Assembly: GCF_026210795.1 (NCBI RefSeq)
Contig: NC_089432.1
Location: 3,100,001 to 3,164,000 of the forward strand
Direction: 5' to 3'
DNA from: Rhizophagus irregularis
Taxonomy: Eukaryota > Glomeromycota > Glomeromycetes > Glomerales > Glomeraceae
DNA length: 64,000 nt
Each line of letters begins with the position of its first letter. Within the stretch, counting starts at the first letter, position 1. Position numbers and translations under genes: made by a program. Of the stretch, positions 1 to 64,000 are shown one piece after another. The notes under the pieces were generated by a model that saw only the letters and a program-made list of their open reading frames with translations, did not search any database and had not been told where the DNA came from.

Positions 1-85
1 TTTTCTACCAAATGGGAATGACTTACCGTTACAATTACACAAATTCTTTTTTTGGAATTTGTTTCATATCAATGGCGCCAATTTC

Positions 86-93
86 TATAAATA
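86..93 (+). promoter_or_regulatory. candidate TATA box of the first kinase gene
   Basis: TATAAATA lies 78 bases before the start codon at 171. The other two kinase-Sel1 genes have a similar TATA-like motif 90-120 bases before their ATG, so this is a plausible core promoter, but the motif is common by chance in such AT-rich DNA. Confidence 0.35.
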
Positions 94-170
94 GATTTTT
101 TTTTCTTTTTTTAACTTTTTTAATGAAAAATTGACTTTCGCGGTTATAACATTACTGTAATAATTAATCA

Positions 171-2453
171 ATGTCTAATAACACTGAACATAAGGTTATT
201 GCTAATTCAAATGAGTGGATTAATTGGATTGAAGAATCTATCGCAAAAGGATACACTAAATATTATGACTATAAACATTTTAATAATATTCAAGAAATTG
301 GTTTTGGATGTTTTGGAAAAGTTTATCGTGCAAATTGGAAAAATTCACACGATTTTTTAGCATTGAAATCTTTTATTAATTTCAACATTGCTGCCAAAGA
401 AATTGTTAATGAAGTAATTATACTGTAACATAAAAAATATTTAATATGCTTGTACAATACGTTTCTAATTTATAATAATATTTTGATTTAGCTTAAGCTA
501 CAACGTGACGTTGATTTTCATGAGAATATCATTCGCTTTTATGGCATTTCCACAGGTATTATAAATATTTTAATAACTTATAATTTTTTATAAAAATGAA
601 AAAAAAATCTAAAATATTTGTTATCCTTCAAAAGAAAACCAAAGTGATAATTCAGGAAAATATTTTCTGGTTATGGAATATGTCGATAGTGGTACCCTTC
701 GAAATTATTTAAGTGAACACTCTGAAAACCTTATTTGGAATGATAAATTGAATTTGGCACTTCAGTTAGCTAATGCTATATCATGGTTACATGATAAAGA
801 AATCATGCATCATGATTTGGTAAGTTATTTGCTTATTTGCATTTAATTAAATTATACTATAAGATTATATACCCACAATATACTCATTAATTTTATTTAT
901 CTAATGTCGCGTTCGCGATAAAAAAAAATTTATTTATTGCGTTTAATAATAGCATTCCAATAATATATTAGTTCAAAAGAAAGCCATTAAATTAGCTGAC
1001 TTTGGATTGTCAAAAAGGATTAAAAAATTAATTAACTTTCAATCAAATTTATTTGAAATAGTCGCTTACATTGATCCAAGAATTTTTAATATTAAAGGGG
1101 ATATCAACAACCAAAATCAAGTATATTCATTAAATAAAAAAAGTGACATATACAGTATTGGCATACTTTTTTGGGAATTGTCTAGTGGAAGACCACCTTT
1201 TTGTAATAAATCATACAATATTGATTTAGCCATGGAAATATTACAAGGTCTTAGAGAGAACCCCATTCCTAATACACCCGAAGGCTATGTAAAAATTTAC
1301 ACTGGTATGTATAATTAAATTTTAATAATGATATATAATTATTAATTAATTAAGTTTATCATTTTTTTATTCAGAATGTTGGAATAATGACCCAGATAAA
1401 CGTCCAACTGCCAATCAAATTATTATTAAATTAAATGAAATTATTTCAGATTTTCAGCAAAATAATTTTGGGGATATCCAATTATCAAGTATTACAATAT
1501 CTGAAAATAATAATAATTTATTGCATGAAAAAATGTCCCAAATTATTCAAAATTTTAGTAAGATAAATATAAAAGAAAAAGAGCCTTCAATTTCGTCAAG
1601 TCTAATTATAGATAACTTTAGCATGGTGGTTAATGAATTAACTATCCTTCTTGAAAATATAGAAACAAATAGAGGAAAATATGAAATTATTAATTATCTT
1701 AAAAATCATAATATAACTTCACAAGAATTTTACAATTGGTTATTAAATAATCAGGATAATTCGGATTCTATTGTTTTACTTGGAGTTCTTAATCATTTTG
1801 GAATTGTAATTTGTGTAGATGAACAAAAGGCATTTGGATTATATCTAAATGCAGCAATTTTAGGAAATGTTTATGGAATAATTTGTTTAGGGTACTGTTA
1901 TGGTGAAGGAATTGGAACCAGTATTAATAAACAGAAGGCATTTGAATTATTTCAAGAAGCAGCAAATTTAGGAAATTCACGAGGAATATATAATTTAGGG
2001 TATTGTTACTTAAATGGAATTGGAATAAGCGTTGATAAACAAATGGCATTTGAGTCATGTCAAAAAGTAGCAAGTAAGGGATTTGCACTTGGAATGGCTG
2101 GTTTAGGCTATTGTTACGAAAAAGGATTTGGAACCAGTGTTGATGGGAAAAAGGCATTTGAACTATATCAAAAGGCAGCAAATTTAGGAAATGTACTTGG
2201 AATTTGTAATTTAGGGTGTTGTTATTTAAATGGACTTGGGACAAGTGTTGATAACCAAAAGGCATTTGAAATATTTCAAAATGCTGCAGATATGGGAGAT
2301 AATTCAGCTCAATATAACCTCGCTTATATGTATGAAAATGGAAAAGGGATTGAAAAAGATATTGACCAAGCAATTTATTGGTATAAAAAATCTGCTGAAC
2401 AGGGAGATCAAGATGCTCAAGACAAAATAAATGAGTTAATAAATAATTATTAA
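171..2453 (+). CDS. Tyrosine-kinase-like protein kinase with C-terminal Sel1 repeats
   Basis: Five exons join in frame: 171-413, 492-555, 635-819, 953-1304 and 1375-2453, all with GT..AG introns, giving 640 residues. The kinase domain spans about residues 38-320. The glycine loop is G44-x-G46-x-x-G49, the ATP lysine is K66, and the magnesium motif is D180-F-G. The catalytic loop reads H161-H-D163...N168, so the usual HRD arginine is His (a non-RD kinase). Residues about 415-635 hold six Sel1-like (TPR-related) units with the LGYCYxxGIGT and KAFELYQxAANLG signatures; the first is partial. Sel1 repeats usually bind partner proteins. No signal peptide or membrane segment is seen. The genes at 40 kb and 54 kb are close paralogues with identical intron positions. 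This kinase-Sel1 family is greatly expanded in Rhizophagus. Its substrate is unknown. Confidence 0.88.
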
Positions 2454-4165
2454 AGATTGTTACAATTATTTATGTATAAATTTAATTAATAAAACATACA
2501 GCGTTATTCAGTATTTGCCAGTCCACCACTCAAAAAGTTACGTTAAAAATAATATACAGTATTTGTGTAATGGGATCTACCATTAAATATTGTACAACTG
2601 ATAATTTTTTTAGTGGTTATTATTATCGTGCGGGGATTTAATTTTTAGAGGAAATCTTTTTCTTAGGTTAGGATCGTTCGGTACCTTTTTAGGTTGAATA
2701 TTTTAGGTCTGAAATAAAGGCTTCGGGTTGAGAAATTCTGGTAGTATGTAAATTAGTTTTAAATTTTTTAATTTTTTAGGTAAATCTAACATTTGATCAG
2801 ATATTGATCATTTCCCCAACTCGTTCTTGTTCGCAACATATCCATATTTGACGTTAATTACCTGATTAGTCCGAAGTGTAACGAATGAATACGACAATAG
2901 TAACTTTAATATAATAAATTTTTTCATCTGTATTGATTTAAATTGCGAAAAAAGTAAAATTGTGCCGTAATTGGTAAATTGGTAATCAGACGGCAATATT
3001 TTTTTTTTTTTTTTTTTTTTGATTTGACACCGATTGGAAGCTTTCAGATAAAATGGTTGTACTGTGACAAATCAGTAAGTGATATTTTGTTTGATTTTTT
3101 ATTTTATCTTTTTTTGATAACTAATTATACTATTTAACTCTCTGAGTACGTCTGATGGTTGGATGAAGTAATAGCATGGGTTTAATTTATGTTTAGGCGT
3201 AATTTATTTCCTAATAAATTTACTGCTCTCAGTGAGTATTTTTTAATTAAACTATTCTAATTTCAAGGTTCTATTAGGATTGAGAATATAAAATGACCAG
3301 ATTGTATTCTGCTACGATGGTTCGTAATTTGCAACACAGCTTATTAAATATGTCAACAACATAATCTGCAAGTTCTACTAATCTGCAATTTCGAAAAAAA
3401 ATTTGTTATATGATGAAGTAGTAGAACTTTAATTCTACAGCCACAACTTAGAATATAAATTTAATCATATAACCACTTGCTTTTTATTATTATATTTATA
3501 TTTTACTTATCAAATTTTTTCTTTAAAAAATTTTTAAACATACAACTATTAATAAGTCATTTTATTATAAACATTTATTTGAAAAATCGGTAGGAATATA
3601 ATTGATATTTAACTTTAATCATGTTATTTCAAATATTTTTTGGTAATAATCAAGAAATAAAGAACCAAAATTTGTGATTTCAAATTAATATATTGTTCTA
3701 GCAATTTTCTGACAACAAATATCAAGGGAATATCCATTAAAAGAATTTTAATGTCAAATTTAAAGTATTTTTCAGATTACTTATAATAAGATAAAGTTAT
3801 AAAAAACTAAATTCTTTTTCAAAGATTAGTTTTCTGGAATGGATATTAGAATATATTAACTAAAAATATATTGAAGTTTAATTCGCCACTGTACATTGTA
3901 TTGGAATACAAAAACCAAATTATGTAATGCAAACAAAGTAATTTTATTTAAAATATAAATTAAATTTAAAATAAGTGTTAATTCAATTGCATTTATTAGT
4001 GGCGACTAAGTTGCCACACATCAACCTAACTAATCAGATATAATATCCATGAAACTCCATATTATTTCGATATAACAGATAATAGCTAAATTATACATTA
4101 TCATAATATACATAGACTACAATCTTTTACAAAGAATACCATAAATTAAATGTTAACATTATGAC
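2454..4165. other. AT-rich intergenic region, no gene seen
   Basis: The stretch between the convergent kinase and F-box genes has no ORF with recognisable motifs. It contains a T-homopolymer of about 22 bases near 2999-3020. The last few hundred bases are the 3' flank of the minus-strand F-box gene. Confidence 0.5.
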
Positions 4166-5668
4166 TTACAAGTCATTAATACAATAATTATCTAAATCTA
4201 CATGACGTAAATATTCAAAACTTCTGATTACTCCATCACCTTTATATTTATTGATCAGTTTTGTATAATCCTCTCTCATATATATACGATCAACAGTAAA
4301 TATAGAAAGCGCACGTCTAATTCTCCATTTCTCTAAGAATTCTTCCCAGTTTCCTAAAGAAAATCGGAATCCATTACCAAATCTAATTTCTTTTAAATTA
4401 ATTGGTCCTGAATTAATTAATACTTTTAATAATTCTTCCCCATTTTTTAAAAAATTTTCATGAGTTTCGTTATCTACAGTATTTGATAAAACTATTAATA
4501 ATGATTTTAAATTTTGACAAATTTTTAACAATTTTTCAAACTCAGTGAAATGCCTCTTTAATGGTGGAAATACAATTGATAAATGCTCAATAGAAGGACA
4601 ATTTTCATAGACTTTGCAAATAAAATTGAGAGAATTCTCATTAAAGTCAAAGTCATCAAATCCAAGATCAACAATTTCATAGGGTCTTAATAAAATTTTT
4701 TTGAGGTATCTCCCACTATTTTCAATTATATTAGAAATTACATTTAATTGATTAAAATTTATATTAACCACCTCAAGTTCATGGTAAACCATTATTCTCA
4801 ATTGCTCTAATTGTTCTTCAGTAAAAAAAAGAAAGTCATCAATTACCAATATTTTTAGTTTATAGAATTTTGGAAGTATCTCTTGAAGTAATGTGCCATT
4901 CATATATTGGAAATATATTTTTAAACGATTAAGGCTATCTGCCTTTTTTTCTAGCGCAAGAAAAATCTTCTCATAAGGATCTTCTGTAAGAAAATCATCA
5001 TAATGATCATCCTTCCATTCAAAATGCTTTAAATTCTTTTGAACTTCAATTAACTTAGCAATTCCATGATTAGGTTTTGGGCTCATATTAACAATGATGA
5101 GTCTCTGTATATATTGACAGTATTGCGATAACCCATAAAAATATGAAGAATCAATAGATGTATCACATTCTAATTCACAAAGTGATTCAAGACGAACCTT
5201 AGCTTCCGGAAAATAAAATATTTGGTGTTTAATTGTCCTCATATCAAAATACTTCAATTCTGGACATTTTTTCATAAGGAGATTATAAAATTTTTGTTGT
5301 ATAAAAAATTGGTTATAAGCTAAAGATGTTCCAATAGAAATTATAATATTTATAGTGTCTATATTGATACTTCTACAGTAAGAAAAATAATCAAATAAGA
5401 GTGATTGGTTTAAACCCGAAGGTAATTGAATTTTTTGATTTGTTACGAACTCTTTGATATCATCAAATAAATAGCAAGAAATAATGATGAATAATGAGAT
5501 TTTATTACTATAATTAATACCCTTGTAGCACCAAGGATTCCTCCATAAAATTGGAATCACGGTTTCACACCAAAGTCTATTTATCATTAGACACGGAAAG
5601 AGAGATTTTGAATCTTCTTGTAATTCTTCAAATATTAAGTAAAGAATATCTTTATTGAGTTCGGACAT
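4166..5668 (-). CDS. F-box domain protein, putative SCF substrate adaptor
   Basis: A single uninterrupted ORF of 500 residues. Residues about 2-45 form an F-box-like motif: L-N-K-D-I-L-Y-L-I-F-E-E-L, then S-L-F-P-C-L-M-I-N-R-L-W-C and I-P-I-L-W-R-N-P-W. This is the typical start of Glomeromycotina F-box proteins. The rest (about 100-490) is leucine-rich with repeated hydrophobic spacing (LKHFEW, LKILVID, LKSLLIV, LKEIRF), consistent with irregular leucine-rich repeats that would bind a ubiquitylation target. F-box proteins dock on Skp1 in SCF ubiquitin ligases. The ATG at 5668 begins the F-box directly, so the start is convincing. The gene converges with the first kinase gene. Target and expression cannot be inferred. 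Confidence 0.85.
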   Translation of the reverse strand: MSELNKDILYLIFEELQEDSKSLFPCLMINRLWCETVIPILWRNPWCYKGINYSNKISLFIIISCYLFDDIKEFVTNQKIQLPSGLNQSLLFDYFSYCRSINIDTINIIISIGTSLAYNQFFIQQKFYNLLMKKCPELKYFDMRTIKHQIFYFPEAKVRLESLCELECDTSIDSSYFYGLSQYCQYIQRLIIVNMSPKPNHGIAKLIEVQKNLKHFEWKDDHYDDFLTEDPYEKIFLALEKKADSLNRLKIYFQYMNGTLLQEILPKFYKLKILVIDDFLFFTEEQLEQLRIMVYHELEVVNINFNQLNVISNIIENSGRYLKKILLRPYEIVDLGFDDFDFNENSLNFICKVYENCPSIEHLSIVFPPLKRHFTEFEKLLKICQNLKSLLIVLSNTVDNETHENFLKNGEELLKVLINSGPINLKEIRFGNGFRFSLGNWEEFLEKWRIRRALSIFTVDRIYMREDYTKLINKYKGDGVIRSFEYLRHVDLDNYCINDL

Positions 5669-8600
5669 TCTATGTTCAAAAGAAAAAATGAAAATGGCTT
5701 AAAAAAATTTTTTTGTTTTTACACCATGAAACTTCTAAAGGTATTTTCAAAAAATATATTTTCAAAGTATGAAACATTCGAAACAAAAGAAATATACGAA
5801 AGCTATTTATAGAATAATCCAACTCCAATCAATTTGCCTAAATTGGATTATTCTGTGCGACCATTAACTTTTGATCAGCAATGTTTCACAAATCACAATA
5901 GCAAAAATAAATAAACAAATACTACGCAAATATGATGTCATTTATGTTATAAAAACTTCAGCAGCATTATTAATTTATACAACCGTGTACACATTTGCGA
6001 ATACTCATAATTCAGTCCAACGATATTATTTAATAAAACAGGCATTTTTATTATAATGAATTAATAATTATTTTATCATACTATTTTCTCAATGCTTTAA
6101 TTACTTATATCCACAATGTGAAAATTTAGTGATAAGCACAGAAATTTACTATGCCAACAAGACAGCAAATATCAAGAATATATTTGATTAGCAATATTAG
6201 GATATTCTTTAAACTAACCTATTCCTTTATTAATACTTGTTCAATTGATGATATTTAATGTAGAAGTCAAGTTATTTGTTATAAATTTTATTATTGTTCC
6301 TTGGATTCCTGTTTTGCCTGCATGAAGTGATAAATGGGACTAATCGTCGAAATTCTCTTCCATTTTATACACTTTGTAATGATATAGATTGCGTGATCTT
6401 GGAATAGGTTTGACATATGTATATTACGGGAAAGTACAAGAAATAATGTTAACAGATAATTGACGAATAAATCAAAGAAATATCTTTCCACGGTGATCTA
6501 AGGTTCCTCATCGGAATCATGTAGTAATTGTATGCCCTACATTTCTTACTTTATTCGTAATTTCAAAATTCAGTTATTCACCTTATATTTTTCTTACTGT
6601 ATTTTCAACAGAAATATGCATCGATCTAAAAAAGTCTGTGCTATTATTTATCTTCTGAGATTTTACATTGAGAGAAAGAGTGACTAAACTCGTGATGAAT
6701 TACCACAAATTTTTGTTCTTTTTAGAGGTATTTTGTTTCGCTGTATTATTATTATGATAGTAAAAGCAATAAGACATGTTTATTTCATTCAATCACTGAT
6801 TTATTTTATTTATTTTATGTTATTTACTTTATTAAAAGAAAGTGGAATAATAATATAGGCACATATAAGAGATAAAACTAGACCATTAATGTATCAAGCG
6901 ATATCTTAATTGTTATTAAACGCTCATACTAAAAAATATGATCCCCCTTTCGTAAAAAAAAGAAGCTGTCGATAAAAATGCGATAGTATAAAAGTGTGGG
7001 TGGTTAAAAGTCAAAGGAAAAGAAACAGAAGAGTAACAAGAGACGTCAAAATTCAAGTGTTAAATCTATGGCCTATTTGAAGAAAGTTAGGAGCTGGTTC
7101 ACTAAATTGAATTTCAAATATCATTGAAAATATCCACACTAAGCTGTATACAAAATTTGTTAATGCGACATCACAAAGTTATGTGAAATTTAAAATATGT
7201 GTAGAAAATTTGCTATTTTGGCCCATTAAAAAGTGAAAGTTTTGATAGTTTTTTTAGCAACTATAGATAGCATGTCGCTATAATTAAAATTTATTGATTT
7301 CGTTTGCTCAAAATAGGAAGAGGGTTTCCAAAGGATGAAATGATTAACAAACAGACTGAACAAATCATATGACGCTTCATTACCACTTAATTGGAATTAT
7401 TTATTGTTTCAACAAGACTACATGAAATAGATTTCAATAGGTGAAAATTGTTGCTATTGCATAATTATTACTAAATTACATGATATAACGACTAGTGGGA
7501 TAGTTAACTATTGCAGGTATGCTATAGGATATATAAGTTAGAATTCTTTAATGAAAATAAGAATCATTATTTTCCATTCTTCTCTTAAAATACTAGTAAT
7601 TATTAACTAAAATACAATACAAGACTAGTAAATAGATTTACATATAAGTAATTCTATATAATTATTTTGGCTATACCTATTATTGTACGAATATTTTAAT
7701 TGTTTTCTTTTTTTGTAAATTATCATGTATGTATGTATGATTTTGGTGGGATTTTGAGCTTTGATAGAATATTTTTTTATTTTATGGTAATTGCTTTTCT
7801 TATTATAATATTAAAGAAGTAATAAAGTAATTTCATGACTTTTATGGTTAAGAATTTATGATTAGTACAATAATTTTTGAATTTGTGATTGTTTTAATAA
7901 GAAAAATACTTATTAAATATAAATTAGCTTTAAATTTTGTTGTTCTCTCTCTTTTTTCCTTCCCTTTTACTTTTCTCATCTAAATATGATCATGTTATAT
8001 TTTCAAGTATGTCAGAATAATAATTTTTTTATGACTAGAAGTTTTGACTTGAAAGTATAACTGAATAAAACTATATTATGTAGAGTGACAAGTTGAACTG
8101 ATAATTGCAATAAAACATCTGAAAGAAGGCTTTCAACTAATATATGAAAATGATCACAACTTTTAAATGATAATACAAAATCTTTATAAATATCAAATTG
8201 TATTTATACATGTAATTTAATATACAATAATGAATAGTCATAAATTCATACCAGTTTATAGAAATTATTTTATTATTATTACAATATCTTCAACTAATTT
8301 ATAATGAATTTTAATGACCAAATCTTCAAACAATTAGACATATTGTGATTTGTGATCATCATATCGTTAATACTTGAACTCTTTCATTTTTCGTTATTCA
8401 ATTACATTTAATACTCCTTCATAAATTATCCTTTCGTTATTTTACTCATCTCAATTTTTTTTTCAAATAATCTCTTTATTGAATGCCCGTCCTCATGTAG
8501 ATATAAATCATACAACTCAATCGCTCAAGTTTGTATTTATATTAAAAGATGTTCCTGAAGCCTTGAGCTTCCAACTGTTTGAGTTCTTTCACTTTATCCA

Positions 8601-10047
8601 CGTGGAAAAAAAAATTCTTCGCTTCGCAATTTTAAAATGTGAATCAAATTTACGATTATGTAAAATAATATTTGATTTTTTAAACAACAAATCTACATAA
8701 ATACATGAAATTCATGTTGGGTTATACGAACGTGATGGTCCTGAAATTGATTTTGATTGTAAAAGACCATTTTTAAAAAATTCTATACACACATATTTTA
8801 GTGAATTTAATTCAGTTATTTAATTTTAATAATGATTTTAATAATGTTATTAATGTAAATATAATTATTAATATTAAATAAATTAAGTAATATCATAATA
8901 ATATATTCATATTCAGTATGGTAAACCAGTATGGACTGTATTGGTATACCGTACACAACATAGTTGATATTTTTATATGACGTAATAATTTTGTATTAGT
9001 CCTCAACATTTTTACAAAATTTTTGGCTAATCTATGATTTTAGTCATCCAATCAGATTATGTATGATTGGCAGAATAAATAATAAATTATGTATGTTTTT
9101 ATTTTATAACGATTATAACGAAAAAAATTTTTAACTAAAATTACTAGTCTATAACATTATAGACATCGATATAACAGTAAATTACACAATTAAAATAAAA
9201 AAATCACGTGATTAGTTTTTCATTTCATTGACAGATATCCGCATGGTTCACGTTAATCGGTTAATTGAAATTTTTAGTGTAACCGATCAAAAATCAATTG
9301 TTGCTTGACGATGTGATCTGTGTGCTTAGTCGACACAATCTTATTTTCTGTGTAACTACGAATATATAATATCCAGTTATTAAATATATGTATTCTTAGT
9401 TTGTAATTCTTTTTATTTGTAACTTATCAGAACTTATCCAATTATTATAAACTAAGAAACGTAAATTATGAGTCTTATGTAGGTAAAGTGATGAATTGCG
9501 TAGAATAATTGACAATTCTAGTCGGGAAATTCTGAACATTTTGATTAAGATTAATATTGTTTAGTCAGATGATACCAATATCAAATTTGATAATTTAATA
9601 AAATACGTATATTACAGTGATACATATACATTAAATAAAGAAAACAGTAAATATATGTAATACTGTACATGTATTGTATTTAATTTTTTCAAGTATTATA
9701 AACTTAATAATATTTTTATTTTAATAAAACATATATGAATATTCTACGTTAAAAATTTTATATTGAAAGAAATTTTGTAACGTTTACTTATATTTTAACT
9801 ATATATAAAAAACATATTTAAAGAAGTAATTTTTAGCATAATTTTTCTTATTAAACAATTTAATCTTAATAATAAATTAATAATAAATTAATAATTATAT
9901 ATCTTTTAAAATCTTTTTGATAATAAAGAGAACTATTATATATATCATTATCTAGTATTAAAAAAAAAATATTGAGCATTGACTGCATAATAGAAAAATA
10001 ATATATAATAATTTTAATGAGAAAAGACGAATCAATTTTATTTGTTC
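5669..10047. other. AT-rich intergenic region, no gene recognised
   Basis: More than 4 kb with only short ORFs that show no family motif. The longest (8479-8700) has a non-ATG start and is unconvincing. Base composition is uniformly AT-rich with scattered pyrimidine runs such as 7940-7975. Confidence 0.45.
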
Positions 10048-10080
10048 GTTAGGGTTAGGGTTAGGGTTAAGGTTAGGTTA
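10048..10080 (+). repeat. interstitial telomere-like (TTAGGG)n block
   Basis: Three exact TTAGGG units are followed by two degenerate ones (TTAAGG and TTAGG) inside AT-rich DNA. TTAGGG is the standard fungal telomere unit. Non-telomeric sequence on both sides makes this an interstitial block, perhaps from break repair by telomerase or an old fusion. Confidence 0.8.
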
Positions 10081-10280
10081 AATTAATTTCATTTAAATAT
10101 CATTTTTAATAATGAAAATTTTATATTTGCGTAAAATTATTTAGAAATGTTTTTTTTTTTGTTATTAAAATATTAAAATTTCAGAACTAGAAAAAAAAAT
10201 TATAATAATAAATTGTATAAATTATTATTAATTTTTTTCTTTTGAAATGAGTATATTAAAAATAATTCATTTATTCCTCC

Positions 10281-10350
10281 AAAAAATTAATTTGTCGTGA
10301 AGGACGTAACCTAAAACCCATTGCTGAAAAAACTGATTTGAATATATCAA
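10281..10350 (+). pseudogene. degenerate KH-domain fragment
   Basis: Read on the plus strand, this stretch encodes a K-L-I-C-R-E-G-R-N-L-K-P-I-A-E-K-T peptide. It aligns with the GxxG core of the intact KH gene 400 bases downstream (G-K-L-I-G-H-K-G-x-N-L-K-P-I-A). The first glycine of GxxG is Cys and the frame stops soon after, so this is a dead copy. It is the first of three tandem KH units. Confidence 0.6.
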
Positions 10351-10683
10351 ACATAAAATCCAATAACGAAATGAGGAGATTATCACGTGTATGATATGCA
10401 TGAGTTTTGGTAACAAAGACAAAAAATTCATCCGATGATCTAGAAACCAGTGTCCGATCATCCCTATTTTTTATGGTTTTTGTTAATAAAATTTATATTT
10501 AATAAAAAATTTGCTTTTGTTTGTAAACTCCTTTTATTCGTTAAAAAGGAAATTTTGGCGTTAGCTTCAAAATTATAAATAATCCCCCTTGGCGTTCATA
10601 TTGTTCAAACCAAAAAATATTTTTTCCTAAAAATAATAATAATAATAATAAACAATAAATCATTTCACATATTCTTTTCAAAG

Positions 10684-11103
10684 ATGGAAAACCAAAGCTC
10701 CTTTAAGGTTTATACCGCTATTGAAATTACCAACCCTGTTGATGTTGGTAAATTAATTGGTCATAAAGGATGTAACCTAAAACCCATTGCTACAAGAACT
10801 GGTACAAACATTCACGTGGACAAAAAAGAAAATGAAGAGCTAGTAATAATTAAAATTCAAGTTAAAGTAGAAAATGATTCATCTGACAAGAGGATCAAGG
10901 AAGCAATTTATCAAATGATGCAATCAAAAAAAGAAGAAAAGAAAGTTAGATTTTCGGATGACGATAATCATCAACACGTACCACCAAGAACACCACCAAG
11001 AAATCAGAGAGATTTTGATTCGAAGGAAAGAAGAAATAATTTTAATCAAGAAACCTCTTATGCAACAAATTCACGACAAGTAAGATATTTTAACAATATA
11101 TAA
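10684..11103 (+). CDS. small KH-domain RNA-binding protein
   Basis: 139 residues in one exon. Residues about 8-62 form a KH domain with the nucleic-acid-gripping GxxG loop at G26-H-K-G29 and the following helix N-L-K-P-I-A-x-R-T-G-T-N-I-H-V. The rest is charged and disordered, with a K-K-V-R-F-S-D motif at about residues 95-101 that fits the protein phosphatase 1 docking consensus, then P-P-R-T-P-P-R and Arg/Asn-rich sequence. The ATG follows an (AAT)n run at about 10630-10651 and an A-rich leader. It sits between two decayed copies, so the array arose by local duplication. A role in RNA binding is expected from the family; the target is unknown. Confidence 0.75.
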   Translation: MENQSSFKVYTAIEITNPVDVGKLIGHKGCNLKPIATRTGTNIHVDKKENEELVIIKIQVKVENDSSDKRIKEAIYQMMQSKKEEKKVRFSDDDNHQHVPPRTPPRNQRDFDSKERRNNFNQETSYATNSRQVRYFNNI

Positions 11104-11701
11104 ATTTGTTAATATTTTTTTTTATTTGATAATTAAAATATTTTTTTGTCATTTTTCCGATTAATATTTAGCCACGAAACAGATATTACGATTAAATACA
11201 AATTATCATTTATATAAATATACAATATATATATATTTTTTAGTCATTTATTCATTTATTTAATTTTATTATTAATTATATATATCCGTTTATTTTTTAT
11301 CAATTATATATTATATATATATATATATTTTTTAAATTATAAATTTTTTTTTTATAATATATGTATAATTTATCCAATTATAAAAAAATTAGATTAGTTA
11401 TAGAATTAGGGCTGCCTTTAACAAATATTTTCGTTTAACATACTCCTTTGTTTTTTTACATGTAATAACAATAAGTAATAAATGTCTAGTAATTGTTGAC
11501 GATCTCATGACGTAAGATTGAACTCATGATATACTTCAGTACTTACCACATGGTTAATATATTGTGCCGAAAGGCTTTCGAGGTCATGAGGTGTTACACG
11601 CATTTTTTTTTGTTTACGAATATGGAAATTAATTTCCTAATAAAAAAAATTTAAAAACCATTCTTTCTCTCACTTACTCTCTTCATTAAAAAAAAATAAA
11701 A
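11104..11701. other. intergenic, AT-rich with (TA)n runs
   Basis: The spacer between KH copies is rich in TATATA runs (11215-11360). No coding potential is seen. Confidence 0.5.
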
Positions 11702-12245
11702 ATGCAAAACTCCAAATATACAAGAACTTTAACTATTCCAATTCCTCAAAATATTTTAATTGGTAAATTAATTGGTCGTAATATAAAACCCATTGCAGAA
11801 AGAACTGGTACACACATCCACGTTGATACAAATAAAATTCCAGCACAAATTAAAATTTATGTAACAATAAAAAAGAAATTCCTCCATTTAAAAATAGAAT
11901 TAATGATGCAAGTAGTCAATTAAATGATTTGATAAGCAAAATTTCTAAATAAGAAAATAAAAAAGTTGATAAAATTAACAAGAAAAAAGGAAAGAAAAAA
12001 AAATAAAACGAAAATAAGGTTCCGAAAGTTACAGATATTGCGGTGGTTAATGATAATTTACTAGAAAAATTTTCAAAATTTTCAAAAAATATCAAAAGAA
12101 AATGTTATAAAAATAATAAGCCTGAACATCATATGCAAAGTCCCGATGGAATGTGTTGGTATGGGTTGATTGTAGAAAAAAATTTTGTCAACTTAAACAT
12201 CCATCTATTCGTCAATATTATAATCGTCATTTAATAATATAAAAG
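11702..12245 (+). pseudogene. KH-domain paralogue, disrupted
   Basis: The ATG at 11702 opens a KH-like peptide (I-G-K-L-I-G-R-N-I-K-P-I-A-E-R-T-G) that lacks the residues forming the GxxG loop, so nucleic acid binding is probably lost. The frame ends after 73 residues. Coding-looking sequence continues in other frames at 12022-12234, including a D-G-M-C-W-Y piece followed in another frame by D-C-R-K-K-F-C-Q-L-K-H-P-S-I-R-Q-Y-Y-N-R-H, a possible remnant of a Cys/His zinc-binding tail. Several frameshifts and stops mean it is not functional as read. Confidence 0.55.
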
Positions 12246-12799
12246 AAATTTTAAAAAAGAATCTAGACTTTTCATGAATAATTAGAATTAAGAAGAAATT
12301 TTCAAGATAAAATAATGGTAAGTTACATATTATATATTGACTTACGGTATATTAGTTGTATTACGTATATATAATGATAATAATTACTTAATTTCTTTTC
12401 ATATAGATTCGTAATATGGAGTAAAGAAATCATAGAGATCATAATGAATATAATAGTAGAATAACAGCAGAAATATGTTCTAGTGAAATTTTGCGTCAAA
12501 CGCGTAGGTCTTTAATGAGAATTAATATGACCCATCGTGATTTACATATAGCATCTATAAATTAAAAGGGATGGTTAGCTTTTGCTAAGTACTCAAAAAT
12601 TTCATCCTGCTATCTGGTAGGTGACGTGAGGCAGTATCCCTCTAAAGTATCAAGTAACATAACGAAGTAGTTCGGATCTTCTTCCTATATATTAGTGTCG
12701 ATATTTTCACCGTCCGTTCCTGAAAACTGCACAATAAAAGGTATAGCTACAAGTATCTGTTTGAAAGAACTTACAAAAACACAGCTTTAGGTTATTGTG

Positions 12800-13140
12800 T
12801 CCTTTCACTGACATCTCTCCTGGACACACAAAGATTTATTATCATCCAGAAATTCTGAAAACAGAGAAGGACGTTCACAGTAAAACTGTGGCCACGAAGT
12901 GCTTCCAGTTCTCTGAATCCAAAAGTCCTCAATGAGAACAAATTATTGCATGAGAGAAGTTGAGGAAGGCACATAACTATTCCTGATTGTGGAATAGTAG
13001 ACCTCAACACTGAGAAGATCTGATCCGTATCTCTCAGCCAGGTCCGTCAGTTAACAGAGTTATCATAGATAGACCTGCCAGACTCACAAGGTTGCCGTAA
13101 CTTCCTTGATCATTGCATCCACTTGTTCACCTTCACCAGA
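12800..13140 (-). pseudogene. GC-richer coding relic, family not identified
   Basis: This block is visibly less AT-rich than its surroundings. One minus-strand frame reads plausibly across about 80 codons with a single stop (fragments L-A-E-R-Y-G-S-D-L-L-S-V-E and E-R-P-S-L-F-S-E-F-L-D-D-N-K-S). An upstream piece (G-E-G-E-Q-V-D-A-M-I-K-E-V-T) ends at a GTGAGT that could be a splice donor. I do not recognise the family. The base composition resembles the relic at 32.4 kb. Confidence 0.35.
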
Positions 13141-13229
13141 AACAAGGGAAATGGTTTAACATACCTTTAATATTGAAATTTGAAACCCAAGTATTGATTT
13201 CGCAAATGCACCTCAAGCCCTTAATTTTC

Positions 13230-13985
13230 ACTAAAAAAAAAAAAGACCTAGAAAAAAAGAAGACGGTTTCTTAAAAAAAAGGGAAGACCGAAAGAAAGAA
13301 AAACCTGAAAATGAAGACCAAAAGAAAGAGGGAGAAGTCCTAAAAAGAAAGACCGAAAAAAAAGTGAAGACAAAAAAAAGACTTAGAAAAAAAAAAGATG
13401 GTGTCTTAAAAAAAGTGAAGACCGAAAGAAAGAAAAGACCAAAAATGAAAGACAAAAAGAGGGAGAAGTCCTAAAAAGAAAGACCAAAAAAAAAAGTGAG
13501 GTCTAAAAAGAAAAGACAAGACCGAAAGAAAGAAAAAACCGAAAATGAAAGATCAAAAAAAAAGAGGGAGAGGTCCTAAAAAGAAAGACTGAAAAAAAGT
13601 GAAGTCCTAAAAAGACAAAAAAAAAGACTTAGAAAAAATAAAGATGGTGTCTTAAAAAAAGTGAAAAAAGACCAAAAATGAAAGACAAAAAGAGGGAGAA
13701 GTCCTAAAAAGAAAGACCGAAAAAAAGTGAAGTCTAAAAAGAAAAGACAAAACCGAAAGAAAGAAAAAACCGAAAATGAAAGACCAAAAAAAAGAGGGAG
13801 AAGTCCTAAAAAGAAAGACCGAAAAAAAAGTGAAGTCTAAAAAAGACAGAGAAAAAAAAAAGATGGTGTCTTAAAAAAAGTGAAGACCGAAAGAAAGAAA
13901 AAACCAAAAATAAAAGACAAAAAGAGGGAGAAGTCCTAAAAAGAAAGACTGAAAAAAAAGTGAAGTCTAAAAAGAAAAGACTAAA
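13230..13985. repeat. purine-rich minisatellite
   Basis: About 750 bases of degenerate tandem repeat built from AAGACC, GAAAGAAAG, GGGAGAAGTCC and TAAAAAGAAAG modules. These recur as a higher-order unit of roughly 100-200 bases, and one strand is almost pure A and G. ORFs here are low-complexity artefacts. Confidence 0.8.
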
Positions 13986-15661
13986 GAAATAATAAAGAGG
14001 AAGTAGGGTCTTTTATATATTTTTTTTGTTATCTGAATACCAAAAGATTCAAATCAAATCGGAATGACTCATAACTTATTTGGAATGACTCATGTACTTT
14101 CAGATTTTTCTGAAACGCGAAAAACAATCTGATTAATAAGCTCAGAAGCTCAGATACGTGTAAATCACATAATTACCTGTCTTGATCACAATACTTACGA
14201 GCAGATATTGTTTATTGTTATTTTTACATAATACGAAATAAAATAAATAAAAAAATGATATAATTTTAAAAATCATGATCTAAGTATCTGTAATAAATGG
14301 GTTTTCATATTCTTTGGAATTTCAGAATTTCAAAATAAAAAAAAAATAAATTGTGATTTTTGTGATTGTTCAATAACAATAAAATAATAACAATACCTTA
14401 CAGCAGGGTCATGCTAAATTTGCCCGCAGTCAACCTAATCAAATTTATAAATGAATAATATAAATAATATAAGAAGGACTGAAGAGTAAAATAGAAGAAA
14501 GAAAGGGAAAAAAAGAAACTAGGACCACCATCTACCGCGTTGGACTAGAAATTAAAAAAGGAAACCATTATGTTTTATTACTACTAAGTGTAAGACTGAT
14601 TTCCATCATATTTATAGTATTTCAGGAATATGTAAATTTATACATGTGTCCAAAAGCAATAATGAAGTTCCTAGTTCAGAAAATAGAAGAATGTTTTACT
14701 TTAAGATTCGTAATATTGAATTTCAGTGGTATATATAGTTTTAAATGTAAAGATAATTTTAGTTTATATAAAAAATTTGGTTATTCGCAATGTATCGATC
14801 GTGAATTAGAGGCATTAGATTCTTCAGAGATTGCATAAACCTAATTTCATCTTGTATTTATACTAAATATTTTCTGGTTGAAAATTACAAAGAAAACGTA
14901 CAATTACTTGAAGGTAATAATTAAATTTTAAAATTTTACAAATCTGTTATTACATTATATACAATAAAATTTATTTTTTTTTTAATTTTTCTAGTTTATA
15001 ACCTAGGAAAAATGAAATTAGATACTATTACAATAAGGGTCAAAAATAGTCAGGATAAACTTATAAGAAAGTATAATAGAAATAATTTCTCGATCAGTAA
15101 GAACAAGCAACTATTCTGCTTTACACGAGAGCTTCAATCTGTCAAGTAAGTAATTCATGTATATTGCACATTAAATCTCGTATAAAAGTATTAAATAACT
15201 AAAATTTAATATGTTTATTTCTTAAGGTTATACTTTATGGAAAATGGTTTGGAAGCCACATCAAAGAAATTTGATAGCATTGAAAAAATTCACTTATTAG
15301 AATTCATTGAAGAAGATAAGAAACTAGTTGTAGTGGGTAGTATCTAAAAAGAGAAAAAACTGAAAATCATAATCTGGGACATGTATAATAATTTTAGAGA
15401 TATTGAAACAGCGATGGAATTAAAGAAAGATCTTGAGAAAGATAATCTTGATAATCTTACTACTCTTGCTACTCATCTAGCCAGAACTTCAGGAAATATT
15501 TTCCAAATTGATAATGATAAAAAAGTTTCATCGGTCCTTAAAGAGGTTAAAAAAAAAGAGGAAGAAGAGAAAAAGGAAAAATTAAATAAGGCTATAAGTC
15601 TAGAAAATGAATTACTTAAAAAATATGGTAAAAAATCAAATAGACAACCAGATATTAGTCA

Positions 15662-16294
15662 TAGGGATGGCAACGGTCACGGTCATTAACCGATTATGAC
15701 CGGTCATGACCGTGACCGATATCGGTCGGTCAAGACTTCTGACCGACCGTTTGACCGACCGTTTGACCGACCATTTGACCGATAACGTTTTCTCAACGTT
15801 TTTATTAGGGCAATTAAAAAAATGTACGAATTTTTAATTGTTTTAATAGAAAACGTTGCGAAAACGTTTTTTATTAATAATTTAATAAAAAAAAACGTTT
15901 TTCGCAAACGTTTTAATTATTTTAACAAAAAACGTTGCGAAAACGTTTTTTATTAGTAATTTAATTAAAAAAAGACGTTTTTGCAACGTTTTTTAATTAT
16001 TTTAACAAAAAACGTTGCGAAAACGTTTTTTATTAGTAATTAAATTAAAAAAACGTTTTTCGCAACGTTTTTTTAATTATGTTTTATTAAAAAAAAAGTT
16101 TTCGCACGTTTTTTAAATTGCCCTAATAAAAACGTTGCGAAAACGTTATCGGTCAAACGGTCGGTCAAACGGTCGGTCAAGCGGTCGGTCAAACGGTCAG
16201 CCATAGCGGTCGGTCAGAACGGTCGGTCGGTCAAAGGTTCTTGACCGGTTATGACCGACCGATGACCGACCATGACCGACCGTTGCCATCCCTA
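15662..16294. mobile_element. 633-bp hAT-like MITE with long inverted termini
   Basis: Begins TAGGGATGGCAACGGTC and ends with its reverse complement. It is flanked by the exact 8-bp duplication ATTAGTCA (15654-15661 and 16295-16302), as expected of hAT transposition. The arms carry GACCG/CGGTC repeats in inverted orientation. The middle (about 15790-16145) has tandem, self-complementary units around AACGTTGCGAAAACG, so the whole element can fold back. It has no coding capacity. A second copy of this family lies at 33.05 kb and a decayed one at 25.6 kb. Confidence 0.9.
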
Positions 16295-16371
16295 ATTAGT
16301 CACATTGTACATTACGAGAAAAAAGTTAATTTCGGACCAATAGTTACCGACAAAGAACCATGGGTGTCAAG

Positions 16372-19300
16372 TAGGGATGGGGAAGTTCCCAAAATGAGCG
16401 GTTCGAACCCAGTTTAGAATCAAGAACCGAACCGGACCTGAGAACCGGTTCGATTCTCTAGAACTGAACCCTCCGGTCTGAACCATTCGGTTCGGTTCGG
16501 TTCGATTTGTTAATACATGTGCCGATCAATAATTTGATCATAAACATATGGGCCGATTTGGCTCATATCACTAATAAATAAAAGTGATAAATGTGAATTT
16601 GATCGACATGTCAATATACAAAAATAGTGAAAATAGTGATAATATCAAATAATGCATGATGACGTATATTTTGATTTTGCTTTTAAGCCAATTGTCAAAG
16701 ACTTCGCACGCTTGCAAAACTTGATTTCTCAATGTCAAAACCTGTCGGGAATTGGTTTGGAATTGGTTTTTTTTGGAAGGAATTTATTTTTTTTGGAAAT
16801 GGTAAGTGGTATTGTAAAATTATTTAATAGAAAGGTTATTTGGTAAAATGGCAAAAATAACTCTTATTGCGTTAGAAAAAAACAAAAATAATACGTTCCC
16901 ATATATTTATTAGAAACATTAAAGCTTTTAAAAAAAATCTTTTTATTATTGTAATTTTAATTCTTATTTATTTTATTACAGGTTTTTTTGGACGTTCTGT
17001 GTTATTTTATTTACTACCTTGATGAGATTATGTACCATATCTTTAAAGAGTTATAGCTATAGATAAACATGCTGAGTTTAGATAATTTTTGTATTATAAG
17101 AAAGAGTCTTGTTTGTCCTCTTAGAATATTAAAAATTATTTAAATTGGATTATAGGAAGCTTGGATAATAATTTTTGAGCATATTATAACATTTATTTAT
17201 AGTTTTCGTGATTTCTTGGTCTCCTGTTATTCATTTTGAACAATTTTACTTTATAAAAATAGATATAATGATTGTTTTCAAGTGGTTTATAAAATAATTC
17301 TATTTATTATGAAATTTGTGTGATTAAAATTATAAAATTTTTTTTCTTTGAATTCTTTTAACGAAATTTTTTTAAAGTTCGTATTTATTGATCACTACGC
17401 ACGTGAAATTTGACCAATAAACGGACTTTAGCTATGGTGATAAATGTGACAATGATCGACAACCCACAGGTGACATAATTGAAGTGAGACAAATCGGCCC
17501 ATATGATTTATTATAGTTATCCTATAAAAAATTTTATCCGTTATTTCTGTAAAAATTCTGTAAAAATGAGCCTTTTACGGATCCAATGATCCATTCACTG
17601 AAAATGTAAATAACTCGATAAATTCCGGGATATAAGGTTATTATTACGTTATTTTGTATCACGCCGGAATTACATAAAATCGAACAATATGTAAGTAATG
17701 TAAATCTTATAGTTTATTTGATTACATAATCATTATATTTACGTTGATCCGATACATACTTTATTATATTTTTGCTATATATTTTTATATGTATTCGTTA
17801 TTAATAAATATAACACTAAATAAATAATTTTAAATAATTTATAAAAACATTTGAGTATTTGAACTTAATTTATGAAATTAATTCTATCATACGTACAAAC
17901 AGTACAAAAAATTATATAAAAATATCTATAAAAATATAAACGGAATTATCCGTGAGAAATTGATTTTATCATGAAGATTGAATTCTAACTATGACAAAAT
18001 TCCGGATCATAATTCACAAAAAAGTAAAAATTGATAATATATATTAATATAAACAATGTGATGTTTAACCTAAAAAAGAATCTACTTTCCTTGTGTAATA
18101 GCCGATAACTGGATTATTCATAAATAAATACTGATGATCTAAGAATAATATTCTCTTTTCGGAATGGATGTTCTGAAAGAATGTCAAGCGATGAAGAATT
18201 CAACCCCGACCAAGAAAATCTAGAAGAATATGACACTGAAGAGTGGAAAGGTTCTGAGGAGCAAATTTGTTCAGAACTTAGTGATTTGGACATATCAAAT
18301 ACGTTAGGAAGTACTGTATGATTATACTTTGATAAGAACCCATCATACGCACCAGGCTATAATGTCTGTAAAAAGTGTTCATATAGATATAAAATAACAA
18401 CGGGTGTTAGTACTTTACGAAAACATCTTAATAAACACCAATTACGAGCACCTATGAAGAAATATCAAGTCTTGACTAAAAAAGGCATTCCTTTCAACTA
18501 TGATGAACAAAAAATTCACGATAAATACCTTACCAATTGGTTGATATGTGATCTCCAGCCCTTTACTACCGGAACAAATATTGCACAAGAAATAAAGCGT
18601 ACCTTGGAGGAGTTCAATATTTTTGATAGAATTATCACGCTCACAACAGATAATGAGTCCACTATGATAGTTTGTGGAAGAGAGATAGCTTTAACTATAG
18701 AAGATGAAATTTCTTCCATGACTTTTTCTCATTGCCGATGCGCCGCGCATGTCCTAAATTTGGGCGTACAGGAAGGATTAAAACTTATTGATGATTCTGT
18801 TAAAAAAGCGCGTAAACTTATGAAGAGTATCAAAAATTCAACTCGCTTGTGTGATGAGCTTCATCTCCTATGTGATTTAAAGAATATGAAATACCTTAAA
18901 CCTCTTATTGATATAGTTACTCGCTGGAACTCGACCTTTTATATGCTAAGACGGTTGGAAGTACTTAAACCAGCATTAGTCTTACTGGTAGCTGATAATC
19001 GATCAATCAGTATCTATTATCCAAATGATGATGACTGGATTGCTATCAAAGTAAATAAAAACATTTAAATAATAAAATAATTTTTATTCAATTTTCTAAT
19101 ATTACTTCCTTTACCTTTAAACTAGGATACACTCTTACTTCTTGAACCCCTGGAAAGAGCTACCAAGTATTTATCTGCATCTTCCTATCCAACTATAGGA
19201 GAAACTCATTTTATTTTTTCAGGAATCCAAGCACATTTAATAAAATATATAGAAAAGGAAACTTTTACTCAACGTGATATGGCATCTTCAATATATAGGA

Positions 19301-20358
19301 AAATTCGACAATATTGGATGATTATGGACGAATCTTCAATAATTTCTGCAATTGTAGACCCTCGAAATAAACTTACAGTCTTCCCAGAAGAATCAAGGTT
19401 GAATGCTCTCAGGCATATCCAAGACATATACAAGATTTACAAAGAGCAATTCACACCTATGAATATAGTGCAATATGCTTCTAATAGCAAACGCCAGTAT
19501 TTTTTACTACTCCAACAAGAAAATGAAGTAGACCGAATTAATGAAGAAATGTTTACTTCAACAATAGAATTGGAAGAACTGGATCATTATCTCCAATTAC
19601 CAGTTGATGTGGGAACTGACCCTCTTATGTGGTGGCAAGCGCATTATAATGAATTTCCAGTTTTATGTAATATTGCGCGAGATTTTCTCCCTATTCAAGC
19701 AACTAGCGTTGCATCAGAGCAAGCATTTTCGGTTGCTGGAAACACAATTACTAAAACCCGAAATCGTTTGTTACCAGAGACAGCAAGAGCATGTCTGTGT
19801 GTGAAAAGTTGGATGGATAAGGGTTTGATTGAATAATAATTAGTAATTTTTATATTGAATAATGCTTAAAAAAAAACATTATATTAATAAATAATGGAAA
19901 GAACAATATAATTGTATATTTGTATTCTTGGGAGGTGTGATTTAGGTTTTAGTGAGAAAAAGGTTATAAAAAACTTTTTCTTTTTAATTGTTGAAGTACA
20001 TTTACAGTAATTTTATTAATACTGCAATAAACGTTTTAATTTTAGCTTTATACATTTTTCTCAAAAAAAAAATTCGCGTTTATTTAATATTCAATTATTT
20101 ATAAAGTGCACAAAAGAAACTAACCTTAAAAAATTAAAATCAAGGTTTCGCATACACTAGAGACCAATTAAACTGCGATATTAACAAACAAGTTGTGGCT
20201 TGTCAGATGATCAGATGACATACCGTTAATTATTTAAAATTCAAACTGACCTGAAGAACTGAACCGCTCAGAACCACTTTTTTGAACGAACTGGTTCAAA
20301 ACCGGTTAAACCGCTTTGCAGAACCAGAACCGAACTGATAGAACCGTCCCCATCCCTA
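16372..20358 (+). mobile_element. 3,987-bp hAT-family transposon
   Basis: The left end is TAGGGATGGGGAAGTTCC and the right end is the reverse complement of TAGGGATGGGGACGGTTC. An exact 8-bp target duplication GTGTCAAG sits at 16364-16371 and 20359-20366. Subterminal GGTTC/GAACC motifs are repeated at both ends (16400-16505 and 20250-20345), like hAT transposase binding sites. The 1.8 kb before the transposase has no clear gene and holds a 16-bp inverted pair (16545-16560 and 17490-17505). The transposase at 18181-19836 reads toward the right end. The sharp TSD and near-intact ORF suggest a fairly recent insertion. Confidence 0.93.
18181..19836 (+). pseudogene. hAT transposase with BED finger, one nonsense codon
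   Basis: Two exons, 18181-19050 and 19126-19836 (GTAAAT..CTAG intron), encode about 526 residues. After an acidic N-terminus there is a BED zinc finger (C-K-K-C ... H-L-N-K-H, residues about 62-83). The RNase H-like core begins near T-T-D-N and includes the C-R-C-A-A-H-V-L-N-L and R-W-N-S-T motifs. The C-terminal hAT dimerisation region has W-W, R-D-F-L-P-I-Q-A-T-S-V-A-S-E-Q-A-F-S and R-N-R-L. The frame is open except for TGA at 18319-18321, exactly where BED fingers have a conserved Trp before L-Y-F. A single TGG-to-TGA change would explain it. Translation could restart at the ATG at 18454, but without the finger. The family role is cut-and-paste transposition of this element. Confidence 0.88.
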
Positions 20359-22361
20359 GTGTCAAGTGATTACGAAAGAAATTCTTATTGCCTTTATCAT
20401 AACCAAAAAGGGACAGAAGTAGAAACTTTACAACTTATTGTTGGTAGGTCCACTGTTCAAATTTGGCATCAAATCCAAGATGGTAATAAAAACAAAGATA
20501 GTCTTCCTAACGAAGGAAAACCATTTCTTGAATATATATGGATAAATGGTATTCCTGTAAATCAAGAAAGAGAAAAGACAAGAATACGGATTGAAGAATT
20601 TAAATATAGTAGTAAATTAAATGATTTTAAATTAAATGATTTTTGTTTGAAAGTTTATTGGTATGAAAAAGTTTCAAAGGACAGGAGTAAAGATGAACTA
20701 GATAACTCAAAATAGAAAAAGATGATATTGAAATTATTAGAATGGAAAAGGAGAGAACGGAAAAGAAAAAAGGTAGCGAAGTGATACTGTAATTGAAATG
20801 GAAAAAATTATTCGACAGCAAGATATTTTTGATAAAGCTAGTGCAGTTAGACATATGTGTAAAGCATTGGAATTTATTAATAAACGTAAGAAATTTCTTG
20901 TAAATTACACTAAAGAACATTTCATAAGTGCTTACTATTTATTTTACGAATTCGATATATTTCTTAACAAAAAACTGGATTAACATATTTTCCTACTTTT
21001 TTTTTAATTGTATAATATGGAGATTTATCAAATAACGCAATGTTATGAAAAATTTGGTTCTTGGTAATTGTGATCATTTGATAAAATTTATATTATTTGG
21101 AAATGATGATGATGTTAATAAAGCCAATAAGTTACATATACCAAAAAAACATTTTGGAAAAAGAAGGAGGCTAAAATTCACAACACCAAAGAGCATGAAA
21201 TAAAGAATGTTTTGGAATTAGCAATCTATTATTGTATAAGCAAGTATTGATTAATTAATAATTTTTAAGCATTATCGGTTATATATCATTAAGTGGATTA
21301 ATTAATTATTTTTTATTTTTACAATTTAGGTCGTGAAATTAAAGGTACTATTATTGTTGTTACCTTTTGGAATATTATTCTAGACATGCAACAGATTATG
21401 CAAGTTGGATGAGTACTGTTTCTAAGATGCTTCCTCTATTATTTAAATACAATTATGGTTCATTATTTTAATTCTTTTAAGATTTGGAAAGGATTCGATT
21501 TACATGTAATTTTTTTATTTATAGATGATTATATCAGAAAATTGTTTTGTAAAAGAATGTTTTGCAAATCAAAATTACCTTTCAATACAAAAACACAATA
21601 TTATTATTCCAGTAAAATATCAAGAAAGGAATAGTTAAATTTAGAGCGTTTGAAGTCAATTTACCTTCTAACAAAATTAAATGGTACAGTATGATTTGGG
21701 AAACATACAAATCTATTACGAATACAATATATAAAAAATTAGAAGACTTGGTCAATAAAGATGTTGAAAGCCACCATTAGCTTTACGAGTAGTTCCACTT
21801 CCTGAATTTACTATAAACAATCGTGCTTCACAACAGAATAAACTGGGGAGAGGTTATTTTATTTTAAATCTTTTTTTGTCCTTATTCATACCACGATGGT
21901 ACAGCATTAGTTGGAAAGAAAAGAATAAGTTGAGCCCCTTTGCTAGTGTTCAACTATCTTTGACAAATTTCAAGTTTTTTGCATTCTTTTTATTTTTAAT
22001 ATACTAATTTTTAGCTAAAATCCAACTCAAAAAACAAAAAGCATTTGAAAAAATATTTTAATAAAGTAAATAAACACTTAGAGACTGACAAGAAGTTATA
22101 TATTCAATATTTAGTTTGAAGATTATTTTGTATAAATACGATGTTACATTTTACCTGGAATTTTCAAATTTAACCAATTTTAGGTCAGAATTAAGAAAAT
22201 TTCAGCCAGAATTATGGATTTGAAAATCATTAATTTAGACAATTAAACAAGTTTAGATTGATTTTAAACTTTACAAATGTATTATATATTGGAAGAGGGT
22301 GCTATTGACCATAATAAAGTGAATTAGGAGATTACATGAGCAATGATCGCTATTTGGATAT

Positions 22362-22412
22362 TTCGGCTAACTACACTATTATTTAAAAAAAGTGTATTTA
22401 GCCAAAAATATT
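22362..22412. repeat. imperfect hairpin (TTGGCTAA..TACACT)
   Basis: A TTCGGCTAACTACACT arm is followed after about 14 bases by AGTGTATTTAGCCAAAA, its near reverse complement. The same TTTGGCTAACTACAC sequence recurs at about 22511-22526. Perhaps the remains of a small palindromic element. Confidence 0.4.
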
Positions 22413-23279
22413 CAGCCAAAAATAGTAGATGTTGACCCAATAAAATATTTAAGATCAACATGAATTTTTTTCAGCTGGGTGTTGTTAGCCGAAAATTTAC
22501 TCTGAATTTTTTGGCTAACTACACCATTATACTAAAGATCATAGATGAAAAAACATTATTATTATTAAGTTAAATTACCTCATGAATAATTTGATGTTGT
22601 CAAAGATTTTAATGCGAATTGTTTTCTGTTTTTTACAAATTTGCACGATAAATTTTTGTAAAACCTCCGGTACCATATTGTTAAATTGTAATTGTTTGTA
22701 TTCATAAAATTTGAAATATTCTTTATTGACAGCTTAACCCATTCATTTGTATACTCTGTATCTTGCATTTTGATATTATTATCAATAAATATCAAACATA
22801 TTGAATAATAACAGGTTTGACGAAAAATAAAAAAACCAATGAAAAGTTGCACATCATCATATACAATGACGTCATGAGATTTGTTTATGGAATGATTTTT
22901 GTTCAAGGTCGAACGCCGATTTCTAAATATTACGCAAAAAATTTATCGTTATATCGATAAAGTAATCTATTTTTTTAATATAAAATAATCTGGATGTTGC
23001 GTAATATAATCTTCCTTGGTTTAATCTTCGTATAGATAAATTTGCAATTTATATCTAAAAAAACTCTGACGAATCAAACATTGATCCAACAATAAACATA
23101 CTAAAAGAAGGTAAATACGTTATGATTAGGTAATTAAAAGCTACAATATAATCATATTTGATATTGTTGCGTGTTGATATCATTTATACTTATATAAAAA
23201 GCTTGTACAACAAAAAAATAATATTTATACAGTCTTTTTCTTTTTTTTTTAATACACCCATCTCTTTCACTCCTCCTTT

Positions 23280-23445
23280 AGACACAACTAAATACTTTTT
23301 TTATAAATACTTTCTTTTCAATTAAATATCTAATTAGTACCTTTTTTTACGTGCAAATAAATACCTTTTTTTTCACACGTGAATAAATACTTTTTTTCTC
23401 ACACGTATATAAATACTTTTTTTTCATGCGTAAATAAATATTAAG
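23280..23445. repeat. tandem repeat, ~30-bp unit
   Basis: About five degenerate copies of a unit with AAATACTTTTTTT followed by CACACGTG-like sequence and AATA. The last three are the clearest. Confidence 0.6.
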
Positions 23446-25570
23446 GCGGAAAAAATATATATATCAACATCAAGAACTGTATTTACTTGCGGAACTGCCT
23501 TTAGATAACATATGGGTATGAGTTTCACTAGCTATTGGAAACTTGTTTTGTAAGTGAAAAACCATGCACTCCAACTACTCTTTTCAGTTTAGATGCTTTG
23601 TGGTTCTTTTTTACATGTTTTCTGCTGTCTATCACACATTTGATTCTTTCAATTTTTTAGGCAGATCAACTGAAACGGTACATTTAAAATAATGCCAAAT
23701 TTGGTATCTATTTGTGATAGAGGACAAGCTAACACTAAATGAGGCTGGGTCATATCATTAAATGGTGTATAAATAACAGTTGCTGGATGGAAGTACGAGT
23801 ACGTGTTCACCGGATGAGGGATCGCAGAAAGTCTTCCGGATGGTGGATTGTTATGATTGACATAGAGGTTTATGTGCTTGTAGTATGTACCATTTGCTAC
23901 TGGCTAGTAGTCATCTGCTTTGTGCACAAGTCGTAGCTACAATGACGCCACATAGGTGATCCCTAAGCCGATCCATATGGGAGGGTAGGCCGTGGTGCCC
24001 GTGTAAATGATACATATTTCTATGCCATGACTCATGACATTTACTTAGTTGTTATTATTAAATACTATATGAGATTGCCATAGATCCTATGATGGCCACA
24101 TAGGTGTCCTGGGGTTCCCTGCTTATGCATAGTTAACATGGTGGTAAATCTTATATGGTATTAGGTGATAGTGACTAAAAATTTTGAAAATTTTGTAGGG
24201 CGTATATCAATTCATTTTGTCCTTATCTCTGAAAATATGAGATAAATCTGCATTATGAAATTTCTGAATTGGAGTAGGACGAATATTGAAGTCAAGATAA
24301 TAATTTCAATTTTTTCAATATTTAAATTACATGATAAGGAAAAATATATATTGATTACGAATCGATAGGACTCTGAATAATTCATATAAGTTTCCATCAA
24401 TGCTGATATTTTGAATGTACAGTACAAAATAATATTTATCGTAATTTAAGATCTGCAATTAGATTAAAACTTTTATCAATTTGTTATTTATTTAGTTCTG
24501 ATGTATTTCAGGTTCTTTTGCAATGCAAGTTAATGGCTACACCAAATTTTTTGGAAGAATGTTAATTTTAATATTGTATATAAACATAAAGCAGATAAAA
24601 AAGAAATTTTTACAATATATTTTATTTGTTTCACAATTTTCTAACGATCTCTTATGGAGTGGTTACCAAATAAAACAAATAGGAAATTTATTACAAGTAG
24701 AAATAAATTTAGTACTGATCTACCTTTTTTAAAGGCACAAATCGGACTCAAACTCGTAATACAACGCTAAGAAATTGAAGAATGATAAGTTATAGTAGTA
24801 TTGCTTTACTTGTGAAAGATTTTAAAAGGATAAAGATATTAATTTAAGAATAATAAAGAGTTCGTACTCATTGGCAAAGTTTCAATTGATTTGATTAAAC
24901 TTGATCTTTAAGTACATCAAATTTTTTTAATTATCTTAGTAAATATGTGATACATAAAAAGAGTAAATAAGGAGTTAACTAATTGTAACTGAATGTGTTC
25001 AAGGCTCACTTTTGTATGGATTCTATACAAACATATCGTAATTGTCATAATTATCATAAATATATTGTGGATTTAAACTGAAATCCTGAACGTTTCATCC
25101 TAAATTTAATATTCAATAAAAAAAATTTAAAATGCAAGTGACTAGAACTTAGACTAGAATTGAACTTGCCAAAAAACAGACATGCTCTCACCAGGATAAG
25201 ATTTAAAATCTGTTTGCTTCATCTTTAAACACATAGGAAAGAAACACTTTAAAATATGAAAGAATCTAACTAGAGCGAGCTATGACTTTAAACACCAATC
25301 GGCAAACACAGAGGGACCAGCCAGAAGACAAGGGCATATGCTATGTATGGTTTACTACGTATCTAATAAATCAAGGTTGTCGACAATCACATATGGTCTA
25401 GAAAGTACAACATCTTCATTATACTAGAGACCAGATGTAAAACCTAGACATCACCAGAAATAATGGGCGTTTTTACTAATAAAACTCCAAGAAACTAAAA
25501 ACCATGTAATTTTAGCTTTATTTATATCAGGAGAAAATTTTGAAACCCATAAAATCTAGTTATAGATAAT

Positions 25571-25690
25571 AAATAGGAATGGGCTATAACTGTAAAAGAC
25601 TTTTGACCAACCAATCAGTTTGACCGATCACCTGACTGACTATTTGACTGACTATTTGATTGGCTATTTGACCAATCATTTTAAGCAATG
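25571..25690. mobile_element. decayed arm of the TAGGGATGGCAACGG MITE family
   Basis: Starts AATAGGAATGGGCTATAACTG and continues with degenerate TTGACCGACC-type repeats (TTTGACCGATCACC, TGACTGACTATTTG) in the same order as the left arm of the elements at 15662 and 33050. No right arm is found. Confidence 0.5.
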
Positions 25691-25855
25691 ATTGTAATTT
25701 AAGTTACGCTGAAAAAAATTTTTGATTTTGATTAACTAAAATAAGTGATCACATGACAGGTCTCGTGTGATACAGGAGAAATTCTCACGCAAATAATTTC
25801 ACTTTGCGCTATGTCTATCACTTTATTCTGTTTCATCAAAAATAATACGCTTTCT

Positions 25856-27015
25856 TAGTGCTCCTACCGGGTCAAGTCAGGTCGGGTTTTGAGGAAATAT
25901 TCAACCTGATCTGAATAAAAAAATATAAGACTCGTATTTATTCAGGTCTCATATTTTCGTAACCCAACCCTTGACTCGACCGAGTATAATTTAACTCGTG
26001 TAATTTGGGTTAGACCCGAACATTTAAGTAAAATGGGTACTAACTTATTATATTATGTGAGATTTTCTTCTAATAATAATAAAATTAATTTCCTTTTATT
26101 TGAAAAAAAGGCAACTTAGTGATTAACCACTAGTAGCCACCTGAAATTTGTATCATGAATGGTTATACAAAACATGTAACACTAGCTCTTATTTTTCTCC
26201 TAGGCTAATTAACTAAAATAAAATTAAAATACGAATTTTGAACCTGGTTTAATATAATAAAAGTCAAAGAATTAGGCAAAATAATTAGCAGATATTCAAA
26301 TCAAAGATAAATTGGAATTCTAAAGCTATCAGAAAAATATTATTCTCAAAAGCTAAAGGTTAATTTTTTTATTTTTCTGATTAAGCTATGTTAATATTTG
26401 TTAAAACTAATTCTTGGCTTAATTTTGGCCAAAATTATAATTTTGCCAGAATTAAAAACATCCGGGTCAAACCCAGGTCAAGGAAATTTATAACCTGACC
26501 TGGCGGGTTGGGTCATGCGGGTAAAGATGTAGTATGTAATTGATAATTACTACCTTATGTTGTAATAGTAAGGGTTGCAATCTATTACTACTTTTAAAGT
26601 TAAAGTGTTGTAATATTACAACACTTATGATTATTCAAAAATTTTCTTTTTGAAAAATAAAAATTACAAAAATAAGTTTTTATAGAATAAATATCATCAT
26701 AAAAAGAAATAATTAATATATTAATATACATATTTGTATAATTAAAAATAATTACAACACTATATAATAATTACAATTTTAATAGTATTATAATACTATA
26801 TAATAATTATAATATTGTATTGCAATTACAACAAAAGTGTTGTATGTATGTTGTAATAGTTGCAACCTTACAACCTTCTAAAAATAATTACATATCACAT
26901 CTTTACATGCGGGTCATGCGGGTCACGGGTCATTAAAAATCGTTAGTACTGACCCGATTTAAATGTCAAGTCGGGTCAAATTAACCCGGGTCGACTCGTA
27001 TCATTCGGAGCACTA
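25856..27015. mobile_element. hAT-like element with TAGTGCTCC termini
   Basis: The termini TAGTGCTCC and GGAGCACTA are flanked by the exact 8-bp duplication CGCTTTCT (25848-25855 and 27016-27023). Subterminal regions are rich in GGGTC and GACCC motifs (for example 25868-25985 and 26925-27000). It has no transposase. It is 1,160 bases long, of which 384 plus an 8-bp duplication are a second, nested element. Confidence 0.88.
26522..26905. mobile_element. 384-bp MITE nested inside the TAGTGCTCC element
   Basis: The left end TAAAGATGTAGTATGTAATT matches the reverse complement of the right end (AATTACATATCACATCTTTA) with two mismatches. An exact 8-bp duplication CATGCGGG is at 26514-26521 and 26906-26913. 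The interior is built from TTGTAATA/TATTACAA palindromes (for example 26607-26626). It is non-coding, hAT-like by TSD length, and younger than its host element. Confidence 0.85.
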
Positions 27016-27023
27016 CGCTTTCT

Positions 27024-28300
27024 CTGTTAAAATAAGTAGGACGAATCTATTAGTGAACTAAAGAAAAGAATTTTCCGCAGACAAGTTCAAGCTATGGAAG
27101 GTGGCGATCGCAACAATCATTTAAGGAACTGAAATTAGTGGCGAAGGGTTAAAGTCAGATTTCTTGGTACGGATTTTATATTTGCAAAAAATTATAATGA
27201 CCATGTAATATTTGTGGATGAAGAAAAAGATTTCGAAGGGGTAAAAGTATTGATGGTATGACCTATATCAATTATCACGATAAAAAGAACAGTATTATAG
27301 TTGAAGAAAAATATATTGATATTATGAAGCAATTATTTAAGTTACATATTACACTAAGTTCACATTTACATTGAAATTTGCTAATTTTCCTTACATAGTA
27401 AAATAAAAGTATGAACAAAAAATGATTTATCTGCTAAATAAATAAATGAATAATTAAATATACCTAATAATTAATAATTGTTAAATCATTGCCCCGATAA
27501 TTTAAAACCATAGTTTGGTAACAGTAAGATAAAAAAGATAAAATAAATTTGCCAATTTTCCGACTGGTCATGCAAGGTCGCAAGGTAGAGACAAATAAAA
27601 AACGTGTAATCATCGTAATGCATGTAATGTAACACAGAAAAGCTTTGAAGTTGATACAAAAACCAAATGATTAACAATGGCGTAATATTCTACTATGCCC
27701 CTTTTAGAACGTAATAAGATTTAATAACTCTGATTTTGTATTATATTACATATATTACATGTATTTTTCTTATGTGTGTTTTTAAAATTTATTTTTTTGT
27801 TTTTTGTCGCCACCTTGCTTGATTGACATCAATTTCAACTATTTTGATTCATGCACTACATGGCCTTTGACCAACAACAACATTAAACAAAAATGTAAAC
27901 GTGAGGCGGAAGTTGCAAATTTCCCTTATATACTTCTATGTCAAGAGACTTAATCATCATTTTTTTCATTCAGATTATAAACGCCAAAATTAAAAATTAA
28001 CACATAATATTGTCGCACGAGGATTTGTAGAACATTAGAGTATAAATATAAATATATCCCACTATTATGGTAAAAAAAAGGTCCGTTCTTTATGTCATTA
28101 TAAAGAAACTAATAGTATTTAACTGGTAATCTTTATTGTCTAGTTTGAATGATTTTTTAATTGGTTAAATTCTAACCGGAAAGGACTTATTGTACTTTAA
28201 AATAATTTCTATCAATGATTTTATGTAAGTCCTTTGAAAAAATAGTCATTTAAATTTTCATTTAAATTTTCAACAACATACCTATTGCTATTTATAGATT
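27024..28300. other. intergenic, possible coding scraps
   Basis: At 27130-27260 there is a plus-strand stretch that could be an old coding fragment (F-L-G-T-D-F-I-F-A-K-N-Y). It stops quickly and has no recognised family. The remainder is AT-rich with nothing evident. Confidence 0.3.
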
Positions 28301-28302
28301 TA

Positions 28303-29050
28303 TCCCTTAAACGGTAAGACACTGCAGGCAAATTTGCCTGCAATTTTACCGAAAATTCAGTTCTCATTTAATTTTATAAAAAACGAAGTTATTTTAATAA
28401 AATTTTTTTTTGCAGAGCTTAAATCTTAATTTATGTGACAAAAATTATTATTTGTTAATTTCATATTATAAAAAAAAAATTGAAGATTAAACTATTGGTC
28501 AAAAGTTGTATTTTTTAGATGACAAAAAATTTTGAAAAATTTTGCATTCAACTTTGACGATCTCATTGGAATTTGATTATGGCTATATTAAAGCTTAATA
28601 GAATATGTAGATTTGCTATGGGGAACAATGTTTATTATTATGATTTTTAATGTTTAGAACTGGCAATTTGACTTTACATAGAACCCTAAAAAAAGAATTA
28701 TTTTTGTGAACTTGTAAAAAAATGCAAAGTTAAATTTTATCATCTCTATTTTGTTCATTAGGGTTTGAAGTTTCATAATAAAAATAAATAAGTATATTAA
28801 AATGCTTTGTAATGAAGCAGAATATTATGGTAAAGAAAATTAATTTATTATATAAAATTTCCGATGTTATTTTTTCTGTCTAATTTTGGTGATTAGCCAC
28901 ATATCGAACCATACAATTGATGCTAAGAATGTAGATCAATATAACTGCGGAATTATAGGATAATCCAAATCATATTGACAAAGTTTGTATTTGGATATAA
29001 TTTATTTTAAAAAATTGCAGGCAAATTTGCTTGCATTACCGTTTAAGGGA
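28303..29050. mobile_element. 748-bp mariner/Tc1-like MITE (TA target site)
   Basis: The ends are TCCCTTAAACGGTAA and TTACCGTTTAAGGGA, each bounded by TA (28301-28302, 29051-29052). The inverted similarity extends about 40 bases and includes the palindrome GCAGGCAAATTTGCCTGC on the left side and a near-copy on the right. There is no transposase ORF. A TA duplication is the hallmark of the Tc1/mariner group, hence the assignment. Confidence 0.75.
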
Positions 29051-29435
29051 TAAGACATTTATGTAATCAAATTTTAAAAAAATTTGATTCGCTTTAATAA
29101 TAAAACGTAATATAATACAAAAATTGTAAACCATAAAATTCGTAGAAATATTCCAGAAATTGAAATTTTTAAATTTGATAAAATAGTTTTTCCCGTCATT
29201 CAAGAAGTTTCTAAATTTAGTTTATGCCGAACTCTGTTTATACAGTTGCGGTGATTGCAAAACTTGGCAGCTGACCACAACTTACACAAATAAAGCTTTT
29301 GTTCGCCTTTCATTTCATTTGTTACTTTCTCCTTTTTGTTTTGAATACGTAATAAAGGCAATAGATATTTAGATAATATAAATAGATTATGCCGGCAAAA
29401 TATGAAAAAAGAAAAAAAAATAAGGAAAATAAAAA

Positions 29436-29915
29436 ATGTCCCTTAATAAATATCAAATTTTTCCATTGGCAAAAAATTCAGACTTATTTAAAAACGATAT
29501 TGAAAATAATGAAAATACAAATATTTCAATAGATTGGATTGAGGATGCCATTAAAAAAAAATAATATTATATCACGACTGGAACTACAAGAGTATCTAAT
29601 TTTCAGGTATAAGATTTATTAAATAAAAAAATGATAAATAGATACAATTAACTAACTAAATTAAATTGAATTATAGATAATTTTCAAGAAGAAGAATCAA
29701 CAGAGATTTTTGTTGAGATTGAAAATACGTTAGAAAGGGCACTGCAAACCATTCGGGAACAACATGCATTATCAAACATTCGATGGGCAAAGTCTTTTAA
29801 TAAAAATACAGAAGATGTTAGAAAGATAGTTAATAATATTAATAGATATAATAATAGAATTACCAATCCAAAAACTTGGAAAGAACATAATAATAATACT
29901 ATGTTTTATGAGTAA
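29436..29915 (+). pseudogene. possible short two-exon gene relic, kinase-like start
   Basis: The ATG at 29436 opens about 45 codons ending I-D-W-I-E-D-A-I-K-K-K then a stop. That phrase resembles the N-terminal I-N-W-I-E-E-S-I of the kinase genes in this window. After a possible intron (about 29608-29676), a second coding-looking piece runs to TAA near 29915 (E-R-A-L-Q-T-I-R-E-Q-H, N-P-K-T-W-K-E-H). The phases do not join cleanly, so I read it as a relic. Function unknown. Confidence 0.35.
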
Positions 29916-30968
29916 CGTATGTATTGTACAGTATATACTTTCGTTTAGAATGTTTTTTTTCTTCTCGTAATTAATGTATGCTGCTCCTATAAAATAAACA
30001 GTCAAGTTTTTCTTAAAAAAATGCGAAAAACAAATTTATCAAATTCATTTATTATATTACCTTGTTCTTTTATAATTGTCTTAGAAAAAAAAGGAAGTTT
30101 TATAAGTTGTTATAAAAAAAAAACTTCCTTTTTTTCTAAGTTGTTATGAAAAAAAACTCACTTTTTTTCTAAGTGTTATACGGTCGTTACGCATTTGTGA
30201 CAATCAGTATCAACGTATTACAAATTTCAATGTGATGATAAAATGTGATGTGACAGAGAAAAAATCACGTGATCGCCAAATTTTTGTCGTTGCATTATCT
30301 TTTTTTCGTCAGCCTGGGGCAAATAATGAACTTGAAAGAAGTCCTGCTAAATAATGAAATTCAAAGAATACGCACTGAAAACGAATGGATAGAATGATGC
30401 AATATCACAATGTAAGCATCATGCACGTCACAGTCCGCAGTCCGCAGTCCATATGATTCATTGCAGTGACGTTCATAATAACCTGCGCCTCATTTCTTCT
30501 TCCGTAAGTCGCAAATGTACAATATATTATCTGATGAGATCGGACTTAGTCTTGGCACATTAACCAAGCCTATATCATCACAGAACAAATCCAAGAAAGA
30601 CTACGATGGATAAAATAATTTTATGGCTCGAGAGAGAAGGGAAAAGGATAATTAGTTTTGCAATCAGTAGTAGCAACGATGATGACGAAATTAGCAATAG
30701 TTAGTATGTAGTAGCGCCATTACTTTTACATACGTAAAAGCGTCTAGGGGCGGGCACATTCCTCCCTTGAAACATCCGCTACTCCGATATCTTTTACATT
30801 TACTTTTATTTTATTTTCCGCAAGTGTTCATATTAAACATAAAGGAAAAAGAATGATTTTTCATTGATTTTATGATGTAAATTTATTTGTTATGTAGCTG
30901 AAATATAAAATAATTATATAAATCGAAGAAAAAAAATCTTAATTTGTAAAGTAACATAAGAATAAAAA
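29916..30968. other. intergenic region
   Basis: Contains a strong hairpin at 30080-30140 and a slightly GC-richer patch at about 30700-30800. The last bases are the 3' flank of the minus-strand orphan gene. Confidence 0.4.
30080..30140. repeat. strong hairpin, poly-A/T stem
   Basis: CTTAGAAAAAAAAGGAAGTT is mirrored by AACTTCCTTTTTTTCTAAG about 20 bases later, with a TATAAGTTGTTATA loop. A shorter, related half-repeat follows to about 30175. Confidence 0.7.
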
Positions 30969-31499
30969 CTAATTGCTTAAAAGATTTTTACTTTTCACAT
31001 CTTTATACATTATATACTTTAGTGCTTTTTCAACACGATCATCATTTCCTTCATAATAATCTTTCAAAAAATAATGGCCGGAAGCTGGTGACTTAGTAAT
31101 TTGAACTAATCCTATAAAAACTGTACGTTTTCCACCATTATCAGCACTAGCATACATGAAATAAAATCCTCCAGTGATAGGCTTGTCTACATTATCCTCA
31201 CCGCATTTAATATCTATATATTTATATGTAAAAGCAGAACCTTCGGTATCGAACAAGCTTTTGAGATTTGATTTAAGAATTTCTTTAGGTTTCTGATCAA
31301 GATAACTGAAATGATTTTCACCGAAACTGGCGGCATTGTCTTTTTGAATAACATGAACACCTGATGCAACTTCTTGTGAAAAAGAGCCACCACAAGAAAA
31401 CCCATGTGCTTTACACTTAGTATGAGTTATCCAATTGAGGTCTTCCTCCATATTTTTGAAGGTTGATATTTCATCCTGTGCTTTTTTTTCTAACGCCAT
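30969..31499 (-). CDS. orphan protein of 176 residues
   Basis: A single-exon ORF whose composition is balanced, unlike the low-complexity ORFs nearby. It is soluble-looking: no signal peptide and no membrane helix. An N-terminal helical segment (M-A-L-E-K-K-A-Q-D-E-I-S) is followed by a globular part with Cys at C-K-A-H-G-F-S-C-G-G and I-K-C-G-E-D, and a glycine-rich strand region (I-T-G-G-F-Y-F-M-Y-A). I do not recognise the family and give no function. Upstream, from about 31600, a ~70-bp tandem repeat occupies the promoter position. Confidence 0.65.
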   Translation of the reverse strand: MALEKKAQDEISTFKNMEEDLNWITHTKCKAHGFSCGGSFSQEVASGVHVIQKDNAASFGENHFSYLDQKPKEILKSNLKSLFDTEGSAFTYKYIDIKCGEDNVDKPITGGFYFMYASADNGGKRTVFIGLVQITKSPASGHYFLKDYYEGNDDRVEKALKYIMYKDVKSKNLLSN

Positions 31500-31598
31500 T
31501 TGAAAATATAACGAAAGATATTTAATGTATAGAAATCAGGAAAAAAATGGATTAAGAAAAATTCCTGTCTATTGGATCTTTCATTTGCTCGGATTTAT

Positions 31599-31865
31599 AT
31601 TCGCGCAAAAGATACCATTTATTCCTATTTAAGAAATAATAAAACGCAGTCTGATTGTCTGAATCATTTTGTCGTCGCAAAAGAGAAATAATAAAGTGCA
31701 GTCTGATTGTCTGAATCATTTGTCGCGCAAAAGATACCATTTATTCCTATTTAAGAAATAATAAAGCGCAGTCTGATTGTCTGAATCATTTTGCCGCACA
31801 AAAGATACCATTTATTCCTATTTAAGAAATAATAAAGCGCAGTCTGATTGTCTGAATCATTTGTG
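31599..31865. repeat. ~70-bp tandem repeat upstream of the orphan gene
   Basis: Four copies of a unit containing AAGATACCATTTATTCC, AAGAAATAATAAAGCGCAG and TCTGATTGTCTGAATCATTT. The second copy lacks its first part. Copies are nearly identical, so the array is young. It lies 100-370 bases upstream of the minus-strand start codon at 31499. Confidence 0.85.
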
Positions 31866-32392
31866 TGACATTATAATTTTTTCCCCAAAAAATGTGCCGA
31901 TAATGTTGATAATGCCTTTTTGGTTGTATATCAGATCACATTAATGTGTAAATCGCTCATGATTTTGAAAGTGTAATACATGTTACAGAAAAATTCTAGA
32001 TGAACTGCAAGACACATGAATATGTGAAAAAGATGTATTGTCGTATTGTTCCAGATAAATAATAGAATTGGTAAGTTTAGCGACGGCTTCACACCAATGT
32101 AGGTGGGCCAAAAACACCCCTAGGATTAGTGCACCCATCGAGGGTTCCAAGACATACTGCAGTTCCAAGATCTAGAATTACATCAAAAATTCCGAGAGCT
32201 ATATCTTCATCCGCAACATCAAGACCTGCAACACCTTGCACATTATTTTTTGCGTATTAAGTGACAAAGCTATATAATTCCAGTGTAATAATAGCAAATG
32301 CTTGTGATAGGGTTAAGATTCGTACACCAAATCGGCCGGTAGAAGTGAATGAATCGACTTGAATCGTAGCTTTCTTTGCACAGGTTCGAAAT
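31866..32392. other. less AT-rich region, possible relic
   Basis: Composition is closer to coding than the flanks, as in the relic beginning at 32393, and may be a more decayed part of it. No frame stays open long enough to name. Confidence 0.3.
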
Positions 32393-32720
32393 TCAGGGGC
32401 AAGACTTAACTACACTATCTGTAAGATTGCTTGATGACCTAGGCTTTTTTATTACCCTCTCTTCACTTCGAGAATCTGAATCTGGCTTCTGCACCTCCTC
32501 CAATAACCATGAAATATGCCTGAGGACTCTTTCAACGTTATCCCCATGTTCTTACTATCATATACAGCAGTTACCGGCTTCGACAGTTTGAATCTTATCC
32601 TGTCCTGATCATCGAGCGAGCACTCCATAAAATACCATTCTTTTGCATCTGTGATAATTCCGAAGGTCCTGCCCGTAAACACACTTTCTTCCTCCATCTC
32701 ACTCGCCTTACGTTGAAGGA
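32393..32720 (-). pseudogene. C-terminal fragment of a multicopy protein, one frameshift
   Basis: A minus-strand frame from about 32720 reads F-G-I-I-T-D-A-K-E-W-Y-F-M-E-C, then ...V-T-A-V-Y-D-S. Near 32537-32545 the coding frame shifts and continues V-E-R-V-L-R-H-I-S-W-L-L-E-E-V-Q-K-P and a Ser-rich tail to TGA (32393-32395). Codon use is GC-richer than neighbouring genes. From memory this kind of tail occurs on Crinkler-like and nuclease-like proteins that are numerous in Glomeromycotina; I could not verify that. The N-terminal part is absent. Confidence 0.5.
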
Positions 32721-33357
32721 CATTTTTTAATACGAGCCCTTAAATATTGAATAAATTAGTTTTATTGTATATGTTCTATGTAAGCACTGGGCATTTTTCA
32801 CGTATGTTATTGATCACTTTATAATAGCGATACATAAATTTTGGTCAATTTACGCTACTCTATCATGTGGCCTTCGGTAAATCAGTTATCATCTACAACA
32901 TGACTGATAACATTTTCCAGATAATCATGTAACACAATAGTTTTCTAAGCTACTAACTATATTTTGATTAACTAACGATGCATGCCCCCCTTGACCTTTG
33001 AAAAAAAGTTTTTTTTCAAAAAAAAAAAAAAAGATTGCATAGTTACGCATAGGGATGGCAACGGTCGGTCATGGTCGGTTATTGGTCGGTCATAACCGGT
33101 TAAGGGCCTTTGACTGACCGACTGTTTTGGCTGACCGTTTTGGCTGACCGTTTAACCGACCGTTTAACCGACCATTTAACTGATCACTTTTTTTCTTTTT
33201 AACGAAGAAAAAACGTTAAAAAGTATAATTTAATCAAAAAAAAACGTAATTAACTTTTTTTATTGATTAAGTTCGTAAAAAAAAGATTTAAGTGAATATA
33301 TTTGGCTAAATAATCAGTTAAACGGTCAGTTAAACGGTCGGTCAAATGGTCGGTTAA

Positions 33358-36300
33358 TATGGCAAGCCGAGCTGGACTAAACTATCAGGCATTGGGCGGG
33401 TGAAAAATCAAGCATGGATTGACAAAATGTTACACCGTGCCTGACATTTTACCTGTTCATGCTTGATATTCATCTGTACGTGCTTGATGGTTTTATCCGA
33501 CCATGCTTGACATTTTTATCCGTCCATGCTTTATGTTTTTATCCATCTGTGCTTGATATTTTTGTCCGTCTGTGCTTGATGTTTTTGTCCAACTGTGTTT
33601 GATTTAATCCAACTATACTCGATAATTTTATCTTTGTCAAAAATTAGTTTCTTTGTCAGCACAGGGTTGATATTTTGTCGGTCACATGTTTTTAAGTTTA
33701 GCGTAGTTTTAAAAAAATTTTTTTTTTTTTATTGGCTTTTTTTTATAAACAAATTTTGTAGAGAATTTTTATTTTTAATATAGGCAAAGGCTTTGTTTGA
33801 TAGATTTCTTTGGGAATTTTTTTAATAAGATTTTTTTTGGTAAAAAATTTCGTTAGAAAATTTTTTTAACAAGTAAGATTTTTTTTTGATGATAATTTCG
33901 TTAAAAACTTTTATTTGATAGAAATTTTATTGGAAAATTTTTTTTTAATAAGATTTTTTTTTTTGACATATACTTAATTTGTTGGAACAATTTTTATTAA
34001 CAGGAGAGATTTTTTTGAAATTTTTTTTTTTTAGTAGAAAATTATTTGAAGAATTTTTTTAATAGGAAAGATTTTTTTTTTGATAGATAATTTCTTTACT
34101 AGAAAATTTTTTAACAAGTGAGATTTTTTTTTGATAGAGAATTTCGTTAAGAATTTTTTTTTAATAGGAGGTTGATAAAGAATTCTTTTGGGAATTTTTT
34201 TAATAGATGAAAGTATTTTTTGACGGAGAATTTTATTAGAGAATTTTTTTTTTTTTGATAGAAATTTCATCATAGAATTTTTTTTTTAATAGGTAAGATT
34301 TTTTATTTTTGATAGATCATTTCGTTAGTGTAAATTTTTTTAATAGGGGAGATTTTTTTTTTGATATAGAAATTCTTTTGAGAATTTTTTTTAATAAGGT
34401 GGTAAGAATCTTTGAATTTTTCTTTAATCGGAGATATTTTTTTTGATTGAGAATTTCATTAGAGAATTGTTTGTTGAAAGATTTTTTATTTTTTTGATGG
34501 AGAATTTTGTTTAGAAACCTTAATAGAAAATTTTATTGAAAATAGTTTTTTTTTAATAAGGGTATCGAGAATTTTGGCTTGAAATTTTTTTTTTTTAATA
34601 AAGAATTTCATTAGGGATCTTTTTTTTTATAAAAAATTGATTGAAAATTTATTGGAAAATTTTTTATTAAATTTTACAATTTTAATAAATTTTTACTCCT
34701 CTTCATCTTCCTATCACTTCTTTTAATCTTCCATCGCTCCTTTTCGTCTCCTATCACTCTCATCGCTTCTTTTCGTCTCCCATCACTTCTTTTCGTCTCC
34801 CATCACTCCTTTTCGTCTCCCATCACTCCTCTTCGTCTTTCATCACTTCTTTTCATCTCCCATCACTCCTCTTAATCTTCCCATCACTTCTTTTCGTCTC
34901 CCATTACTCCTTTTTATCTTCCATCACTCCTCTTCGTCACCCATCACTCCTCTTTGTCTCCATCACTTCTTTTCGTCTCCCATCACTCCTTTTCGTCTCC
35001 CATCACTCCTCTTCGTCTTTCATCACTTCTTTTTGTCTCCCATCACTCCTTTTCATCTCTCATCATGTCCTATTTCTCCTTTTTGTTTTCTATCACTTCT
35101 CATTACTCTTTTTTACTCCCTTTCATCTTCTATTACTTTCCATTACTCCATTGTTATTTTATTTTTTTATTAGCATCTTTTTCCTTGATCATTGTAATTT
35201 ACTTATCTTTCTTATTTATTGTTATTGTTTCTTTTATTTGTACACTTCAATAAAAATAAATATGGTGATTTTTTTCTTTAAAATCGTAAATGTGACTTAA
35301 ATTTTAATATTTGTAAATAAAATTTCATTAAATAAGATTACTTTGAATAAATATGCAAAAAAAAATTTAAAAAAAATATCTTTTGCAATAATAACTGAAC
35401 AAAAATTAGATACATATTTGGAAAAAAAAAATCCAGGCGATGAATCGCCCAGGCGACGTTTTAGCAATCCCAATTTTTATTTACTATATATATTAAAAGT
35501 ATTTAAAATAGTAGATTTTCAAAAATTATTATTAATGATAAAAAGAAAACCACTTCAAACAAATTTCTGCTATATACTTTTTTTAAAGTTAACATTATTA
35601 ACTTTTTAATTTATGTCGGCTCATGTGGAGCTTTACTAGTATATAAAATTTGCTTAATTTACTATGCTATTTAGGATTCTATCATAGTTTTTTTTAATTT
35701 TATCTTAATCTTATTAATGTAATTTAATATTCTTTTTAATTTTATAAAAAAGATCTCTAATGAAATTCTCAATCAAAAAAAATATCCCTGATTAAGAAAA
35801 ATTTCTAGCAAAAATCTTCCATCAAAAAACACATTTTCCCTATTAAAAAAAAATTCAAAGATTCTTACCTATTAAAAAAAAAATTCTCAAAAGAATTTCT
35901 ATCAAAAAAAAAACTTCCCTCTTATTAAAAAAAAAATTCTTTTCCGAAATTTTATATCAAAAAAAAAAATCTCTCCTGTTAAAAAAATGCCTAACGAATT
36001 GATCTATCAAAAAAAAAATCTTATCTATTAAAAAAATATTTCTATGATGAAATTTCTATCAAAAAAAAAATTCTCTAATAAATTCTCCGTCAAAAAATAC
36101 TTTCACCTATTAAAAAAAATTCTCAAAAGAAATTCTTTATCAAGGAAAACTCCCTCCTATTAAAAAAATATTCTTAACGAATTCTCTATCAAAAAAAATC
36201 TCATTTGTTAAAAAAATTTCTGACAATTATTTTTATCAAAAAAAATCTTTCCTATCTAAAAAATTCTATGAATTCTCTATCGAAAAAAAAAATCCTGTTA

Positions 36301-36934
36301 AAAAAATTGGTCCAACAAATCAGGTATGTCCAAAAAAAAAATCTTATTAAAAAAAAATTCTCCAATGAAATTTAAATTTTTTTAATAAAATTATCCATCG
36401 AAAAAAAAACTCAGAAATGTCCCTATCAATAAAAAAAATTCTCTGACAAAATTTTTTATCAAAAAAAAAAGTCTTTTTATTAAAAAAAATTCCAAAAGAA
36501 TTTTATCAAAAAAAGCCTTTGCCTATAATAAAAATAAAAATCTCTATAAAAATCGTTTATTAAAAAAAAAGCCAATAAAATAAAAAAAAAAATACTTCGT
36601 GTAAAAACTATGCTAAACTTAAAAAACGTGATTGACAAAATATCACCCCTGTGCTGTCAAAGAAACTAATTTTTGACAAGATGAAATTAAAATCAAATAC
36701 AGTTGGACAAAAACATCAAGTACAGATAGATAAAACCTCAGGCACGGACAGATAAAAATACCAAGCACGAACAGATAAAAATATCAAGCACGTACAGATA
36801 AATATCAAGCACGGGACAGATGAAAATCAAGCATAAACAGGTAAAATGTCAGACACGGGGTGACATTTTGTCAAGCCATGCTTGATATTTTATTGCACAA
36901 TGTCTGATAATTATGTCCAACTCGGCTTGCCATA
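33358..36934. mobile_element. 3,577-bp foldback element nested in the MITE
   Basis: The left end TATGGCAAGCCGAGCTGGA and the reverse complement of the right end (TATGGCAAGCCGAGTTGGA) differ at one base. GGTTAA lies on both sides (33352-33357 and 36935-36940), a likely 6-bp target duplication. The two arms (about 33358-34680 and 35640-36934) are complementary in the same order. First come 23-bp TGCTTGATATTTTTATCCGTC-type tandem units, then about 900 bases of T-rich (or A-rich) ~50-bp units with GATAGAGAATTTCGTTA-like cores. The centre holds a CT-rich minisatellite and about 400 AT-rich bases. No transposase is recognised. Confidence 0.8.
34690..35080. repeat. pyrimidine-rich minisatellite, ~21-bp unit
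   Basis: Tandem copies of CATCACTCCTCTTCGTCTCC with variants (TTTTCGTC, TCTTCATC). It occupies the loop of the foldback element. ORFs across it are repeat artefacts. Confidence 0.85.
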
Positions 36935-37051
36935 GGTTAAACCAGTCGGTTAAACGGTCGGTCAGAAGTTTTTGACTGACCAATATCGGTCACGGTCATA
37001 ACCGGTCATGACCGGTTAATAACCGTGACCGTTGCCATCCCTAGTTACACA

Positions 37052-39199
37052 AGTAAATTATTGTCTAAATGAATGATAAATTAATTATTTTATTTATTTT
37101 TTATATCAGAGGATTTACGTAACACATGTCTTTTATAGAAATGGGATAACTCAGTTCTCTAATTAATTTACTAACATGTGATTAAATATAATAATTATCG
37201 CAATAAGGATGAAACATGCAAAACTTTACATATACTAATTAAAATAAGTAATAAGAAATTAATTATGTATATACTATATGAACATGTTTTATCAAAACAA
37301 AAATTTGTTTAATCTCTTTCTAAATACCTCTGTTTCAGAAATTACTAAATTCCCATTAGTTGAATAAACTTAGCCTTTAAAGTTCGGTCATAAACAGAGG
37401 TGAAATAATATCACCTTGATCTATTCCAATTTTCATTGGTTAAGTTTCAAAGAATAAAATTTAAATATCTTTCTACTTCTTGCCAAACAATACTTATAAT
37501 AGTTTGGAACAAACTATATTACCAAATAAAATTCAAAACAAATTCAAAGTTAATAATATATATATATAATATAACTATAAATAGACAAAAGTTTTAGAGA
37601 TTTATTAATTCCTAACACTAATATATAAATATAAAAATAAATGTTTTGAAAGCATTAAATGTTGTTCAAAGTTGAATAATAACAATTATATGTAATATGT
37701 TATGCAATTATATATACTAATATTATTTATATTACTTAACAAATAGTTAGTATTCATATCATGAAGAAATTTCATTAACATGCCTTATAAAAAATGGGCA
37801 AAAAGCAAATACTTTTATCAAAAGCCAAACTTTATTTAGGATTTTATAAATTTCTAATGAGAAAATGGACCAAGTTTCGTTTTTATTTATCAAAACCACA
37901 TCATAATATTTAATTTTAAAAAATATTCTTAAATAAATGAAAGAAAAAAAATTAGCAAAAAGTGTGATTATAAACCATGTTTTATCATTTTATATCATGC
38001 AAGGTTTGTCTGTCACATCAAGATAATTTTCGCGTAAGTAGCTTTTATTCATATGACCGATATAAGTAATCATAAACTCATGAGTTGAGTGAGCCAGGCG
38101 TTTCTCATTTTACTAATTTATACCCCAGTTTCCTATTGGTATTCCTGATTCGCCTTAATAAGGCATCATTTCTTTGATGTGCCAATATTGATGTAACCCC
38201 TTATTTATATCTGATTGAAAATTATTTTATGTTACTTATCTTTGTCTGTAAATCTTTTGCATAATTTCATAAAAATAATTAATCTAATGCTCATAATATT
38301 ATAAAAACTACACTTAGAGATTTATTAGACTAAACCTGCCAATCAAACATTTAGATTTTAGATTAAAAAGATATAATTATTTCAGCTTAAATTGTTTCTA
38401 TTAGAACTATTCGTATGGCAAGATTAAAGAAATTATAAAAATTAAATACATTCGTGTTAAAAATTCACATTTATTAATTATGGTTGTGGTTAATAATTTA
38501 TAAATAAATTGTTGGACTTGCAGTTATTCATTGTGACAATAATTGATGGAATAGTCAATTTACAAGATTGAGAACTAGGCAATATTATTTCCAACACAGA
38601 TAAATAGTTATTAAACTCTGGTGTTGCCTACTTCCTGTTAAAATAAATTATTGCAAAAATAACAGAATTTCTTAAAGGCGAAATAAATAACATTAAACAA
38701 TATGAAGTAATTAATTAGTTTCGGCAATATCTAAAATCATCAACTCATAAATCACAGATAAGAATTATGTGTTAAATGGGGACTTGCACCAAATCAAACT
38801 TTTATTTCATGTTTTTATTGATCTATTATTTTTAGGGAGCAGAAAGACATCACTAATGTATCTGCTTTTTCTCTTATTCTGGGTGGAATAAAAAATAAAA
38901 ATTTCAAGAATTAAGTAAAACAGGACAAAACTCAACAAATTTGATAAAAACTATAAAACTTTTTTTAATATTCCTTTTAACAATTGTAATGGATTTTTTA
39001 TCTTATAGATTTTTATTTATATTTTTGCCAAGATTTTAATTTTGGCTAAATTATAATTTTATATAATGCCGGCCTAAATTAAATGTCACGTGATCGAATA
39101 AATTTTAATTTATGATTGGCTCTTACGGTTAGAATTTTTTATTTTATAAATCGATTCCTTTTTACATATAAAACTTTACTTTTTTACCTAGTCAAAATC
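37052..39199. other. AT-rich intergenic region, no gene seen
   Basis: Over 2 kb without an ORF of interest, recognisable element ends or RNA genes. Confidence 0.45.
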
Positions 39200-39752
39200 T
39201 AATCATAAGTCAAAAGTTATTCAAGATTTTCTAAATTTCTAGTATAGAGGTTCTACACTGTATATAAAATGTGTATGCATACAGCTTAAAATGTAAGTAT
39301 TTTTTATAATCATCAAGTTCAGCGTCGTCGAGACTACATAAACAAAAGAGGACAGAAAGGTTTGAGGAACGATCAGGTATTGGTAGTTAATTTAGAAAAT
39401 AACAAAAACATAATAGAAAAATATTTGATAAAATAAATAATAAAAATTTTTTTTTAGGATAGCGTATATAGTTTTTTTAGATTAGATATAGTTTAGTTAC
39501 ATAGTGTTTAGATTTTATATGTTTGGACGAAAGAAATTTTATAATGCGAATAGCGCTCTGGTTACGTTAGTCTTTGCTTTGCTTGAAGTGGCAAAGTTGT
39601 AATATGGAGAGAGCTAATGTAAAAATGTGGTTTTTTATGTTAGTTTTCAATGTATTTCTCTTTTATGTTTAATGTGCAAAATTTCTGTCGTACTTTTTAC
39701 TAATAAAGCAAAGGAAATTCGTTTATTATAAAAAAAAAAAAAAAAAAAAAAA
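39200..39752 (+). other. possible transcript-like segment ending in a poly(A) tract
   Basis: A less AT-rich stretch ends with AATAAAGC at about 39702 and then 23 A residues (39730-39752), as if a polyadenylated RNA end were present in the DNA. A GTATTG..TTTTTTTTAG interval (about 39376-39459) could be an intron. There is no ORF. It could be a non-coding transcript next to a chance A-run, or the 3' end of a retroposed sequence. Confidence 0.25.
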
Positions 39753-39921
39753 TTTTTATAATCCATTAAAATCTCATTGGTTTGACGCATCATTCGCATG
39801 GTCTGACATCATATTGTTGCTAATTAATGAATAGTATAACGTAGGACAGACATGATTGTTACTTCACACAAATTCATTGTTTGTAATGCCACATGTACAG
39901 TAACACTAATATATGCACTAA

Positions 39922-39929
39922 TATAAAAT
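39922..39929 (+). promoter_or_regulatory. candidate TATA box of the second kinase gene
   Basis: TATAAAAT lies 96 bases before the ATG at 40025, in the position equivalent to TATAAATA in the paralogues. Confidence 0.3.
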
Positions 39930-40024
39930 AGATAGTACAAATTTCTATTTTCATTTCTTTTTTTTTCTTAAACTTCGTAATTCAAAAATTAACTTCTACA
40001 GCAAGAACTTTTTTAATATTTACA

Positions 40025-42177
40025 ATGTCTAATAATAACACTGAACTTAAAGTTATTGGTAACTCAAATGAGTGGATTAATTTGATTGAAGAATCTCTTG
40101 TGAAAAAGCAAATTAAATATTATGATTACAAATATTTTGATAATATTCAAGAAATTGGTTTTGGAAGTTTTGGGAAAGTTTATCGTGCAAACTGGAAAAA
40201 TTCCCATGGTTACTTAGCATTGAAATCTTTTACTAATTTTAACATCACTGCTGAAGAAATTGTTAATGAAGTAATTATTTAAAATATATATTTTATCATT
40301 ATGATAGCATTATTTCATAATTTATAATTTTATTTATTATTTTAGATTAAACTTCAGCGTGAAGTGGACTTACATGAAAATATAATTCGCTTTAATGGTA
40401 TTACAACTGGTACAATATTATTAATTTTTTAAAAACATTGTTTAATAAAAATGAACAAAATCTAAAGTAATTTTTCTTTCAAAAGAAATCCAAAATGATA
40501 ATTCAAAAAAATATTCGCTAGTGATGGAATATGCCGATAGTGGTACCCTTCGAAATTATTTGAATGATCACTTTGAAAATTTAACTTGGAATGATAAGTT
40601 AAATTTGGCACTTCAGTTAGCTAATGCTTTATCATTATTACACAATAAAGAAATCATGCACCATGATTTGGTAAGTTATTTACTTATTTAATTTATATGG
40701 TAAGATCATATACTATAATTAATTATTTATTTGCTATATTTGATAATAGAATTCAAATAATATTTTAGTTCATAAGAATACCATTAAATTAGCAGATTTT
40801 GGATTGTCAAAAAGGATTAAAGAATCATTTAATTTTCAATCAAATTTATTTGAAATGGTCCCCTACGTTGACCCACAAATTTTTAATATAATAGATGACA
40901 ATAACACCCAAATTCAAGTATATTCATTAAATAAAAAGAGTGACATTTACAGTATTGGCGTACTCTTGTGGGAAATATCTAGTGGTCGGCCACCTTTTTA
41001 TAATGAACCACATAATGTTGATTTAGCCATGGAAATTCTACGAAGTTTTAGAGAGAAGCCCATTCCTAATACACCTGAAAACTACATAAAAATTTATACT
41101 GGTAAATGCTACTAAATTTTATTATAGTTAGTAATGGTCTAATTAATAAAAGTTTATTTTTTTTATTTAGAATGCTGGAATAATGAACCAGATAATCGTC
41201 CAACTATTAATCAAATTATTATTAAATTAAGTGCAATTATTTTGGATTTACAACAAAACAATTTTAATGCAGGTATTCAATTATCAAATAAACAGCTGCT
41301 TAAATCAAGTATTGAAATTCCTGAAAAATTTATCAATGATTTATTACACGAAAAAATATCCAAAATTATTCAAAATTATATTAAGATAAATATAAAAGAA
41401 ATAGAGCCTTCAATTTCATCAAATCTAATTATAAATAATTTTAGCATGGTTATTAATGAAATAACTATACTTCTTGAAAGTATAGAAACAAATAGAAGAA
41501 AATATGAAATTATTAATTATCTTAAAAATCATAATATAACTTCCCAAGAATTTTTTTATTGGCTATTAAATAATCAGGATGATTCAGATTCAGTTTTTTT
41601 ACTTGGAGTATTCAATCATTTTGGAATTGAAATTAATGTAGACAAGCAAAAGGCGTTTGAATTATATCAAAATGCAGCAAATTTAGGAAATGTTTATGGA
41701 ATGATTGGTTTAGGATACTGTTATGACGAGGGAATTGGAACTGATATTAATGAACCAAAGGCATTTGAATTATATCAAGAGGTTGCAAATTTAGGAAATT
41801 CACGTGGGATTTATAATTTGGGATCTTGCTATGAATGTGGAATTGGAACTAATGTTAATGAACAAAAGGCATTTGAACTATATCAAGAAGCTGCAAATTT
41901 AGGAAACATGCTTGCAATTAATAATTTAGGATCTTGTTATTTAAATGGATTTGGGACGAATGTTAGTAAGAAAAGAGCATTTGGATTATTTCAAGAGGCG
42001 GCAAAATTAGGAAACCATGTAGCTCAATATAATCTCGCCTGTATGTATAAAAATGGAGAAGGAACTAAAAAGGATATAAATCAAGCAATTTATTGGTATA
42101 AAATTTCTGCTAAACAAGGAGATCTAGATGCTCAAAATGAATTAAATAATTTAATAAATAATGATATTAAGTTGTAA
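40025..42177 (+). CDS. Tyrosine-kinase-like protein kinase with Sel1 repeats (second copy)
   Basis: Exons 40025-40270, 40346-40409, 40486-40670, 40750-41101 and 41171-42177 give 617 residues. The intron positions and phases match the gene at 171. The glycine loop reads G-F-G-S-F-G, a more typical form than the first copy's G-F-G-C-F-G. The ATP lysine (Y-L-A-L-K-S-F), the H-H-D-L-N-S-N-N catalytic loop and the D-F-G are present, so the non-RD His is shared. The segment after the kinase has an S-R-K-Y-E-I-I-N-Y-L-type linker, then five Sel1-like units (one fewer than the paralogues), the last reading A-I-Y-W-Y-K-I-S-A-K-Q-G-D. Expected to be a soluble signalling kinase that binds partners through the Sel1 solenoid. 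Partner and substrate are unknown. Confidence 0.88.
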
Positions 42178-43521
42178 TACATTTTGTATAATTTCTAGAT
42201 TTTATTAATTGTGTACTAGCAAAGTCATTGATTTGTTACAGATCTATAATGAAAATATTCAGTCTAATTCTTATGCTAAGTAAAAAATTCATGTGTAATG
42301 ATGTATGGGAATCTTTGCTAATGAAATAACTATTCTAATTTGTACTAACAAATCGGCACTTTTTTGAATACATAGTGACTTAATAATAAGAGAAAAGAAA
42401 GGTTAGACAACGTATACTCTTTATTTGGTTTTGATCTACATGAAAACTTTGCCCGCGAATTTAATATCTTAGAATTTGATTATTGGATTTAAGAATAATG
42501 AATCCTAAATCTAAGAATATAACGCCTACCCTCCCTTCCTGTGAATGGGAGACATTTATATATTTTTTGTAGATCATAAAAAAAAAAATTTTTATGTGGC
42601 TGAAATAACAAATAAAAATAATAAATAAATCATGCTTCTGAAAAAATTTCCAAAATTGGTTTTTGAAAAAAAAAACTGAATTCGGATTTTTTTATTAAAT
42701 ATTAAATGAAAAAATTTTTTTTATTAAGAAATTTCTTACATTAATTAAAATATTCTAAAAAAATCAAAAAATCTTCATGCAGCTTGCATTTTTTTTCTTT
42801 GATTAACTCATCGTAGTATAAAAACTTGATATGTTTTTTCCTATTTTGTATTATACTGCGCATTGTCCTACAATTCTTTTTAAAAGTAAATCATTTTATT
42901 TTTGCCATGAAAAATTCTTGAAAAAATTTTCAGTGAAAATTTATTTCTTATTCCTTAAAATAGCCAATCTGTTTAAATATTAGGATTTCTACTCCATTTG
43001 GATAAATAAAAAAAAAATATATATATATTTTTATATTGTATATCAAGAATCGAATTTTTTTTTGTATAAATAAAATTATATGATACTTTTTTTGGAAAAA
43101 ATCATCTTATCATTTCTACCTTAGGATTTAGGAATGATATGTAGTGCCTCGATTATTTAAGCCCATTGTAAATAAAAATGCCAAACAGTATTTTTTTTTT
43201 CTTTCTTTCATATAACTAACCTGCTTTTTACTTATAAGTTATATGAATTTGACCTATTTTAAGAATTATTTCTTTTTTTCTATTTTTTTTTTTTTTTTTT
43301 TAATAACATCTTTTTTGTATGATATTTTGTAATTTTATTTTTCATGGATAAATAACATGAAAAAAATTTTTCTTTTTCGTAAATGTAAATAAAATGTAAA
43401 ATATGTATTTGTATTGAAATGATAGTAATGGTGAAAAAAATTTTTTTATCTAAGAATTAAAAAGGGAATATAAAAAAGTACTGCCTATTTTTACCATTCA
43501 ATTATTCACTAACTTCCCACT
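42178..43521. other. AT-rich intergenic region
   Basis: Homopolymer-rich DNA with no recognisable gene (for example T-runs around 43285-43305). Confidence 0.45.
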
Positions 43522-43840
43522 ATGCTTGCTAAAATCTCAACTATTTCCTATGTACATGATTCTGACTCAAGATTACATGGTCAAAGAAATTCAAGAACTA
43601 ATGATAATGATGTGATCAAGGTCATTTATCTTAAGGTCAAGGCTTTTATTCCATCTGACTGATATATATCAAAAGAAAGTTTGTGGGATGTTCTAGGTGG
43701 TACTCTGTAAGTATCCAAATTTTTCAATATGTGAATGATTATCTCTTTCTTCGCTAATTTCATCTCTTAATAATGAAGATAGATGGGTGACAGGAACTTC
43801 CGCTTGTGCAGAATTTCCTAAGGTAAAGGAGGAAACCTGG
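43522..43840 (+). pseudogene. small coding relic, family uncertain
   Basis: The ATG at 43522 opens a coding-looking peptide (M-L-A-K-I-S-T-I-S-Y-V, R-T-N-D-N-D-V-I, Y-L-K-V-K-A-F-I-P-S-D) that meets a TGA. It resumes in frame with E-S-L-W-D-V-L-G-G-T, and after a GTAAGT..AG interval continues R-W-V-T-G-T-S-A-C-A-E-F-P. It resembles the start of a multicopy Rhizophagus protein by memory only. Confidence 0.35.
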
Positions 43841-46250
43841 TAGTATATTTCTTACATGCTTCATATAAGTAATTGATGATCATGATGTACAGTATTCAAG
43901 AAGCTTTTACAGGAATTTATTGAATTTTACTATGTCTTAAACATAATAAACAATAAGTAATCTATTGCTTACAACCTTTATTTTTATTATTTTCAATTTT
44001 TATTTTCAATTTGTTTCATAAAAACTTATTATTATTACATATTAAATATACTCTAATAAAATTTGATATACTCATTTTATTACATAAAATTCCTAATAAA
44101 TTAAAATAAATTGACTAATTTGTATACGTTTGCCTAACAATCTTCATGTTCCTACAACCAAATAATGCACTACCTCTAACATAAATTGTCAATCCACAAC
44201 TTTTTTTAATACTTTCATGTTTAATTTTCATAACAATCCCTCCTAGTATAATGTGCATGGTGTGGGTACTGGTGATAAACTGAAGTACTGGCTAGTTAAT
44301 AAAGAAATAACAGAAAAGTAACATAAAATAATTTCATTATATGTGCCACAATTTGAATTGGTCTCAAAAAGACATCTTTCTACATCCAAATAAATCACTT
44401 TATTACAGTACTTGCCCTATATATTGTAAAATTTCAAATAAAGCTTATTGATATTGTTTATAATTTATTTTTGATTGTTATATTTAGATAATTATTAATT
44501 TGTGCACACTAGCAGTACAATAATACTCTTATTTTATCATATTTATTTAGATGTTTTTGAAGAAAACTCACTAAATCAGGTTGGACTGGTTGACAGATTG
44601 AAACATACCAACTCTACTCATTTACAGTTATATATGTCAGCCTTTTTATTCTGGTTACAAAGTAGTTGTATTTTCCCACAGCTTTAGTATAAGCCTGCAA
44701 TAAAAATCCCCTTTTCCCCTTGTATGTTTGATCGTGTTCTCCCTCATCATCTCCACATATAGCGCATTTTTCTTGATTTGTAATTAATGCTTCAAATTTT
44801 TGACATTTACACTTAAAGCATTTTCTTGGGATAGCATCTACATTTATCGGTCTATTAGTTTATGTATATAGATAAGAAACATTACATTTAAAGAAGAGTC
44901 CTCCACGTACCTTGGCCATTTTTACACAAATAATTTTAAATCAATAACCATTTTGCTGGATGTTGACTCCAAATTTGTTGCTGAATTTACAGTTCACTAG
45001 TATTAATGTCAATTCTTTGTGTTTAATTAAAATTAAACTATATGTTTTATTGATATGTAAGCAGAAGGTTAAATTTATTGTAAATAAAGTGTATATATTT
45101 AAGTTAATCAATGCAAACCAATTACAGTTAAAATGAATCAATGAAATAAATGTAAATCACTAAAATTTAACATTGATCCAATTAGATGTGAATAAGGTAT
45201 AGCTATACAATCAGACACAAATAAAGAATAATAAACAAGAAAAAATGTAACAAAAATAAAATAAAAAGGAAGATGAAATAACTGGGTATGAAAGTGTCAG
45301 TAAATTTTTTAATATAAAAATATTAGGTTATATCTTTTTTTTTCAATCTTTACAAAACTTTGTATTTATATTAACTTTCTAATATAAAAGTTATTAAATA
45401 TGAATGCTATATTTCCTTTATGCTATATATTAACTATATTTACTATGTTTATTATATTTAATATGACATGCAATATAATAAATATATTCAATATATTTAA
45501 CATTTCTAACATAAATCATCATACAATGTTGATCATTGATGCTATGCAATGAAATCTAGGCATAACACTGGCAGTAGTATAGTGAATAATGGTAATATCA
45601 TAGTCAATTGTAAATAGTCTGACATCATTAAACTATTGATATTTGATATCTTGGTTTTGTCTAATTTTCAGGTATTCAAAGGACTTTCAGAAATGAATTC
45701 CTATTCTAGCAAAAGCAGTCTTAGCATTTCAGTATACCAAATAATCTCAAAATTAACAAATCTGTTTTTTGAGGTTATACTGTATATCACACACTCTTTT
45801 TCATTTTGTTAAATAATGTATAAGATTATATAAATCTTTGTGTACTTTTTCAAACATTTTTATCCAGTTTCCATTTTTTCATCTCCTGTTTTGTAAAATT
45901 GTCTTTATGATATGATTTGATTCATTTTACAAGCAGTTTACAGTATTCCAAAGCAGTTCACTTCTGCCTACGCCCTCAGGAAAAATCAATAATTGAATGT
46001 GAGGTAGTAATAATTAACCTACAAAGGATACTAACCGATACTTGACAATAAGTTACCCAGCAGAAAAGCTCATACCTTGAAGTTGTCTTCAATATATTAG
46101 TTTGATTAAATTTGCATTGTATCCACCCATTATAGTAGTAAGCTTTTATACAATTAAAATTTTGACAGTATCTTGAAAGTTCATTCTCTTTTCAAGATAT
46201 TCAACTTTAGTTTTTTGATACTTTAAATAACTAAGTAAACTTGGTCAGTT
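43841..46250. other. AT-rich intergenic region, nothing recognised
   Basis: Short ORFs on both strands lack motifs. No element termini were found. Confidence 0.4.
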
Positions 46251-48415
46251 GTTCCCAGTGATTTCCTTCCAGTATTCTTCAATATGAGACAATCTTCAAA
46301 AAAATGTATTGCACCTTTTACCTTTTCAAGATTGAGAAAATTATGGGATCTGATATGATTGATAATCTAATATAAGAATACTTCAAACATTAAATGATCA
46401 ATACAATACCATCAGTATAAATTTTATATTTGGTATATGTTTTGGAATTTGCTTTCCCAAAAAGTGGTGATTCTCTCCACAATGTACCATGCCATTATTC
46501 TTTTTATTTCAGAATCAATACCAGGATCAAAGTACATATATTAAGGAACAGTAATATCTCTCTAATAGATAATTGATATGCATTCCTTATACTTTTTGGA
46601 AATTGATGGGATTTTTTTAATGAAATAGATGTTTATCTTCCATTCCTCCCAGATAGTTTGGTTGTTGATAGCTGAAGGTCCTGTTTGCATTTCTCAAAGA
46701 ATTATTAATGCTTAAAATCGTTTCTAGTTCTACTGATTCCAATTTTTTAGGAGCTTCTAGTATTATATACATCAGGTGACATCTCAAAATCTTTTTAGAT
46801 GGTAAAAATTTATATTGGATTTTATTGAACTGACATTTTTTCAATCAATTCATATCTTATATTAGTAAAGGAATTTAAAATATGAAGAATTGGTGAATGA
46901 CATTCAATAATAATATTTTTCCATAAAGGAGAATAAGAAATTGTAGAAATATTAAAGTAAGAAAAACTAATTGGTAAAGAATTATAATCATGAGAAGAAC
47001 ATGCTTCAATAACAGAAACTTAAACATTAAAACAAAGTCTAGTAAAGTGTATCTCATGAAGAAAAGGAACCTTGTATCCTCTGTTATTTTTTTCATTATC
47101 TTTTATCTCTATTACAATCTTTTAAGTATTATTGAATAATCTGGCTGTAAAATTATATCAAGTTCTTAATTGAGTTATTGAGACTAATTGATTTGCATTC
47201 TTATATTAGCCTTACTAATATTTGTTTTTTGATATTGTAAATTTTAAAACTTTGCAGTTATTGTTGCAACAATCAACATGATACTTTGAAGAGATTTCTG
47301 TTACACCAGCAATCCACTTAATAATGTACTCAATAAAGTTCCAATCTCACAAACACCAGATATCCCAAATATTTGAAAAAATAAGTTTAACCACAAATAG
47401 AGTTTAAAAAATAATGATCAATGATTACAGCACCAAAATAAACTTAAATAATTCATTGTATCTTAATAAAATACTTATACTATCATAATTACTAGATAGT
47501 TAGTAATTAAAAAAATATAAAAGAAAAAGAGAAAATATATATATTATTATAGAATAATAACTAAAATTTCTAGACAACTTATATTTTGGATAATAAAAAT
47601 TTAAATTTCAGTATGTAAGTCAAATAATATAATGTAATACTAGTTTATTTAATAAAATATCTAAATCTGACTAGGACCAAATTCTGTAACAATTGATAAT
47701 TCAATTAAGCTCTTTTTGTCCTTTGCATTTCTATGGTTTCTCCCTAAGTCAAATCTTTTTTTGTTTTTATGGTCTTTTACAAATCTAAATTATTTTCTTT
47801 CAGTATTCATGATCTGAATAAAAACAATTGAGAAAATTTGACAAGGAAATTTCATCCTATTTCTTATTAAGTTTAAAAAAATGAAATCTAGCAATTAAAA
47901 TTATAATTATCCAAAAATAAGCATGTAAAAGGCATACTTCAGTAACTTCAGTAATACTATAATATTAAAATAAATCTGAAATTTTAAAATTGGCTTTTAA
48001 TAGTAGTATTTACATTTTAATGATTTTGAGGCAAAATGAAATGTTTACTAAAACTAGTAATTTTTTTAGTAATAATCTTAAATAATCCTATATATATGAT
48101 ATTTAGTTTTTAAGCCTCAAATGTACTTATTGTTAGTTCAATAAAGATAAATTACAAAATTCTTATCATGCAAATTTTGATGGTATATAAATTATTTAAT
48201 TTGGTAAAGAGAGAAAGAATTATTTTCTACTTTTAAGTAGTGTTAGTTATAAAAGTCAAGTAATTTTCATTTATTATATTTATAGGTTCATACTCTTCTT
48301 TCCAAAAATCTGTTATCATTATTTGCCTATTCGTTGTACCAGAAAATTTTAAATGATTGACTGTTATGTTTTTGATTTCGTCCATATTTTGTAATAAGAT
48401 CCTCATTTTGCTCAT
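46251..48415 (-). pseudogene. eroded minus-strand coding region, possibly a retroelement or host-gene relic
   Basis: Several minus-strand stretches look coding but lie in different frames. 46870-47100 reads Y-K-V-P-F-L-H-E-I-H-F-T-R with one stop then S-Y-S-P-L-W-K-N-I-I-I. 46617-46844 includes L-E-A-P-K-K-L-E-S-V-E-L-E. Near 46430-46530 are W-R-E-S-P-L-F-G-K and Y-K-I-Y-T-D-G. 48233-48415 is an open frame of 60 codons containing R-Q-I-M-I-T-D-F-W-K, similar to a PCNA-interaction box. The Y-T-D-G phrase would fit a retroelement RNase H, but I cannot join the pieces into one gene. Treat it as a relic zone. Confidence 0.25.
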
Positions 48416-50256
48416 TTTCTATCATCAACATATCTATATGAATTTTTCTATGTTTGATTAGTTATTTCATTATTCACTCTAACAGCAACTTTGGAAATAA
48501 CTTTATTGTTTTAAGAAAATACTAAAGTGTGGTTTGTGCACTGATAATTTCAACTTTAAATATCAGTAAGTTTGAAAGATGATGGCTGAATAGGAATAAA
48601 TTTTGTAAGGAATCAAAGGTGAAAAATCATGATAAATTATCTTATTATGAAAGTATTGTCATAATTCTTAAATATGCATTTGTATAATAATAACATAAAT
48701 TTGATACTTTAATATATATGTCAAATAATTTAAATCATATGTAAAATTTTTAGTAATAAATAGGAATGGAGCTGAAATTTCATAATAAGATAAGTCACGA
48801 GAGTTATAAAAATCTCTTGTTAATGAAGTTTATTTTACTTCTAAAAAGTATAACTAGTATGTAATGATAATTTAATTTTTCTTTAAAAAAAAGAAAGTGA
48901 GAATAAAATAATAAACAGTGTATACATTTATAAAATTATAAAATAATATACTTTATGTAAAAAATTATTATACAGTAAAAGAGAGGGGAAAGAAAAAAAG
49001 GGATAAATAATCAGGATTAAACAAATTTGGGCTTATATTTATTTTTACTGGGAGATTGCTACATGTGAATTTTACCACATAACTAAGTCATAGCCACAAA
49101 ACAGAAATGTGATCCGGGATTTTCTAAATATCTAAATCATAGCCACAAAATCTCAATCTTTTAGTAAATTAAACATGAAATTTATATATTTTATTTAAAC
49201 AGAAATAGACTAAATTGATGTGAAGTAACTTAATCATGATTAGATTATCTTACACAAAGTTATCACAGCCCAGGCTCAAAATATATAAAATCAATATATT
49301 AACTTTTAATAACAAATATAATAATATTTATAAACCCAAAATTCTTAATTTATAAAAATTCACTAAATACTGAATTAAAAAAAATACCTAATATCCTAGC
49401 AAACTCATAAATTGCACTACCTAACAAAAAAAAATAGCTAGTATAAAAAAAAAAGATAATTCAATAAATTATATCAGACCTTAAGAAAGAATATTATTTT
49501 TGATGGTAGAAACAATTATGGCTATTATGGATATTGTAATTCTAGTTCAAATTTTCTTAACATTTGCTAACATGTCGTATATTGCAAATAAATAATTTAA
49601 TATTATTTATAATCTATTGACTGAACGCTTTAGATATCTTATTGGAGTTTGGTTACATTTCACATATGATAGGAAACAAAAAGTAATACTATATTGCACA
49701 AATATATAAGTCATTAATGTATATTTTTGTAAATGAAATCTGATTCATTGGTTAACAATACCATTGGAATGCACCTGAAATAGATTAATAGATGAACATT
49801 TGAAATTGTTAAATATAGCTTTGTTAGAATCTTTTCAAAGTAACTATTAATAGGGTTAATAATATGAGTTGTAAATTAAGTTTGATCCAATTGCGTATCT
49901 TTATTTTACCAAAACTACTAAAAGTTGGATAGATACAATGTAAAACATATTAATTAAAACATAAAAAACATTATCTATAAAGAATACAATAATTATATTT
50001 ATTCTTTTACTAATTTTTTAAAAAAAAATTGCTATGCCACAAGGAGGCTTAACAAAATGTTACTCCGTAACAAATAAAATTTTGTATTTTTGTATAACAG
50101 ATAGATCAAAATCACATTTAATTACGTCGTTACGTTACGTCGTTACGCCACATGTAATTATTTATTGATAATTATTAACTTTAATGAAAAGCTTAATGCC
50201 TTAGGACATTATTAGACATACAGTAACACAGTAGTTAAAAATAGTATAATAGAAGT
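48416..50256. other. AT-rich intergenic region, nothing recognised
   Basis: No ORF, repeat array or element end of note. A short phrase CATAGCCACAAAA occurs twice (about 49090 and 49139). Confidence 0.4.
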
Positions 50257-50671
50257 AGGTGTAAACGAAGAAAATGATTTTTATTTTAATAATGGAATAG
50301 CTGCTTTAGATAATTATATAAAAGGAAATGAAAATATTATTAATTTTATAAAAAATAGTATTTTTGAAGAAAATAATGTGTCGTATGGAAAGACACAATT
50401 TAATTTAGTAATAGCGTTCAAAGATAGAAAATATAGAAAGAAGGGTGAAATACGCAATGAATATGTGATTTTTTAGTTGTTAATGTTTAAAGATTCTGGT
50501 AGAAATAACGAACTTAAATTGAGAATGATAATTCAAACGGATGATTATAACAATACCCATTCTACAGGCTATCATATAATGAAAATTATTATTGATTTTA
50601 TAAATGTGAGAAATGTACGTAGACGCCTTGATATAAATAAATATATCTTTTATTGTAGCATGGTTAGATAA
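50257..50671 (+). pseudogene. coding relic with one in-frame stop, unknown family
   Basis: A plus-strand frame lacking an initial ATG runs about 70 codons (N-N-G-I-A-A-L-D-N-Y-I-K-G, G-K-T-Q-F-N-L-V-I-A-F-K-D) to a TAG near 50473. It then continues in the same frame for 65 more codons (M-I-I-Q-T-D-D-Y-N-N-T-H-S-T-G-Y-H). Composition looks coding. I do not recognise the family. Confidence 0.35.
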
Positions 50672-51370
50672 TTATAAAATTAATATTATAGAGGGAGAAA
50701 AACATTATATTGCATATGTAGAAAATATAAGAAGGAATTAGAAGATATTAGAGAAATCACCGTTCCTTCATTAATGGATTATACGTTAAAACTCAAAGTA
50801 TTAATCTATTAATTCAAGAATTTGCGTTAAGAATTTTTTAATTTCAGGAAATTATCGTGCATTCTTTAGAGAATCTTCAATTGGAGGAGAAGAATTTGAG
50901 ACCAGATCGATATAAATAATCTATATGTTCATTTGCATTTGCAAACTTTATTGAAGTTGATACTGTTTCATGTTATAAAAAAATTTTTAGCACATCGTTA
51001 CCTACCGATAAATAAGTTTTTATTCACTAACGTCAAAATCGGTATTCAAAATCTCCTTTCAAATTCAGTGAATATTAGAGCGGATAGAAGGTGGTACGTG
51101 ATTTAATTAAAAAACTGCGTGTTTACCAAAAAAAATCTTGAAATAGACATATTTTTAACTATTCTACAGTTTTCTAAAGTTTTATTGATATAAAATAAAA
51201 TTAATTATTTTTATAGGATGTTGATCGCAAAATTTAGATGTATAAAAAAAAAGATCATCCTTAAATAGATTGGTGTCACAAAACTTTGATCTCGTGATGT
51301 AAAGTTATATAATGAACATCGATTTGTCGATCTGCTTGATCTCTTCTTTTTTTGAGCATTTTTATTTAGA
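50672..51370. other. 5' flank of the amidotransferase gene
   Basis: AT-rich with no ORF of note. The region should hold the GatB promoter, but no single motif stands out. Confidence 0.4.
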
Positions 51371-53688
51371 ATGTGGAGTTTTTTCAAAATTGTTTCAACT
51401 CCCAACCATGTTTTAAAATCTTTTCGACATAATATAATTTATGTAAAAAAATTTTCTACCCACAACCTTTACCAAGAAAAATGGGAAGCGATTATTGGGT
51501 TGGAAATTCACGCTCAAATAAATTCAAAGAAAAAGTTGTTTTCTAGTAGGTGATTTATAAATTTTTTATTTAATATTCAAAAAATTAATTTGTATGTATT
51601 TATTATAAAAAATATTTAACAAAAATTTCAAATTTAAAAATCAGATTCATCCACGTCTTTTAATGAACCTGTTAATACAAATGTATCAGTCATTGATGCT
51701 GCTTTTCCGGGTACTATTCCGGTAATTCTTGAATTTAAATTTTAATGCAAAATAGATTAATGAGAATATTTATAATTAATGAAAACTTTTTTTTTTTGTT
51801 AAGCGCATAAATTCTAAGTGTGTTCAACTTATAGTTGCAACATCTTTAGCACTAATGGGAAATGTTCAACCCGTTTCATTCTTTGATAGAAAACATTACT
51901 TTTATCCGGATCTACCGGCTGGATATCAGATAACACAACATTATGGTGAGAGTACATCTATTATAATAGATTAAATGCCACATGTTTAACTTTTTACATC
52001 TTGATTTAATTAGCTCCAATATCCCTTGGTGGAAAAATAACATTATCACCTTTAGATGGACTTGATTATGAAACAGATGTTAGAATAAAACAAATCCAAA
52101 TTGAACAAGTATTGTCAAAATATTAAAATTAGAAAAAAAAGTATATATAATATACTAAATTATTAGCTATTATTTTAATAGGATACAGGAAAAAGTATAC
52201 ATGATATAAAACCTGGAATGGCTTTAATAGATTTAAATCGTTCTGGTACTGGTTTAATGGAAATTGTAACAGAACCTGATATAAGAACATCAAAAGAAGC
52301 AGGTCTAACTGTTCGTAAATTGCAGACCTTACTCAGAACTTTAGGATCATCAAATGGCAACATGGAAGAAGTAAGTCTTGTGATTTTTTTTTTTTTAAAA
52401 AAAACCTTGTAATTAATTTTTTGTAATTAATTTTATTTTAATTTAGGGATCATTACGATGTGATGTAAATGTGTCTGTGCATGAAATAGGAACTCCTTTT
52501 GGTACAAGATGCGAAATCAAAAATTTGAATAGTATCAAATTTTTAATGGCAGCTGTTGGTAACTAATTCAAACTTTGCTAAATATTAAATAAAATATTTT
52601 ATTTTATCTAACATCAACATATGAGTTTGGCTTAATAGATGTAGAAATTGAACGTCAAATAGCTGAATTGAAAAAGGGACATTCTATTATTCAAGAAACT
52701 AGAGGATATGATGTCGCTGCTAATCAAACTTTTAGATTAAGAACTAAAGAAACTTCTGCTGATTATAGATACATGCCTGAACCTGATATACCTTCATTAA
52801 TAATTACTGAAGTATATTATTACTATATTTTCAAACTTTATTAGTTAAATTGCTTAAATTTTAATAGAACTATTAATATTTTAGGATTACCTTACGGGCA
52901 TCCATAATAAACTACCAGAATTACCTGATGATCTTAAAAAAAGACTAATGAATCAATATAATATTTCATTGCGTGATGTTATGTCATTAATGCACGAAGA
53001 TGGTGGTGTTGAATATTTTGAAGAAGTAAGATTTATCTTTATTCTTACTATTGATTGTTATGTAAATTATTTAATTATTTTATTATATTATTTATAGATA
53101 GCAAAAAATCGAAATCCTCATCATGTTGTAAATTGGATTACACATGATTTATATGGTCTTTTAAATACTAATAATATTAAATTCAATCACAATCCTGTAA
53201 CAACACAACAATTAGGTTCTATAATTGATTCTATTAAAACGGATGATATTACAGGTACCTTTGAGCATGAATATTTTTTTTTTGTTTGAATAAAATTTTA
53301 AGTATTAATTATTTATTCTACATAAAGCTAAAACGGGAAGAAAGATTCTTACTATAATGGTTTTGGGTGATAAGCGTCTTTGTCATGATATTGTTCAAGA
53401 AAAGGGATGGAAACAGCTAACAAATACTTACGAATTAGAAATAATTTGTAAAAATATCTTATCAAAAAATCCTAAACAGGTTAATTATTCTTATTTTTTA
53501 TTGATAATTGATTTTCTTATTTTATGTTGATTAATAACGTAATGTTTCATTACAATTATTAGGTACAACAATATAAACAAGGAAATAAAAATATATTTAG
53601 TTGGTTTGTAGGGCAAGTTATGAAAGAAACCAAAAGTAACGCAAATCCTAAATTAGTGAATGATATTTTAACAAAATATTTAAATTAA
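51371..53688 (+). CDS. PET112: mitochondrial glutamyl-tRNA(Gln) amidotransferase subunit B
   Basis: Eleven exons join in frame: 51371-51545, 51645-51721, 51804-51945, 52014-52108, 52182-52370, 52447-52558, 52639-52811, 52885-53025, 53098-53254, 53328-53479 and 53563-53688, giving 512 residues, a normal GatB length. The first about 30 residues are basic and Ser-rich, as expected for a mitochondrial presequence. GatB hallmarks follow: [65 protein letters not shown] and [10 protein letters not shown]. The C-terminal YqeY-like tail ends with the conserved [13 protein letters not shown] region. With subunits A and C/F it converts Glu-tRNA(Gln) to Gln-tRNA(Gln) in mitochondria. No frame break is seen. 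Exon 1's donor at 51546 is the least certain junction. Confidence 0.95.
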
Positions 53689-54405
53689 TAGTATAATAAA
53701 AAGTTTTTTTTTTCTTATTATTTTTGTTAATATAAAATTGTATTAATACAGTGCTAATACTATCTTTATTTTGTGAACAAACTCGTGTTGAAAATTATTT
53801 GCGAAATATAAGGTTATAACGATATCAAAGTATCATTGAACAATTTATATTAATGATTTTTACGTATGATATATTTTAAATAAGAATCTAATTAGATCAA
53901 ATTACATGTAAAGCATAATAGAATTAAAAAACTTTCTAATTTATTTTAACATATAAGCTTATTTAAATTATTTCACAAATAATTTTATCTAATAATTAAA
54001 TATAATTTTAATATTTCGGTTTGTTTAAGGAAAAGGACTTCAATTTTTTTTTTTTTTTTTTGATTTCACGCAAAGAGGCTGAACCTATAAAATTTTGTAC
54101 AAATTTTTATTATTAAAAATCACTTTTAATGGCTCGCCTTTTACATCATAAAAAAAGAAATGCATTATATTACGTTACATAAAATTTGTTTATTGGTAGT
54201 TAAACAGTCTGATGTAGGACATTATAATGAGAATATTACACTATTACACACACCCATTTTATGGAATGTGTAACATGTCAATATTTATAAATAATATAAA
54301 CTTTGTTTCTTTTTTTTAAAACATTTATAGCATTTATAGCATAATAACTTTACAATAAGAACTTTTCTGCACAAACATTGTCTATTGTACTATAAAATGT
54401 ATAAA
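53689..54405. other. intergenic, 5' flank of third kinase gene
   Basis: AT-rich. It includes a T-run near 54043-54061 and the presumed promoter of the downstream kinase. Confidence 0.4.
54286..54293 (+). promoter_or_regulatory. candidate TATA box of the third kinase gene
   Basis: TATAAATA lies 113 bases before the ATG at 54406. The same octamer lies upstream of the gene at 171. Confidence 0.35.
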
Positions 54406-56624
54406 ATGTCTAATAACCCTGAACTTAAGGTTATTGGTTATTCAAATGAGTGGATTAATTGGATTGAAGAATCTATTGTAAAAAAACAAATTAAATATTA
54501 TGATCATAAAGACTTTAATAATATTAAAGAAATTGGACTCGGAAATTTCGGAAGAGTTTATCGTTCAAATTGGAAAAATTCTCATAGTTTTTTAGCTTTA
54601 AAATCTTTTATAAATTTCGATATCATTGCTAAAGAAATTGTTAATGAAGTAAATATAACATTATTATAAACATTTTTGTCTTTACGATACGCTATTAAAT
54701 GCACATTACGTTCCTATTTTAAATTTTATTTATTTTTAGCTTAAACTTCAGCGTGAAGTTGATTTTCATGAAAATATTATTCACTTTTATGGCATCACAA
54801 CAGGTATTATAAATATTTTAAAAATTTCATTTAATAACATAAAGAAAAGTCTAATATTTTTTTATTTTTCAAAAGAAATCCAAAGTGATGATTCAAAGAA
54901 ATACTTGCTAGTGATGGAATATGCCGATAGTGGTACTCTTCGAAATTATTTAAGCGAACGATTTGAAAATCTCACTTGGAATAATAAATTAAATCTAGCG
55001 TTCCAATTAGCTGTTGCTATATCATGTTTGCATGATAAAGAAATCATGCATCATGATTTGGTAGGTTACTTTCAATACTTATTTACGATTTAATGTATTA
55101 CATTGTAAGATTATATATCTAATACAAATATTTACTATTTTACTTTATTATATTTGATAATAGCATTCAAATAATATCTTAGTTCATAAGAATACAATCA
55201 AATTGGCTGACTTTGGGTTGTCAAAAAGGATTAAAGGATTACTTAAATCAAATTTATTTGAAATGGTCGCCTATGTTGATCCACAAATTTTTAATAGAAA
55301 TAGTGATAGCAACGACTCAATGAAAGTGTATTCGTTAAATAAAAAGAGTGACGTTTACAGTATTGGCATACTCTTGTGGGAAATATCTAGTGGGAAACCA
55401 CCTTTTTGTAAAGAATCATACGATATCGGTTTGGCTATGGAAATATTACAAGGTCTTAGAGAGAAACCTATTACTAATACTCCTGATGATTATATGAAAC
55501 TATATACTGGTAATACGATTAAATTTGAATTGTAATTTTTTAACAGTGTTAATTAATTTTTAAGTTTATTTTATTTATATTTAGATTGCTGGAACAATGA
55601 CCCAGATGATCGTCCAATTATCAACCAAGTTATTGCAACATTAGACGCAATTATTCTAAAGGAAAACATCCAAGTATCAAGTATACAGCAGAATATCATT
55701 AATAATCCATTACACCAAATTATTCAAAATTTTAGTGATGTAAATATGAAAGAAATTGAACCTTCAATTTCATCAAATCTAATTACAAATGACTATGAAA
55801 TATTGATTATTGAAATAATTATATTTCTACAAGATGTAGAAGTAGTTAGGAAAAAACGTGAAGTTATTAATTATCTTAATGAAAATAATTTAACTTCTCG
55901 AGAAATTTATGATTGGTTACTAAATAATCAGGATAATTCAGATTCCGTTTTTTTACTTGGAGTATTTAATCATGTTGGAATTGAAATTAATGTTGATGAA
56001 CAAAAAGCATTTGAATTATATCAAAGTGCAGCAAATACAGGGCATGTGCCCGGAATAATTAATTTGGGATTTTGTTATAATAATGGAATTGGAACTAGTA
56101 TTGATAATCAAAAAGCATTTGAACTATATCAAAAAGCAGCAAATTTAGGAAATTCATGTGGAATAAATTTTTTAGGATACTGTTATCAGGAAGGAATTGG
56201 AACTAGTATTGATTACAAAAAAGCATTTGAACTATTTCAAGAATCAGCAAATTTAGGAAGTGTATTTGGAATATGTGGTTTAGGATGTTGTTATGATCAT
56301 GGGATTGGAACAAGTATTGATAAAAAAAAAGCATTGGAGTTATATCAAAAAGGAGCAAATTTAGGAAATATATATGGTATAGCTAGTTTAGGATACTTTT
56401 ATGAAAAAGGTATTGAAACAAATGTTAATGTACAAAAGGCATTTGAACTATATGAAAAGGCTGCGAATTTAGAAGATAGTTTTTCTCAATATTGTCTTGC
56501 TTTTATGTATGAATATGGAAAAGGAGTTGAAAAGAATATAAATCAAGCAATTTATTGGTATAAAAAATGTGCTGAACAAGGAGATGTGAATGCTCAAAAT
56601 AAATTAATAAATTTAATGAATTAA
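54406..56624 (+). CDS. Tyrosine-kinase-like protein kinase with Sel1 repeats (third copy)
   Basis: Exons 54406-54648, 54740-54803, 54876-55060, 55164-55509 and 55585-56624 give 625 residues. The start at 54406 (M-S-N-N) is chosen because both paralogues begin there; an in-frame ATG at 54397 would add three residues. The glycine loop is G-L-G-N-F-G-R-V, followed by L-A-L-K-S-F, H-H-D-L-H-S-N-N (inferred across the exon 3-4 junction) and A-D-F-G-L-S-K-R. All residues needed for catalysis are present except the HRD arginine. Compared with its paralogues it lacks two codons in exon 4. Six Sel1-like units follow (first partial), with C-Y-x-x-G-I-G-T-S-I-D signatures and a final A-I-Y-W-Y-K-K-C-A-E-Q-G-D. 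The function expected from the family is intracellular signalling. Confidence 0.88.
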
Positions 56625-57888
56625 AGAATTTTGTAATACCGGCTTTATTGGAAAAAGATTACAGGTTATATTAATAATATTTTAACAAGTAATAAAGTAA
56701 CAATAAAATAAGTAGTATTCAATGGCATTTTTAAAAAATCCTAGTATACTCTTTAAAATGAAGCATAAAGATACAATATAGTCATGACATTATCCAACCC
56801 AACCTAAATTCTCTATCAAAATACAAGTTCCTATACTAATTACATCAATTCTGTTTTAGGTTTTTAGATTGTTACCTATAGAAATTAAATAGTATCAAAG
56901 CCATATCACAAAACTATCACTCCTATTTCACGCGATAAATGACAATAGTACTGCATGATAATTTATGATTTGCTATTTGTTCTGAAAAATAATTTATTTT
57001 CAGCTTGAAATTATAATTTTAATTTTACTTTATTTGGTTATTTACAATATTAAGAAATAATAATTCCGTTAATTGTAGTTGCGTAAGGAGTGTTAGAAAA
57101 TGATTGTTTTTATTACTAACGTTCAATTTTATTTTTAGCTTCAGTTCAATGTATTGTAAATTCAATTATTAAATAAGTTTATAACAAAAAGTTTTGAGCA
57201 ATAATCTGTAATAATCCCACATATACAGTAGCTATTTAACTAAAAAAGTAGATATAACTTTATATTAGAACTAAAAATACAAAGAAAATAAACCGAAAAA
57301 AGAGATTTTATAATATACAATATATACTACATAAAGCTTCCATAAGCGAAACGCGATTTTCAATAAAACCACCTTTCTGCTTAGTATTTGGCATTTTTTT
57401 TCTTAAAATGCCCTTTTTTTCAAGAAAAAATTTTAAAAATAAAAAATCTAAGACTTCTAGGGCTTTGAATTAATCTTACTAAACTAAGTATTAGTTTAAT
57501 TAGTAGATAAAGTCGCCACCCAAATTAAATTTTGATTATTAACAATTTAACAATTTCTAAAGTGTATTAATGAATTAAAGATATATTATGTGTCGATCGT
57601 ACAGCAATTAATTTAGAATTTAAAATTTTTGTAGACTTCGTATAAAAAAGAAATCTCACTCGAAATGATAAATTCGATATACGAAAGTTATGATTTCATG
57701 TTATTATATGTTTCATACCAACAAAAAAATTCAGAACGTTACTAGCAATCACCCGTTGCTTCGCACCGGGACCAATGAGTTTGTTTAAATAGAAAAATTT
57801 AGTTATTATAATGTAATACTAAGTAAATTAAAGATGGTTACAGTAGTTTTTTGTTTATAATTAGGAATTTAATTAGGTCTTTCAGTTA
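56625..57888. other. AT-rich intergenic region
   Basis: No ORF or element of note. One less AT-rich phrase lies near 57740-57780. Confidence 0.4.
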
Positions 57889-58062
57889 TAGGTGTCGTCG
57901 AAATTAATTACGGCATATGAAGCTTATACCGTAATACCATTCTACCACAATTATGCCGTAATTATTTTATAAATTATTGAATGCCGACCTTTATATTTTA
58001 AGGCCAAATTCCCATTTTGCCGTAATGCCGTAATTATAAATATGGCATTTCGACGACACCTA
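57889..58062. mobile_element. 174-bp TIR element (TAGGTGTCGTCGAAAT)
   Basis: TAGGTGTCGTCGAAAT and ATTTCGACGACACCTA bound a 174-bp segment, with TA on both outer sides (57887-57888 and 58063-58064). The interior has TTACGGCA/TGCCGTAAT repeats in both orientations. It is probably a small Tc1/mariner-type MITE. The TA duplication is weak evidence by itself. Confidence 0.65.
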
Positions 58063-58184
58063 TACTTTCGGTTCTTCTTTGTAACTACTAAGGTATGTTT
58101 TTTATTTTTTTGCTTTTGTTTATTTATTACATGTAATTTCCGTTCCCTACTAACTTTATTTCTTCTTTTAATTTCATGGGTTTG

Positions 58185-58600
58185 GTTTTTACATGGTCCA
58201 TCTGTTTATCTCATTTTCATTTTTTTGTTTTTTTTTTGTCTCTTCATTTCTTTTGCTCTTTTTATTCTTCCCTTCCTTCATTTTTTCCATTGTTTTTATT
58301 TCCTCTTCATTCCTTTTGTCTTTTTCATTCCTTTACACTACCCTTCGTTCATTTCATTTTTACCACTTCATCATTTTCGTTCCTTTACAATATCTTTTGT
58401 TCTTTTCATTTTTTTTCCATTCCCACTTCTCTTTACACTACCCTTTGTTCCTTTATTCCTCTTTGCTCTATTTCGTCCCCTCCATTCTTTTCATTTTTTT
58501 CATTAGTTCCCGCTTGATCTTTTCGTTCCTATTGTTTCTTTCACTCCCCCTTTCCCTTTTACCCTCCCTATTTTTTCATTCACCCTCATTTTTTTATTAA
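58185..58600. repeat. pyrimidine-rich low-complexity tract
   Basis: T/C-only runs (TTCATTTTT, TCCCTTTCCC) extend over about 400 bases and keep all three plus-strand frames open. The three long Phe/Ser/Leu-rich ORFs here are composition artefacts. Confidence 0.8.
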
Positions 58601-58750
58601 TTTTTAGAAGTATTTTCGAAAAAACTTTAATATTATGAAAATACTACAAATGTTTTTACTAATTAATTATAAATTCTATAATTATTTCTTATTTATATTA
58701 CGTCAATCTTAAACTTATAACCAACTTAGGAAAAATATTTTAATAATTAA

Positions 58751-61700
58751 TTCGTGATCCGCATATAAAGTAGAGAATATCGATATTCCGATGTGGGGTG
58801 CCGATCATATATAAATATAGTAAATTAGCCATAATTCAGCTATTTTGGACCGAGCTAGCACCACCATCTTGTACGACCTAAACGTCATATTTTATATGCT
58901 AATAATAGAATACTATATGAATAAATTTCTTGCATTTTCGTACTGAATTTGTAAACAAAAAAAAACCTTTTACTAGCCGGGTCGTCAGATTCCTGGCTAT
59001 AAATATAGTAAGTAAATTCGCAATTTCAATAATTTTTATAAAATTTATGGCAAAAAAACTTAAAAAAATGTTGTTTTAACGTCAAAAATTTTCAAAAATT
59101 TACAAAATTTTATTCATTTGTCAAATTCTTTATTTACTAAGATCTGTCAACTAGCGCTAAAGCTTGTTGGGCTTTCAATTTACGATGAGTTTGTGCATAT
59201 CGAGAAATCCAATTACTAATTGTAGAAATTTTTGGAATTTCCTCTTCTTCTAAAACTCCTTCTTCTACTAAACCTTTCAGTTCATTATGCATCTCTTGAG
59301 CTGTATACTTTTCACTTTTATTTATATCTCCGGCCAAGAAATATGCCTCAAGGTATGGAATAACATTTTTGCTTATTCGTTTACCTCCTCCTTTTTTACC
59401 AAATTTCTGATTTTCTTTTAAGGCCCATCCACTTGATAATGCAAAATTCGATGTGTGATTCAAAACTTGCCTTGAACCCAAATCAGTATCAATAATTTCA
59501 GTATTCAAAACGTCTATTATTCGTTCAGAAAAAAAGAAAATTAGTTTTGAGATAATATAATCACAATTTTACGGTAAGAATGATTTACCTATATTTTGTG
59601 GTGATATTTCATCGTTCAATTTATTTTGTAAAATTTCTGCTAATATAACTCTATTATTGCTTACATCTGTGTCAACGCCATATTCCTTCAATTGTTTTTT
59701 CAATTCTTCAATAGTAAGACGATTTGTATTGATTTCTAATATAAAAAAAAATCAATGTAAAACAATTGCAAAAAAAGAAAAAAAAATCAATTTATTACAT
59801 ACTTGATCTATGAGGTAATGGAATATTCCAATTGGAAGTTGGAATTGAGTGATCTGAAACTTGTGGATTAGGTTTTTCAAGAGGTCTTTTTTCAAATTGT
59901 GCTATTTTAGCCGGCTCAAAATTTTTCCAAGTTCCAATATTAGGCATTGCACGAGCCTGAATAAATCCTGCATATTCACCTTCTGTCGGCCAGGACCACT
60001 CATACCAATTGGAATTTCCTGGTATTGAATTTTTCTTTTTTCGTCCTGATTCTATAAATCATAGTAATTGCTTTCAGTAATAAGTATTACATAACTTCAA
60101 AATTGTATTCTCACATATACCCTTTTTCCGTTCTGGTTCCAAATGTGCTACTGAAGTACCACAAATCCCTTGAATAGCATTCTCTATGTCTACACCTTCA
60201 TTGATATCAAACCCCAATCGAACATAACGATTTATCGCATGTGAAATCTGTAACCAATGATTCAATAAATAATAATGGTGATTTCCTAAATTATTTGAAC
60301 AATCAATACACACTTGGGCATGGTGAGAATCAATTGATGTTTTAGCCTCTCCAGCTTCTAAAAAAACCCATTTTTTTACTGAAATATTGTACCATTCATT
60401 CCAATGCCCTAGAATTAACATTAGGTCCGCATTGTGATAATGTGGACCATTATCAGAAAGAAAAGTAACCCAATCTGGTTTGACTTCAAGCGATTCAATA
60501 ACTGCATGTAGTGAAGAAGCTGTGAACCATGCATCTTGGCATGTATCGGCCAACCAGTGATCAAATACTTGAATATCCAATTGATGACTTTCAGATTTTC
60601 GTGTATAGACAAGAATTGAATGCAAAGCCCATCCTTTTTTCCCAAAAAAAGCACTTTTTGTTTCTCTTGCGCTCTTGGGTAAGATTTTCATCTTATAATC
60701 AACTATTATTATAGCTCCTTTTTCATCTAAATCTAATAGATTCGCGTTAAATTGAGAATTTAGAAATACCTTTCGCGTCTGATGACTCAAATAATAGAAA
60801 ATTTGATCTCGTAATTCATAAATTTCCTCGTGAATATTATTTGGAGTGTTTTTTTCAATATCAATGAAGAATTGAAAAAGTGCATCACAATCTGAACATG
60901 TGTGAGTATGTTGTTCATTACATATACCAAAAGCAAAAGGAAGGCAATGGTTTATACATTGGTTATGTGCTGTTGTACCATCAGAATTTACAGTCAAATG
61001 TGACTCATATTCCCTTTTCAGATATCGTTTTAACTTCTCTCCTTGATCTAATAATTGATTCTAAATGAAATTATTAGAAATTAATATTATATAATTATTT
61101 TTTATCAATTATAGGAATAAAAATATTACCTGGATATGAAGATTACTAACGTGATTTTGAATGAGTTTGGTAAGTTCATCAAATGTTTCATAGCCATATG
61201 TGTTGCATATTGAACACAAACCACCAAGATTCTCACGATAAATATATCTATTGCCCTGCAAATGCTTATAAAAAGTTGTTCGTTTTACTCCACTTGGATA
61301 TTTTTCATGAAACTTTTCCCACAGATCTTGTTTCGTATTTTTGAGGTAATGAACTGGTTCTTGCGTAATGGTGTCTGTTTTGTATGAACTCATTATTACA
61401 TTAGCCTTATCAGAAAAGAATTGTTCTAAATTTTCTTTTTTTCCCGTCCTAATTTGTCTTTGACAATAATAGGTTTTTGTGCTTGAGGTGCACCTGGTCC
61501 ATTAATACGCGCATATTGGCGGGCTCTTGATACTGTATTTGCAGCTACCTGTAAGTTTATATTTTTATTAGTTCAATTATTTTGATAACATGCATTGTAG
61601 TAGTATACACTAACAGTACACTTACCCCTAATTTTGATCTGAGTTCTTGATAGGTAAATTTTGTAGCAATAATTGAAAGAATTCGTCTTTGACCATTTGG

Positions 61701-63069
61701 ACCTCTATTTGTATTTTCCAATGCGTTACGAAATGCTTGCCAAAATGTAAGAGATTGATTTTCTTGATAATATGGATTTTGTTGGAGGAATCCTGATTCA
61801 TAAAGTATTTGTAATGTTGTACTATCTTTTTGAACGTTATCTGATTTCGTCCAAAATTCAAACTAAATTAAAAAAATTATTTGTCAATAATAAATAAAAA
61901 AGTCAACTCATTTTTTTGCATAATTACTAACTTTAGATTCTCCATTTTTGAAGGGGGTGATATTAGTACATCCTGCATTTCGAACAAATGCTCTCCAAGC
62001 ACGCCATTCTCGTTCATTAATTTCATAACCAGATGGATATAAATCTAAAATAGCTTTCCGTAATTCTAAAATATCACTTTTCTGATTTAACCATTTATTA
62101 AATAAATCATGCCATTTGACCTCACGTGAAATTCTTCTTTTCAAATGATATTTATAAAGATTTTCTAACACTCCCTCTAAAGTCCAGTCCAATACCGTGC
62201 AAGAAGGAATTTGTGCTTGTTGAATACAAATTTGCGTATACGGATTTTCTAACCCAAAAATTTTTTTCCAGAATAATTTGAAAGTCTGCCAATACATAAC
62301 CAAACTTCATTAGGATCAATAGCATTATACGTCTTTATCAAAGTATCATTAGTATATATTTGAACTACACACTCTTCATCTTCTATTTCTTGAATAAAAG
62401 CTGATTTTATACCATTGTAATGGGATTGAAAGACGGATTTATATCCTTCTCCTGCATAATTCCATTCTGGTTTTTTTGATTTTCCCATTCCCAGCACAAT
62501 TACGTTCAATTTTCCAAGACTAATCATATATGGACGAAATATAATATCATCAAGTAATTGTTGTATAATATTTGAATTGTCAAAACCCATAACTTGTGGA
62601 CCAGGGAACTTTGCATTTGAACGAAAAACTTTTTCATAGCAGGTGTTAATAGCTTCTGTTGGTGAACTGCACACACCTGACCTATATTCTTCAGAAAAAC
62701 ACAAAAATCCAGGAGAATTTGGATGTTGAGTATCTTTTACAACGGTAATTATGAAGTCACATTTTTTTAAAACTGTATGAGTTTTCATTCCTAAACGAAT
62801 CGGAAGGAGAGGAGTATGCGTAGGATTCTTATTTATTGGTCGCGCAAGCCACCAGTTATGACAAAATGGACCAAAATGTAAATTTTCTACAATTTTGCCT
62901 GGGGAAATAAGTGTTGTAATGTATTCTTTACTTTTACTCATATGTTTTGACTTTAAAAAAGAAGTTGGGTATGTAAAAAACGCGAGATTCTAAAAGACGC
63001 GAAATCGCATATGCGTATTATCCCCGGATTTTATATATGTCGATCACTACTTTATATACGGATCACGAA
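58751..63069 (-). mobile_element. TTAA-flanked TIR transposon carrying a large DDE-like gene
   Basis: The left end TTCGTGATCCGCATATAAAG and the reverse complement of the right end (TTCGTGATCCGTATATAAAG) match, and the similarity runs on through GTAG(A/T)GA: about 26 bases with two mismatches. TTAA stands immediately outside both ends (58747-58750 and 63070-63073). Subterminal GATC..ATATATAAA-like motifs recur inside both ends. The 4,319-bp element is almost filled by one spliced minus-strand gene (59137-62941). A TTAA duplication is known from piggyBac, Kolobok and one Sola group. The protein does not look like piggyBac or hAT to me, so the superfamily is left open. Confidence 0.75.
59137..62941 (-). 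CDS. large transposase-like protein with probable DDE core and SAP-like C-terminus
   Basis: Eight minus-strand exons: 62941-61932, 61862-61626, 61548-61130, 61060-60314, 60247-60121, 60051-59803, 59735-59589 and 59513-59137. They would encode about 1,104 residues if two 1-base losses are allowed for, in homopolymers near 62256-62267 (exon 1) and 61435-61442 (exon 3). With those corrections all splice phases agree. The N-terminal ~330 residues are of unknown fold. Next come helical DNA-binding-like segments (V-A-A-N-T-V-S-R-A-R) and Cys-rich clusters (L-C-S-I-C; C-x3-C-x7-C-x7-C-x2-C at about 591-614). The probable catalytic core has D677 (I-I-I-V-D-Y-K-M), D759 (F-L-S-D-N-G-P-H-Y-H) and E791 or E794 (V-F-L-E-A-G-E-A-K). 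A SAP-like motif (L-K-K-Q-L-K-E-Y-G-V) and a C-terminal helical tail follow. The intron at 60248-60313 is 66 bases and in frame. Related proteins seem common in Rhizophagus, by memory. Confidence 0.72.
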
Positions 63070-63474
63070 TTAAATGTATTGGAATCTATTCATTTCATTT
63101 ATTATTATTCATTTTACTCGATAAATTATTAATTTAACTAAACCATTTGAATTAAAAACTTTATTCAAAAATCTGGTGGTTATTTAGAGAATTTCGGAAT
63201 TCGGATATGGATTTGGGTTATAATAATCTATTATTAAATCAACAATTTCTTCAAAAAGAATTGATATTTTTACATATTTTATAATTAATTAATTGATTTT
63301 TATGAGTTTGAAAATCAAAACTATTTATCCAGCGTTCAATTTAATTGAAAAAATCTTACTCATCTTTCTATCAACGTCGGTCAATTTTTCTATATCTGAT
63401 ATGTTATATTGATCTTTTTTAAAAAAAATAATAATTTTGTAAATATATTTAATATAATATTTTATTTTTTATTT

Positions 63475-63760
63475 AATAATAATAAAAATTAAAAGAAAAA
63501 GAAAAAAAATTTAAAAAAAATTTGGGGAAGAAAAAGAAATCAGTTTGAAAAAAAAGAAATTTCCGAAAAAAAAGGATCCGAAAAAAAAATAAGTACGAAA
63601 AAAAATTCCGAAAAAAAAGGACAATAATCAAATCCAAAAAGAGTGAAAAAAAATTAAACCTAAACAGAAAAACAATTTTTTCGGTTTGAAAGAAAAGGGA
63701 GAGAAAATTTTTTTCGGTTTAAAAAATTTTTTAAAATAAAAGGACTAATCAAAAAAAAAA
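63475..63760. repeat. A-rich degenerate tandem repeat
   Basis: Repeated GAAAAAAAA and TTCCGAAAAAAAAGG-type units, nearly free of C and T on this strand. It is similar in style to, but not the same sequence as, the A-rich arm of the foldback element. Confidence 0.6.
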
Positions 63761-63799
63761 ATTCCGATAAGGTAAAATTTTGGATCGGATCGAATAGTT

Positions 63800-64000
63800 T
63801 TTGACCATAAGTAGATCAGGCGGATTTACCCCAGAATCGTTCTAAGTAAAATTCTATTCCCACGTGACCAGTGATGTTTAAAGGGGCGTGAAAATAATTT
63901 TTTCACCACAGAATACTTGAATACTTTATGAAAAAATGAAAACGGTGGAGTGTGACACGGGGTGACATTTTATGCAGGTCGCGTGGGGTGAAAAATTTTG
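63800..64000. other. possible edge of another foldback-type element
   Basis: The 18-base string GACACGGGGTGACATTTT (63954-63971) also occurs inside the right arm of the foldback element (36852-36869), and GGGGTGAAAAA at the window end resembles its left arm near 33399. The window stops before any terminus can be seen. Confidence 0.35.

Follow-up and report, generated by a model that had tools for sequence, protein, structure and literature searches.

TTAA-flanked DNA transposon in Rhizophagus irregularis with a large, multi-exon transposase of probable remote kinship to DUF7869 proteins

The window analysed here, a 64,000-nucleotide stretch of the Rhizophagus irregularis genome, carries an element of 4,327 bp (58747-63073) whose outermost tetranucleotide on each side is TTAA (58747-58750 and 63070-63073). 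Directly inside these borders lie terminal inverted repeats, the left one (58751-58776, plus strand), starting with TTCGTGATCCG, identified by an inverted-repeat search and genome-wide end counts, and the right one (63044-63069, minus strand) by the inverted-repeat search. With TTAA included, the arms (58747-58776 and 63044-63073) are 30 nt long and 93% complementary and rank first among the inverted repeats found there, in agreement with the TTAA borders and inverted ends of about 26 bases described in the sequence-only reading. A 15-nt end comprising TTAA and the first bases of the repeat occurs, with at most one mismatch, in 405 places of the 146.7-Mb genome versus 5 for its reversed sequence, a count beyond chance, and these ends often form pairs 0.4-1.2 kb apart. 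When the first four places are left nearly free (DNNN), 197 exact matches are found versus 4 for the control; a manual count gave TTAA in 88 of the 100 matches listed, against a background of 1.4% of sites in the window. Inside TTAA, ends of the various types in this family begin with TT, GT, GA or GG, the group of the window copy having TT.

The element is occupied by a minus-strand gene, for which eight exons and about 1,104 residues had been proposed; the best model instead has seven exons and six GT-AG introns, encoding 1,126 aa in the undisrupted copy L002. Exon 1 (61932-62941) encodes the N-terminal region, and a weak HTH_23 match (E 0.54) spans the end of exon 2 (61626-61862) and the start of exon 3 (61130-61548), the latter with the conserved motifs YL..K..LW.kF...P.G..rT.F and LC..C. 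A Cys/His cluster and the putative catalytic core lie in exon 4 (60121-61060), where the candidate catalytic residues are the D of vDYKM, the D of SDNG.HYH and the D of GEAKT.iDSHHA. Exon 5 (59803-60051) is followed by exon 6 (59589-59735), with a sub-threshold SAP/LEM-like motif, and by exon 7 (59137-59513), the C-terminal part with a conserved GWaLK.nqk. Two A-runs of the window copy, at about 62264 in exon 1 and about 61443 in exon 3, are one nucleotide shorter than in L001-L003; with these two deletions its reading frame is not open as it stands, the first stop falling at aa 231. An assembly error may be the source of both; taken at face value, they imply that the window copy would need transposase supplied from elsewhere.

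No Pfam cut-off is reached by the 1,126-aa protein, and searches of Pfam, NCBIfam and PDB sequences with the exons and with family alignment A1 yielded nothing usable. The SAP-like tail noted earlier is visible as a motif on exon 6, but it stays below threshold (E 0.039 for the full-length protein and 0.018 for the exon 6 frame), and LEM, likewise sub-threshold, scores better on that frame (E 0.0094). Three further candidates were rejected: NF046079 (E 5e-4, yet scoring 20 bits where the cut-off is 165), zf-C2HE (E 0.0054) and rve (E 0.12), the last two each in only one of 14 members. The pattern D-G-x3-Q-F-K-N of another family has no match in the genome, and AlphaFold on the catalytic exon alone gave an unusable model (pLDDT 34). 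Three aspartates are invariant in 14 aligned family cores. The D..D..E core originally suggested is less likely than a D-D-D core completed by the Asp of GEAKTSIDSHHA, a reading to which the match of the core to DUF7869, discussed below, points.

Past mobility is evident from comparison of copies and of unoccupied sites. Across aligned element positions the window copy is 99.8%, 99.4% and 99.6% identical to L001, L002 and L003, respectively, while the flanks of these near-identical copies are unrelated to each other; L023 and L024 are identical between their TTAA borders and differ in their flanks. Homology among copies ends at or near the TTAA borders, with the alignment of L026 and L027 running 30-38 nt further into AT-rich flanks. 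The window flanks joined at one TTAA match at least 40 unoccupied copies of a dispersed repeat (40 of 347 candidates were scored), all 40 listed matches cross the junction, and each of the four empty sites fetched has a single TTAA, identifying the bordering tetranucleotides as a target site duplication. Empty sites exist for four other family insertions as well (four of 11 sites queried, 31 of 48 rows crossing the junctions), with one TTAA in nine of nine fetched. The marks of a cut-and-paste transposon with terminal inverted repeats are thus all present, from the inverted ends and the duplicated target site to the unoccupied sites; a TTAA-flanked jumping element is confirmed, and the window copy, to judge from these comparisons, entered a dispersed repeat recently.

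Among 18 diverged relatives fetched, one of them truncated by the region taken, the transposase protein aligns in all, in one only partially. In 12 of them the top or co-top inverted repeat begins exactly at TTAA, and in L033 it begins 3 nt outside. No ends were seen for two of the 18, L037 and L038. The family is likely to be an old one that was active until recently, as indicated by some 110 transposase-related places in the genome (a lower bound), by five or more types of ends and by numerous short elements running from end to end. According to a 2024 study, two-thirds of R. irregularis transposable elements remain unclassified (PMC11075540). The 110 or more transposase places and about 400 ends offer a boundary rule for part of this fraction, through which many short elements become recognisable, and TTAA insertion together with near-identical copies makes the family a candidate gene-delivery tool for this group of fungi. 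A literature search for TTAA DNA transposons in Glomeromycotina or Rhizophagus found no paper.

The probable affinity of the transposase is with DUF7869 (PF25273), a domain occurring in fungal and bacterial transposon-like elements, on which a literature search found no paper. DUF7869 is not among the Pfam families listed at E <= 10 for 14 members, and none of the 21 genome matches of its model falls at the known places of the window family. In hhalign, which gave no firm link, the core matched DUF7869 at E 0.15, with 34 of 400 shuffles as good; an enriched core did better (3 and 4 of 200 shuffles), and the link was not significant in global mode (139 of 400) or with exon 3 added (32 and 27 of 200). 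In a semi-global profile alignment of our own, a post hoc test devised after the weak hhalign result, whose column shuffles ignore local structure, none of 100 shuffles was as good as the core against DUF7869 (6 of 100 for rve), none of 200 was as good as the exon-3 block, and none of 47 other windows reached the DUF7869 alignment. Little or nothing came from the middle part (8 of 200), from the part after the core (6 of 200) or from the N-terminal part (57 of 200), and reversed profiles scored 62-75 versus 89-115 for real ones; the controls comprised five of the rve loci and one piggyBac sequence, the other rve loci, with ambiguous or unassignable frames, and the DDE_3 loci being left out.

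In this alignment the two families also share a layout, namely a co-linear D..D..D core with a DN motif at the second Asp and G..K...D at the third, a spacing of 40 (DUF7869) versus 41 (window family) between these two, and an upstream LC..C block, although identity is very low. The window family differs in its introns and far longer N-terminal part. Long inverted ends flank seven of nine bacterial DUF7869 genes examined, two loci being without them; these units measure 2.1-2.7 kb and have mostly GGGG-type ends and no TTAA borders. As to the target sites of DUF7869 elements, AATT borders L057 and L086 on each side, and unequal A/T tetramers occur at others. The modelled structure of a bacterial DUF7869 protein can be aligned to those of integrase and Mos1 at Z up to 8.5, although Z near 8 can reflect merely a common arrangement; Foldseek alone gave it no PDB match at E <= 0.001, and piggyBac and Kolobok are missing from the VIA list, an absence that carries no weight against either. 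The profile and motif comparisons make a distant common descent of the transposase and DUF7869 proteins probable. As both the core and the adjoining upstream block match, in our profile test, a family present in bacteria too, the window family is probably not isolated, and the link in turn suggests that DUF7869, a domain without assigned function in Pfam, is a transposase.

The best explanation, which we hold with considerable confidence, is a TTAA-specific cut-and-paste DNA transposon with a putative DDD core and probable remote DUF7869 kin, outside piggyBac and hAT. A transposase of about 1,126 aa from seven exons, with a predicted RNase H-like core and Asp-Asp-Asp triad, would bind the inverted ends (5'-TTCGTGATCCG in the window subfamily), cut the element out and insert it at TTAA, a mode of action that would account for the borders and the four-base duplication seen in the sequence.

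Sola transposases have a DDD triad, produce 4-bp duplications and include bacterial members, and the target of the Sola3 group is TTAA. In Repbase terms the window family may presumably be Sola3-like, and an ordinary Sola3 member, within the existing classification, is a serious candidate to which we give slightly less than an even chance. The 4-bp TTAA duplication seen here, the putative DDD triad and the probable relationship to DUF7869, which bacteria have too, all fit; the three invariant Asp align to those of DUF7869, their catalytic role being predicted. Against this, the likeness to Sola is one of general features, and a relation between DUF7869 and Sola is conjectural. PMC11075540 names Sola-1 and Sola-2 for R. 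irregularis, but although a Sola-3 profile was used, Sola-3 is named once in the main text, in a methods list. The parts of the literature available to a search for Sola contained no description of Sola3, and PMC3706591 and PMC6337768 gave nothing on a Sola transposon.

More tentatively, and in our view on the unlikely side, the family may represent a superfamily of TTAA-specific eukaryotic DDD transposons that is yet to be described. Such a superfamily would have a very long N-terminal region, would descend from a common ancestor with the DUF7869 elements of bacteria and fungi and would be present in large numbers of copies and MITEs in this arbuscular mycorrhizal fungus, and its use of TTAA would be of separate origin from that of piggyBac and Kolobok. 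The suggestion of an undescribed or fungus-specific group holds in so far as no Pfam match is convincing and scans with the alignment A1 patterns found no relative in viral (28 stretches) or prokaryotic contigs (6 stretches), but the core matches, in our profile test, DUF7869, which is also bacterial. For DUF7869 itself, viral contigs gave no pattern matches, and a separate 76 stretches were without any relative.

A divergent Kolobok lineage is improbable. Kolobok, reported from fungi in PMC9587614, shares the TTAA duplication; a literal DxxH string (DSHH) starts 41 residues after the second D, and some related end types begin with GG or GA, that is, two purines. Yet the termini of the window group are 5'-TT..AA-3', whereas that paper gives 5'-RR..YY-3' for Kolobok, and in alignment the Asp of DSHH falls on the third Asp of the DUF7869 core. 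After DSHH the projected alignment has no Glu at 90% conservation and one at 70%, in exon 7; in Kolobok a C/DxxH motif lies between the second D and the last E. On this comparison by description, the family probably lies outside Kolobok.

A piggyBac relative, which would likewise explain the TTAA duplication, is very hard to credit. The family ends begin with TT, GT, GA or GG and do not follow the piggyBac rule 5'-CC..GG-3' (PMC10045372), and our profile test found no similarity to its one piggyBac sequence. DDE_Tnp_1_7 (PF13843), the piggyBac domain, has 22 matches elsewhere in the genome, none at known family places, and is absent from the domains reported at E <= 5 in the 1,126-aa protein. 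Nor does that protein contain the hAT dimerisation or RNase H Pfam domains, and the initial placement of this large multi-exon transposase outside both groups stands.

A host gene with chance inverted repeats alongside, to which the many exons and a length above 1,100 aa, in our judgement uncommon among transposons, might have pointed, is refuted by the empty sites, and near-identical copies with the same ends in unrelated flanks and short end-to-end pairs also speak against it. Elsewhere in the window, both hAT domains were found in another frame, at 19126-19833.

The element at 58747-63073 is best called a member of a TTAA-specific DDD transposon family, perhaps a Sola3-like one. Its arms (58747-58776 and 63044-63073) form the region's top inverted repeat, 30 nt long and 93% complementary, and each begins at TTAA, in agreement with the inverted ends and TTAA borders described by the sequence-only reading. 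Throughout the 146.7-Mb assembly (32 contigs), the 15-nt end TTAATTCGTGATCCG occurs 405 times (210 + 195) with at most one mismatch, versus 5 times for the reversed control; with the first four positions almost free (DNNN) there are 197 matches versus 4, and TTAA is present in 88 of the 100 listed, counted by hand. Within this genome, the proposed search for other copies of the ends was positive. End pairs spaced 0.4-1.2 kb are common; the 20-nt flanks differ in all 16 retrieved, which were taken on exact match of both ends and carry TTAA by selection.

Four other copies, L001 to L004, are 99.8%, 99.4%, 99.6% and 96.0% identical to the window copy over aligned element positions. A genome search with the catalytic exon (exon 4) gave at least 130 matches, or about 110 places once neighbours were merged by hand, a lower bound because the best 122 of 233 candidates were scored. 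Among eleven copy pairs compared by BLAST, the main alignment stops no more than 7 bases from the borders in seven (window/L001, window/L002, window/L003, L021/L022, L023/L024, L018/L019 and L017/L020), and no more than 3 bases away in L030/L033. Homology reaching well past TTAA would speak against the proposed borders; in these pairs it stops at or near them, and in L026/L027 the alignment extends 30-38 nt into AT-rich flanks that are dissimilar by eye. In this comparison the retrieved regions truncated L004 and L036.

Empty sites were sought with the window element's two flanks fused at one TTAA (304 nt). Of 347 candidates the best 40 were scored; the fused flanks match a dispersed repeat in at least 40 rows, all 40 listed crossing the junction, at 94-95% identity for the best, and all four retrieved sites have a single TTAA at the insertion spot. 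A joint query with 11 other insertions returned 48 rows, 31 of which span the junctions of four insertions (L022, 21; L003, 5; L001, 3; L019, 2), and nine of nine retrieved sites again have one TTAA. A row spanning the L010 junction (80%, E 1e-6), right beside L010's own place, was left out of the count; six of the remaining insertions matched their own flanks and L007 gave no listed match. Since empty sites hold a single TTAA, this tetranucleotide is evidently the target site duplication of the window subfamily (window, L001, L003), the diverged relative L022 and the short derivative L019. These alignments show the element and its TTAA insertion mode at sequence level; transposase action, the catalytic triad and DUF7869 kinship are inferred, with certainty falling in that order. 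The repeat hosting the element (58597-58746 and 63074-63223) has at least 40 other copies, and the L022 target (L039-L041) is likewise repetitive, 21 further copies being listed.

Inverted repeats were searched around the gene in 18 diverged relatives without requiring TTAA. In 12 the top or co-top repeat starts exactly at TTAA; in L033 it starts three bases outside, L026 and L027 score weakly, L036 was cut by the retrieved region, and this search found no inverted ends at L037 or L038. L023 and L024 are identical over 4,172 bp within different flanks, with TTAA at both borders and a poorer right inverted end. The family's end types are TTCGTGATCCG, GTCGTGATCCG, GNGACNGATC, GATCCGATTCG and TTGCCGATCCG. 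On a protein tree of 18 rows (L037 omitted as too short, the L036 end label borrowed from its near-copy L028), GNGACNGATC forms a clade of four rows, GATCCGATTCG and GTCGTGATCCG each form one of two closely similar copies, and the TTCGTGATCCG and TTGCCGATCCG rows are spread across the tree.

The gene has seven exons and six GT-AG introns in L002, where it reads through to 1,126 aa. The eight-exon model proposed earlier probably arose from two one-base deletions in the window copy relative to L002, at 62264 and 61443 in A-runs, either real or assembly errors; the window exons span 62941 down to 59137. Stops interrupt L001 at aa 873 and L003 at aa 411. No Pfam family reached its cut-off in the full-length protein (SAP at 0.039, HTH_23 at 0.54), and 14 cores gave scattered weak matches only. 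Invariant in these 14 aligned catalytic exons are D121 (DYKM), D203 (SDNG.HYH) and D244 (GEAKT.iDSHHA), and likewise E235 and E238, with 34 residues between D203 and E238 and 40 between D203 and D244.

The D..D..E core read earlier is probably a D-D-D triad, as comparison with DUF7869 (PF25273) suggests. The motif D-N-C-x-G-Q-N-K-N occurs at 14 genome places versus 0 for the control, and proteins from four of them match DUF7869, which has 21 genome matches. Scanning prokaryotic contigs with DUF7869 turned up 61 pattern stretches and identified 11 relatives (Desulfobacterales, Thiomargarita and others). Aligning the family with the fungal DUF7869 set, hhalign paired all three Asp at E 0.15; when the region was lengthened, a different stretch aligned, also at E 0.15. 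Column shuffles scored as well in 34/400 cases, and in 139/400 under global mode. With bacterial members added, 3/200 and 4/200 shuffles did so for the core, over a short 25-column stretch, and 32/200 and 27/200 with exon 3 included. A semi-global profile alignment, a post hoc test written after the hhalign runs, sets the three Asp on those of DUF7869 and was equalled by 0/150 shuffles and by 0/47 other windows taken from those proteins. A second run gave 0/100 for all, bacterial-only and fungal-only DUF7869 alike, and six single members gave 0/60 each, versus 6/100 for five rve integrases and 50/60 for one piggyBac sequence among the controls; DUF7869 against rve gave 7/100. Outside the core, shuffles were as good in 0/200 for the exon 3 block, 6/200 post-core, 8/200 in the middle and 57/200 N-terminally. 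Taken together, homology with DUF7869, with a D-D-D triad, is probable, not proven.

The model of the window catalytic exon alone was unusable (pLDDT 34). From about residue 335 to 520, a bacterial DUF7869 protein modelled from 11 sequences (pLDDT 73) aligns with the cores of retroviral integrases, among them 6rwl_A (Z 8.3, with an rmsd of 2.9 across 122 residues). Against Mos1 transposase Z was 8.5, with an rmsd of 17 across 269 residues from several domains, and Foldseek alone returned no match at E <= 0.001. For DUF7869 the model supports a recombinase fold of the RNase H-like type; for the window family's protein that support is indirect only. DUF7869 has the look of a D-D-D transposase that has so far gone unannotated. 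Long inverted ends flank seven of nine examined bacterial members (L082-L092), in 2.1-2.7-kb insertion-sequence-like units. DUF7869 genes of the same fungal genome (L055/L057, L051/L056, L054/L058, L070-L072) are a transposon family other than the window element's; L057 is a 2.6-kb unit with AATT at its borders.

Among named groups, Sola has DDD transposases, 4-bp duplications, TTAA in Sola3 and bacterial members, and the window family would fit these features. Kolobok termini are 5'-RR..YY-3' (PMC9587614); those of the window group start 5'-TT. In Kolobok a C/DxxH lies between the second D and the last E; the window family has a literal DxxH (DSHH), and its alignment shows no Glu conserved at 90% after that string. 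PiggyBac, whose termini are given in a passage of PMC10045372 as 5'-CC..GG-3', differs in both termini and domain, and the earlier placement outside it holds: PF13843 has 22 matches in the genome, none among the family places listed by the catalytic-exon search. Passages of PMC11075540 name Sola-1, Sola-2, CMC, hAT, MULE, Plavaka, Transib and others for Rhizophagus irregularis; Kolobok, PiggyBac and Sola-3 profiles were used there, each word appearing once in the main text, in the methods list.

Elsewhere in the window, hAT-type frames at 18322-19833 carry hAT RNase H and dimerisation domains with a sub-threshold BED finger, and three open frames (1350-2450, 41143-42174 and 55557-56621) contain Sel1 repeats.
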